Of a DNA stretch of 64,000 nt, positions 1 to 64,000 are shown one piece after another. Numbering within the stretch: the stretch's first letter is position 1; each line of letters starts with the position of its first letter. The position numbers and the translations under genes were made by a program. Under the pieces are notes generated by a model that saw only the letters and a list, made by a program, of their open reading frames with translations, searched no databases and was not told where the DNA came from. Source of the stretch: Odontesthes bonariensis (taxonomy: Eukaryota > Chordata > Actinopteri > Atheriniformes > Atherinopsidae); NCBI RefSeq assembly GCF_027942865.1, contig NC_134526.1:22177784-22241783 (forward strand), read 5' to 3'.

Positions 1-241
1 CTGACAAACACGCAGGTGTCTCGCTTTTGGCTACCCTCCGTCCATCTTGTGTGTCCTTATTTTGCAAAGACTCCCCTTCATTTTCTTTTTCCCCTCTTCT
101 TTCCTCGCCTCCAGTGATGGCCGGGTCTGACACCTGTAGGAGTTCCGTTTGTGTGGATGCTGCGATGGACTGCTCACCCAGTGTTGTAGCGCTGCTGTCT
201 TCCGTCTCCTCCTCCATGTCTGAATTTACATCCAAACACCG
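1..241 (-). CDS. Partial acidic reading frame at the left edge, unidentified
   Basis: On the minus strand an ATG at 217-215 opens a frame that stays open for 72 codons to the window edge. It begins MEEETEDSSATTLGEQS and is rich in Glu, Asp, Ser and Thr. The same frame is open upstream to about 241, where an AG that could be a splice acceptor ends TTGTGAACAG. A good donor (GTGAGC) lies near 178, so the coding part may be only 179-241, joined by a phase-1 intron. That short version (LDVNSDMEEETEDSS) resembles the acidic linker exons of the SP140-like genes in this window, so it could be a further exon of the gene at 2450-6697. It could equally be the first exon of a separate gene. No domain is recognised, and the downstream part is outside the window. 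Confidence 0.45.
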
Positions 242-621
242 ACAGTCTGTTCACAAATAAAACGGCGCGACAGGAGCACTCGGGTTAAAGTGCCATGTTT
301 GCCTCTGAAAAACAACTGGTTTGGCGACAATGTTGTTCACAAACCTTCGTGTAGGTGCTCCACGCTGATGGTTTGACAGTCGCCGCCGCCCTGAGACGGA
401 TCAGAGTTTTATTTCGGGTCTATGAAAAGCCTCCACAGGTTGAATGAGTAGCAATCATAATATGTGACACAGACCGAGTGTTGTATTCCATTGTTTTTAA
501 AAAGGCCCCCCCCAAAAAAAACCTGCACTGATTTTGGATAAACAGGTTTCTGGCATCGAATTCAAAATAAAACAGACCTTTCTTGTGCTGTTGTTTGAGA
601 TTTGCCTGTTTGTGTGACAGA

Positions 622-747
622 TCTCAACGGTCGTGTGCAGGTGTTTGGCGGGTATAAGCTGGACAAGGATAGGCTCGTGAAGGATGTGGCCAAAAGAAAG
701 ACTAAAGATGGCGCTGCTGCGGTGTGGCAGGTTTCACTCGTCTCCTT
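622..747 (+). CDS. Possible orphan plus-strand exon
   Basis: After an acceptor-like TGTGTGACAG, the frame reads (D)LNGRVQVFGGYKLDK, then a Lys/Asp-rich stretch ending GAAAVWQ, followed by a GTTTCA donor-like site. The amino-acid composition looks coding, but no other exon of such a gene is visible nearby and the donor is weak. It might pair with the left-edge minus-strand frame across a shared promoter at 250-560. It could also be a decayed pseudo-exon. I do not recognise the protein. Confidence 0.25.
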
Positions 748-900
748 CTGCTCCCAACCAGCCACATGCTCACTTGTAAACTTTGTGATGACTGATCTAA
801 GCATCTATTCTCCTGTTTCTGTTAAGAGGCAACAGGTTAAGGAGGAAACCTAGACATTCCTTTCCCCCAACAACACTCCCCAGCTCGTTCTGGGGTAGCT

Positions 901-1406
901 TAAAGCCTGATTTATGGTCTCCGTCGACGGAGACGCTCTTTGTCGCTTGCGTGCGTCGGCTAAAATTCCTATCTATCCGTCGATACCGCAAGGGTTGTGA
1001 TTGGTCGGCTAACAACATCATTTCCGGAATCACTTTTCCGGTTAGTTAGTTCCTTCCTCTCAGAACAACAACACCGCCATTTTTGAAAGAGTTTACTGTG
1101 TGCCGGTCAACATTTGGTCAAAATTATTTGCATTTCAATGTCAATAAGCTCCAACTCCAACAACAGTCTTTCTCTCTCGGTCGCCATCGTTCACTGTGAG
1201 GGGTGAAACGGAGCCGGAATGTAAACAATCAATCGACGACTGACACAATAGACGTCGCGAGATTAGGTCGTCTAACGTAGCGACGCCTACTGATCGGGAG
1301 GTGAAGTGCCTTGCGTATCCGACAGCCCGACGGAGAACTTCGAAAGGTTTAGTGACCACAGAGTCGGATTGACGGATAGCGACGGAGAAGCATACCGAGG
1401 CCTTTA
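901..1406. mobile_element. MITE with imperfect terminal inverted repeats
   Basis: The left end TAAAGCCTGATTTATGG and the right end CATACCGAGGCCTTTA are imperfect inverted repeats. Subterminal sequences rich in CGACGGAG are also partly inverted. There is no transposase. The style recalls PIF/Harbinger- or ISL2EU-like fish MITEs, and a related element with similar ends sits at 46306-46642. The target duplication is not clear, so the superfamily is unassigned. Confidence 0.5.
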
Positions 1407-2190
1407 GAAGCTCCAAAGGCAGAGGGGATATAATAACCCTTCGGTGAATTTTGGGTCTGCCCCAGATTCTCCTCCCTATTGGACCTTCCCATAAAACCTC
1501 TAATGAGATGCAGCCAGGGGCATTCTATTCCCCATCTCTGAGCCCAGACACTCTCCGAGGGAGCCGCTTGTATCGCTGATCACAGTCTTTCGGTCACTAA
1601 ATCTCATGACCATTGGTATGGGTTGAAACGTAAATGGACCAATAAATGGAAAACTTCGCCCTCTGGCTCACCACCTCCTCATTAGAGCTGACGATTCCGC
1701 AATCCATCTGTCCATCTCCTTCTCCAACGTGCCCTCACTTAATGAAAAAGAGATCCTGAGATATTTACAGTCAGGGACCCATCTCCAACATGAAGGGAGA
1801 ACTCCAATCTCATCGGGTTCAGAACCAAACTCGCAGTCATCACACGAAGAAGCCAACAGAACCACACCATCTGCAAAGAGCAGAGATGCAATCCTGTGGT
1901 TCCCATACCAAAAACCCTCCTCTTCCCAACTTTGCCTCGAGATCCCGGCCATAAACACTGCAAACATAGTCTGGGACTAGGGCAGCCTTGGCGGAGTCCA
2001 ACACATATTGTAAATTATGCCAACACAGCCCTTGCTTTGATTAAACAGCCCATAACAGCAACCCCGGTACCCCGTAGCATCCCTCAAAGAACGCCCCAAG
2101 GCACAAGGCCGAAACCCTTGTTCAAGTCCAGGATTTTTTCCTAAACGTACACTGGTCCACAGAGAAATACAGGACAGTTTCACCTCCATC
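1407..2190 (-). mobile_element. Degenerate non-LTR (LINE) reverse transcriptase fragment
   Basis: The minus strand carries decayed reverse-transcriptase coding sequence. The frame at 1967-1668 contains NHRIASLLFADGVVLLASS, a damaged version of the FADD catalytic motif in which the second Asp is Gly. Downstream come DCKYLRISFSLSEG and an EKEMDRWIAESSALMR segment typical of LINE thumb regions. The 2189-1977 frame holds a decayed upstream palm region. Stops and frame changes throughout show it is dead. The part at 1407-1667 resembles the C-terminal end of the same type of LINE in another frame. Confidence 0.75.
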
Positions 2191-2449
2191 GATGCCTTTT
2201 CTCTACCCGCCTAATCCAATCCACAATATGCCGTTAGTTTTAAAACCGTTTAGCCTTGAACCGATCCCCAACCGGATGATGGCGATGGATGAAAAACATA
2301 CTGGATCATCAGAACCATCGAATGCAAAGGAGATAAAGCGAAAAGCAACACGTTCGTCCAACTACGTCAGACCCAGGGGCAGAATGGCACCTGCAGAGCT
2401 TTGACAGTGTTTTAAAGGCATACTGCAGAAAATAATCTTGCCATCTTAC

Positions 2450-5400
2450 CATTTTGAGCCTGCTGATGACAATTTTTGGTTCCATGTGCAACGCGTGCTT
2501 CTCAGGGGTTGAAGTGATCAATTTTCGGTGACTCTCTGAAAAAGAAGTGTGATGTTTTACTAGGGGTGGGCGATATGTATCGTTTGCGAAGTTATCGTGA
2601 ATGTTGTTTTGACGATGAGTAATTTTGCAATATCGAGATATAGGCAAAAAAAAAAAAAAAAAATTGTTTTTTTTGTTTTTTTTTTCAATCGCCAAAAATC
2701 AATAAAGTGCGGCGCCAGTGGTCCTCTGCCCTTACCACGCCCTGCTTTGAACGCTCTAATTTTTTCAAAGTAAACGCTTCGGACCCAGCGGGACACTCAG
2801 CTAAGAGCATCGAGGGGGGGCCGAGAGGCCGGGGCTGGGACAGCGAGAGGCCGGGGCTGGGACAGCGAGAGGCCGGGGCTGGGACAGCGAGAGGCCGGTG
2901 CTGGGACAGCGAGAGGCCGGGGCTGGGACAGCGAGAGGCCGGGGCTGGGACAGCGATAGGCAGGGGCTGGGACAGACGGCAGCTCGCCTCGCGGCGGACC
3001 GTCAGCTCGATCCCGAGATCCAACTACAAGCTTTTTAACTGCAGCAACTTTAAGATACGCTATTGGAGCTGGAATTACCGCGGCTGCTGGCACCAGACTT
3101 GCCCTTCAATTGATCCCCGTTAAAGGATTTAAAGTGTCCTGTATTGTTATTTTTCGTCACTACCTCCCCGAGTCGGGAGTGGGTAATTTGCGCGCCTGCT
3201 GCCTTCCTTGGATGTGGTAGCCGTTTCTCAGGCTCCCTCTCCGGAGGGAGAAGTAGCCTGAGAAACGGCTCGAGGTTATCAGTCACCAAAGCGGCCGCGG
3301 CACCCCGAGAGGCACCCGCATGGGTTTTGGGTCTGATAAATGCACGCATCCCCGAAGGTCAGCTCGTTTTGCATGTATTAGCTCTAGAATTGCCACAGTT
3401 ATCCAAGTAACGGTAGAGCGATCAAAGGAACCATAACTGATTTAATGAGCCATTCGCAGTTTCACTGTACCGGCCGTGTGTGCTTAGACTTGCATGCTTA
3501 TGTTCATTTTATTGTGATCTTAACGCAAGTTTGATTATTTTTTAAATATCGTCAAAATATCTTTATCGTGAAAATCCTAAAAAATATCGAGATATTTTTT
3601 TTTGCCCATATCGCCCACCCCTATGTTTTACGCACCCTCGGATCAAACACTAAAATCCTAAAATGCAAACATGAACTTTGGCAATAACTTTCCTTCGGAC
3701 AATTACTCCTGAAGAAAATATCACCTTTGATAAGACTTTGGTCTTCAGGGTTATCTGCGTCAGGGGGCGCGTACTCATCTCCCGTTTCCCCCTCTTCCAG
3801 CTGATCCTCTTCCTCGTAACTCTCAGGATGTCCCGAGTCTACCGCCTCTCCTTTATTTCCATCCTCGACCCTCTCCGTCTCCTCCTCCCGTGTCTCCGGT
3901 AGCTGTTCTTCTCTGCTTGGAAGACAGTCATCATCTTGAACGTCCTCGGTTCCCTCTGCAGACTGTTCGTCTGACTCTCCTATAGGGATAGAAACGTGCG
4001 CATGCTCAATGGTTTCATAGATCTTCTGGTTTAAGTCACGGCTTGAAGAAAGTGCAGACAAACCTCCAGAGAGATCATCTGACTCGTAGTTCAATGGCAG
4101 GGGTTTGTTCTGTTGCAAGAATATAGAATAAATATTCAGCATCGCTGGAGGAGTTGCTTTGTGAAATCCTGCAGTATTTTGACCCTCGGTTACCTTCGCA
4201 GTGTTGTTTCTTCTCCTTCTGTATCCCTTTGTGGACAGGTGCCCTTGCTGTGATTGGGTAGGTTGACAGTTTATTAGTTGGAGCAGGATTTTCTGGGGAA
4301 AAAAGTGCATTACGAAAAGAAAAAAAAAAAAGAAAAAATCTTACCTCAAGCCAGAACTGTAGAGGTTTGTTTTCATAGAGAATAGTGGCTTTCCATTTTT
4401 TAGTCGAGCCTTTCCCCGCAAACTCCTCAAAGGCAGGCGGCGTAAATAAGACGCCTTTACACTTAATACACTCCTTACCTAAACCAGAAATCCACACCAC
4501 GTATGGTAACAGAAACGGGAGGATTAGCAAAACTGGGTTAAGTCACCACCTGGATTTGACTAAGCAAGTAGGTAAGAGCCTCTCATTGGACAATTACTGC
4601 ACTAACGGTCACATTTCAGCTGGCAACAAGTTAGTTTACCCTAACTGATGCGGTGAGTAGCTTCTCATTTCCTAAACAACCGTGTCGTAAGACGCATCCT
4701 GTGGTTGTGGAAAAGAAGAGTCAAATTATTGACAAATTATACTCCTATTGGGTTAACGCATTGTTAAAAACTGGAAGGATAGTGGGGAACCATCATCTTC
4801 GAGGAAGCAATGTGGTCAGAAAAAACATCTTGAATGATTGTGATTGGTCATCACTTAAGCATTTGGTGAAATCAAATCGGAAAAAAACAACAGTAGAACT
4901 CGAGTAACAGTGAAAGTGAGAGCATCTCCACACGCACAATGCAGAGGGAACTCAAAGATTGGGACTAAAGACCTTAAAAACTTAAGAAAAGACTTGTCAG
5001 CGAGGCTAAAAGGCTTCAATTTGCTTGGGAGCACGAAGATCGGACTCTGGAGCAATGGATGAAGCTCATGTGGTCTGATGAGTCCAGATTTACTCTGTTC
5101 CAGAGTGATGGGCGCATCAGGGTAAGAAGAGAGGTGGATGAAGTGATGCACCCATCATGCCCGGTGCCTACCGTACAAGCCTGTGGGGGCAGTGCTATGA
5201 TCTGGGGTTGCTGCAGTTGGTTAGGTCCATGTTCAGCAACGTTATGTGCCCAAAAGATGAGGTCAGCTGACTTCCTGAATATACTGAATGACCAGGTTAA
5301 TCTTTCCTCCCTGATGGCACGGCCATATTCCAAGATGACAATGCCCGGAGTCATGGGGCTCAAATTGTGAAAGAGGGGTTCAGGGAGCGTGAGACATCGA

Positions 5401-6697
5401 TTCAGCCTCATTTGGCCAATCAAACACTGAACAGTCATTGAGTTGGTAACAGTCTAACAGGCTGTAAGGGCTTTTGAAACAATATTTTTCACACTAAGGT
5501 ATTTCTCATGTGAAATGCAATGATGAAGGTAACATTTGTGTGAACGAATTTCATATTCAAAGACTATTCTGTTTGGTTTCTTTTATAATGCATATTTTCT
5601 TATTTTTAAGGAAAAAAAAACGGAATCAATCTGTGTCGCCTATTGGCTGTTGGCCAAATATTATTATTATTTTTTTAAATCATAATTTACTTTTGGCCCA
5701 CACTTTCACAGTTGGTGACATACTTATATTCACCAAAATTGTCCAAAGACATCCTCGGCCTCAGTCAGCTTCCTGAAATGTTTAGCCACCGTTTTTGAAA
5801 TGATGCAGCATTTGAAGTTGAAGCAATCCCAACAACCTGCTCAGCAGCAACACGGACCCAAACCATAACATTACCACTGCCGTGCTTCACTGTTGGTCTC
5901 CTCTCCTGAAAAGCTGCCTTTCTCCAACAAACACGTCTACTGCTAATGGGGCCAAATAACTGTATCTTCGCGGCTTCGCCCCGTCTGTCCAGATCTAAAA
6001 GGCCTGGGAGGTCACTTCATTCACTTCCATGGACTTAGTTTCCTTTATTCACACGACCTTATCCACTTACCTCTCGCCAGCTTCTTTGCATCCAGGACGC
6101 CCTCTTTGGTTCCGCAGGTTACAAGCAAAAGTCCTAGATTTGTCAGACAGAAAAAGAAGCAACGTAGGTGTTGCACATGCAGTTTACTTCCAGTATGATC
6201 ATCAGCAGAAAGCATCAACCCTGCACGTTTCGCTTTAAATGTTTAGTGTTGACAGAAACACAGAAACTGGTATAAAAAAAAACAAGGTGGATGGTAACAC
6301 ATGGCTCGGAAGACGGAACAAGTCTTTCGAGCCACATTCCTGGGATCACCTGATTACCTTTATCTTTCTCCTGCTCCTCATCATCATCATCGTCGTTGTC
6401 GTCATTATCTTCTACATCACCATCGTCATTGTCCGCATCTTCTACATCTTCATCATCATCGTCGTCACCATCATCATAGTCCGTATATTCTTCGTCACCG
6501 TCCTCATCTTCTACATAATGATCCTCCAAAGTATAATTGATTCTCTTTCTCTTCCTTAGGCTCTGCCTTCTATCTTCACACTCCTCTTCTTCTTCTTCAC
6601 CCTTCTTATATAGATATAAAGATCTTTTCCTCTCCATCGAATCTTCTTTCTGAACTGAGCACGTTCTCGCAATCAGCCTGCATCCCACCTCAAAGAC
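2450..6697 (-). CDS. Partial SP100/SP140-like SAND-domain gene
   Basis: Six exons join in phase on the minus strand: 6697-6358, 6133-6071, 4478-4345, 4292-4194, 4109-3725 and 2535-2450. The first is a very acidic linker (long Asp/Glu runs) with a basic RKRKR patch. The next two encode a SAND domain: [18 protein letters not shown], then [20 protein letters not shown]. The intron between them is phase 1 inside the Gly codon, as in both SAND domains of the gene at 25-37.7 kb. Then follow a basic exon (KGYRRRRNN), a 128-codon acidic exon and a short exon ending VISRLKM before GTAAGA. SAND domains of this family bind DNA or chromatin in the nucleus. No HSR, PHD or bromodomain exon is seen. A 123-nt in-phase candidate exon at 7244-7122 has good splice sites but no recognisable domain. 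An ATG at 6637 could be an alternative start. Both ends are unresolved and it may be a pseudogene. Confidence 0.7.
2741..3500 (-). pseudogene. Captured 5' fragment of 18S rRNA (antisense in window)
   Basis: Read on the minus strand, this matches conserved 18S rRNA blocks in order from the 5' region: GGTACAGTGAAACTGCGAAT, the stretch around CTAATACATGC, GAGCCTGAGAAACGGCTACC, GGCAGCAGGCGCGCAAATTA, GCCAGCAGCCGCGGTAATTC, and finally AAGCGTTTACTTTG at about 2770. It covers roughly the first 40% of the gene. Two internal segments are missing: about 190 nt replaced by an inverted copy near 3225-3275, and about 30 nt at the ACAGGAC/ACTTTAAATCC junction near 3138. The V4 region contains a 22-bp tandem expansion. 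It is a non-functional copy inside a transposon. Confidence 0.93.
2823..2976. repeat. 22-bp tandem repeat, seven units, within 18S V4
   Basis: Seven units of about 22 bp start with GAGAGGCC at 2823, 2845, 2867, 2889, 2911 and 2933, with a diverged unit (GATAGGCAG) at 2955. The unit corresponds to a single stretch of normal 18S (CTGTCCCAGCCCC on the other strand). It is therefore an expansion of rRNA sequence after, or during, capture by the hAT element. Confidence 0.9.
4905..5480 (+). mobile_element. Decayed Tc1/mariner transposase fragment
   Basis: A plus-strand frame at 5059-5370 encodes [19 protein letters not shown] and later [11 protein letters not shown], the hallmark middle part of Tc1 transposase including the first-Asp region (WSDES). 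Upstream, decayed sequence (LEQWMKLMW and preceding) matches the segment before it. The frame breaks where the second catalytic Asp region should be, and no inverted repeats are seen. The copy is truncated and inactive. Confidence 0.85.
5690..5975 (-). mobile_element. Second Tc1-like transposon remnant
   Basis: The text around 5815-5950, including AACATTACCACTGCCGTGC and TTCACTGTTGGT, matches the antisense of the GGGS-MIWG region of another Tc1-type transposase. It is short, with many stops and no intact ends. Confidence 0.5.
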
Positions 6698-6739
6698 CTA
6701 ACAGGCAGAGAGAAAAGAATAAAGGAGTATTTCTGTCCT

Positions 6740-8100
6740 GAGAGGAATGCTACTTCTTTTTTTTGTTGTTGCTGCTGTTGTTCCTCTGCTGGCACACCAG
6801 GCGAAGCGCTTTGCCTCCCAGCTCGCGGGCGCAGGTTCAGTTCACGACAGCGGTGCTTCTGGTTTGGCGCTGAGGAAAATAATTGTCAGCATTAGCCGGT
6901 GGGGAGGCGCTGTAGGATCATTTCTTTGCTGTCTTTGAACAGCCAAGGTGCACAATCCATCTCATGTGATACACACTGCACATTTTTACAGTACTCCACA
7001 TGTGAATATTTTCATATTTTGATTTGACAAGCACCTTGTTAGGTTTTCTTATCATGGTTTCTTTGTTTTTGGTAAAAATGAGTTCCTGTGTTTCTAATAA
7101 ACTGCGCCAAATGAGTCTTACGTGCACCAAACATTGGCTTGGAGGATGGCCCCGGTAGTAATGGTGGTTCAGGCCATTTCTGAATGAAAAGACATTTTTG
7201 CACGTGTCGATCATGCCTGCAGACTGAAAGTTGTTTTCTAATGACTGCAAGGGGCATTAGGCACCTCCTGTTTTCCCAAAAATGTTAGGATGCGGTTTGA
7301 AATTAGAATAAAAGTCATTCAAACCCTACGTTGCACTGAAAGCACAGTGACAACAGCAGCTGACTTTTGCTGCCCGACACTAATTTGCATTTGTTTTAAT
7401 TATTTTTCTGTTGTCGTTTTTTTGTAATTAGCGTTAAGCTACTCAACCACCATTTTTTCTGTATTTTTCTTTCAATAAAGCAATAAATGTTTTCAGTGGG
7501 CGGCATTTCTAGAATGCTGGAAGATCAGCTCAGTGATACGTACCAAATGTGGTCGGCAGTGTCTCTCTGAAATAAGCAAGACCTTCCCAGAAACTACTTG
7601 TAAAAATTGGGTTTAAATGATCTGCGGATCAATCAAGCCTTTTGTGCCAATTTGTTTCTGAAAGCTTCGGATTTATTAAGCGGACATCCGACTCATCATC
7701 ATAAGAACTTGTTCTTTGCATTATCAAATATCTCCAAACAGCAGTTATTTCATCAAATCAACAACAAATACACAAATGTCAATGAAAACAATGAATTCAT
7801 CTGAAAAACGAATTGCACAAAGATTTCAAATAACGTCATGAATACACTATGTAAATTAGTGAGGGGTTGATCCATAGGGAAGTCCTAAGACGCTCTTCTG
7901 TTTGATTATTTTTACCAAAAGAAAAACTTTTTGTTTTCACTCATCAACATCTAAAATTATGACAAAATATTCTAACACAAAACTGTAATATCTTCGGTAT
8001 TATCTGCCAAAAGAAGAGGAAGTGCCCCGCGGTTACAGATATGCCGATTACTGTTATTATGGTGCGGGTTATGTTGTTCTGTCAAAGTTGTACGCGATAC
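6740..8100. other. Intergenic or upstream stretch, little recognised
   Basis: Apart from the candidate exon 7244-7122 mentioned under the SAND gene, nothing here resembles a domain, RNA gene or intact transposon. Several short frames exist on both strands but lack family resemblance. The missing 5' exons of the SAND gene could be here unrecognised. Confidence 0.4.
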
Positions 8101-8116
8101 ACCCATTAGTGGCGCC

Positions 8117-8553
8117 CAGGGGCGATTTTAGGATCTGGTCTTTAGGGGTGCCCAGCCCCCAGTGCTCACAGAGGCACATTATTTCTCACTAATTGAAGCG
8201 AACTAGTACATTTATAAATTTTGGAGCCGTATTAGTTTTGCTTTGAGTAGTGTTTTCCCCTACAACATTCAATTTTGACCTCTTCATTTCAAAAGACTGT
8301 GGCTTGACAGGGATAACAGAGAGCCTGAGACAAATATTGAAGATAACTCAACATTTATTTTGGGAGTAAAGAGTTAAAACAAAAACAAATGCTAGAAAAT
8401 AAATAAAATGGTCACTAAAATAATGCATCCTAGAGCAAAAAAAAAAGTGTTTTTGCATAATATAATATTTTAAAAATGTGCTGAGCCAGGGGGTGCCGAG
8501 CTACCTCACGGTGGTGCCTTGGCACCACTAAAAATACCCTAGGCTCGCCCCTG
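8117..8553. mobile_element. hAT-type MITE (437 bp)
   Basis: The termini CAGGGGCGATTTTAGG and CCCTAGGCTCGCCCCTG are imperfect inverted repeats. A perfect 8-bp target duplication GTGGCGCC flanks it at 8109-8116 and 8554-8561. The interior is AT-rich without coding capacity. The copy looks fairly intact. Confidence 0.88.
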
Positions 8554-8561
8554 GTGGCGCC

Positions 8562-9996
8562 ATTACGTTCTGGAAAGAGCGCGAGCGTGTGCTGGTGTGA
8601 TGAACGGAGAAGTGATAGAAGAGAGCCGGGTCACGCTCAAATGTTCTGTTAGGAGAATGAACATGTCTGAAGAAGAAGCTGAAAGAGAGAACTGTCTCAA
8701 GCTTTGCTTATTAAGAGCAGCGTAACGAAACCTCCACAACAGCTCTGACTATGGGATGCATTTGGAAAGCGCCCACTTCCTACATATCCGTAAAGTTGTT
8801 CATGTTTTGTGGTTGTTGTTTTTTTTTTACCTAACTTTAAATTGACTCCCGAACAACACCGAACAACTTTTTTTTTTTTGTGATAACATTAAATAGACAT
8901 TATTCCTCGTGTATTGTCACACACGCCATATTGTTTACAGTGGCATGACGGACAAAATATGTTGATGAAGCAAATTAAGTCAAAAATCACCGCGTTAAAG
9001 AAGCCCAAAATCACAAGTCAGTATCCTTACCTCTGCCATCCCTGAACAAAGAAATGAAACTAAAACTTGTGTAAGCAGACACACCCACTATATTCTTTAA
9101 TAACCTAAGAAGAAGTACCGGAATCCTTTGTGAGGCGTCGCTGTTGAATCTGCCGCCTCTGCTTCCCACGCTTTTTAAATTTAGAGCTCTTTTTTCCAAG
9201 CTTTCTATAAACGCATCGTGTTTGAGCAGCGTTTGCACATGCGCGCTGCCTTTCGCTGTTACCGCAGCAACAGGGGGAGGATATAAGCGGCCGAGCTAAA
9301 CTATGCCAAATTATTAGACGCCAATTTGACTCGCTCAACAAACATGTTAGCTTTTGATACCAAGGCTAGATAAGTAGCCAGTGTGCTAGCTTCATGTTGG
9401 AAATAGACCCAGAATCAGTGACTAATTTGTGCTCTTGATTTCACAATTGCTTTGCAAATAGTTAACTGTTATGCAACACAAAAGAGCAGAGAGCAGGAAG
9501 TTATAGGCATCCTGTTATGGAAAGCCTTCACGGGTGAGGATACATTATAGCAGGCTAAGAGAATACAGAATCTGTAGATAACCGACGAGATTAATTTTAG
9601 CATACAGAAAGGGACCTTTTCCCCAGTTTTCAGCTCTTTTTGACTGATTTGTTTGGGTCCTTTGCCAACATCATTCAGTAGAATCCCCATTAGTCCTGAA
9701 AATCTTGTGCCCTGCCTATCCCATCTGAGAAGTGATCAAATTGCTGCCATCTTTAATTTAAACCCATCATGACAGTTATTTTAAAGAGACAATTTGTGTT
9801 TTCGTATAATCACAAAAACAAGGAAATCAAATCACTTTTTTGGATGATAAACCGTCTTTAATTCGCACAACTGGGTGACATGATATGAATTGAGCTTCAT
9901 CGCAACTGTTGCAAAAAAGGCTACAAATCTGTTTTCGGATTCCAGTGACGATCCCAACCGTTAACGTATACCACAGACCTGAATAACTGTCAGCAC
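8562..9996. other. Intergenic stretch, no gene recognised
   Basis: This is mostly AT-rich sequence with poly(T) tracts near 8820 and 8870. A minus-strand ATTAAA at 9857-9862, about 170 nt past the GIMAP stop codon, is a candidate polyadenylation signal for that gene. Otherwise I see nothing supportable. Confidence 0.35.
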
Positions 9997-10028
9997 GTGT
10001 CAGAGCGGTCGAGTAATAGCATTTCTAT

Positions 10029-10978
10029 TCAGGCTTGCTTTGAAAGCCATGGTATTTTTCTTAGCAAAGATGGAGACGTCTTCAAGAGCATCGCGATCCA
10101 AATGACTGTTCCTGCTAACAGGTATTCTGCTGGAACTCTTAGAGCCCCGCCTATCAGGAGAACCACCAATAAGACAGACAGGAAAACTTTCAGAAGCTTG
10201 TTATTACTGATCTCCCTCTCTGCAGCCTTTCTTGCGTTGTCCTCCTCATTTCTCCACAGCACTTTCATCTTCATCGCAAGCTCCTCCCCCTGGAAATGCT
10301 TTTTAAAGTCATCCTCCTTCTTGCTGATGGAGGCGCTTCTCTCTGCCAGGATGCTGTCCTGTCTTTCCCTGACCTTCCGCTCTTCTTTGGGATACAGCTG
10401 CGAGTGGTAGTGACCGCCTCCGTTCAGAGCCACCAGGGTCTCCATCTTCTCCATCAAACGCGTCACCTGTGCCTGGTCCTCGGGGTTTTTGTTGTTGAAG
10501 ACATGGAAGCCGCCGCTGCACCTGCGTATGAAGGCGCGGAGGTTGTCGTCACTCTCACTAATGACGTCGTTTATTGTTTTCCCTTCCAGGCGATCGCCGT
10601 GGGTGAAGAGCACGATGGTGTAGTCCCACACGCTGGGGCCGAACTTGGCCTCGATCAGTGTGTTGGTGTCTTGGTCTTCCTGCGTCATCCTTCCCAAAGG
10701 AATGACGAACACGAAAACATGAGGGCCTGGCTCCTGGAGCTTCACACGCTTAAGAATCTCCCTGACGATTTCCTCCTTGTTGCGGTCTTTCTCAAAAAGT
10801 CCAGGTGTATCGATGACAGTGACAGGCCTATCCTCGACCTTCCCCTCCTCCTTTTCACAGTAGATGGTGACTCTTTTGAGCCTCATGTCCGATTTGAACA
10901 CCACTTTGTTGAGGATTGTGTTCCCACTTGAGCTTTTGCCTGCTCCGCTTTTCCCAAGGAGCATGATCCTCAGAGGCT
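10029..10978 (-). CDS. GIMAP/AIG1-family GTPase, main coding exon
   Basis: The exon begins after an intronic TTTATTCGCAG at 10979 and ends in TGA at 10029 (about 316 codons). It opens with PLRIMLLGKSGAGKSSSGNT, containing the P-loop (G1), followed by a VIDTPGLF G3 motif and a VLFTHGDRL segment near the G4 position. The family-specific AIG1 block and a charged helical region (ERKVRERQDSILAERSASIS) follow. The C-terminus has two hydrophobic segments (LLKVFLSVLLVVLLIGGAL and LLAGTVIWIAMLL), suggesting membrane anchoring as in some GIMAPs. The family comprises GTP-binding scaffolds of lymphocyte survival and immunity, expanded in fish. The large exon carrying the GTPase domain is normal for GIMAP genes. 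A short 5' exon supplying the start codon must lie upstream (above 10978) but was not identified. The frame continues past the acceptor to 11051, but that part is intronic. Confidence 0.9.
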
Positions 10979-11130
10979 CTGCGAATAAACAAATGACAAA
11001 TAAATGCAGCATAAATCGCCAAAATGTTACGGCGGCGCAAGTACGAAACAACCGCTAGGAAGAGCTCGGTCCAAAGACAGAAAATAGACTGGAAGGGTAA
11101 GAAAAGAGAGAGGGAAACTACGAGGAAATG

Positions 11131-11940
11131 TAAATCTTATTTATACAGCCCTTTACAGACAATCCTTACGGTGTACCAAAGTGCTTTACAGCAGGTAATA
11201 AATAAAGAGAAGAATAAGTAAAAACAAATAAAAACAATAAAAGAACAATGAAAGCAATAAAATACAACAAAATCGAATAAGATAAAAGTGTCATCATACT
11301 ACTGGGTATTAAAAGCAATCCTAAATAAGTAGGTTTTTAGCCTAGATTTGAAGAGGCCCAGGTCAGAAATAAGACGCAGCTCAATGGGGAGCTTATTCCA
11401 GAGCCTGGGGGCAGCGACGGAAAAGGCTCGGTCACCCCAGGGTTTGTATTCTGACCTGCGGGCACTTCCAGTAAAAATTGATTTGTTGACCTCAGAGCTC
11501 TACCAGGATTGCTGACTGTTAAAAGCTCAGATAAATATGATGGGGCGAGGCCGTTAAGAGCTTTAAAAACAAACATTAAAAGTTTAAAATCAATTCTATA
11601 AAGGACAGGAAGCCAATGGAGGGAGTTAAGAACAGGAGTGACGTGCACACGTCTGTTAGTGTTGGTTAAAAGACGGGCAGTAGCGTTCTGCACCAGCTGA
11701 AGGCGACTGAGAGAAGACTGGGAGACGCCGACATGAAGTGCTTTGCAATAGTGTAACCTTGAACTGATTAGGGCATGGATGGCTTTCTCAAGGTCATGAC
11801 GACTTAAAAACATTTTAACTTTGGCCAGGAGACGCAGCTGGAAAAAACTAGTCCTGACAACATTGTTTATTTGTTTGTCCAACCTCAGATGACTGTCAAA
11901 GGTCAAAGGTTACTCCCAGATTTGTGACGGTTGAACTGTC
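11131..11940 (-). mobile_element. LINE (L2/Rex1-like) 3' end with reverse transcriptase tail
   Basis: The minus-strand frame 11906-11337 reads MTFDSHLRLDKQINN, then ALISSRLHYCKALHVGV, LQLVQNATARLLT and LNSLHWLPVLYRIDFKLLMF. This is the standard C-terminal portion of fish L2/CR1-type reverse transcriptases. The end is frameshifted. The 3' tail includes the GTGCTTTACAG-type end (AAAGTGCTTTACAGC near 11179) and A-rich sequence. The 5' end is truncated. Confidence 0.88.
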
Positions 11941-13880
11941 AGAAATTTTTTTCCACAATAATTTTGTGGAAAGACAAAACAAGCATACTGCTTTCCCCGT
12001 ATCATATGAAAAGGAAAGCGCGGTCTCTTCTAATTCTAAGGTTTTACCGATCAGAATAGAGCAAAAAAAAAAAAATCATTTGGTCCTTCCCAGGCCTTGA
12101 AATCACATAAATGCACCTGAGATGAGGCAGTTTTTAAAATACCCTAAGTACGCTCTTACAGATTCCATATGGATGACAGCCAGGCGCTGCTAATCAAATG
12201 CACATGATACATTAATATGATCCTCAGCGAGTGTGATGCGTTAAGTTAAAAGTTGGAAAGGCTGCACATGCGTGACTTGTTTGAAGGGGTTGAAAGGACA
12301 AAGTCTCTTCCCTCTATAAAAAACACGACAGCACAGCTTCGGTTTGTCCAAAGTTGCATCTGAACAAACGACAAAACTTCTTGAACCACGTTGTTTAGAT
12401 AGGTGAGGCAAAAGTGGAGATTTTTTGGTCATAATGCAGAGCAATGATGTGAGAGACGGCTGACATCATACAGAAAATCATTACGTTGTTATTGCCGATG
12501 GAGGTTTTTCTACAAGCTCATTTGAAGACTTGGAAAGTACTTTGTTCTCATAAATCTTTCACTTGCTTAGCTTAGTTGGTGAATAAGGCATAAAGATAAG
12601 CTTATCAGCACACTCCACAGTTTTTATTGTTCTTCTGCCAGTGTTGACCCTCTTGGCTCTTGCCCTTGAGTCGAAGTGACGGTTCTGACTGTAAAATGTT
12701 TGTTCAAAACTAAACGATCACCTAGAATTAGCACAATTTAAGATCAATCAACAGGTGAGGTGAGGTGACTCTGTTCCTTTACTACAAAAGAAACAAAGGC
12801 ATGTCATCTCCTGTGATGAGCTGTGTGTGGACAGAGCCACACAGCAAAAGTCATAAAAGTCATAAGAAGCTAAACTCAGACTTACTCTGGCCCATGTCCT
12901 CTTGTGCTGCATCAGGCATGTTGGCTGGTCTCATGGCAGAGGCCGATCCAGTTCTCACCAAAGCTGTTAGATTTGTGGATCTGTAATGTAAACAGCAGTT
13001 TCCTGGAAGCAGCTTTAGTAAAGCCTTTTCAGATCAGTCCCCCGCCCCCCAGTTTTCTTTCTGCCACTGATATCAGACGATCGTCTTTAATAAAAGAGAG
13101 AAAAAATGAAAGTGAAACTATGAAAAGGAAATGTGAGGAGGGTGGTCCTTAACTGGACAGGCAGCACATAATAGTCACATGCTGTGGCTCACTTTATTGA
13201 AGGCTTTAAAGTTAGGGAAAACAGCTGCCGTGAGTAAAGGTATGTCAAGTGGCGCCATCTAGCAGCTGATGTGTTACACAGGCCTGTAGTGGAGTTGGAA
13301 AGTGCAGAAGAATCCAAACGGTCTGTCACACTTAGGCTTAAGCAAACAGTGGCTTAAAGGGCATCTTTTACAAACACAATACTTTAGAAGTACATTTAGA
13401 AAATTATAACTCGACTTGAATATTTCAACTTCAGCTGCGCAACATTCAGTGACTTCTCGAGTTTTCCTCAAACGGGACATTTTATTTGGGGTCAAATGAT
13501 TCCTTAGCTTTTCTCTCACAAAGGATCCAAGAAGTTCATCCATAGAAGACTCTGTCTTCACTTTGGCCCCCCTCAGCTTCTGCTTGGTTCAGGTTCTCCT
13601 TGAGTCTGGTTTTCAGTCAACAAAATGCACCTTAATCAGAATGATATCAGATGACTGACCCAGTTTGAGCTTTCTTACCTTAAAAAGCTCTTTGGCTGCT
13701 TTGGCTGTATGCTCAAGACTGCTGTCTTGAATTCATGTATTGCTGTTTAGTCTCAAAAGGGGTTTTACTTTATCGTACAAATAATTTTCTGCTAATCCAA
13801 AAGGCTTGTGTCTTTACGTCTTTATCTCCCATTTTTTTTTAATCACTCACATTTTTCATCTCTTTGCTCCTCATGTTGGG
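11941..13880. other. Intergenic stretch without a clear gene
   Basis: A minus-strand frame near 13561-13274 begins after VKTESSMDELLGSFVREKLR and has no recognised family; it may be chance or a decayed exon. The rest is AT-rich sequence with short simple repeats. No RNA gene or intact transposon was seen. Confidence 0.35.
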
Positions 13881-14303
13881 GTTTTCCACTGCTGGTTCAG
13901 AGTCTAACTTAGAACCAATTCTCTCTATTGACTGCCACAGCTCTGGCTCCAGCATAAAAAAAAAACTAGCGCTACAGGAGAACCAACTCTTTGCTGGGCC
14001 CGAGCAAAGAACTGCTTAGGTATTCAGGGTAGCAGGGTTCCATCCCAGCTGCCATTAGACAAGAGGTAGGTAACATCCTGAACACTTCACCAGCCCATCA
14101 AAGGGCCAACATGGAACCAACGCGTTTTTTATTACAGAGGTAATAATAAAAAATCTCAATGAAATGAAACCATAAGCTATGAAAAGCTTCAGCCAAACTC
14201 CTAGGGTCAACGGGGGGGGCTGGAGCCTATCCCTGCTGTCTTGTGGAGACCAACCAGATGAAATAAAACCCTGTTTGAAAATGCAGTGTGGCATTTCATC
14301 ATC

Positions 14304-14309
14304 TTTATT
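14304..14309 (-). terminator. Candidate polyadenylation signal of the Myb/SANT-like gene
   Basis: AATAAA on the minus strand, about 755 nt past the stop codon at 15064. It is the first canonical signal I noticed downstream. It implies a 3' UTR of about 0.75-0.8 kb, which contains a long open frame. Confidence 0.45.
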
Positions 14310-14355
14310 CAAGAGTGCAAAAAAAGAAAACCCAGCTGCCGTTTATCCTCTTACA

Positions 14356-14916
14356 TCACCACTCACGTCTGTGAACGTTATTCAATGTCTCATATAGAGC
14401 AGCATTCACGATCACCGGTTTAAACATCGTTTTGAAGATCAGTTTATCAAAATTGTCGGGTGTTAAGAAAGTCAGCTGGCGTTCATAGATCCCGCTTGAA
14501 ACACATATTATGGTATTACTCCCATTTGTATGAGCAGGTGGAGATGGATCATCCAGCTCCGCCCACATCAACGTTGTTTTAATGATACTTGCGAAGCCAT
14601 GCCTATTAACTGCTAACCCTTCATCGCACTGGATGTGGGGGGAACTAGGGGACCCAATTTGTTGTTTTTGTGAAGATAAACGGTCTCCCCGCACTGTGGT
14701 CATCATGGGAGGGAGGGTCAAACAAGCATTGGAGGAGACGTTTAAAGCGACATTATGACGTGGCTCTGGCTGTAGAACACCAAACCAGCTCTCAGGTACA
14801 AATAGGACATTGTGACTGTTTCGAGTTGCCCTATTAGACAAATTTGATCCACAGTTCATTTGATAAAGGTATTTTTGTGGGACGTTAGTGCAGCAATCTG
14901 AAGCATAAAGCGACAC
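14356..14916 (-). CDS. Unidentified 186-codon frame downstream of the Myb/SANT-like gene
   Basis: An ATG-initiated frame runs uninterrupted from 14916 to a stop at 14356, ending about 50 nt before the AATAAA at 14304. It begins MSLYASDCCTNVPQKYLYQM and has a globular-like composition, but I recognise no domain. It starts about 150 nt after the upstream gene's stop codon. It could be a chance frame in the 3' UTR, a downstream cistron, a retained part of an ancestral longer gene, or an alternative 3' exon. No splice acceptor was established. Confidence 0.25.
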   Translation of the reverse strand: MSLYASDCCTNVPQKYLYQMNCGSNLSNRATRNSHNVLFVPESWFGVLQPEPRHNVALNVSSNACLTLPPMMTTVRGDRLSSQKQQIGSPSSPHIQCDEGLAVNRHGFASIIKTTLMWAELDDPSPPAHTNGSNTIICVSSGIYERQLTFLTPDNFDKLIFKTMFKPVIVNAALYETLNNVHRREW

Positions 14917-15063
14917 ACCGTTTTACATCTGTGATGTAGACTGTACCCTTTCATGTTAATCGTATTCTGGACAGTTAAACCCTGTTCAGCAGCTCGATAT
15001 GCTGGGTCACAACATAGCGGGAGGGCATCCAATAGGCCTGATCTCTGGATGAGAATTGAAGGT

Positions 15064-18000
15064 TCACTTCCGATCAGCCAGTCTTTGCAGGAGTGCAATG
15101 ACTGTGTCCTGCTTGGAGGATAGCAGCTCCAAGGCTGTGGCTATCCTTCCAAGGGACTCTGACATCCGCACCTCCCTCCTCTCGCGACGCTTTTCTCTGG
15201 CTTCCACCCTGCGGCGAGCCACGCGATCCAAGTAGGCGTGCTCCTCCTGCCGCTTCAAGACCTCCTGGAACAAAGTGATACTGTTTTGCTCCTTGTTTCC
15301 TTTCTGATTCTGCCCCTCAGTTCCTGGCATGGTTGTCGCCGATAACGAGGTGCCAATAGAAGAGGTGAGACAGGAGGACGTTGGCGGGAACGAAGGGAGG
15401 CCGAGAGCATTCTGACTGTGGCTGAGCGGCGTCGTACTGAGGCGAAAAGGTATGACACCGGATGTAAAGGACGACGCTTTACGGGTTGTGTAGCCTGACG
15501 CGTTGAGGTCTATGCTGCTGATCGAGCCGAGGGAGGGCGATGGAGAGGCCGTCTCTGTAAAACAAGGCGAGGAGATAAAAGATGGAGCTGTTTCAATGCT
15601 GGCTGACTGAATAGTAGTGGTAACAATGTCACCATTAAGGACAATCATGGGCTTTAGCTCTGGAGCATTTATTGGGCTCATGGTCGCTGCACTCAGTGAG
15701 GCACTGGGAGCAGCGCTACTGATGATCTGGCTGGTGGCGACTCCCAGACTTATGGACTCCACACCACCAGATGTGGAAAAGTCACTGTTGGAGCGGATGA
15801 TAGAGCTCGGCTGTGAAAGCTGCCCTGGCTTTGCAGCAATCTTTGTTAAAGGACAAGGCAGCGTAGAAGCCGGGATGCCACCTTTGTTCCTTTTGTTGTT
15901 GATGATCTGTGAGCCAATGGTGTCACAGAGCGTGGCGTCCATCAGCTAGAGCGAGAAAGGAAAGAGACAAAAAGATGGAGAGAGGACATAAATATTCTTC
16001 CAAAAGGGTCAATCTAATGCAGCTAATGTAGCTTCTGACCGAGGACTGTGGTTTGTCGATCACACCTAGTTTTTACTGGTGTCAGTTTTATCTCTTTCAA
16101 ATAGCAATATAACTGTAAGTTCTACTTATCAAATGTCTAAAGTGCAACTACCAATGCGTCAGTCTTTATCAGACAAACTTATACCGAACTTCTGGTTGTT
16201 TCTGTAGTTCTTCCTCGCAGCTGTTGACTCAGATACCTTTTCTAAACATGTCCTGTTCTAGCACTGCACACTTTACATGCATTTACAATAATGGTGTAAA
16301 ATTTGCTTGCACTCCGCAGGTGTTTTTCTAAGGTAACCAACACTATAGTAAAAGCAGCAGCTTTCACAACTCTTTCCTTTGGAAACAACAACGGGCTGCC
16401 ACTGACTTTTTGATGTCCACTGTTGGTTTGTGCTCTGTAGCCATACGTTCAGCATTTAACGATTGCCATCTTCAGTTCTGAAGCTTTGAAGCCGAGCTTT
16501 AGCTGTCACACAAACAGCCACACATTTGACCTTTGGTATACAGCAACTGTAAGTTCTCCAGGCCGTATGGCAGCAAAACTAGCCCAAATCATCAGCTCTC
16601 CACTACCGTGCTTGATAGTTGGTGCTGATATGCTGTGTTTGGTTTTGACCAAATCTGGTGCTGCGCTTTATGACCAAGCATCTCCACTGTTGTGAGCTTT
16701 AACATTTAACATGCTATCTGAGGCATGTATAGTGTGATATGTAACTCTTTCATTTTAGTGCAATTTCTCTGAAAACTGCACAGTCCCACGCTTGGATAAG
16801 CTTGCCGGGACGTCCGCTCCTGGGAAGATTGTTTTCCAATTGAGAATAATCTCTCTCACTGTAGAATGATGGACTCCAAATTATTGGAAATGAGCTTCCA
16901 AAACTCCTGCTTTTATATAGGTGCTCACACTTGCCAACGATTAATCAAGTGCATCTAAATTCTGCAGCACCCTGCTGCTACTTACGTTCTAAATTCCTAT
17001 GGCAGCAGTAAGGGAGGGACTTGTTTTTTTATGATGTCTCTATACATAAAACCGTGGAGTTAAAAGAGGGTGTACTTTTTTTTTCCCACATGACCACAGT
17101 TGCCAAACTATGACAAGACAGTTGCTATACGGGGTTGGGTTTTGTGGTAGGAAATCAGAAAGGGGAGCAGAATTAGAGTGCAACAGTGAATTAGAAGGTT
17201 TACTTCAAGTCATTAAAATTTCTTCCTAAATTTGTCCTGGCAGCTTGTTTTTGGGTCGGTCCGGTTTTGTTTCTTTCAAGGATGTCAGAAATCATCAGAA
17301 TATGGGAATTTTTAATAAAGTGTAATAAGGAATAAGGAAGCAATTATCCCCAAGCTTCTCTTCCTGACTTACATCAAAGAACTCCCAGGATGTCTTAGCG
17401 TGCCCCGTCTCCCGGCTGCGGTCTTTGACCCTTTTGTATGTGACAATAAGATTGTTCCACTTGCGGCGGATTTTTTCCACAGGAAGCACATGCCCCTTCG
17501 AGGCCATCTCCTCTTGGACACTCTGGAAGAGCTGCGAGCGTTCCCGGGTCTCGTACAGGCCCCAGCGGCGCCCAACAGCCTCGATGAGACACAAAACAGC
17601 TTTGGAGGAGAAATCTGAGCCGGAGGAAAGCGTCTTCTCTGAGGGAGCAGGCGGCATCACTGTAGCTGGGACAGGACAAAGGTGACTTTGATTACTTTTT
17701 GTGGCGTCACTTCATGTGTAGATCTGTCGGGGGGGAAAATACCTAATGCATTATGAACTATTTAAAGATTGGCTGATTTCAGCCAAGACTGTATTTCTAA
17801 CTAGTTTGATCTGCATGGCTATTATGATCAAACAACACCTTCATTCCCACCTTCGTGCATACGATAGGTTCAGTTCACTTGCGAAGCAAGTCTGGAGTGT
17901 TTTTCTAGAAAACCTACAAAAAAGAACTGTGAATCTACGGTGGCCGACACGTGCAAACGCATTACAAACGGTGAAACAAATCCAACAGTAAAACGCTGCA

Positions 18001-21000
18001 AGAGAAAAATGCGCCAATCACAAAAAACGACCGGAGTACATGCGCTGCAAACTTCAAAACACATGCAAGACAGAAAAACACAACGGAAGTTCACCAAGCC
18101 ACTAGGGGGTCTCGACCTGTTTGGGATAGGCCCTATCCTAAAGGGGATCGCCTATGGGAGATCGACCATAGTAACGAAGGAGAAGAAATTCAAAAGGTAC
18201 GTTGTCCTTTATGTCTTTATGCCAAATGTTTAAAAAAGACATAAAGGACAACGTACCTTTATACTTTCTTCTCCTTCGTTACTTCTCCGATCTCCCATAG
18301 TCGATCCCCTTTCCCAAAGGTGAAGACCCCTTAGTGGCCTGGCGAACTTCCAATGAGTTTTCAGTGAACTTGCAGCATGTTTCTCTCTTGCATGTTTTGA
18401 ATTTTGCAGCGTGTTTCTTTCTTGCATGTGTTTTGAAGTTTGCAGCGCGTTTCTTTCTTGCATGTGTTTTGAAGTTTGCAGCGCGTTTCTTTCTTGCATG
18501 TGTTTTGAAGTTTGCAGCGCGTTTCTTTCTTGCATGTTTTGAAGTTTGCAGCGCGTTTCTTTCTTGCATGTGTTTTGAAGTTTGTAGCGCGTTTCTTTCT
18601 TGCATGTGTTTTGAAGTTTGAAGCGCGTTTCTTTCTTGCATGTTTTGAAGTTTGCTGCGCGTTTCTTTTTTGCACGTTTTGAAGTTTGTAGCGCGTTTCT
18701 TTCTTGCATGTTTTGAAGTTTGCTGCGCGTTTCTTTCTTGCATGTGTTTTGAAGTTTGCTGCGCGTTTCTTTCTTGCATGTGTTTTGAAGTTTGCAGCGC
18801 GTTTCTTTCTTGCATGTGTTTTGAAGTTTGCAGCGCGTTTCTTTCTTGCATGTTTTGAAGTTTGCAGCGCGTTTCTTTCTTGCATGTGTTTTGAAGTTTG
18901 CTGCACGTTTCTTTCTTGCATGTGTTTTGAAGTTTGCAGCGCGTTTCTTTCTTGCATGTTTTGAAGTTTGCAGCGCGTTTCTTTCTTGCATGTGTTTTGA
19001 AGTTTGCTGCGCGTTTCTTTCTTGCATGTGTTTTGAAGTTTGCAGCGCGTTTCTTTCTTGCATGTTTTGAAGTTTGCAGCGCGTTTCTTTCTTGCATGTG
19101 TTTTGAAGTTTGCAGCGCGTTTCTTTCTTGCATGTTTTGAAGTTTGCAGCGCGTTTCTTTCTTGCATGTGTTTTGAAGTTTGCAGCGCGTTTCTTTCTTG
19201 CATGTTTTGAAGTTTGCAGCGCGTTTCTTTCTTGCATGTGTTTTGAAGTTTGCAGCGCGTTTCTTTCTTGCATGTTTTGAAGTTTGCAGCGCGTTTCTTT
19301 CTTGCATGTGTTTTGAAGTTTGTAGCGCGTTTCTTTCTTGCATGTGTTTTGAAGTTTGAAGCGCGTTTCTTTCTTGCATGTTTTGAAGTTTGCTGCGCGT
19401 TTCTTTTTTGCACGTTTTGAAGTTTGTAGCGCGTTTCTTTCTTGCATGTTTTGAAGTTTGCTGCGCGTTTCTTTCTTGCATGTGTTTTGAAGTTTGCAGC
19501 GCGTTTCTTTCTTGCATGTGTTTTGAAGTTTGCAGCGCGTTTCTTTCTTGCATGTTTTGAAGTTTGCAGCGCGTTTCTTTCTTGCATGTGTTTTGAAGTT
19601 TGCTGCACGTTTCTTTCTTGCATGTGTTTTGAAGTTTGCAGCGCGTTTCTTTCTTGCATGTTTTGAAGTTTGCAGCGCGTTTCTTTCTTGCATGTGTTTT
19701 GAAGTTTGCTGCGCGTTTCTTTCTTGCATGTGTTTTGAAGTTTGCAGCGCGTTTCTTTCTTGCATGTTTTGAAGTTTGCAGCGCGTTTCTTTCTTGCATG
19801 TGTTTTGAAGTTTGCAGCGCGTTTCTTTCTTGCATGTTTTGAAGTTTGCAGCGCGTTTCTTTCTTGCATGTGTTTTGAAGTTTGCAGCGCGTTTCTTTCT
19901 TGCATGTTTTGAAGTTTGCAGCGCGTTTCTTTCTTGCATGTGTTTTGAAGTTTGCAGCGCGTTTCTTTCTTGCATGTGTTTTGAAGTTTGCAGCGCGTTT
20001 CTTTCTTGCATGTGTTTTGAAGTTTGCAGCGCGTTTCTTTCTTGCATGTGTTTTGAAGTTTGCAGCGCGTTTCTTTCTTGCATGTGTTTTGAATTTTGCA
20101 GCGCGTTTTTTCCTTGCATGTGTTTTGAATTTTGCAGCGCGTTTCTTTCTTGCTTGTGTTTTGAATTTTGCAGCGCGTTTTTTCCTTGCATGTGTTTTGA
20201 ATTTTGCGGGTCGGACACGAGTCCAAAACGTTTCTCTGAAAGTCTTCTCTGAAACACGCTAAAAAAACACCTCTAGGGAGTGTATAAACATTTTTGGGCA
20301 AGTTTTTTTTTCCAATTTTTATTTTTCCAGTTTCCATTAAACATTTTTCATTCGCAACCTCCGAATGATAATTAGAAAAGGCAATGAAAACCTGGTTATT
20401 AGGGTAGTCCAACTTAAATCTGACTTAAAATACCTGCGTACATGTTGGTCAAAAGTTAAATTAATCCTGCGGGTATGTTCAGTGGGGCTTAAACTGGGCC
20501 TCTGTGCATGCTCCACGCCATGCATCTGATTTTTAACCCCCGAAAAGAAGAAGTAAAAAAAAATGTAATAAAAATGTAATAAATGAACAGAGCTTTATGT
20601 CCGATTATAGCTGCTTAAGGTGGTATTAGTTTGTCACCAGTATAATGCCAGTTGTTTTTGTCTTGGCACAATGGGTCAACATGGAAAAAAAAGCCAGATA
20701 CCAATAAACTATAATAGTGGAGTTGAACATACTATTATCAATAAATCAGTAAACTTGTTCCTGCACTTCCACACAGGGGCGAGAATAAACTGAACAGGTA
20801 AACCTCCCTGCATGTACCTGCATAAACAAACTTTAAACTGATGGATTTTCAAATGGTAAAACAACAGTAAATAACCAAACATCATTTTAGAATATTATTT
20901 ATTTTCTCATGCATATGAAATCACCTGTGTTTTCTTTTTTTGGAGGAGAGGGGGTGCTTTAACATTAAGTGGGCTGGGTTTTAGAATTAATTTGTACACG

Positions 21001-21693
21001 AATTTTATTCGAAACTACCATCACATGCTAAAAAAAAACCAACACATAACAACTCTGAAACCTGGAAAAGTTTTAAATAAATGAAATCCCCTGCTCACTG
21101 CCGGGGGAAACTGGATTTATATGTGCAGCTTTGCGACATTAGTCATGTTCAGTGTGTGTTTTATGAGATGATACAAGAAGCTGCAAGGGGCTCGCACTGA
21201 CAGATGATTCACAGCACGTACCCGGGGCAATCTTCAGATATGTTTTTCCATCTGCTGACGTGGTGAAGAACCGATCCGTGCTCACTGGATCTGAGGACGA
21301 AACAGATGGAAGAAATACGATCTACTGAATAAAGTATTTCACATCTTACCAACATATAGGTGTTACCCCGCAGTGGATTCACACTCTCTTTTTTTTTTCT
21401 TTCCTTTTGTTTTAAACTCAACATGTTAAGTATAGTTCTGGATGGTAAATGAACTCATCTGAGCGCTCACACAGCAGTACAGGGGTGGTTGTCGTGGCGG
21501 CCTGCAGGTCCGCGTCAGCCAGCTCCTCAGCAGTCTGCCCCACTCCTCCACCTCCTCCGCATGCGGTATCTCCGCAGGGCGCATGCGACTCCCGACTGCC
21601 CAGATCCAGCGCAGATGGGCTTTCATCCACCGCCTCGGTTTTCACGTGCATCGCTGGGACGTCGGTGCCGCCTCCTTGCAGATTTCCCTCCAT
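15064..21693 (-). CDS. Myb/SANT-like DNA-binding domain protein (four exons)
   Basis: Exons join in phase: 21693-21471, 21290-21222, 17665-17373 and 15945-15064, giving 488 aa and ending LLQRLADRK then TGA. Donors are GTGAGC, GTACGT and GTAAGT; acceptors end CTCAG, CCCAG and CTCTAG. Residues 1-97 are acidic and Gly-rich, including a VKTEAVDES segment that resembles a sumoylation-type motif. Residues about 115-205 form a Myb/SANT-like (trihelix or MADF-type) domain: RRWGLYETRERSQLF, VEKIRRKWNNLIVTYKRV and SWEFFDLMDATLCDTIG, the last crossing the exon 3/4 junction. Residues 206-420 are Ser/Thr/Pro-rich and probably disordered. The C-terminus is a charged helix (ARRRVEAREKRRERREVR) followed by a leucine-rich end, typical of such factors. 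Likely a nuclear transcription regulator; this domain also occurs in proteins domesticated from Harbinger transposons. I do not recognise the specific gene. Intron 2 contains the satellite array. The start is chosen because the ATG lies in a CpG island. Confidence 0.85.
16480..17110. mobile_element. Probable Tc1/mariner-type remnant in intron 3
   Basis: The phrases around 16570-16700 (CACTACCGTGCTTGATAGTT) and the terminal-like text at 17040-17100 (AAGAGGGTGTACTTTTTTTT) resemble fish Tc1-like non-autonomous elements. The copy is decayed and the ends are uncertain. Confidence 0.4.
17940..18420. repeat. Large imperfect palindrome flanking a minisatellite
   Basis: Arms of about 170-180 bp meet around 18225. 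The inner part is a perfect 23-bp inverted match (GGTACGTTGTCCTTTATGTC at 18196 and its complement up to 18257) around a 15-bp loop. Outer parts match with differences, including GGGAGATCG/CGATCTCCC. The left arm ends with one inverted unit of the minisatellite monomer near 18040-18075, while the right arm runs into the expanded array. This suggests a foldback-type mobile element. Confidence 0.75.
18380..20210. repeat. 34/36-bp minisatellite array with higher-order structure
   Basis: About 50 tandem copies of a 36-bp unit (GTTTCTTTCTTGCATGTGTT then TTGAAGTTTGCAGCGC) are interspersed with a 34-bp form lacking one TG. A block with distinctive variants (AAGCGCG, a TTTTTTGCACG unit, CTGCACG) occurs twice, about 700-740 bp apart, showing a higher-order duplication of roughly 20 units. 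It lies in intron 2 of the Myb/SANT-like gene. All three minus-strand frames are free of stops, which creates artificial frames of 500-680 codons. Confidence 0.95.
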
Positions 21694-22030
21694 CGCTCAC
21701 TCGGAACACAAAAATACACGGGCTCCGCGGTCGCGAGAGCTCGTTATGTCTGCGCAGGCGTTGGATTGGGAGAAAGTTTGGAGATGGCGGTTCGCGATCA
21801 CAGATGCAGGCTTTCAGCCTGAAGTTACGCCGCAAAAAAAAAGCCCGTGATTCCACGTAGCTCGAGACGCGCGGGACTCAGGCACCCCGGTGCATTTCTT
21901 TTTTCGCGATGGGCAGAGAAATGGCTGCGCTGTCCTCAGCTCAGCTGACGGATGCGCAGGGCGGCTGCGCAGCTCTCGGCACAGATTTGCTGCTGGCAAC
22001 CGTGGCGCTGACGTCACCTAGCCGCACAGC
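21480..22030. promoter_or_regulatory. CpG-rich promoter of the Myb/SANT-like gene
   Basis: The region around the ATG at 21693 is dense in CpG (CTCCGCGGTCGCGAGAGC near 21725, CTCGAGACGCGCGGGAC near 21860) in contrast to the AT-rich surroundings. A GGAGATGGCGGTTCGCG at 21779-21795 contains a YY1-like GATGGCGG core. No TATA box was noted. The CpG content supports a housekeeping-type start here. Confidence 0.6.
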
Positions 22031-22197
22031 ACGTGCTTGGTAAACAATGCAGCTTCAAAATAAGACCGTTGTGTTGGGGGTAACTGTCATGATGCATTTC
22101 AACACCGTGCAAATGACTTTTCGGATTATTAAATGAGCTAAATGAGCTGAAAGTGCAGCTCTGCTGGTATAGACTATGGACCAGGGGTTACAGGAAG

Positions 22198-22512
22198 ATT
22201 AAGATCCAATTTATTGGTCATGCATACACACGAAATTTGTCCTCCGCTTTTAACCCATCCTGGTTGGCACACACATGCACACACTCAGAGACAGATGCCA
22301 ACCTGGAGCGATGGGCAGCATTCAGCGCCCAGGGAGCATGGGGGGTACGGTGCCTTGCTCAAGGGCACCTCAGCCGTGACAAGGAGGTGGACTGACATCC
22401 CTCCCTATCAGTTCCACCAATCTTTTTTGAGTGGCGAGAGTGGGAATTGAACCGCCAACCTTCATGGTTATTGGACGACCGACTCTAACCGCTGAGCCAC
22501 GACCGCCCAAGG
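22198..22512 (-). mobile_element. tRNA-derived SINE
   Basis: Read on the minus strand it starts with a tRNA-like head: GCGGTCGTGGCTCAGCGGTT (A-box region) and a GGTTCAATTCC B box near 22440. A fixed body follows (TGCCCTTGAGCAAGGCACCG), ending in AATAAATTGGATCTT. This is the layout of common fish SINEs of the V-SINE/HE kind. It is nearly intact. The flanking target duplication was not resolved. Confidence 0.85.
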
Positions 22513-22519
22513 GAATGGC

Positions 22520-25060
22520 AATAATTTCATAGCCTCTAAAATCATAAATCTGGAAGTTTACTCTCAAAGAGTTCCTTTCATGAGGATTTTTATTTTAGAA
22601 ACAGACACCTACATTCAACACAGAGACACAATGACCCAGAGAAATGACACCAAGACACAAAACCTTAGAGTTACGAGCGACTCTACTTCAGGCAAAGACA
22701 TTCAGTTTGAACCGCTCCTCACATGATCACAATACAGCCAGTTAACAGGAAATAACTTGTCATCAATGTAACTTTTAAATATACTAAAAGTTACTAGTAC
22801 AAAAATGTAAGGCAAAATTAATTCCTATATGCATTGTATTGAGTGTTACTGTATAACCTGTAATAACCTCCAACCTGTTTTTCTCTCTTCCTTTCAATGA
22901 GGGCATTGTGTGCTCGTTATATGATTAAACAACTTTAAGGAGGATACTAGGGAAGATGGTACGGTGTTAAGATAGCCTTGGCTGCAGGAAGGGAGGGAAA
23001 ATAGATAAAAATGCTTTAACATATCAAAGGAGCGATTACGCACTAATCTGCATTACAACTGAATTGTTTTTGCCCCAGTGGTCAGAGCAGCTCTGTACTC
23101 TTTACTGTGTTGCTCTCTCTTGCAAGATTAAAAGCATCTTATCTCCTCAGTAAATAACTGACTCTGTGCCTTACTAAAATTTCCACCACAAGCTGAACTT
23201 TAAAAACCTGAATAAAAACACTGATTGCATCGAGCCTTTGGCAGTTTCTGTTTGTCTGCAGTTCGCTGCACCTTTTCTGACCAAAACATAATGGAAGTTA
23301 ACGCCACCACGGTGAAAGGTGTTAGAATAAAAATGTTTTTTTTTTCCAAACTTCGTACATCAAAGAGGAAAACCTTTAAATGGCCAGTGGCCAAGTTCTT
23401 TGAAATATGTGAGTGAGGACCACCCTCGGTAAAAGCCAGTTCATGGTTTCTGCATCTGTTCACGAGCAAGCCTGTGTAACTTAGAGCTTCAATTTTTCAA
23501 TTTTGTTTCTCAAGTAGGATCGCATGATGCAGTTATGAGTAATGAGTGTCTCCCCTGCAGTCAGAGCACTTATAGTTTATAAAAACAGGGAGATCTTATG
23601 ATTGGGAAGCGAAGCTAAGTAGCCGTTAGCTACGGCTACCAATCAAACAGCTGCTCAGATGAGGACCACAGATGAGTTTTCACCATCTAGACCTCAAAAA
23701 TGTCATAGTGGTTCAGGCATAGGCTGTGTGTATAAATAAATTGACATATTTTCATTTTTTTTTATCAGTTAGTTGTGTACGTTGTTGATATTTTCTCAAC
23801 CCGGGAAGTTCTGTGTTGCTAGCATCAGCGCGAGCACCGGTGGTGGCCCAATGTATCCTGCTGCTGGTCAGCTGTGACTTAGTTATGCCAGTCCAATCAA
23901 AATATACCACAAAGAAAGACATTTGAAATCAATAAATAGCCTGAAATAATCAAACGCCATCGTAAAAAAATCTTTGCAAAAGTCTGACACCACTCATCAG
24001 TGGCAGGATAAGTTGGGTGACCACCCTGCACAAAATGACACTACAGTTGAGAATATAGCCACACTGCACACAACTATATGATGCAAAAGTGTGTCAAATT
24101 AAATATTATGAAAAGCTGACTTGAACTGCTATTAAATTCTTAAAGGTTAAGTTGGTTTTGATCGAAAAAAATGTTCTTATCCGTGTCCCCGTCCTCAATA
24201 GCTGTTAGCTTAACTCTCCTGTCAACATTTCCTCTTAGTTTTCCAAACTTAGAGCGCTCTGACCGCCGCCTGCTGCAGGTTAGACACCGACACTTCATAA
24301 ATAAGCTATGAAACCCCAACTTGAAAAAAGAAAAAAAGAAAAAAACCTTCCAAACCGCATGATGGCCCAAATACTTGTGATTGCGCAGACTGAGCACGTA
24401 GACTACGCATGCTCGTGGATCTCTTTCATCCAGAAAAAAACCCCAAAACAGTAGAATAAAGAGTGACCTTGTTTAGAGAAGAAATTTTACAGAAAAATTG
24501 CCACTATTCGTGCCTGTGCAATGTATTGTAGGACAAGAGTCCCCACAGCCAACCCGAAAGGTAGAATGAGGAGGACATTTATCATTATTATTTATTTATA
24601 CTTCTCTTGACCTCCACTTTTCCTGTTTTATTAGTGTTTTTTTTTTTTTTTAAGTACACCATCCAGATGTAAACCAAGTTTTCTGTTAACAGCTCTTTGG
24701 AAATCAACTTGTGGGTGCAAAAATGCTATTTCATTAACTTTGAAAGAACCTTAAAAACGACTGGAGAAATACTGCTCAAGACCACTTCCAAAGATTCCGA
24801 GAAAAGTCTGGCTCCTTGGAAGCAAAATATAAAGAAATGATGTTTGGATCGAGACTTTTGCACAATACTAAAAGTTAAGTACGATGTCACTCACTTGTGC
24901 AGACAGTTTGAAAACCAGAGAGGACCTTCTCTTGGTTAGTAGTTATCCCACATACACATAGCATATATCAGAACTCACAAAATTGTCACCGTATGACATT
25001 AATATGTGCTTATTTTGTAGCATTTTCCCAATTTAAGGAGTTTGTGAGCTTTACACTGTG
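22520..25060. other. Intergenic stretch between the Myb/SANT-like and SP140-like genes
   Basis: AT-rich sequence with no recognised gene. A minus-strand AATAAA at 24627-24632, 440 nt past the SP140-like stop codon, is a candidate polyadenylation signal for that gene. No intact repeats were identified. Confidence 0.35.
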
Positions 25061-25072
25061 CATCAGAAGAGT

Positions 25073-28000
25073 TTAGTCACGGATGTTGAAGGCCTTCTTA
25101 AATTCTCCATCAAACAGCTGCTTCAGTTGGCCGCCCATAGCGAGGAAACTGGCATTATTCTGCAACAGAACACAGCAGTTCATGTCACGGTTTTATTTCT
25201 TGGAAGGGAAAACCTTTGGATATTCAACAGCTTGGGTACTGCATCGGGAAAGGATGGAAACTTCCATCCGTGCATGCTTTCTCACCCGGTTGAATGTTGC
25301 ACAGTTGGTGAAAATGAGGTGGACATCAGACACAAACTGGCCAACGGTCTGGTACTGATTCCCCTGCAGTCTGTCGGCTATGCAGCCCAGCCACATCGGA
25401 GTCTTGACATAAACGGAGTAGTTTTCTATCTGTGGACATCAAGCACAAAATATGCGGCGTTTATTGTCGAGTGTCAGATTACAATAAGACAGGAACTATC
25501 AGTCATAGTTGGAAAGAGACTTACATAAAGCCCGGGGTTTGTGGCAAATGTCTGCTCCTTGTCAGCATTTAACAGATACAGGAGGAGATACTGACATTCC
25601 TGTTGATGTCAGACGAGAGGGGTGAATGACAGCAGTGTGACAGAAAGACAGGCAGTTAGATGGAGCGATCTACAGACAGGAAAAGAGACCAATGCTAACC
25701 AGTAGGGGTGGGCGAAAAAAATCGATTCATGTACATATCGCGATTGTCACGCCCACGTGACTTTCCACGTTTTTACTTTTATGTTTTATCATGTTTTAGG
25801 TCTTGGTTTTTGAATTCATCTTCAGTTAGGTTTTGCCATTGTTTTTCACTCACTCAGTTCGTTAGCTTCACTCACTTCACCTGTGTTTTCCCATCAGCCG
25901 CACTCATTCACTAATCACTCCCAGGTCCCTATTTAGTTTCCAGTCTCCCCTGTCATTTTGTGATTTCCTTACCATACCTACCTACCACGACTCCTGATTT
26001 TGACACCCTCATGCCATGCCACGACCCCATGTATCAAGCTAAGTATTTATTCCATGCCATGTCAAATTATTTGTTGTGTCACAGTTTAGTTTTTGAATCC
26101 GGCTCAGCCGCGCTTTGTTTTGTCCTTTGTTTTTTGAATTAATAAATCCAAGTTTGCTTTTTGAAAAGTCCGCATCCGTGTCCTACCTTACCACCCCCAT
26201 TTGACAGCGATATATATATTTTTTTTAAATGGGATGATTTTAAAAATCGATTTTTCTCTCCTGAATCGATTATATTACGTCAAATCTGTGTCCAGAAAAA
26301 CTTCATCGATTCATTACATTAAGTTACGTTAAAACTAGCCCACATTTGTGCTGTGTGGACACTTCAATTCATTTTGTAACTGTAAACTTTAAAAAATGTC
26401 TTTTTGTCTCAGTTGAAATAAATGTCAGCTGCTGGACTGACTGACACAGACTGATGTGCATTGTTTATGGGAACGGCATTCATTCTAGAAGTGTAGGATT
26501 CAACTTGTTTGTTTTTTTTAAGGAGGAAGAAAATTGCAATTACTAATTATATCGAATCGCAATACTTGGAGAATCGCAATTATCAAGAATCGTGATACAA
26601 TCGAATCGTGACCAAAGCATATCGTCCCAACCCTACTAACCAGCATGTGCTGAGATATTTGGCGGCACACGACAGCTTCCGTCGCCCGCTCATCGGCGTA
26701 GCGGCACTCTTGAAGCGTTCTGAAAACGCAGAACGTGCACATCCACAGCCGCTCGTCACTGTTCATGCGCAAACACACACACACACACCATACATACGAC
26801 TGTTAGAGAGTGGAAAAGTGTATGATCATTCGAGTTATTATCAAATAAACTTCAACAAGAAGAGTGGAGGTGGAGTCGATGTCTGGCTTTTGCATTCATA
26901 AGCAGATTAATGCAGGTTTAGAAAACCCGTCTTGGTTGTGTCCCGAGCATGCAATTCTCACCTTAAAGTGTTGTCTTCTACGTGAGGCAGGTGACATTTC
27001 GGATGGAAGGATCTCGGGCAGTGATCACACTCAACCAGATCTTCCTCTCCTTCGCTTTTACAGATGCAACACTCATCATCATTTTTCTGATTCTCCTGCC
27101 AAGATAAACAGCACACGACAGCAGCTCTGTTCATGAAAAGGCGCCATTTTCTGTTGCAAGGTTCATTGTTTATTAAAACTCGGGTTCGGGGAATAGCTCA
27201 CGGTGTCAGACAGTTGTTGCTTGTCTGAACCTGGCTGATGGAAGACTTACCAGGTCCTCAGATTGTGGTCGGCACAGTCTGCAATGGCACAGCAGAGAGT
27301 GGATCCTCAAGATTTTTGCCTGAAAAAGACAGATTAACAGTGTCTTCATCTTTGTTGGGCACAAATTAGGCACAAATCGTGAGAGCTCTCCCATTGCCTC
27401 CCTACAGTCACTCTCATTTTTAGAGCTGGGGCATAGTTTAATTAAACTGCATCATTTGCGACATGGTTCCTCTAACCTGTCTACTTGTTAGTGTCTGTCT
27501 CTTAATGTGAGCTGGAATGATGGAGTGGCAAAAGTCGCAAAAAAATTCCAAATCCTAAAAAATATTATGACACCTCACTCTTTTTTTTTTTTTTTTTTTT
27601 GGTTCAAGTTATAAGCCCTATTTTTCCCGCTAAAGTGATAAAAAAGTACCAGGTCAGGTTAAGTCAACTGTACATGACGGGCTAAATGTAATTACCAAAG
27701 AAACCAGACCAAATTCACATCAATCAGCAGATTTACTCACAGAACCACCATACAGTGGAAACCAACAAAAAGCCAGCCTGGCCACACAGTATCAAAGACA
27801 GCCAGGCAGAGACCACCATAAGCAACAACAACCAACAGTCTAAGTTAAGTGGCACTGTATATCCTTTCCAGTCATTTTTCTGTCTTTGCCATTTTTTTAT
27901 GCCATAATGCTCAAAACAGACTTGGCAAAAAACTACCTTAAAAAAACACTAAGCGCGTTTTAAGGCCTCCCACGGCGCTGATTGTAATTTGCACAAAAAC

Positions 28001-31000
28001 GTGAAAACCCACAAAACGTACCAAAGATTTTTGTACGCAAAGTGCCAGCTGAGACGGAGTTGCTAGGGTGGCTGACCCCGCAATGTCCCGATTATCTTAA
28101 AATCGTTCTCAAAAAAGGCTTCTCCGTCAAACAGTGTGCGTTTAAAAAGGAAAAAACCTACAGAGCAGCTCAGTGCCAAAACTGTGTGAAGTGCTAGCTA
28201 CTTCACTTAGCTAACTGGCTAAACTGCGACCGATGGAAGTGGAAAAATCAGCGAGAAGGCTCGGCTCGTCAACATCTTAATTAACTGTAGAAATTTAATA
28301 ATGTATTTTGTCCATGGAGAAAATGACATCACCTTTATTACAAATCTACGGAAGCCCAGAGCGGACGTGGTACTTATAAACTTTTTTTTTTATGGTTTTC
28401 TCGAGATAATGAGATAATTATGTCTAACACAGGCTGAAATTGCAATTTGTTTGTCTTGGAGAGATAACTTTCATATCAGCCCGCATCATTTAAGGAGACA
28501 GCTGGCTTGACTGCAGCTCAATAGGCGTTTACACCTCAGTGATCCTGCTGATATAGTCAACTTCATCAGTGACCAGCTGAGGGGACCAGGCTGTCTCCAT
28601 GGTTACCGAATGATGCACAAGAGGTGCCGTTATCGTTTTCTCGTGATAATGACATAATTATCTCGTTATCTCGAGAAATCCATCAAAAAAAAGTTTATAC
28701 GTACCACGTCCGCTCTGGGCTTCCGTACAAACCTATTCATTTATGTATGGCAAATTTCCCATACATAAATGCAAATACTCCAAAACTCCACCCAACTTTA
28801 GAAGTTTCTTGCATGAATTTAAAGAGTACATGAAAACCCTTACACTAATTGACACTAAACAAAGCACCACATTCACAGATATATACGAGAGGTTTTTCAA
28901 AGAAGAATAATGTATTTACATCTTTCCTTTTTTTTGTTGCTGCTGTTTTCTTTTTTCCTTTCATGTCTTTTTCTTTATTCATTCATTTATTATCCTCCCT
29001 ACTTTTTTAAGTTTACTGGCATTACTAACAATAACCGTAATTCACTGTGATTTATTTATTAATTATTTATTTCTGTTGATACATAAATATTGGAGCACCT
29101 GTCTGCTGTTCTATGTATAATTGTTTGTATGTACTACCTTTTTCAATAAAGTAAGAATACACCTAATATGACAAAGTCAGTCTCATTGATTAAAATAGAC
29201 GACATTAAAAGATGTTGTCTCCATTTGTTTGAAAAGCAGAGATTTGCTGAACTTATGAGAGCCGTCGCGAGAAAATTTTCGCGCCCAAGACAGCAGATGT
29301 AAACCATCAGATTGGACAAAACCTCCTTTTTTTTTTCTTTTTTTTTTTTTGCTGCAATGAAAGCAGTGTAACAAACTACATAATAGAAATGGCAAATAGT
29401 TTTAAGAAAAAAATATATTAATTCTTAAATGATCTGATTCTGACAATGAAAAAATTAAAAAGAATTAATATAAAACACAAATTCGAAACAGCACAGGAAG
29501 TAAAAGCACCAGCCTGCTGCTCTGTGGGGAACTCCATGATTTCTCACGAAGCAGCATGAAAATCAGAAGCACAGTTAACAATTCAAAATGCAACCAATCA
29601 GTAGTTTATAATGACAACACGTACAGTGTACATGTGTACTGTGGCACCACCGTGACTGTTACCTCTGTGAGATCACCGAGTGGTTTTCCGTCATACGTGA
29701 TGTCTTTCTTCCAGCAGCCATCTGCCTGGCACGATGCTGCCTTCACGAACTCCACTGGGCTCATCCAGCTGGTATCGGTACGAATGCTCTTCCCAGCTGT
29801 CCCTGGTTGGATGTGCAGAATCACAGGGGGGACATTTGAACTTGTCGAAATGTTTCACGCCATCACACTGCTCACCAGAGTCGCGCGTCTCTGACAGCAG
29901 AACGCAGGATGAAAACTCATGCGGTTTTTCTCTGTTGTGGCGAGGTACGGGTTACCTGATGCAAATCGCTTTTTGTATAAGGTCCCAGAAACAGCTCCAC
30001 ATGTTACTCTGAACGCCATCTGGCTGCGGTCAAAACCGCCATCTGGCTGGTGCTCAACCTCTTCGTCCGTGTCCTCTCCTCCTCTTTCTTCTTCTTCTTC
30101 TTCTGTGCGAGACAATAAAAAAATGTAAACATTAGGCACACAAGCACAGCCGCTGATTAGTTACACCTTCTATAATTTGTCATAAAGGTAACTCTCTCCT
30201 GAGTATTATTTTATAAAAACTGGCACCTGTCACACCTGTGCAATTCTCTTCTTCACTTGATGACACCTGATCCTCCTGCTCTTCCAGGTTACCCTCCTCA
30301 TCTTCCCCTTCCTCTCCATCAGTGTCTACATTAGAGGATTTTAGCAAATAAAAGGAGCAGTTAAGAAGCTCACGCTGCGATACGGCTGTCACGATATCCT
30401 ATTTTCAGCACCCAGTTATTCTGGTAAAAAAGCCCTGGCGATAATAATGTCATCATGATCATTTTTTTTGCTGACTGAAGCACAAAGTAGAACGTCACAA
30501 AATGTAAAAATTGTACGAAAACCAATCTGCATTAGATAATGCTTAGATTGTATCATCTGAGATCGAATCACGATATTATTATCCGTGTATTATCAACAGG
30601 GCTGGGCGAGTTAACTCGTTATTATCGCGTTAACTTGTTAATTATCTAAAGCCGATAAATAGTTTATCGCGCATTAACTCAGGTTTTATTATTGTAAAAG
30701 TCTGTTGCTGTCTGCTGTGGAACCGGAAAAGAAAGTAATTGGCGGATCCACCAAACATGGAGAAGGGTACGGAACTTTTACTCGGCCATGTTCATTTTAA
30801 AGTTGGACATCACCGCTACAGGTGCTCCTCGGTCTCTGCGTGAAGCTCACGGAACTAACCGGCGCTACTTCCTGTTTTACTTGTTTCAACAAAAGCACGT
30901 ATTTCAAAATAAATTTTAAAAAAACTCCTGCATTTACAGCCAAGTTGAATTGTCTTCTCAGTGTAGTAGTTCCAGTCTAAAATATCACTTAAAGGCAAAA

Positions 31001-34000
31001 CACACAACTGATACTAGCAAGTCATTCAACGAAACAGACAGTGGAGCGAGGCTTCTACATAAAAACTACATAAAAATGCTGATGTTAAAAGTGTGTTTGC
31101 ACAACAAATGTTATGGCACTTGCATTCATATGGCAGCACATTTAAAATAAAACTAAATCCTAAAAGCTATACACTACTTTTGAATTCATTTTTGGATTTT
31201 GCGTACAAATGCGATTAATCGTGATTAATCAGGGAAATCATGTGATTAATTAGATTCAAATTTTTAATCGTTTCCCAGCCCTAATTATCAAGCTTCTCCT
31301 CAACGATTATCTTAGATGTTTTTCTTTTGATATTGTGAAGCACCAGACGGACTTAGCTGTTTTCAAAGCCATTAAAATAAAAGAATAAAAAATAAAAAAC
31401 TCAAAGAATAATCTTGCATCTAAACTTTGCACTAGCACAACAAACCTGTGGCCGAACGACTGGAGGTAAACGGAAGTTTCTTGGCCTAACAGAGAGGAAG
31501 AACAATGTTTTGGTTAAGAGCAGAATACCAAAATAAAAGCACTTAGTATATTTTCGTGTTTTTGCCAGCTCATTCTTACCCCTTTACTTCTTGTATTATA
31601 TTTTGCCGATTTCAGTTGGCCCTCCTGTAAGGCATTCCATGAAACAAAAAAGCTCAACTGTGAGTGACGTCGTTTAAAGAGGCACAAAGAAGTCAAAAAG
31701 GAAAAGCAAGTCGTTTCTCACTGTTCCAAACCAAACCTGGATAAGGTTCCCAAGCGGGGTGCCGCTACATCGAATGCTCAACTTCCAGTTCTTGCTCTTC
31801 TCCTTCCCTGCAAACCTTTCAAATCCAGTGGGAGTGAACCACTGCTTCTCAGCCAGAATGCATTTGTCTCCTGAAACATTGACAGGACAAGACGTTCAAG
31901 TGATGCTTTTCACAGAAGGAAATGCAGATAATCCAATGACAAATTTGATTATTGCAGTTTCTTTGTGCAATCTATCCAGCATACATGGGGATCGTTTTAC
32001 TTTAATGATGCCCCCCCCCGCCCAAAAAAAAAATGTACCCAGTTGGCAAAGAAATGTATCTCGACACAGAAAGTCAGTCACATCAGACATCAAGTTTTAC
32101 TCTGCCTGTCTCACCTTTAGCCAGTTTTTCTCGTACAAGTGTTCCCTTCTTATGTCCACAGGTCACAGGAAGCTGGGACTTATAGAGAGGCCAGGTCCAA
32201 ATGTCACCCTTCTCTCCCTTCTTCAAAGGGGAAGCTGGAAAAAAAAAAAAAAAAAAAAAATTACATCTTGTTTATTTTCCTTTAGCTGTAACATTTGCTG
32301 ATTGAAACATTATAGATTTCACTTCTTGTTTTCGCCACACCAGTGAATCTGCTGCGGAACAAAAACAGTTTTTCTTTTTACGCAGAATAGAGGTGACTTA
32401 CAGAAATGTATTTTCTTGGACTTTTTCCTCTGACGTGGAGTCAGCTGGGATGATGGACCCGGCTGCTCCTCCTCATCATTGGACGTGCTCACACCTCTGA
32501 GTTTTCTCTTTTTCATCCCCGAGTTTGCTTTCATCTCCTCGCCCTCTGAAAGCGCCAACCTTTCCCTTTTGTCTCTCTCCTCCCTTTCCACCTTCTCAGG
32601 CAGTTTGGGCTCAAAATGGAACGACCCTGCAGATAAATTCAAGTGAAGGATGAATCAATTATCAAATGCAGTCAACTCAAAACTCAAATAGCTGATCTTA
32701 TATGCTGTTGTTGTGTTAGAGTCAACTTAGTTTCCACTACTCCCTTTTTGGAATCTGCATAGTTTAACCAGCGTGTAGTTAACTATTCCTTTGTAAGGCT
32801 GTCTTTATTTCTTTTTTTTTTCCAACTTCTTGGGAGTATAACATTTTAGCTCTTTACGCGAACCAGCAATCAGTGGCCTTTTAGTTAGAATTTTAGCTAG
32901 CTTGCTTAATCGTTTGTTTAGTCTTTAAGAACTAATCAAAAATTAAGTTCAAACTTCATTTTTCCATTTAAATCTTGCCACTTTGTCAACGGGCCTCTGA
33001 CATAAGACCTGCTGTTGCTGACTGTGCCCAACATTCCGGGAGTCCCCCTGATATTGATAGTTAATCAATATCAATACACAATAAATTGTGTAGGCCTATA
33101 TCTCACTAGCCAGCTACAGTATCTAACTATCTATGTCCAGCCTGTCTAAGCCTTTTAAAAAATCCCCAATTTAATATGTTGATAATAAATAAGATAGATA
33201 AACATGCAAAATAAATTAAGCATAAATTAATTAAAGAAAATATGTGTGCGTGTGTGTGTGTTTGGGGGGGGGTTCGATAAGCATCTCCCTGAAATGAGTT
33301 TTTGGAACTTGGGATGTCTGCATTCACTCGTTGATACGTGGTGCCTCTGCTACCTCCGCTGCCTCGGTAAAAGGCTAGCAGGTGAGTCTGCAGATTTGTT
33401 GTCGTTAGACAGCTGCTTTATACAATGGAAACAAACAACCTTATTTTTGTTTGTTTTTATGTCGTTTGTGGTGTAAAATCAATCATATCTCCGAAGACCA
33501 CGTCTTCAAGTTATTTGGTGTCGTGATTTTTTAACTTCAAACATGATTTTGCTAGCTAGTCTCCTCCATTTTCGCAGCAATGTAACAAACATGGTATTAG
33601 CAACATTAGCTGTTACTGAAAGCGTTACCAGGGCATATCAGTGAGTTCTCTGCTGAATCACAAGGCTAACTACTTCTAACGGCCTGACAACATCAGTCTG
33701 TACAGCCTTACGATCTGAAGAGCTTACAGACTGTAATTCTTTTATTTGAACGGGACACTAGCATCAAAGGTTTCTCCGCGTTCAAACAAATTTTCGGACA
33801 AAGAAGAAAAAATTAACCGATTTCAGAGAAATAGAAAATAGATTTTTTTCTATTTAATTTGAATTAAGTTACATGATTTCTACGTCTTTTAGGGCTTCCT
33901 CATTGTACTGGGAGCGCCAGAAACCTCTGTCCATTAATACATCTAATCGTAAAGACCACTTGGGAGTTCCTGAATCTCATTCTACTCCTATCTTTTATTT

Positions 34001-37000
34001 ATGGCTAAATGTAAGGGTTGATACAGGGCATCTGTAAACCAAGCAACTGAGTTTTATAAACCAGACAAAACATAATTCTTGTGCCTGTAGAAGAAAGAGT
34101 TAAGCATAGAGAGCCGAATCAAAATCAACAAAACACTGATGCCCATAAGCATGTCTTACCATCCATGAGACTGTTGCGCAGCAGTTTTAGGGTGGGGTTC
34201 TGGTTCAAGATAGTCTCCTTGAAGACACAACTCCAGAACAAGTGGATGTGCTCAGATCGCTCTCTCTCCAGCCAGTCTAGGATTTCATAAATGGCTTTCC
34301 TCGTGTTTTCTTTACTTCTCATGCGAATCACCTTCTGCATATACAAAAGTTTGGAGAAAACAAGTGTTGATTGATATGATCCCCACTGAAATTGAGATAA
34401 TGTTTCATGATCAGCCCAGGAATGACAGATTGAAATATACATGTCAATGCTTGCTCCCTTAAAACTTCATGGTCTTGTTCTATACGGTTGCCTCTTACAG
34501 AGTATTAGTTGGACTGTTCGTAGCTCATCTTATTTTTTGAAAAAAAAATGGGATTCAGGCAATTTTCTTACTGAAAACTACAATAAGAGTAAGCTCAGTG
34601 AGATTCATAATATAAGCAATACGATGGAAGCTGATGATGCAGCCCACTTGGGCTGGATGCCCCTTTTGTGATGCGATATAGGTGCAGTGCCGGTACACGA
34701 GGATTGAGTCCATGGTAGGTTTGTTACACAAAGCACAGCGTTATACTGAAACTGTATGTAATGTAATAATACAGTTAGATTAGATTGTATTTTATTTATC
34801 CCACAATGGGGAAATTCACTTGTCACAGCAGCAACACAGCAGCAACAACAGACATGAGCAAGAAATTTAAAAAAAAAAAGAGAAAAAGCAAGTACTAAAA
34901 AGTAAAGTGACCAAAAAGTAAAGTGACCAAGTATAAATAATATTGCACATTGTGAAGTTGAAATTAATAAAATATAAATAATACGGATAAAGAAAAATCT
35001 CTATTATAGTGGTGGATTATCATGGGAAAGTCAACAACATGATCAGTGTGTGCATGTGTTGAAAAGTCTGACAGCTGCCGGGATGAAAGACCTGCGGAAC
35101 CTCTCCTTCTTGCACCGTGGATGTAAAAGTCTGCTGCTGAAGGAGCTGTACAGTGATCCCAAAGTGTCATGGAGGGGGTGAGAGGAGTTGTCCATGATGG
35201 ATGTCAGCTTAGCTAGCATCCTCCTACATCCTCAATGGACACACAGTTATGTAGCCTTACATTCTGTGGTCTGTTGGTGAGGAAGTCTGTAGTCCATGCA
35301 GCCAGGTGTTTTCCATCTTCACCCTGAGCAGTGATGGCTGGATAGCACTGGAGAACTAAAAAAAAAAACATGATCCTAGCAGTGCTCCCGTTGTCCTCCA
35401 GGTGAAGCAGTGATCTGTGCAGTAAAAACATTCCTGCGTCGTCCACTCCAACACCAGGCCGGTAAGCAAACTGCAGGGGGTCCAGATGTGTGCCTACCAG
35501 TGGTCTTAGGTGACCCAGGAGGATCCTCTCCGTGGTCTTCATCAGGTGTGAAGAAAATCATCCCACATAGTTAATTAAGAATTAATTAACATAATCAACA
35601 CTAAATCATCCTAATAATTCTACAATATCAATCAACGGGACCATTTTGAATAAATGAAAAGGAATATATATATGTGTACCCGAATCACATTAAATGATTA
35701 AATTAAATTAAACGATATTGAATTCAACAGCACTACAAGTTTTACATTGCCATCACACTTGTCCACTGTTCGCAGTGCATAGGTTAGCCAGGTTAGCGCC
35801 GTTAGCTCTTCCATCTTGTTTGGAAGAGATCTTACGTTCCCCATGATGACAGACGGTAAGCACGGTTTATACCGTCTCTTCCACTGTCTGCGCTTCACTC
35901 CCGCTCTGCATCCTCTTCTCCGTCGCCGTATCTCTGTGGGGATCTCCGGCCGCTCCACACAGGGAATGGGTGTGTAGCGCCGGGCTAACAGCTGATCACG
36001 GGTGTAAACAAAGGAGCCAAGTTTGAATGGGTCTCCCGAGACCTCACCAAAAAGTTCCAAAAACAGCAAGATGCAAGCTACGGATGTAATAATATGAACC
36101 TCCATAGCTGCGCGCTTGCTTGAAATTTCAACGTGACACAGGGAAAACAACAAAAAGAACACTAAAACACATTAGAAACACTAAACGAGGTGAGAAAAGT
36201 TAAGAGCTGCTGTAACTAGCTGCCACTCGCGCGGCGCCATCAGTTTTCATCGATTAGCAGGATTATTATTATTATATATTATGCTCAGTAAGATGACGAC
36301 AGCATTGTATTTGACTAAATGTGTTGGCAAGGTTTTATTTTGTAATTTTAATATAAAGTTTGTTAGCGATCTTGGCTCGAAGGCTAAGCTAAACTTGCTA
36401 ACTTTCTCTCATGAAGCTGTGCCGAACAAGTGCTGTGCTTGACCGTGAGCTGACCAGTCGGTTTCCATATCGTTATTCTTTTTTTTTCCATGGTTTATTT
36501 TTAAACTTTTCTTATTATATCCAGAAGGTGCAATTGAAATTCAATACAATCTGGTACAATGGTAAAAACATGAAATATTGTAAACAATGATATAAACAAT
36601 ACCAACAACCCCCCTCCCACCCACCCACCCATCTGAGCTTAGGCTGTGCTAACAAAAAAAAAAAAAAAAAAAAAAAGGTAAACTAAGACTAACAACAACA
36701 ACATACAAAAAAAACAAAAACAAAAAAACAACAACAACAAAAAGTAATAATCAACAGTGAATTATAAGAGAATACCGATTGTATTCAGGTACATGTGTTT
36801 TTGTTTATACATTTATTTTGAACTATTGTTGTACACAAACGAGGCCAGTGCACAAGGATTGAGTCCATGCTGTGCCGAACGGGTGCTGTGCTTGACCGGG
36901 AGCTGACCAGTCGGTTTCCATATCGTTATTCAGGCAATAAAAGTCCAGTCCTGAAGCTGAAAGAGTGTCGGTCCTTCTTATAAAAACGCAACACAACGCA

Positions 37001-37718
37001 GACAACGGTTACACGAGCATGAATCATTATTTGGGTGTGACTTGTTTCATTAGACAAAGGAGCTGAGGTTCTTGTTGCTCACTGGTTTGGACATAAATTA
37101 ATAATAAACAGCACATAAATTGTATTATATTGATCAAATTTCATGGCAACTATGTGATGCAGGGTCACTATGGAATTTAGCTTTAGGTCAATAATGTAAA
37201 ATGTATTACACGGGCCCTCCTTGGCTGTCCCGGCCCCGGAAAACGTTAATCCGGCTCTGCTCACCTGCCACAAGAATGTGACTTTCAATGCTAAAATGAG
37301 CATCGGAAATCCTCAGATTAACGGATGCATGATTAAATAATTACGATGTAGCCATTTTGTCATTTAAAAAAAAAATAGTTTTCCGTGTCTACTGCCACCA
37401 CAGGAAACACCACACTGTATAAAGAGCCTCAGTGTTGAGTGTGTGCGTGTTCATTTCCCGCTCTCACACACACCCGCCCCGCGCCCCTTGTATTCAAACG
37501 CGGCCCATGTGAGGAGATGAGGGCGTGTGACTATACACAACAACTGCTTAGCGCCTCGCGCTGGGACACTTTACCTGGTATCTGTCTTCCGGGATCAGAT
37601 TGTGATCCCTGAGCTGGCTGAGGAAGGTGTGCGGGTTCTCCAGGCTGGAAATCTCGGTTTTACGACAGTGGAAAAACCGCAGCAGTTCCTCGGACTTGAG
37701 GAAGTCCAGCGGGTCCAT
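25073..37718 (-). CDS. SP140/SP110-like nuclear body protein (HSR, SAND x2, PHD, bromodomain)
   Basis: Fifteen exons join in phase to 613 aa: 37718-37575, 34334-34160, 32626-32402, 32234-32115, 31870-31737, 31485-31446, 30325-30236, 30102-29956, 29802-29663, 27319-27251, 27095-26962, 26758-26641, 25599-25525, 25429-25286 and 25159-25073. Residues 1-106 form an HSR/Sp100 domain (MDPLDFLKSEELLRFFHCRK; YEILDWLERERSEHIHLFW). SAND1 is about 200-266 (VTCGHKKGTLVREKLAKG; TPTGFERFAGKEKSKNWK). SAND2 is about 335-405 (VTCGAVSGTLYKKRFASG; WMSPVEFVKAASCQADG). The PHD finger, about 436-485, has a full C4HC3 set (ECCICK, ECDHC, FHPKC, WMCTFC). The bromodomain, 512-613, contains PMWLGCIADRLQ and NCATFNR with the acetyl-lysine-binding Asn position kept. 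Acidic and basic linkers lie between. Family members are interferon-linked chromatin readers of nuclear bodies. The 40-nt exon 31485-31446 is the least certain. AIRE-like was considered, but the bromodomain favours the SP100 family. Confidence 0.9.
25703..26635. mobile_element. hAT-type MITE at an SP140-like splice donor
   Basis: The ends TAGGGGTGGGCGA and TCGTCCCAACCCTA are imperfect inverted repeats. A perfect 8-bp target duplication CTAACCAG lies at 25695-25702 and 26636-26643. The interior repeats ATCGATT motifs typical of such MITEs and holds a nested solo LTR at 25745-26216. Without the LTR the element would be about 456 bp. The right-hand duplication overlaps the last three bases of an SP140-like exon and its splice donor. 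Confidence 0.9.
25745..26216 (+). mobile_element. Solo LTR nested inside the hAT element
   Basis: The sequence starts TGTCACGCCC and ends TTTGACA, with a 5-bp target duplication GCGAT at 25740-25744 and 26217-26221. An AATAAA polyadenylation signal lies near 26140, about 75 bp before the end. These features fit a Gypsy-type LTR left by recombination between two LTRs. There is no internal coding region. Confidence 0.85.
28347..28727. mobile_element. MITE with long terminal inverted repeats
   Basis: TACGGAAGCCCAGAGCGGAC at the left and GTCCGCTCTGGGCTTCCGTA at the right begin inverted repeats of roughly 70-80 bp. They include TTTTCTCGAGATAAT-like segments. The flanking CAAATC and CAAACC could be an imperfect target duplication. 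There is no coding capacity and the superfamily is unassigned. It lies in the intron between SAND2 and the PHD exons. Confidence 0.8.
28735..28912 (+). mobile_element. Possible L1-type LINE C-terminal remnant
   Basis: The plus strand can be read FLHEFKEYMKTLTLI and TTFTDIYERFFKEE before a stop at about 28908, followed by an AT-rich tail and an AATAAA near 29144. This resembles the end of an L1-type ORF2, but it is too short to be sure. Confidence 0.35.
30597..31283. mobile_element. hAT-type element with 8-bp target duplication
   Basis: The ends CAGGGCTGGGCGAGTTAAC and CGTTTCCCAGCCCTA are imperfect inverted repeats. Perfect ATTATCAA duplications lie at 30589-30596 and 31284-31291. Subterminal GATTAATC motifs are typical. 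It sits in an SP140-like intron, inside another decayed repeat that begins near 30395 (CTGTCACGATATCC). Confidence 0.88.
34775..36240 (-). mobile_element. Rex1-like LINE, internally deleted
   Basis: Minus-strand frames at 36162-35698 (RRRRRGCRAGVKRRQWKRR, MGNVRSLPNKMEELTAL) match the start of ORF2 endonuclease, and 35542-35213 (MKTTERILLGHLRPLVGTHL, DPLQFAYRPGVGVDDA) matches the reverse transcriptase palm. The intervening part is missing. The 3' tail at 34775-34830 (TTTATCCCACAATGGGGAAA) is the usual end of these fish elements. It lies in intron 1 of the SP140-like gene. Confidence 0.88.
36418..36931. repeat. Direct repeats of about 62 bp flanking a 390-bp segment
   Basis: Copies at about 36418-36478 and 36868-36931 share GCTGTGCCGAAC, GTGCTGTGCTTGACCG and CTGACCAGTCGGTTTCCATA with few differences. 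The segment between begins with a T-run and contains CA-, A- and AAC-rich tracts. The second copy is followed by AATAAA, like the end of an LTR. This may be a decayed LTR pair or a local duplication. Confidence 0.6.
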
Positions 37719-39420
37719 CGGTGGTCAGCGCAGTCTCCTTGCAGCCCTTTATAGAGGCAAACACGCCGGGTTGAAACCGAACAAGCATAAAAACTGCAGT
37801 ATTCAACGCTGCATTATGATTCAGCAATCCCCAACCTCAACCATATTGAACAAGAATCAAAGTTGGAGAAAGGCGGAAGTTCTCCCTCGACCGATCAAAA
37901 CCTCTGTATGGGGTCACTCCCCCAAGTGACGTTGGGAAACCGAAAGAGATTTAGCTATGCGACTTCTGTGCAAACCACAACTGCTGCAAGGACCGCACGG
38001 GTGCGCTGGACCAGCAGACTGTGAACTCCTTTGTTTTCTCTGTAGGAAGAAAAAAGACGCCAAAGTGGCCCGCAATGGGGGTATCATCATCATCAGAGTG
38101 TAATAGGATGCTTCTCTTATCAAAGGAGGGCCTTGTTCCTCAGAGCTGATTCACAGCAGGCATAGGAATTTACTCCACAGCTGTTCTGTCTGTGGGCAAG
38201 AGCCATAGATGTTTCTGGATCCTCTGAGCTTAGCAAACGCGTTCTCCCCTTTCTTTGTTGTTCTGCCTGATGGATGATAAGATGAGAGAGTGGGAAATAA
38301 AGCCTGATCATCGCTTTCACATGCATGTCCATGGGTGGAATGCAGAGAGAGGTGTAGGAAAACTGAAGGAGAGTAGTAGACTTTTTTTTTTTTTTTACTC
38401 ATGACTTATGGATCCTTTATACATCAAACTTATTTCCCATTTTGGGATGAATGAAATATATTTCCATTCTATTCAGCAGTCCTTATTGGGAACGTGGCCC
38501 ATGTGTATTTACGTGGAGTTTTTGTAATTATATCTACTTTTTTTTTTGGCGATTCAGGCTGTAAATAGAAATCTGTGGTTCAACTGGATGGCATTTCAAT
38601 GGCTGGGGGACATTATGTCCTGTCTGAGCCTGGAGAAGATCCCCTCCTCAATCCATAATTCATACAAAAAGTTTTTGAATGTATGGGGACCTTTCCTCGA
38701 ACACTTTCGGGGTCTTTCTTCACAATAAGGTCTCATTTTCACAATCCTATCTGCTCTCACATGCCATGTAAATCTTATTCACCTCGACAACTGATTACAG
38801 ATAAATTCTTTATTGTCAATTTATCCCTGCTCACCCCACTACTTCCAGCTAAGATGTGTTAATCAGCTCCAGTGTGCTAGTGTCCTGATTTAATTAAATG
38901 TATATATGCATGTATATGTATATATTTATATTCCCTACCCTTGTGTATTTATGTGTACAAGAATGTATGAATGTGACTGTATGTACATATGATTTCATTA
39001 TATGGGGAATAAAGGCTCGACAGGGTGGAAGGGGTTTTGAGTTCATATTGTGCTTCCACTGTTAATATTGTATACAAATGAACAGATGTATTATGTTTAA
39101 AACAAAAAAAAACAATGAAAAACAGATGAGAAAGAAAAACTGGATGGCATTTCCAATGTTCCATGAAGCGTGATCGCCCCGCTTGTTAAAAGTTAAGATA
39201 GCACACACATATAAAGCATTTACACGCCATCACAGTTAGAGTTTTAACATTGTAACTTATGTCAGGCTATTCTACTGTGAGGGCCAAATAGAAGTTGACA
39301 AATGAACATTCTGTCCTTGAAGTTGTTGTGTTGGATACAGGGGAAAAAACACGGACACGCAAAAATAGTGGAAGCACTTGAGCAATTTTGACAAAGGTCA
39401 CGATGTGATGGCTCGAGGGT
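37719..39420. other. Intergenic stretch upstream of the SP140-like start
   Basis: This would hold the promoter of the SP140-like gene. CG-rich sequence lies near 37470-37720 (CACCCGCCCCGCGCCC at 37471-37486 and the first exon). A plus-strand frame at 38546-38728 resembles an L1-type C-terminus (NSYKKFLNVWGPFLEHF), but weakly. No other gene was seen. Confidence 0.35.
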
Positions 39421-39424
39421 TGGG

Positions 39425-40030
39425 TCATAGGCAAGGCAAGTTTATTTGTATAGCACAATTCAACTACAAGGCGATTCAAAGTGCTTTACAGAGACATTAA
39501 AACAGTAAAACTAAAAAGCATGATTTAAATTTTAAACAAAAAAGGAAAGAAATAAAAACAATAGATAAAATCAGATAAAATCAGTAGTTAAAATGTGATT
39601 AAGTTTTGAGCTTTATTCAAACGCAGCTGAAAATAGGTGTGTCTTCAACCTGGACTTAAACACACTGAGTGTTTCAGCTGATCTGAGGCTTTCTGGGAGT
39701 TTGTTCCAGACATGTGGAGCATGGAAGCTGAATGCAGCTTCTCCATGTCTGGTTCTGACTCTGGGAACTGATAAAAGACCGGATCCAGATGAGCTGAGGG
39801 GTCTGGAAGGTTCATACTGGGTCAGGAGGTCACTGATGTATTTTGGTCCTAGACCATTCAGAGCTTTATAGACCAGCATCAGAACTTTAAAGTCTACCCT
39901 CTGATGGACAGGCAGCCAGTGTAAAGACCTCAGAGCTGGACTGATGTGGTCCACTTTTTTGGTCATAGCATCTCCAAGACTGCAGCTCTTGTGCGATAAT
40001 CCCTGCCTGTCGTTGTAAGGACCTGGCAAA
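39425..40030 (-). mobile_element. LINE (L2/Maui-like) 3' end
   Basis: The minus-strand frame 40029-39613 reads [38 protein letters not shown], then FSFHAPHVWNKLPESLRSAE and SRLKTHLFSAAFE before a stop. The tail at 39425-39490 (TTATTTGTATAGCACAATTC) is the standard L2-type 3' end. It is 5' truncated, as usual. Confidence 0.92.
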
Positions 40031-40960
40031 AGAGATCCAAGAAGAGCAGTTAACCAGAGTCCACGTGAGCAGCTGGAAAACTATATTTCACAACTTTTAT
40101 ACTCTTCAAAGTTTAAGAGACTATCTCTGCTTCAGTAGGCTACGCTTTTTAAATGTTGTTGATTTTTTAATGCATTGATAATGATTATAAAACATATAAC
40201 AACAGGATATTGACATAGACGATTATGGTGTCTATGTACTTTGAAGTATTTATGAAGTAAAGTTTGTAACACGGAACTTTTACCTGCAGCAGAGTTATTT
40301 TTGTGAGTGTCACTTAAGGAAAAAAATCCAAATACTTCTTCCATTTCATATGAAACCTGAGATTGGCAACCGTGTTGTGTCCATATTAATACTGTAGATG
40401 TTGTACATCTTCTATACGTCCGCGGTAGAATGCATTTAGCTTTCTACCCGTCTGCTGAGGGAGCAGCATCACAGCTCAAAGACTCAAAGAAACTGTACAA
40501 ACTGAAAAGTCTGGGCTGTGTGCTCAGGACCGGTCTGGAGGCCCTTGAGCTGATTTGGCAAAGAAGAACATTACACAAAACGTAGTGTTCAAACAACGGA
40601 GTGTGTTCAGTCAGAGGCTTCTTCAGCTCTGCTGCTACAAAGAGCATTGCAGAAGGTCATTCCTTCCCACAGTAATACCGACACAACAGCCTTTTTAAAG
40701 GACTAATGAGCATTGTTTGTTTACTTTATTCTGCGACAGTATCATCCCCCTTTAATAAAGATTAATAAAGGGATTAATAAAGTATCTTTCAATTCAACTC
40801 AACACTATGAGATGTATGACAGGGTGGGGTAACAAATCTCCTGTTGCCCTTTTCACCAACTCCATGATGCTCCCTTTGACTTAATCTTGAGCAGTTGAAA
40901 CATGCCAATTTGATTCAAAGTTACAAAATGAGACACATACTGTATAAATAAAATATATGC

Positions 40961-40966
40961 TTTATT
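40961..40966 (-). terminator. Candidate polyadenylation signal of the FAM20C-like gene
   Basis: AATAAA on the minus strand only 15 nt past the stop codon at 40981, inside GCAAAATAAAGC. If used, the 3' UTR would be only a few tens of nucleotides long. Further signals may exist downstream. Confidence 0.4.
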
Positions 40967-40980
40967 TTGCTGCATTTTCC

Positions 40981-43900
40981 TCAGTCAGGCTGATAGTCAT
41001 AGTGCTGGTCAGATATCTCCACGTCGTTGTAAATGACATCGTTGTGCTTTTCTTGACACTTCTGCACCACTTGCAGGACAGTTGTGAGACGTCGGTCCAA
41101 AGCAGACAGGTGCGGCTCGGAGAGGAGGGGGGCGATGCGTCCCAGAGGGTCCTGAGCCAGCGACTCCCGCATGATGTCCCCCAAACGGAAGTCGGGGTGG
41201 GACAAGAGACGCAAGCGGAGGAGGGTGGAGCGGCGGATCCTGCAAAGATGGAAGGAGAGGGAGAGTTCCGAGACTTGGAGGAAGTTTGGAGAAGAAAGCG
41301 AGTGGAAGAGACCTGTCGGCCGACTCCCACATTTCACCGAGTCACACAGGTTTCACAGTATTTACCTGCAACATTGTGTCAAAGGTACTAGAATGGACGG
41401 CTCATCCTGAGAGTGACGCCCAAAGCTGTAACACAAACAACATGCTGTCACGGTGATTGACACCAGGGTTGGAAATGAACGATGAAAGAAATAAAAACGA
41501 TAAACAGGCAGAGCTGAGATCTGCGGTGAGATGGTGTTCGTGCTACTCACGCCCGTCCGTTGTCCAAGTGCAGCATAAATGTCTCATTGCCAAATGTCTC
41601 AAACGTCTCATAGTGATGTCGGTCCATGTTGCCTTTGCATGAGAAACATCAGTGTTTTATAGCCTTTATTCAGGTAAGTTTGTTTATAGGGAGAACACAT
41701 TAAGTTTTGAATCAACAAACTGACTCATGAGGAAGTCCAGCACAGCCATGTCTATGAGATCCACCAGTCTGGTGCCGTGGTTGTAAGGAGGCGTCTTTTT
41801 CACCGTGTCACAGTAGGCCGGGTCCTTTTCCCACCTGGGGTCACAGAGCAGAGACAATCGACGAGGAAAAGGACAGATCTTGAGGTTTTACGAATTTTCT
41901 AATCTACACAGCTGTGGTTGGCAGCGCTGCCCGTGCTCATGATCATAGTTCTATGTTTGACGAATGCTTATTTCTGAGGCCCAGGTGGAGGCAATTTGTC
42001 TTTTTTGTTGTTGCCTAATTTAGGTTGTTCTTTTGGTGTTTACACTTTACAGTGGAATGAAATGGAGTTTATTTGTTTTTTTTAGCTCTGGCTGGTGACA
42101 GACACGTTTATGAGGAGATCCGACAGAAAATATACAAAAAGATCCCACGATAACGTCACAAGTTGGTCCTAGTTCAGTCCTTATAATAATTTCACATAAA
42201 CTCATGTAAATTAACTGCATAAAAAGGTGTCCTGATAATCTATGAAAATATACACATAGCCCTTCAACAACGTGTTGTTTCTCTTTAGGTAACGTATACC
42301 AACACAGTATCACAGTATCTCCTCATCATACACACTCACATTTAGTGTTGTAGTTCTTCCATTACACCACTAGAGGTCAGTAAACGCTCATTAACAATGC
42401 CTCTTAAATATCTATAACAGGCATCATAACACTAAGATTGGCTGTGGACCTTTACGAAGTAAAGTTTCACAACTGTACAAAGCTTCCCGCTGTGTATTTA
42501 ATGACCGAACAAGTTAGAAAGAGTGATGGCGGACAAACTATGGCACATAGAGTGATTGTGACTTACTGGGCCAGCTTGGTGCGGCTGTATGACCGTCTCC
42601 AGGGCGACCTCCATGACCTGCGGGGTGCAAGGGAGAGGTCAGGCAGCATAGAAGCAAGGGAAACCTCCAGGGCATGGGGCCGCCCGCACACTGGGTTCTC
42701 TGTTGAACAGTAGTATTCACACTCGCCATGGAAACACGCATTCCCGGCTGAAGGGAGTCAGAGAGAAACGGATTTTAGTGGAAAAGCAGACATGATGAGA
42801 AAATCAGGACCCGCGAGATATATATACGTGCCGCCATTGCAAGCACGAACCGGGAGAAGTGAAGAAGGTCTTGGACAGCTTGTGATCAGTGGTAATCTCT
42901 CTGATCTCCGTGGTGACGTTGATGAGTCGCCCGACCACAGGAGGGATCCTGTTGAAGCCCAGCACCCTAAGACGAGGGGCAGAGACAGGAAAAGATGAGA
43001 GCAGCCACAAATGGGGGGGGGGCTGGTTTGTGGAGCTGCAAGCACAACTGTCAGGCCAAACAAGCGGGTTTGAGGCCCAGTCCCTGACGTTTCAAGGTAA
43101 CTGAATGCGACCGCTGAGTCGCTGGCCATCTTTCGCCGCAGGCTGAAAACCCATCTCTTCAGGAAACACTACCCAGATCCGCCCTCTTTGGACATCACCT
43201 GTTTCGTGCTAGCTCCTTACGCACTTATTTGTTTCCTAAATTGTCTTTGTTTTCTAAATTGTCTTCCCATTTCCTAGGTATCTAACTTACCACACTTACT
43301 CTAGCACTAGTTATGCTCTTAGCTGTTTGGTTTTGGAAGGAAATGCACTTATGATTTCTTGTGACCTGAAGTTCTTTTGCCTACCGATGTGTCACTTTGG
43401 ATAAAAGCGTCTGCAAAATGACCGTAATGTAATGTAATGTAATGTAATGTAATGTAATGTAACGTAATGAATGCTGAAATGTCATTTTAGGAAATTTGAT
43501 CACTATTGTAAGGTTAGGTATTTCTGGTTGATACGAACACATCAGGGCTGTTTGGATTACAAACAAACAAGAGAGCTTCACACTATACATTAAGGTTTGG
43601 CATTAAAAAACTTTATCATTAAGGTGAGGAAAACATCATAGATTGCAGTAAAACACACTCTGTAATAAGGTATTGGATCAAGATGTCCTCTTCCTGGATT
43701 ACTGGTTCCGCACCGTCAGCACAAAGCCAAACAACAAGGTGGTATTAAAAGTATGAATACAGTCATCGACACTGCTGTTGTTTCGTTCCTGGATGTTGAC
43801 CTAAATGACTGCCGGTAATTCTTTTTCTCTGTGGCACATTTTTGCTGTCCACGAATAATGAATCAAAAAGCTTTGATCGCTCTTACAGATCACGGCGGTT

Positions 43901-46900
43901 TAAAATAACCAGGGAAACAACTCCCCTGCATTAAGGAGATTTACTCCTCCCTCGCCGCTCATAGCCCGCTTCAAGTGCCAGCGAAATGGAAAAGGAAAGG
44001 ACCCACTGGCTGCAGAATCCTCGCTGCCTTGGCGAAAAAACCCAACTATTCTCACAAGCCAGTTGTTAAATTTCTCTCCCCCCCCCCCCCGTCAGGTTTT
44101 TCCGCCGCTCAATGTCTAAGCCTTATCTGGAAATTTTAGTATAACTGTTCAAATTGTTGTACGCTGGTATGCCTGAGGCATTTAGCAGATCACCAGGAAT
44201 TGCGTAGTTTGTCACAGTCCGTGGAGGCAGAACAGTCTGTCTGCTCCGCAGGGCACCTACTGACAGTGTGTGTGCTCATCTGTACCTGTCAAGGTGGAAG
44301 GCAGCGATCTCTGCGTTGTGTCTCTCAAAGTCTGAGAAGTAAAAGAGGTTTACGTCTGTCTCAGCATCCCTGGGTTGTCTGCACAAAAAAGGTACAAAAT
44401 AAATAAATAAATAAATATGAGGATTTGTTTAAAATATCTCTCAAATAGACTCATTCTCCAGTGGAAATTAAACTTTCACCAAATGGAGACATTTTTAAAT
44501 CCAGGTTAAAAACATTTCTGTTCTCATGTGTCTATGCATGAAATCTGCACGATATCTTTTAATTTATCTGGACTGTTGCTTGTTTTTAAATTCATTTAAA
44601 TTATTTTATTTGTTTCTCTTTACATTCTTTTATGTATTTTTAATGCTTCTTACACTCCCTGCTGCAATGCTTTTATTTTATGTGAAGCACTTTGAATTGT
44701 TTTGTACATGAAATGTGCTATACGAATAAATTTGATTTGATTTGATTCTATTTGTTATTAGTCTGTGAGAAAATGGTGACAGACATCTTCCAAGACTGGG
44801 CTGCCGTAAATCCGTCTTATTGGGCTGTTGCGAAAATTCTCTGAAAAAACCCTCCAACCGATCCAAAACGCTGCATCGAGAGTTGTGACGAGAATTCAAA
44901 GAAAAGATCAGAATTCTATGTGTTGTTTGTTTTTCTTTTTGTCATTTGGTTTACTCGTCCTTGTTAAATACATAAAAGATTTCAAATTCTTCTCCTCACA
45001 TGTAAAACTCTCGGTGACCAAGCTCCATGATATTTCTCCCAACAGAGCACTTCGCTCTCAGACTGCAGGTTAACTTGCTGTTCCTGGGGTTTCTAAAAGC
45101 TGAATGAGAGGCAGGGCCTTCAGTATGCAGGCTCCTCTCTTGTGGAACCAGGTGCCAGTTTGGCTCCAGGAGGCCTTTGAGATTAGGCTAAAAACTTTCC
45201 TTTTTGATAAAGCTGTGGACCTCCCATGATGCACCGAGCACCTTTCCTCACTCTGCTCTTTTTACTCTCCATGCACACGGGAGATTATTGTTGTCTCTAA
45301 CTGGTGTTTCTCTTTTCTTTCTCAGCTGGCATCCCTGGCCCGGTGCTGTGGTGCTCTTTGACCCCTCTTTCCTGTCCTCTCGACCGACAACTGTTTGAGG
45401 CAGATGGCAGTCCTGTGGGAGTTTTCCTCTCCACTGCCGCTTAGAGCATGCCCAAGACAAGGAATTAAACCAAGGAAAAGATTCAATGCAACTGTTTTCT
45501 TAAGTGAGGCATCTTTTTATGAATTGGTATCACACAAACACAACTATAATGAATCAGACTAAACTAAGGATTTTTAAAAATGAGATTTAATTGGATTATG
45601 ACTGGATTGAATGGGACTGCATCTTTAAATGGCTTGGCATCACTTTTTGTCTTTTCCGTGTGTTTAAGTGTTGTGAAATGAATTGAAGTGAATGGGAATG
45701 AATTGGACTGGCGTCTCACCTCATGGGTTTGAGCAGAGCTTGTCCGTAATTTGGGAACGATAAGAGCAGCTTCAGCTGGGTGCCTCCGGTCTTCTGAACT
45801 AAAAAATACACATCAAGCAAACGTAGAGAGCACATCAATTGTGTGGTCATGTGCCATGATACGGAAACACACGTGCAGATGAGACATATAGTGTTCCTGC
45901 ACGAACTGGACTGCTTTTTCCTTTGAGGAGTGGTTATTTCATCTTCCAACTTGCCCAGCATTGCAGTAACACCTGGATTAAATAATACATACTTAATGAA
46001 AATAATTTCAATTGCTTAATATCAGCAGTTTGAATCATATTTGCTATGCATTATCTAAGAAATATGACCACATTAGTCCAGCGCTCAGGTCTCTGCACTG
46101 GCTTCCTGTCGCTCAGAGAATAGACTTTAAAACAGCTCTGCTTGTGTACAAGTCTCTTCATGGTCCAGCACCAAAGTACATCTCTCATGTTAGAGCCATA
46201 TGAACCATCTGGGACTCTGAGAACCTCAGGGAGGGGTCTCCTACTGATGCCCAGAGCCAGGACTAAACCAGTTGAGGCTGCATTTCAGTTTTATGCTCCT
46301 AAAGTAAAGGCTGAGTTATACTTCTTTTAACTGCCCTTGCAATATATTATATATATTATGTCTATGGGATTCATGCTTCTTCTTCTTCTTCTTCTTCTTC
46401 TTTGCTTTCTACCTTGGCGTTTGAAAACAGCGGTCTTTTATTAGGGGATGAAACCGGAAGATGAACAAGCCGCCGGATGTGATGTAGATAGTGGCTTGTG
46501 CTCGCGTCCAGAGTGGCTACTCTATAGCTCTGCTCGCGTCTTGCGTCTTGCGTCTTGCGTGAAGTTTAGAAAATTGAGGTGACACACGCAAGCACGCAAG
46601 GGCTTGCGTTGCGTCTTGCGTTACCGACTATAAACCAGGCTTGAGGAACAGTCTTCCAGAAGATGTGAGACAGGCCTCAACTCTGACAATGTTTAAATCC
46701 AGGCTGAAAACAGTTCTATTTAGCTGTGCATATGACACCTGAAAGTATTTTATCTGCACTCTTCGCTTTTAATTTAATTAGTTAATTTTTTATGTTTTTT
46801 GGAATGTTTTTATTGGCTTTCTTGTGATTATATGTAGCTGTAAAGCACTTGGAATTGCCTTGTGTGCGAATTGTGCTCTACAAATAAAATTGCCTTGCCC

Positions 46901-49900
46901 TTGCCTATGTAAAACCTATGTAAATTATCTGAACATAGTTTCCTTCAGCTGAGCTTTGTATTTTGGAGAGTTTGGACTCCTTTTTCTCTCGCCCCTCTCG
47001 ATCCCAGCAAATCTCGTCCGCCTCAGTCAAACTTGAGACAACGAGGCCATTCGAATTAGCAAAAAAACCCTGAGCCTGGATATTAAAGCAAGATGTCAGA
47101 ATATGAAATTGTTTTAATTTGTCACATGCCATGCTTTTATGAGCACGTTCCCGCCAAGGAATCAAAATGTATCAATTTTTAAACGGCCATCAAAAATTCA
47201 TGATGTCCCCCGACTGAAATAAAAAAATCTATCCAAATTCCAAATATGTGCACTGTGGTGATTAAAGTGTTAAACATGAAAAAAAAAATAAAAGGATGAT
47301 ATGGTGGGGGAAAAAAACGGGCCTGTAGCTGAGTTTAGTGCTTAATCTGCATCGTATAAAATAAAAATCTCTATACATTATTCATTCTGCAGCAGGTCCT
47401 CGAGGAGCAAACACAGAATGTACGTATGTATGTATGTGTTGATGCAAGAGATGTTGTATGATTGTCTTTTTACGTGTGTGTGTGTGTCAAATATGCATAT
47501 CGCACTTGTGCTGATGGCTCACCGTCGTTTGCTGTTTGTACATTCGAGAGTTTTAGATTTTACAAGTTAGTAGGAGGAATATATCTATGACTTTACAACA
47601 AAATATATCACTTTAGGCTGCCAACTTGAGATGTTATATTATCAGAAAGTGCCGCATGTTACTCTGAGCTTTTCCTGCTTCTTATTTTAGTAATCCTGCA
47701 TATAAGCCACAGCAAATATTGATGCGGGTCTGGGCAGAGCATGTCATCCGCCTAGTTGATGCTAAGGAATGATGCTTTTAGGAACATTAAGTTGAAAAAG
47801 AGAATAATTGAATCACTGGTAATCCTTCATCCTCCTTATGCACCATCCTATAATTGCTCTGCTAGGCTGTTCCACGGGCCTATTCTCTCCTCTCTCTCCT
47901 CTCTCACCTGTTAGCTCCCACCTGCCCCTCCTTATTTGCTCACCAGCTCCAAGGATACGTTGCGTTGCCAAATAATGAGTCAGCTCGGTCAGGTTGGGGT
48001 CTTTCCTGTCATATAGCGCCCAGCGAGAGATGCCCAGGTGGAACCGCAGCCAGGGAGGGTGGGTCTCCTTATTTGTTGTCCAAGTGTCTTTGTCGTAGCC
48101 TTCCTCCTGACTGGCACTTTGCCTACAGGAAGGGATGTAGAGGTAATACGATAAATTGGCAGGGCAATAGATGTCTTTATGAAACAATGAAATAACTGCA
48201 ATGGCAACTAAAATGTGTAATTTAGAAAACTAGTTTCACTCTCAGATAAAGCAGCTCTTAAACATGTCACAAACCTCAGATAGTTAGACTACAGCACATA
48301 CTCCGAGGAGGGTTATAAAGGCATGAAACTGTGTAATAAGAATAATTTAGTGTCATTGTGTATTCTGAAATAGGACGAGAGTATTCATTAATGCTAATTG
48401 CTCTGCAAAGCTGTAATTGCAAATTTCATGCAAATCACTGAATTTGCATGTTACACGTGTTAGACTAAAGCTGCCGTAAATTTGTTACACAACTGAGCAC
48501 TGCTGTACTCAGTTGTAGTTGAGTTGGATTGTAAAACTTTTTTCCTTTGATTTTTTCCTTGATTTTCTGTTTAGGATATTGAGGGACTAAAATCAGAGCT
48601 CCATGACCCAGTGGTTTCCAAGTAGAGTGGGTATTCAAGTTGAGCAAAAGCCACCCGCACCACTAACACGTTAAAGTAATGGCGGTACAAGAGCCTCTAC
48701 TGTTAGTGGGTGCTCGATGCATTCATTTTGTGCAGGGCAACAGTCATAGAAGATTGAGGATCCTCCCCAACACCCATCTTATTTTGCAGTTTTAGAGACT
48801 TTTACTAGAGACAGCTGGGGTCAGTTGGTAACTTAGTCCACAGCAGAAAGGTGATTGAATGTTTAATATTTGCAGTGTGCGTTTGGGATTTTACATCTTA
48901 ACAATTTGGTTAAGTTGTTTGCCCAGTCCTGCGGTTAATTTGAGGTGATCTGAGATCTGCCAATCATGGTCATCAGCTGTAACACCCTCCTCAGAATGAC
49001 ACATTTTCTGTGATGTGACAAACTCAGAACGCAGATTTCTTTCAGCTTTACTTGGACTTTCAGCACTATGGTATGGTTTCTTCTGAACGAGCCATGTTGA
49101 TCGAATCTTTATATTGACTAAAGTAACTCGGTATTGTTTTAAAAAAAAATGTTTAAATTGTTTTCTCCACTACTGCTACTGTAGTTGTTGCTATGTATTA
49201 GCAACGCTGCGAGGAGTAGCTAGTATTAATAGTATTGTAGAATCAGACACTAGCCTGGACTAGCCTAAAAGACTAGCCTAAAAATAGAAAAGACTACTGA
49301 AGCACAGACAGATTCAAAGCTAAACATAAATCAGCAAGTTCCAGCAAACGTTCTAGCTGAAAAAAGAAGAAAAGAAATAAACCTGATTTTTAATTTGTCA
49401 CTACAAGTTCATTGTAGTTTTTATGTGTGCAATCGACACACTGTACACTGGCTACATAGAGTGCAATAGTAGTAGGAATCTTTATGCAAAAAATCTAGAA
49501 AATTCTAATGGCTCAAGAAAATTTCAAGCACCTGTAAATCACTTGTGTAGGCTTAGCTGGGGCCTTTTTGTGGTATAAATCAAACACCAGTATGCTAACC
49601 ATGATGCTGATATGCTGATGACTTCTAAGTTCTAATCATGTCATTTTATTTATAGGGATACACCAAGGTACATTTACATTTTGGGTCCAAGTTTCCAGGT
49701 CCCTGACAGGGCTTTAAAGTAACCTATGATCTTACTTATAGATACACGTATAGATACAAGATCAAGCCTTCACGAAACACAGACAGCTTGAGGTGGGTGC
49801 CTCTAAATTTGTCACATGTCAGGTGTTCTCCAGAGCACTTTTTGTCTGTACTTTATTAATTTGTTTCCTCCATCTGTTTCACTTACCATTCACCATCACT

Positions 49901-50416
49901 CGGGATTGAGTCCTCCGTCTCCTCTTCCTGACTGCTTGTATCTGTTGCATCTTCATCCGTCTTCAACCTCAGCAGCCAATCATCTTGCTGTAGCTCTGCG
50001 TGCGGCAGATTGTAGAGCGGATGTTTAAACAGCTCCTCCAACTTAGAGTGACTTTTTTGTTTCGCTTCTCCAGTCAGTTTCTTTGCCTTTTCAGCGGCCT
50101 CGCTAAATGAGCCATTCCCTTTATGGTCAAACACGTTGGCAGCCGGTTTGTGACGTTCTTCAATCTGGGGGCTGGTTGGAAGTTTATTTGAGGAACAGGC
50201 AGCAGAAGAAGAGGAGGAGTGTGAGACGGAATGATGATGCCGAGCGTCTGTTCTCGGGATGGAGGAAGAGGTGGAAGAGGAAGAAGTATGAGGCACACAG
50301 GTGGTTTGGAGGACTGAGAGGCAGAAAAATGCCAGAAGAAGATGGAGAGTGAGGGATAGACACGCCAGACCCAGATAAATGGAGCGAGTGGATTGACCCG
50401 GGTTCAGCTTCACCAT
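40981..50416 (-). CDS. fam20c: FAM20C-like Golgi secretory-pathway protein kinase (ten exons)
   Basis: Exons 50416-49887, 48122-47944, 45798-45720, 44378-44286, 42966-42851, 42747-42567, 41834-41725, 41632-41551, 41425-41366 and 41239-40981 join in phase to 562 aa, close to the usual FAM20C length. An N-terminal signal anchor (residues about 12-38, [20 protein letters not shown]) is followed by a Ser-rich stem. The kinase region includes [38 protein letters not shown] (nucleotide-binding Lys), [15 protein letters not shown] (Glu), the Cys-rich [25 protein letters not shown] and HLDNGR (catalytic and metal-binding Asp). It ends in a [13 protein letters not shown] helix typical of the family. 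All catalytic-type motifs are kept, so an active kinase is likely. FAM20C phosphorylates S-x-E sites in secreted proteins and matters for biomineralization. FAM20A was considered, but the [10 protein letters not shown] and [19 protein letters not shown] segments fit FAM20C better; fish have several paralogs. The start at 50416 has A at -3 and G at +4; an upstream ATG at 50446 would add ten residues. Confidence 0.93.
43090..43470 (+). mobile_element. L2/CR1-like LINE 3' end with ATGTA repeat tail
   Basis: The plus strand at 43120-43175 encodes [16 protein letters not shown], the end of a LINE ORF2. The 3' end reads CACTTTGGATAAAAGCGTCT, followed by a 5-bp tandem tail (TAATG)n at 43424-43468. 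It lies in a FAM20C-like intron. Confidence 0.88.
44405..44755 (+). mobile_element. LINE 3' tail (L2-like)
   Basis: Decayed coding text at 44490-44530 ([15 protein letters not shown]) precedes a 3' end containing GTGAAGCACTTTGAATTG and AATAAA, then a TTTGAT repeat at 44730-44750. This is typical of 5'-truncated fish LINE copies. Confidence 0.8.
44765..45715 (+). mobile_element. Rex1/Babar-like LINE 3' end
   Basis: Plus-strand text around 44840-44905 encodes [19 protein letters not shown], then a decayed [12 protein letters not shown] segment at 45035-45070 and [19 protein letters not shown] near 45130-45195. The 3' UTR is distinctive (TTGAGGCAGATGGCAGTCCT near 45397). It ends next to FAM20C-like exon 3 (45798-45720) in the intron. 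Confidence 0.8.
46055..46900 (+). mobile_element. L2-like LINE 3' end interrupted by a MITE
   Basis: The coding remnant at 46059-46200 reads [20 protein letters not shown] and [16 protein letters not shown], continuing in shifted frames to AAFQFYAPK near 46300. The expected continuation ([20 protein letters not shown]) resumes only at about 46650, after a MITE. The tail has GTAAAGCACTTGGAATTGCC and AATAAA, ending near 46900. Confidence 0.9.
46306..46642. mobile_element. MITE nested in a LINE
   Basis: The ends AAAGGCTGAGTTATAC and CTATAAACCAGGCTT are imperfect inverted repeats similar to those of the element at 901-1406. The interior has a CTT repeat (46374-46402) and CTTGCGT repeats on both sides. 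It splits the LINE coding sequence, giving an independent boundary estimate. Confidence 0.75.
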
Positions 50417-53400
50417 GCTGGGAGAAGGAAAGGAAATTAAGACCATGATGCCTTATCAACACTTAAAAATGTATCATGCTGGGTCATAACAGCATTAGGA
50501 CACCCGGAGAGTGCATTCTCCACCAAGGCCAATGCTGTATTTTATACGAATGTGATGCAAACATTCAACAGGGCGTCTGACATTTGGAATTGTTGTGATA
50601 ATTGGTCACGAGACATGCACACAAATAGTTCTGATCTGATTAGCTGGTGATTCTGCAACTGCTTAAAGAAGTTCAAACTGAAGCAACACAAGCAAAGCGA
50701 AGCAGCTGACAGCCAAGCTGTCTCTGATGAGCCAATGGAGCGAGACATGCAACGGTTCAGACTTTAAGAAGATAAAGTGAGTTTGACTGATTGGACATGT
50801 TTTTGTGTCGCTTTGATTTAACGTTGTAATATTTGCACAACACAATACCCTTTATGCGATGGCAAAAGTGATAAAGTTTCTGCAGCCAGTTGCTGCCTTA
50901 ACTTTTGGGTTTTCTTACAATTTTTTAACATTGTAAAAAAATACGGCAAATACGGTAAATGATTGTTTACCGTATTTGTCTCAGTTAAATTTCAGGGAAA
51001 TCCAATCAGTTGATGTCAAGATTTTTTCCATTCCAACTCAACTGTCAAACTAAGAAGTGTTGGAAAAGGGCGAGTCATCACAGACGTGCTGAGAATACAC
51101 GATACACCATGTTAGTCGGATCACATGGGAGCCAGGTTAGCGTGGCCATTTACTGGTGGTCAAAAAAGTAGTCACTTAATTGTCTGTATCACTAAACAAT
51201 ATCTCAAGTTGACACCATTCAGAAAACTCAGGGTAATGACTGGCACTCATTAATCCTATACTACCACAATAATGCTTCAGTTTAAAAAGAAACTCAGCAG
51301 CAGGATAATTAGTAGGCTGTTAAACATTTCTCTGGAAGCACATGTTCACCTCAGACAGAAGAAAGTCAAAAATAACCCAGCAAAACCAAACTGTTACCTT
51401 ATTTCAGGGCTATTATTTCTCCTTCCAGTGTGAGTCTTAGTTTGATTGTATTATGGGATAATTATGATAATATTATAAAGGTTGGTGCGACAAAAAGACA
51501 GGAATCCAAAACTACATTCACATTCACTCGTTCAGTAACAAACTCACAGATAGCAATTTACATCGAAACGTCAAAGGAAGAAAAGCTCACAAAAAAAATC
51601 AATACATTATTGAGCAATTAGCTGCTCCCAGATGCCCTGCGAGGAGCTGCAGACAGGAGGAGTTACTTACATCTCTTTCCCTTCAAGACCTTTTTTTCTT
51701 CCACCTCCTTCTCTGTTCTTCTACTGTTTTTTTTGTTTTTTTCGCAAATGGGGAAGAAATTCTGAACTACTTTTTTTTACCAAGAAGGTTGCATTTGAAT
51801 GTTTGCTTGTGATCACGCGGCCTCTGCAATGCAAACAGGGGCGAGAAGGCAGGTGTGTTACGGTGACCCGTGTCAGCCTGACTCCGCAGCGTGGGGGGAA
51901 GCCGACAATGAAACGCTGCCAAATGATCTTTTAGGGTCGATGCAGGTTGGCTGATTGCGGCTGTGCTAAGCAGGAATCCTAATATCATCCACACATCATA
52001 TTCCCGTCAACACAGATTCTGCAGGTCATTGCACAGTGGAACATTTTGCTGAATACACTTTACACACGGTGGACTCTATGAGATTGAGAATGTTAATCCT
52101 CTCATCTATACATGTGTTCTAAAATGTAGAACCACCCCTTTACTCTCTTGCCATTCCAACTGCATCTCATCATCTTCCTCCTTTTTACTTTCTTCTCTCG
52201 TTTTCAATGCTAATAATTTCATGCCCCTGGTTTCAAGAGGACACGTGATGCGGTTATGAATTGGAGGAGGCTCTCTGCTCAAAGAAAATGGAAAAGAAGT
52301 GTGGCCGAATCCTCTGTAGGAACATTAAGCCAGCGTGCTCAGGTGCACATAAATAGAAAACACAGAGAGTGATGAATTAATACGATGAGGGAGCTCTGAT
52401 TAAATCAAATATTCATGCTCCCAACAGAGCCTCTCCTTTTTGTCATTCTTTGAACCTGCCACCTCCTACACCATAAACCATCCGTTAAATGTCCAACCGT
52501 GACTTAAAGCCTTACACTTTTTTATTTCTCCTTGGGGTTGAAAAGTCCTTCTCACACATAATGTTGTTTTAATTAGCTGACTTTGCCCCGAAAGACCGTG
52601 TTCTTTTAAAACATTCTTTTTGCACGTTTCAGCAGTTCCCGGTGGAGTAGGTTGATGTTTATCAAGCCTGCGGCAAAAGGCTGCAGTAATGTATGTTGCT
52701 TAGGATGGGTTGGGGAAGCAAAAGGATTTCATGTACTGTATTTAGGAAAAAGAGTAAAAGTAAAAGTGCAGGGCGTTACTGGGAGATGTGGACGGTTTGG
52801 GTACCAGTGGTACAAAGCTGTACCATCCTTTTGTTTGCAGTGTGTTGGTGCTACAGCAAGACAGGTGCCTTCCAACAATCCTGTCTGCATTTAACTGCTT
52901 ATAGCAGCAAATCTTTCAGCAGTTATTGTGACGCGTCAGTCTTTGGGCATAAAAAGTTTGAGTGCGTAAGAAATAGGTGGCCTAAAGGTTGATTTGCAAT
53001 ACACAGGCCTATCCATACAATATCTATGCATTTAATTAGGTCAAATCTGGTCAAAATCAGATTGATCACTTTTTAATTGGCTTTAATGAGTATTTTATAT
53101 CCAGAAATGCAGTGTGGGACCTCATGTAGGCACAGTTAATGTTAACAACACAAAAGAAATCCAGCCTAACGATTTCCTACATGCTTCTAAGGGAAAGGTG
53201 AGGAAGCGGGGGGGGCGGTTCTTGGACTGCTGTTTTGATCAGATTTCCTGGTTTTGCTTGGTCAGTCTCGCCTTGGTCTTTTGTGCTGCTGAGATATTTC
53301 TTGTGTGTTCTAGTGGCTGATTTCTTTTCTGTTCAGAGTGAATTTGCTTCCTCTTACTATCATCATGTCCACGGTTGGCTTTGCCTCTTGATCATCTTGA

Positions 53401-54500
53401 ACTGCCTGTTCCCTGCACTTGTTACTCACCTGTACGGTTATCTCATCACCTCTCCAAGTACATACGCGCCTTGGTTTTCAGTGTTTTCTGACAGTTCTCT
53501 TGTTATAGCTTCCCCAAGTCTGTTAGGCTAGCCTTTTGTTTTCTCCTGCATAGTTTCTTGTTTATCTTGTGGTTAATCCCCTTGTATTTCGATGCTTCCC
53601 CGCCTTCCTCCTGTTTAGTCCTGTGTTTGGGTCCTCCTTTTGGCAATATGGAACATGACAGTTTGCAATTTACACTGCTTGATTTTGAACCCTTGAGAGG
53701 ATATAAGAGCCCAGTGAACTTTATTTTTTCAAGCAAAGGTGAGCATAACTAACAAATATCGCTCCTTATAATATCGCACTTATCTGATAACAGGTTTAAA
53801 AGCATATTGTGAATTTGTGTTGTGCAGTCAATTTTGTTGTATTCTCTCTCTATCCTTGTTATTGCCTTCCTCACATTCCCCCTCATACGGGATACACCCA
53901 AACCATCCCAAACACTTCAAACAGCAAAAAATATCCGTCAGAGTTTTGATTGAGTTTGGTTCCCTTCACAGCAGTCGCGGCTTAATGTAGGTTGCCTGGA
54001 AACCATTCGGAAATTGGAAGCTGATTGGGGCGTGCATGCGCTCCATCCAGCAGGCAGGCGGCTGGCGACTCTGTAGTGCAAACCCAGGATAATTGGACAA
54101 AGTGAATTCAAGATCGCATCTGGCACACTGGAGGGAGAACAAGCAGCAGAGGGCCAATTGGATGATATGGAGAGTTGACTGATGAAAGCTGCGGGGATCT
54201 AATCTGCGGATTTGTGTGTTTGTCTGAATACTTGTGGTTATACTTGGCGGTGTGCTTGTTCATGTCGTAGATGTTGTGTGTGTGTGTGTAATAGTGTTTG
54301 GTCTGTTGCGCTGATAACATTTACTTGGTGGATGTGCACGTGTTTGGGCATAAAAAGAAAGAAAAAACTAGTTTAGTGGGCTTATGAGCTCCCAAGGGGT
54401 GCCGAACGACTTTTTTTTTAGTGGTGCGTGGAACCCAATTAGAGTGAAGCATTTAATCATGTGTCAGTGGATGCTTTAAGAGCAGAAAGCCTTACAAACA
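50417..54500. other. Upstream of the FAM20C-like gene, no coding gene recognised
   Basis: The promoter and any 5' non-coding exon of the FAM20C-like gene should be in the first part. Region 53200-53690 has a T-rich, LTR-like texture ending GGAACATGACA, but no target duplication was found, so it is not called as an LTR. I saw no protein domain, tRNA or rRNA. Confidence 0.35.
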
Positions 54501-54504
54501 GTAC

Positions 54505-54915
54505 CGTGCAAAAATCTTTAAACTTCCTTTTTTCCCCTTACGTATTAACAGGAGGCCAAAACAAGCTTTTTATGTTTCAACTAAATTAAAAGAGAATAAT
54601 CGGTCTGAGCACCTTTATTCTTCAACACAGCCTGAACCCTCTTAGACCAGCTCTTCTTTGGATGTAGGCTGCCTTTTGTTCCATTCTCTGCCAAGATGAT
54701 CCCACACCGCTTCATTAATGTTGAGGTCCGGGCTCTGGGGAGGGTTCATCCCTCCATCAGACCTGTTGCCACTGATTTTCAGTCCACTTCTTGTGTCATT
54801 TGGCACAGCTCAGCCTTTTCTCCCTGTTTCCCTTCCTTAAGAACGGCTTCCTGACAGCCACCCTTCCATGGAGACCATTTCTGTTGAGGCTTGTGCCAAC
54901 AGCAGATGGATAAAG
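54505..54915. mobile_element. Tc1-like element remnant
   Basis: It begins CCGTGCAAAAATCTTTAAAC, a common terminal phrase of fish Tc1-like elements. Inside are CCACACCGCTTCATTAATG and GAGGTCCGGGCTCTGGGGAG, which derive from antisense Tc1 transposase coding sequence. It is truncated and decayed. Confidence 0.65.
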
Positions 54916-56566
54916 TGAAGGTCCAGATGCATCTCTAATTTAAACATTTTAAATGGGTTATTTGCTAAGTTGTCTGTTATGTGTAGACACAACACTGGTT
55001 CATCTTGGTTTCCTCTGAAAATGGTCAGACTCAAGGACTGGACTGAAAATGAGTATAAAGAGCGAACAATGTTGTACTCCACCATCTTCCATAGCTCTTT
55101 CAGGATTGAAGCTTGATTTTACGGGTTCACAGGATTAGAATTAAGTTAAAGTTACAGACTCGGGATAAGCCAGTGGTTGTCCCCACAGATATACTAAAGT
55201 GTGTGTGTGTGTCTGAGTGTGTAAGTCATTTGTGAAAAGGATCGATACCTCATGGGTTTCTGGGCGTTTGATGTGGTGGAAGTGCTCATCTTCCACTCCT
55301 ATTCTTCCTTTCTCCCTCCTTTAAAGCTCCTCTCAATATTTCTTGCTCTGATATGTTCTTTTCGACCTCCAAGTTCTCTCTCTTTTCCGCCCTCTCCCAC
55401 TCTCTCACCACCATCTCTCTTTCTTTCTCTTCCTCTCACTGGAGCCCTGCGTCTTTGAAAGCACTGACTCCTGTGGCTTTGGCTGCTGCCGCTACACCCC
55501 GAGTATGGATGGGCATGAATATTTCATCTTGTGAGCTAGAGAGGGAAGGAGAGGATGTAAAAAAAACCCAAAAAACGTGGGAGACAAAAGAAAAGAAATG
55601 ACAGAGGAAGTGATAGAGTAAAACAGGTGATTGCAGAATGCACAAAAACAGACAGAGAGGATCAAAATGAGAACAAATGGGAGGAGAAAAAAACAATGAG
55701 GGGGTAGAGGGGATAAGATGGATGTTGGAGGAGAGCGAGACCACTGAGAGGAAACTCAAGTGGAATACCAACTAGAGATCAAGAAACAGTTTGTTTGATA
55801 TGCACTCTTTTTCTTGAGACATGTTCATTCCACAAAAACTACTTCAACACACATGGAAAACTAAATAAAACCGTACAAAATCTGTCATTTTGTGTTCGTA
55901 CAGAACAATTTGGATCGGTCTCCTTGTCAGTACTCCCTCATCCAGCCTCGGTGCATCTCTCTCTTTCTGCCTCTCCGTTTCTCTTGTCATCCATTTGGAG
56001 GTGACAGCTTGAGAGATAATCTGATCTTGCATCTCTCCACATGGGACAATCTGTCTTCAGCTGCGAGCTGAACAGCGTGGATCTGTGTTGTCTAAGAATG
56101 TTCCTGTCACTGTTTTAAAGAGGGGTTAATGAATGGCCAAAAATCAATGGAAATCATTTTCTAAGTCGATTATGGGGAAAACAAAACGTTACGTGTTGAA
56201 TGCAAAAGCGTCCGCTTGGAACATTTGCAGTGTGTCCAAAAGGGTTTCACGAGAGAAACTGGCAGGAACGTGTTGTAGCAAACAGTTTTTATTCCCTTAA
56301 CACGACAAAACTTGTCGTATATGTGCTTTAAAGCTGGCTTGATGATTTCAGTTGTGTGTGAATCTTGACTTTGCACAGTGTTATTTGATCACCTCATGAG
56401 AGAGGCTGTCCCTATGGAAAATCCATGAAAATGCTGCTTCCAAGTGTACAGGTCACATATGCCAGAAAATGAAATAAAGAAAACAACAACTAATGGGCTT
56501 ATAGTGGTGAAAACAACATAAACTACCTGTGACTGAGATCACCATATCCAAATCAATATTTTTGTA

Positions 56567-56572
<6 letters not shown>

Positions 56573-56599
<27 letters not shown>
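56573..56599. repeat. (TA)n microsatellite
   Basis: About 13 TA units directly adjoining an ATAC end; a perfect simple repeat in non-coding DNA. Confidence 0.95.
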
Positions 56600-57454
56600 C
56601 AAACTCAAATGTTATGTAACGGCCCAGTTTAATGGAAACCCCAGAGGCTGAGGCCTTTAATCACTTCAACAGCTTAAGGTGCCAGGCTTCTATTAGAGGC
56701 ATGCATTTATTTCAAAATCTAATTGTTGCTGGTTAAACTTGTTATACACTTCTACAATGTTTTATGTAAATGCCTCAAACGCCTGGGCTTCGTTTCCACG
56801 TACCTGTGTGATCGTACCTGAGTCGACCAGAAAATCCATTCATTCCTGCGGGGAAATCTGTGATTAGGACAAGTTTTGAAAACACAGCTGTTGTTTTGTT
56901 TGTTTTTTTTCTCCACAATTTGCCTATAGTGTATTGAAAAATGAATGACTTTTGCTGTGGGTTGTGTACAGAGACCGAACTGTACGCCACCATACCTCCT
57001 GCACCCTATCAAATTACAACGCCTTCTGAATTTAATTGGAAAAAGAAAATTTTTTATTTGATAGGTTTTGTGCATTTATGCACAAGAGCAGGACTTGGCA
57101 TCCTGCTATTGTTATTGCAGTGTCTTTTTTTTTTTATGCAAATTGTGTTTTTCCAAACTTAACTTTGCAGTTTTTAATAACTAATTCTGCTCAATTATGC
57201 CGCATTGCCTAGCCCTAATGAAACAAAGAATAAGGTAGTTTGTAATTGTTTCCTAATTTGAAACGTCGACTGAATCCCTAAAATGTCATTTCAACCACGT
57301 TAGTGGTTGTATCACAAGTTGAACTCAGCTCTGATCTAAATGTGATGCGGTGACAGTAGGCTTCCCTGAGGAGTTAGCTTTTGCATGGAAAACCAGGAAA
57401 AATCATGTCAGATATTTCTTTTTAAAAATGACCATTTCACATCGTGTTTCCATA

Positions 57455-58335
57455 CATTGATCAGCCACCGAATTAACATCCCTTCAAGGTAAGCTCAGTG
57501 ACACTGCTCACCTGATTACAATGAACATTCTTCTGGTAAAAGTTGGTTCCTGGCAATCGTGCGGATGTGACTTTTACGAGCACCACCCGTCACGACATTT
57601 TTGCACATCAAACACCCCAGCCATGGCAACGGGCCTTCTCTCTCCATAAGGTGGCCACTTGTGCTGCCAAAAAAAAATCGCGTCTGGCACAATTCTCCCA
57701 TTTCTCTTGTCTCTCCTGTTTGTCCCTTCTGCCTGTGTGTTTTTCCTAGGCCTGGCTGGCAGGGCTGCTTGTTGCTCTCATTCTACATATCTGCTTCATC
57801 AAACTCCAGTTTATTAGTCATGGTCTACTCTCCCAACACAGGGTGCTGTTCCCAGATGGTCAGCAGCACCATGCCCCACACCGTTGGCGTCCATCTTTGA
57901 AACTCTGTTTGAGTAATTCTTATCACTGCTACACCTGAGAAAGCATACGAATATCGGATATGTCGCCACCAGTCAGTTCATACCTGGAAAGACACAATGA
58001 CACCATTATCATTTCTTGAATGATCTGGGGGTTTTTTTGAGAAAAATTTGCAACATACCTGTCATTCTCCTACAGCAGTGATACTCACTATTTTTTTCAC
58101 AAGAGCCACTTTGGCAGAGCAAAATCAAGGGAAGAGCCACTTTTACGCCAACATACTAAAGTCCCCTTTTGCAAATATGCATTTCTACATATAAAACATC
58201 CCACAAAAAAAGAAACAACACAGCCAATATATTTTCAATTAAGACCACATTTAGCTTAAAACTAACCCGAGCCTCTGCTTCAGGATCCCATCCTCAACAA
58301 CACAACGGCAGGCGGTTTTAATGTTATGGCTGTGC
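57455..58335. mobile_element. Non-autonomous Tc1-like element, with a later insertion
   Basis: The left end TTGATCAGCCACCGAATTAA and the right end GGCGGTTTTAATGTTATGGC are inverted matches typical of fish Tc1-like elements. The interior is rearranged. A second repeat end starting CAGTGATACTCACTATTTTT near 58077 suggests a nested hAT-like fragment. Confidence 0.6.
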
Positions 58336-58898
58336 ACGGCCCTCTGTCTCCTAACATGTTGGGGGACTGCTGAGGGCTTATGAAGCATTTGACTAAGCTA
58401 AATTGAGCCAAACATCGGTTTTATGTTTATATAAGTGTATGATTGAACAGTGCCTGCTGTGTAAATTTTGACAGGGGTAGTGGGTAATTAAGGCCAGGTG
58501 TGTCTAATTCCCAAGACACAAGCTAGTAGGAGCTGGGCTGCACAGACAGCAAGGTGTGTGGTCGTCCTTTGTTCTCTAGTGAGCAGAAAGGCCGCGAGCC
58601 AGGGTATGTACAGCAGGAACCTCAAATTGTTTTAAAATAACTTGTGCCCAGAGATTTAAACATTATCTTCTAAATGCTCACACAGGTGACGGAGGCGTAT
58701 TGTACCGTCAGACAGAGGCGACAGCAAGAGTTGGCCACAAACATTTGGGAGACGGGTGCATGGTAGTAGCTAGGCCTGGTTATTCACAGGTGCTACAAAA
58801 GCATGACCTCATAAAATGACTAATGGTCAGTTTTTGTACACAAGTATCTGTTTAAAAAAAAAGTACTTAAATCTCATATCTACATCTAACAACCCCTC

Positions 58899-59150
58899 TC
58901 AGTGAAGGCATTTAGCATTTGCCAAGGACAGAGAGAAACGGTTAGGTCTTCCTGGGCAAAAAAGGGTACAAAATCCTGCCCTGCACAACAGCACTGGGGA
59001 AAGTCCATCTGAAGCCGGGTGAGTTGAAAGAAGATGCCTAATAATTAGCTTTAGCATGCTCTGACAGTCAATGCTGAGAGGCAGACCTACATAATCACAT
59101 TTTCTACTCAATGTCAAGATTCTAGCTGCAGCATTAACAATAATCAAGTT
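58899..59150 (-). mobile_element. Very decayed LINE reverse transcriptase remnant
   Basis: The minus-strand frame reads IIVNAAARILTLSRKCDYV, resembling the QLVQNAAARVLT segment of L2-type LINEs. It is short and lacks the 3' tail. Confidence 0.4.
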
Positions 59151-59929
59151 AACGGGAGACAGCGCATGGACTCGTATTTAAGAGTGACAGAACAGACTGG
59201 ATTTGAGTTATAACTCGGATGAGAATAACGCCGGAACAACCAAAGTTACATGGACACATTTACGATAGCTGAGTGTCCTCAAAGAGAAATATAAAACTTT
59301 GCAAACCAAAAACAAAGTAGAGAGTAATTGGTGAACAGCATATTACAGATTATGGGAAGAGTGTTTAAAGGTTGTAGTATTGCTGGTCGTGCTGCTCATG
59401 ACTCAGACAGCTGCGCTGGCGTCGCGCAGTGAATACGCGCTCAGGATTTGTAAGGGAATTTTATTGAGGCTGAAAGCTTGGTACTTTTGAAGGATACATC
59501 ACTCAAGTCAGACTGAAGATGTGTGTTTTATGTTAGTGTGTGTGCGCACATATATTTAAGGTCCCAAATTGAAGACCCAACTACAACTAGACCCCAAATG
59601 GGATTTTTGAGGGTCAAAAGTTGGTCTAAAGCCTCATTTCCACTATACAGTCCGATACGGGTCGATCCGGTTGAAACCACTCTCTGCCATTTTTGCGGCA
59701 ATCAGCTGGAAAACTTTTTCGTTTCGCACAGCGCCATCGAAAAAAAATGCAATGAATTGGAAGACGGGTTTCGGTCTCACTAGCCTAAACACGCTGTTCC
59801 TGGTTAGCTCGACATCTCACCGAGCCGCCAATCTAAAAAAATACAACAAAAATGACAAGCCACCCTCTGATCACGGTCTTCATGCAATAAATTGGTATCG
59901 GTTAACTTTAACGAGTACGAGTATATTAG

Positions 59930-59975
59930 AATAGTATCGGCCCGATACCAGTATCGGTATCGGTGCATCCCTAAT
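59930..59975 (-). mobile_element. One end of a hAT MITE
   Basis: The GATACCAGTATCGGTATCGG and GTGCATCCCTA end matches the common fish hAT terminus (minus strand TAGGGATGCACCGATACC). The other end was not found. A partner could lie near 59640 (CACTATACAGTCCGATACGG), but the match is poor. Confidence 0.5.
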
Positions 59976-59997
59976 TAAGTCATAGGTATAGTGCTCG

Positions 59998-59998
<1 letters not shown>

Positions 59999-60023
<25 letters not shown>
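59999..60023. repeat. (TG)n microsatellite
   Basis: About 12 TG units leading into TATATGTATACA. A similar (TG)n tract of about 24 bp lies at 63424-63447. Confidence 0.95.
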
Positions 60024-60029
<6 letters not shown>

Positions 60030-63000
60030 ATACATTTACCTTTGATTGTGTATTTCTGCCCTGCAATAAACTGATTTGGAGCAGATGGCATGAAAAGCTC
60101 TCGGAGAACAAGAGAGTGTGCTCACTCAGAACAAGAACTCAAGACAAGATCCAAAACAGTGATGGACACATTTTTCAACTGGTCTATTCAGATGCAAACA
60201 CAAAGTTTTTTGTTTATTGATGGGCAGCGTGGCAGGAAGTACTGAAGGGAAATCTTTTAGCGAAGTGACAGCTGTGTACAAATACCAACTTCTAACGTGT
60301 GTATTCACAGAGCTTTTAAATGCCGTTTTATTATTCAGTTGTCTGTCTGAATGTTCAACCGGGATTTAACACTCTACCACTTCCCCACTCAACATCTGAC
60401 ACTCATTCATCTTCTTACATATTTATTATTTGCTCATTTTGACATTTTATTGGAAATAAATTGCTGCGTGCAGAAATGGGGGTGGGAGGAATGAATCTAA
60501 TTGTCAAAGTAAGCAAACCGTCCCCTTTAAGATGTCATATTAAAAGCACCAACAAAGCATTAGCTTCTCTTTGGAAACACACACTTTGGTCACAGGCAAA
60601 CATTATGATTGGGTTTCCTTTTCGTAAGTGTAGCAAATCAGAAGCAATCTTCTGATAAAGCTGCAGTTTTTGTACGCTGGACTGAAACCAGTGTATCAAA
60701 CTGCGTGTGTTGAAGAGGGCAGCAGTGAAGGCTACTGTGCAAGTGGTTGTAATTCAGCAGAAGAAGTAGTTATCCGAATCAACCTGGACAAGGAAAAAAC
60801 ACCAACTGTGGTGGACTTCCACCAAAGGAAAATGTAGAGAGGTTTTCTTCAGGAACTGCTTTTATATCTGGGATGATGCCTGCAAGTCTCGTGAGCTTAT
60901 TGTTTGCTGAGTCAGACTGGAAACAGTCGGTGATTCACATCCCTTTAATATTTGACAGGTCAGACACAGTTTCCACATTTCTTCCTTTCCCCCTATTATC
61001 CCCCCTAGGCAAAAATCACCACAAGCGACCGTATATAAATGAATAAATAAATAAACATAATGTATATATGTGTGTACAAAATGAACAAAAAAATAAATAC
61101 TTTAATAGCTGAGACAAAGAACAAAAGCCTTGCAGGGCAGAAAATCCAATAATTCAAATGGAAATGTAAACAGAACATGAGAAAAAGCTGCAGCAGAGAA
61201 ACTGGAGGAGTGGGCATCCCACACACACAAAACAAGGACAACGACAAAACAGGTGAGAAGCTGTCAAGGAGACACGAGTGTGAAGCAGCAAATACGGGAG
61301 ACAAACTGCCGAGATGCACCAAGAAACATCAGGAAGTAAAGCTCACTAAGAGAGAGGCAGAAAACACAGAGTTCTGATTAAAAAATAATAGAACCAACCT
61401 ACATGTGATTTCTCTTGGCACCAGAGAAAAATGGTGCTGCAAATAACTGGTGTATTACACAATCACGTGAGTCAGGACTGCATATTTTTAGCAACCTGGC
61501 ATTAACCCTGGCTGCGTGTTGGAAAAAAAAAGGTGATATTTGGAAAAAAATAAAAACTAAATACAAAAATATAGATTAAAAAAAAAAAAAAAAGAATAAA
61601 TAAAAAATTTTGGTTGGCAAAAGGAGCTATTTAGGATTCATTTTTGTGCAAATCACCTCAGGCACAACAGCATCATTTTTTTATACGAGTGGCCTTGGAG
61701 GAAACAAAACCAGCAACCAGGGCTGCATCACAGCTGCTTATAAAAAGCCTTCTGCTCGTATACGGAGAAGTGCAGCGATGATAAAGCTGTAGAGAATGAG
61801 TGAGGGATGGGATGGAGGGGGTATGAAATGCAAAGTGGGCGGCAAAGAACAAGGGAAGAGCTTGTTCCGGTCCAGATGGAGCCTCCATGGGAATTTGGAC
61901 CGTGTGTGTTTGTGTGATTCTTGTATGCTACCATATGGGGGCTGAGTAGGTGGATTTAAATCTTTCAAGGATTTTGATAGAAAGTAGTCGCTATGATGAT
62001 TGCAAAATGCAAAAAGCCTTCATCCTTTGTGTGAATTCTGTTCACACATGTTCATAAAATTCACAACTGTAATTTGTTTTTTAGCCCTTTGATTCAAACA
62101 ATTGTTTTATGACTGCTGGTTTCAGCATTTGGGTATTTTTATTTCCATTTTAAGCACTTAAAAACCACAAGGCTTGTCCACAGTTTCAAATTTGAACTAA
62201 ATGGTCATCATGGTCAATATGATTTATCACATTATCTATAAAAAAAAAGAGTGAATTAATTCAGTTAAATTCATCTTTATCCGTCTTTAAATATAATTCT
62301 CTTTTTTTGGCTTTGTAGATTAATAACATACATTATGGGGATGCAGACATGGTCTGGAACTGTACTTATGTACATAAAAAAGTTCAACTTGACCTGGACA
62401 AACTAATTATTCATAAGGCCTAACAACTTTCATGAATATGAAAATGTCTGAATTTATACTGGTGTTTCCAACTGAACTACAACAGAAAAAAAGGTACAGT
62501 CCCTCAATCAGGACACAAGAGAACTACAGATGTGACCCTCTTTCCAGAAACGTTGAATGATGTGTAAAATATGAATAGATTATCAGTTGTATCACTTAAG
62601 CCCCGAATGAAGGCAACGCATCTTTCTTTGAAAATCATGTTCATTTTGATTTGGATGACAGCTAAAATCGAGAAGACAACGAATGAAATCTGGTTCTCAG
62701 AACTTTCAAGAATATTGTTTGTTTTGGTTACAGGAATGTTCCAGAAAAAAAAGTAAAAAGTTTTTTTAGATGTCAAATGGTTCACCCGGAAAGTTTTTTC
62801 TGATGTAAATGTAGCCTTAGATTTTAGTTGCACGTCTTGGTTCCCATGACGTTTTGCAAATGTTATCCTTGTGTCTATAATGGGGCAACCACAGCATAAT
62901 GCTCGATATAAAGTGGAAACGTTCCTGTTTTCTTCTAACCTTTACCTTGCAGTCAACCTTTGGAAAACCATGTTACATTCCAGTTTTCTAAATGTTAGGA

Positions 63001-64000
63001 ACTCTCATGTTTCTGTCCCAGCCTGAGTAATCAGTACTCACTTTAGAGTATTTGATGAATATACTGGCACATTTAGACATGGGACAAGAAGTTTGTTTAT
63101 TTACTCAATGAATGAATAGAATGTCATTAATCTGTGTGTGTAATCTTGTTTAAATGTGTTTGTGGGGTCCAAAAATTGGAAGCCCACTGTATTTGTGGGG
63201 TCCAACAGGTTAATTGAAGATGAGACCCATTGAACATGTTACCACGGGATATTTTGATGATCAAAACTTGGTTTTATGGTCGGGGTTTGATATAGGTTAT
63301 GGTTAGGTTTAGTATAAAGATTAGCGTCATGCATTTACCTGTGGTGGGTTAGGGTTTTCGGAGTTAAGTGTCTTCGGAATGCATTATACAAACGGTGAAT
63401 CACAACAGACAAAAAAACAAGTTTGTGTGTGTGTGTGTGTGTGTGTGGTAGCAGTTTCGAGACTTCCGCTCTTTAGTGTCCACATTAAGGCCCCTTTATG
63501 GCTCTATTCTTCACTGACTGACATTAAATTATGCTATGATTCAAGTGTGATAGCGAAAGCCGTTAACCTTTCAGCACCCAGGCAAATTACCTGTATGATT
63601 AAAAGTGGCAGGAGAACCTGTATTTATTTGGTGTAGATTTGATTGAAGATTTGACAGCAGTTTGACAGCCCTGTCGACTTGGGCTTAAAAAAAATCTCAT
63701 GGAACATCTCAATAAAGAGCATTGGAGAGGCTGAGACTTCTAGAAGTAAAGACAGGAATCACATGAGGCGTAGAATACGTAGAAGCATTTGTCCCTTGAT
63801 TTAAAAGCATTATTTTTAACCATTTCTTATGGTCACATTCAAAGCATTCATCCATTTGATCAATACCGTAATCGTCCAGAATTCTAAGACTTGCTCAGGT
63901 TGTCACCATGTCCATCAGGGCTGGCATCCATCAGGAATCTAATCTAGCACAGCATCACATGATTTTGTGATAAACAGTCACTTTTCAAAGCTCAGTCTTT
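60030..64000. other. Right-end stretch with no recognised gene
   Basis: AT-rich sequence with short simple repeats, including A-runs near 61575 and (TG)n at 63424-63447. Short frames on both strands show no family resemblance. There are no splice-supported exons, RNA genes or intact transposons. Confidence 0.35.

Follow-up and report, generated by a model that had tools for sequence, protein, structure and literature searches.

The element in the window and its ribosomal interior

The window, by which we mean the whole stretch of 64,000 nucleotides analysed here (Odontesthes bonariensis, contig NC_134526.1), contains at positions 2561–3623 an element bounded by 17-bp inverted repeats (2561–2577 and 3607–3623, 100% complementary) and flanked by the 8-bp duplication TGTTTTAC at 2553–2560 and 3624–3631. 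A first-pass annotation made from the sequence alone had described these perfect repeats and the perfect duplication, together with an inverted 18S rRNA core of about 760 bp at 2741–3500, and our alignments bear it out on all three points, the core coordinates being exact with respect to the native gene. The features are as follows, with the evidence in brackets.

2553–2560, no strand: left 8-bp target-site duplication TGTTTTAC (sequence and flank comparison of copies)
2561–2577, plus strand: 17-bp terminal inverted repeat of the left end (found 477 times in exact form in the assembly, control 0)
2561–2740, plus strand: left hAT arm, 180 bp, from the transposase-bearing parent (common to the 18S-less sisters L092 and L095 and to L112)
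2741–3500, minus strand: captured 18S rRNA gene fragment, antisense, native nt 44–801, with two internal losses (Rfam and native alignment)
2822–2975, minus strand: 22-bp minisatellite, 7 copies, from one 18S V4 unit (tandem array and copy comparison)
3137–3138, minus strand: site of a 31-bp 18S deletion, also in the family consensus (alignments; position from the sequence)
3219–3270, minus strand: fold-back hairpin replacing about 115 nt of 18S (junction not in native L113 and L115)
3501–3623, plus strand: right hAT arm, 123 bp (common to L092 and L095, L111 and L112)
3607–3623, minus strand: right terminal inverted repeat, 17 bp (complement to the left one)
3624–3631, no strand: right 8-bp target-site duplication TGTTTTAC (flank comparison of copies)

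The 17-mer of the terminal inverted repeats (TIRs) occurs 477 times in the assembly and its reversed control not once, so that chance can be excluded as its source. Elsewhere in the window we noted a 1.8-kb tandem array of about 52 copies of a 36-bp unit (18370–20207) and, on the minus strand, a reading frame that contains an AIG1 (GIMAP-type) domain (10032–11051, E 4.3e-57).

The Rfam model SSU_rRNA_eukarya matches the minus strand of the element with 306.3 bits (E 8.3e-89). As native reference we used L113, the 5' half of an 18S gene located at a contig end of the same assembly, and alignment to it places the core at element positions 181–940, that is window 2741–3500, corresponding to native nt 44–801. 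A cmscan of 2680–3010 alone gave no match, which we do not count against the 18S identity because this stretch has little 18S beyond the expanded V4. Between the family consensus and L113 the two main alignment blocks, of 403 columns with 32 gaps and 238 columns with 5 gaps, show 3 and 2 substitutions, respectively, and at several bases both agree with each other and are unlike the 18S reference. A joint alignment of four sequences, in which the fold-back columns are counted too, shows 14 differences from L113 over 621 aligned sites for the family, 16 over 676 for L102 and 21 over 739 for L114 (two further copies considered below).

The fold-back at 3219–3270, which the first-pass annotation does not mention, has 24-bp arms that are 92% complementary, and the segment 3205–3285 folds with –43.3 kcal/mol (z –6.05). 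At this place the family consensus has lost about 115 nt of 18S and carries instead an inverted copy of neighbouring 18S, a junction absent from the native 18S copies L113 and L115. A mir-8364 match to the fold-back was rejected as a hairpin look-alike, its score being 32.5 against a gathering threshold of 67.

Regarding the native-type sequences, L115 (C34:20200–21100) is an 18S unit in which the 18S ends near nt 420 and passes into spacer-like sequence, and 18S matches ending at the same place are found on contigs C33, C34, C8 and C122 (with the best 40 of 195 candidates scored). This suggests that small contigs hold repeated, internally deleted rDNA units, L115 being the one of them that was read. 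The same search gave uninterrupted 18S matches at C14:19968597 and C25:18649669 (again with the best 40 of 195 candidates scored), which may belong either to native genes or to elements.

A dispersed family with distinct target sites

Searching the host assembly (945,434,557 bases in 187 contigs) with the whole element returned 155 matches with the best 40 of 241 candidates scored, and with the left arm alone 59 matches with the best 40 of 183 scored. The fold-back junction, allowing up to 3 mismatches, gave 62 + 75 = 137 matches, compared to 0 + 0 for the reversed controls; some of these may be fragments or duplicates, and any number of copies beyond those examined is an extrapolation. The copies examined were chosen because they resemble the window element, its left arm or the fold-back junction: 59 from the two DNA searches, making up with the window the first 60, and 20 more from the junction matches.

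All of the first 60 copies carry the 18S core, with coverages of 0.64–1.00. For 40 of them this is partly a matter of choice, the query having held 18S, while the other 20 (L050–L069) came from the left-arm query without it; a core confined to the window copy, which would have spoken against a mobile chimera, is thus contradicted. Perfect 8-bp duplications flank 50 of the first 60 (49 of them distinct), and among the 20 from the junction matches both ends could be placed by alignment in 16 and a perfect duplication was found in 14. Overall, including the window, 64 of 80 copies have perfect duplications of the length seen in hAT elements, 63 of them distinct, and the remaining 16 have a one-base mismatch (4), lack an end (4) or differ more (8). 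Both ends are present in 76 of 80, a count that includes L075 and L079, in which one projected end is not TIR-like. The short TIRs, perfect over 17 bp in the window, occur in other copies too, and an end has been lost or altered in a few of them (e.g., L023, L028, L075, and L079). Copy length has a median of 952.5 bp and ranges from 730 to 2773 bp (76 copies).

Joining the flanks of 68 insertions yielded, within the sequence collected, an empty paralogue running uninterrupted across the junction in seven cases. One of them lies in the window itself, where 8202–8553 is a 96% paralogue of the insertion locus of L069. The corresponding 8 bp of the empty paralogue equal one copy of the duplication in five cases, and they differ by two bases for L061 and by one base for L069. 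Ac-like hATs prefer the target nTnnnnAn, and the distinct 8-mers of the first 60 copies show T at position 2 in 23 of 49 and A at position 7 in 27 of 49, a bias and not a fixed motif. Dispersed copies with different duplications were what the first-pass annotation proposed to look for in the genome, and these, along with the seven empty sites, support its suggestion that the chimera moved as a unit after capture.

Could the copies have arisen without transposition of this unit? A practically negligible probability attaches to their being ordinary 18S pseudogenes, produced by rDNA recombination or retroposition and adjoined by hAT ends through coincidence. Such an origin can point to the truncated native-type 18S of L115 on a small contig and to the similar truncated matches on others, but the 18S is enclosed by the same arms, junctions and ends in one copy after another, perfect 8-bp duplications flank 64 of 80, and the whole unit is missing from the seven empty sites. 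Segmental duplication of a few insertions is also extremely unlikely to account for most copies. It may have played a part in the pairs L059/L063, with a common upstream flank, and L033/L036, which share the duplication and 12 bases on each side; however, there are 63 distinct 8-mers among the 64 perfect duplications, and a single pair among the first 60 copies shares the 20-bp upstream stretch compared.

The copies differ little from the family consensus. Their distance from it has a median of 1.5% in the right-hand 653 bp and of 1.9% in the left-hand 256 bp (58 of 60 copies, L027 and L057 being excluded for absence of the anchors), and by this low divergence the spread is recent. A tree of 72 of the 80 copies is star-like and weakly resolved, with 3 of 69 inner branches reaching a support of at least 95. 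The 22-bp array at 2822–2975, also unmentioned by the first-pass annotation, has 7 copies in the window, is one unit long in 35 of the 72 copies and reaches elsewhere up to about 84 units, as judged by length; on the weakly resolved tree a minimum of 19 changes between single and multiple units is needed. Since the single unit is native V4 sequence, the minisatellite most likely grew after the capture, and many times.

Two other observations concern the distribution of these sequences. L101 (C4:42628852–42632123) is an 18S element whose TIRs lie 2.7 kb apart and which contains a further BED-finger fragment, maybe through nested insertion. A scan of viral contigs with a TIR-based pattern gave two loci (L001 and L002), both being rejected as a short match inside other, probably phage, DNA (L002 was seen in part); with an 18S V4 pattern the same scan gave 0 matches.

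hAT parentage and the capture of the 18S fragment

From 100 listed of the 477 TIR places we retrieved 14 sets of paired or linked ends, together with 6 unpaired ones. The former contain 18S in 12 of 14 cases, and the unpaired ends L104–L107 and L109 gave no 18S match. The two pairs without 18S, L092 and L095, have arms that match the family consensus at 1–184 and about 818–939 with 84–94% identity and carry, where the family has 18S, a BED zinc-finger remnant (zf-BED in L092, E 6.2e-8). Searched against the genome, this remnant gave 150 matches with 150 of 1259 candidates scored, from which three regions were taken up, L110, L111 and L112. L112 measures 3,245 bp between two exact TIRs, includes hAT coding sequence and has arms 87% and 90% identical to those of the family; its frames are broken by stops and its flanks lack a matching duplication. 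L111 has the right TIR and the sequence of both arms, the left TIR being absent, and encodes one ORF of 367 aa with zf-BED (E 7.7e-6) and another of 393 aa with Dimer_Tnp_hAT (E 1.6e-22), the latter also matching Hermes transposase in the PDB (E about 1e-12). L110 likewise retains the right TIR and lacks the left. No intact autonomous partner was found among these three regions. The hAT kinship proposed in the first-pass annotation is confirmed by relatives with the same ends that bear transposase sequence (L111 and L112).

A different hAT, L108, has a Dimer_Tnp_hAT frame at 3387–4565 and the same TIR 17-mer at 5082. It was rejected as a parent, given that its arms do not match the family except in an A/T run; from its sequence, cross-mobilisation between hATs of this type and the family is conceivable.

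Two copies, L102 and L114, have the junctions of the family and an 18S piece (nt 49–803 in the reference numbering) that lacks both the fold-back and the 31-bp deletion. A 68-bp deletion is private to L102, whose flanks have 7 and not 8 bp in common; L114 shows a gap of 10 nt and one recognisable TIR only. At one junction there is a short filler and at the other one or two shared bases. A T at native nt 238, present alike in the family, L102 and L114, was rejected as a derived mark of a single capture, as the native L115 has T too. The junctions themselves seem to indicate a single capture, because they are the same in the family, L102 and L114. Two or more independent captures of 18S into the same hAT ends would explain why the arms of L102 and L114 are TA-rich where the burst family has A/T runs and why most changes in their 18S pieces are private. 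We nevertheless consider repeated capture very unlikely: the two junctions are identical among the three forms down to the filler bases, save for a single C/T difference, and the arm difference is confined to a low-complexity stretch. The filler, the shared bases and the fold-back would suit repair synthesis with template switching.

Taking together the family, its ends and duplications, the empty sites, the parent-type element, the 18S-less sisters and the copies without the fold-back, all of them read from the sequence, we put at roughly 0.93 the probability that the window copy belongs to a non-autonomous hAT family whose interior was captured from the host 18S rRNA gene and which went through a recent burst. 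The probable course of events would begin with a hAT element some 3.2 kb long that encoded a BED/hAT transposase and lost its coding interior, and with 18S rDNA, about nt 44–801, ending up in antisense between the left and right arms. Both the capture and the fold-back could have been produced when a broken hAT donor was repaired by synthesis with template switching. In one lineage the captured 18S would have undergone the fold-back rearrangement and the 31-bp deletion, and the recent burst with its 8-bp duplications may then have been driven by a hAT transposase that acted in trans on the ends still present. Afterwards the 22-bp V4 segment would have expanded to a minisatellite in individual copies.

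Relation to known elements and consequences for rDNA

MITEs are usually under about 600–800 bp. The family resembles them in being TIR-bounded, multicopy (137 junction matches), devoid of transposase, its interior being 18S, and related to a longer element (the parent-type L112), but its median length of 952.5 bp exceeds their strict size, so that of the name hAT MITE given by the first-pass annotation the hAT origin stands and non-autonomous hAT element is better than MITE. With other elements of this kind it has in common the 17-bp TIRs, the 8-bp duplications and the same-ended relatives with BED/hAT transposase; where hAT MITEs have anonymous DNA or what is left of a transposase, the interior of the family is rRNA gene sequence. 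DNA transposons are known to capture genes, and Pack-TYPE elements such as Pack-MULEs hold host gene fragments inside DNA transposons. The family conforms to such transduplication, with a fragment of the native 18S gene between its ends and dispersed copies in which it has spread as a unit. Dispersal of rRNA-related sequence by a mobile element is also seen in rRNA-derived SINEs such as SINE3, which are retroposed, have no TIRs and make duplications of variable length, whereas the family has TIRs and fixed 8-bp duplications and is thus not a SINE.

Among described systems, Turmoil-1 of C. elegans is likewise a DNA transposon with host gene fragments, yet its transduplication concerns protein-coding fragments taken into inverted repeats (PMC2572040), whereas here an rRNA piece forms the interior of a hAT family. 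Pokey of Daphnia is another DNA transposon tied to rDNA and with MITE relatives (PMC4912750, PMC3315735); it inserts into rDNA, whereas here the rDNA is inside the transposon, and our 63 distinct 8-bp sites argue against a single Pokey-like rDNA target site. In the titles and abstract beginnings of the literature matches listed, we found neither an 18S-bearing hAT element nor a hAT family with rRNA as its main cargo; the family may have been catalogued before in Repbase Reports, Dfam or subscription papers.

The spread of 18S outside the rDNA arrays had been expected to confound rDNA probes, metabarcoding and copy-number estimates, and primer sites allow this to be narrowed down. Of 11 primers compared to the family consensus with up to 2 substitutions, EK-82F, SSU_R22, Euk516r (with 1 mismatch) and two V4 primers of forward direction keep a site, and no site was found for either of the two V4 reverse primers or for either V9 primer tried. 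The risk would concern the V1–V3 region, in which amplicons and rDNA copy-number probes could be misled by the dispersed 18S look-alikes, and would be much narrower for the standard V4 and V9 amplicons.

The main cargo of this amplified DNA transposon family is a fragment of an rRNA gene and not of a protein gene. The same genome keeps the parent-type element, the cargo-less sisters, the copies preceding the rearrangement and the burst form, a natural series for the capture of DNA by transposons and for the birth of a minisatellite inside a mobile element. An additional idea, to which we give a small probability, is that the 18S cargo is not inert: the dispersed copies, more than a hundred with nearly identical 18S and a strong fold-back, could provoke gene conversion or ectopic recombination involving the rDNA arrays, or yield hairpin RNAs that pair with 18S rRNA; the element may also owe part of its spread to the captured piece. 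If this were true, recombination with the dispersed copies could help rDNA loci to move between chromosomes.
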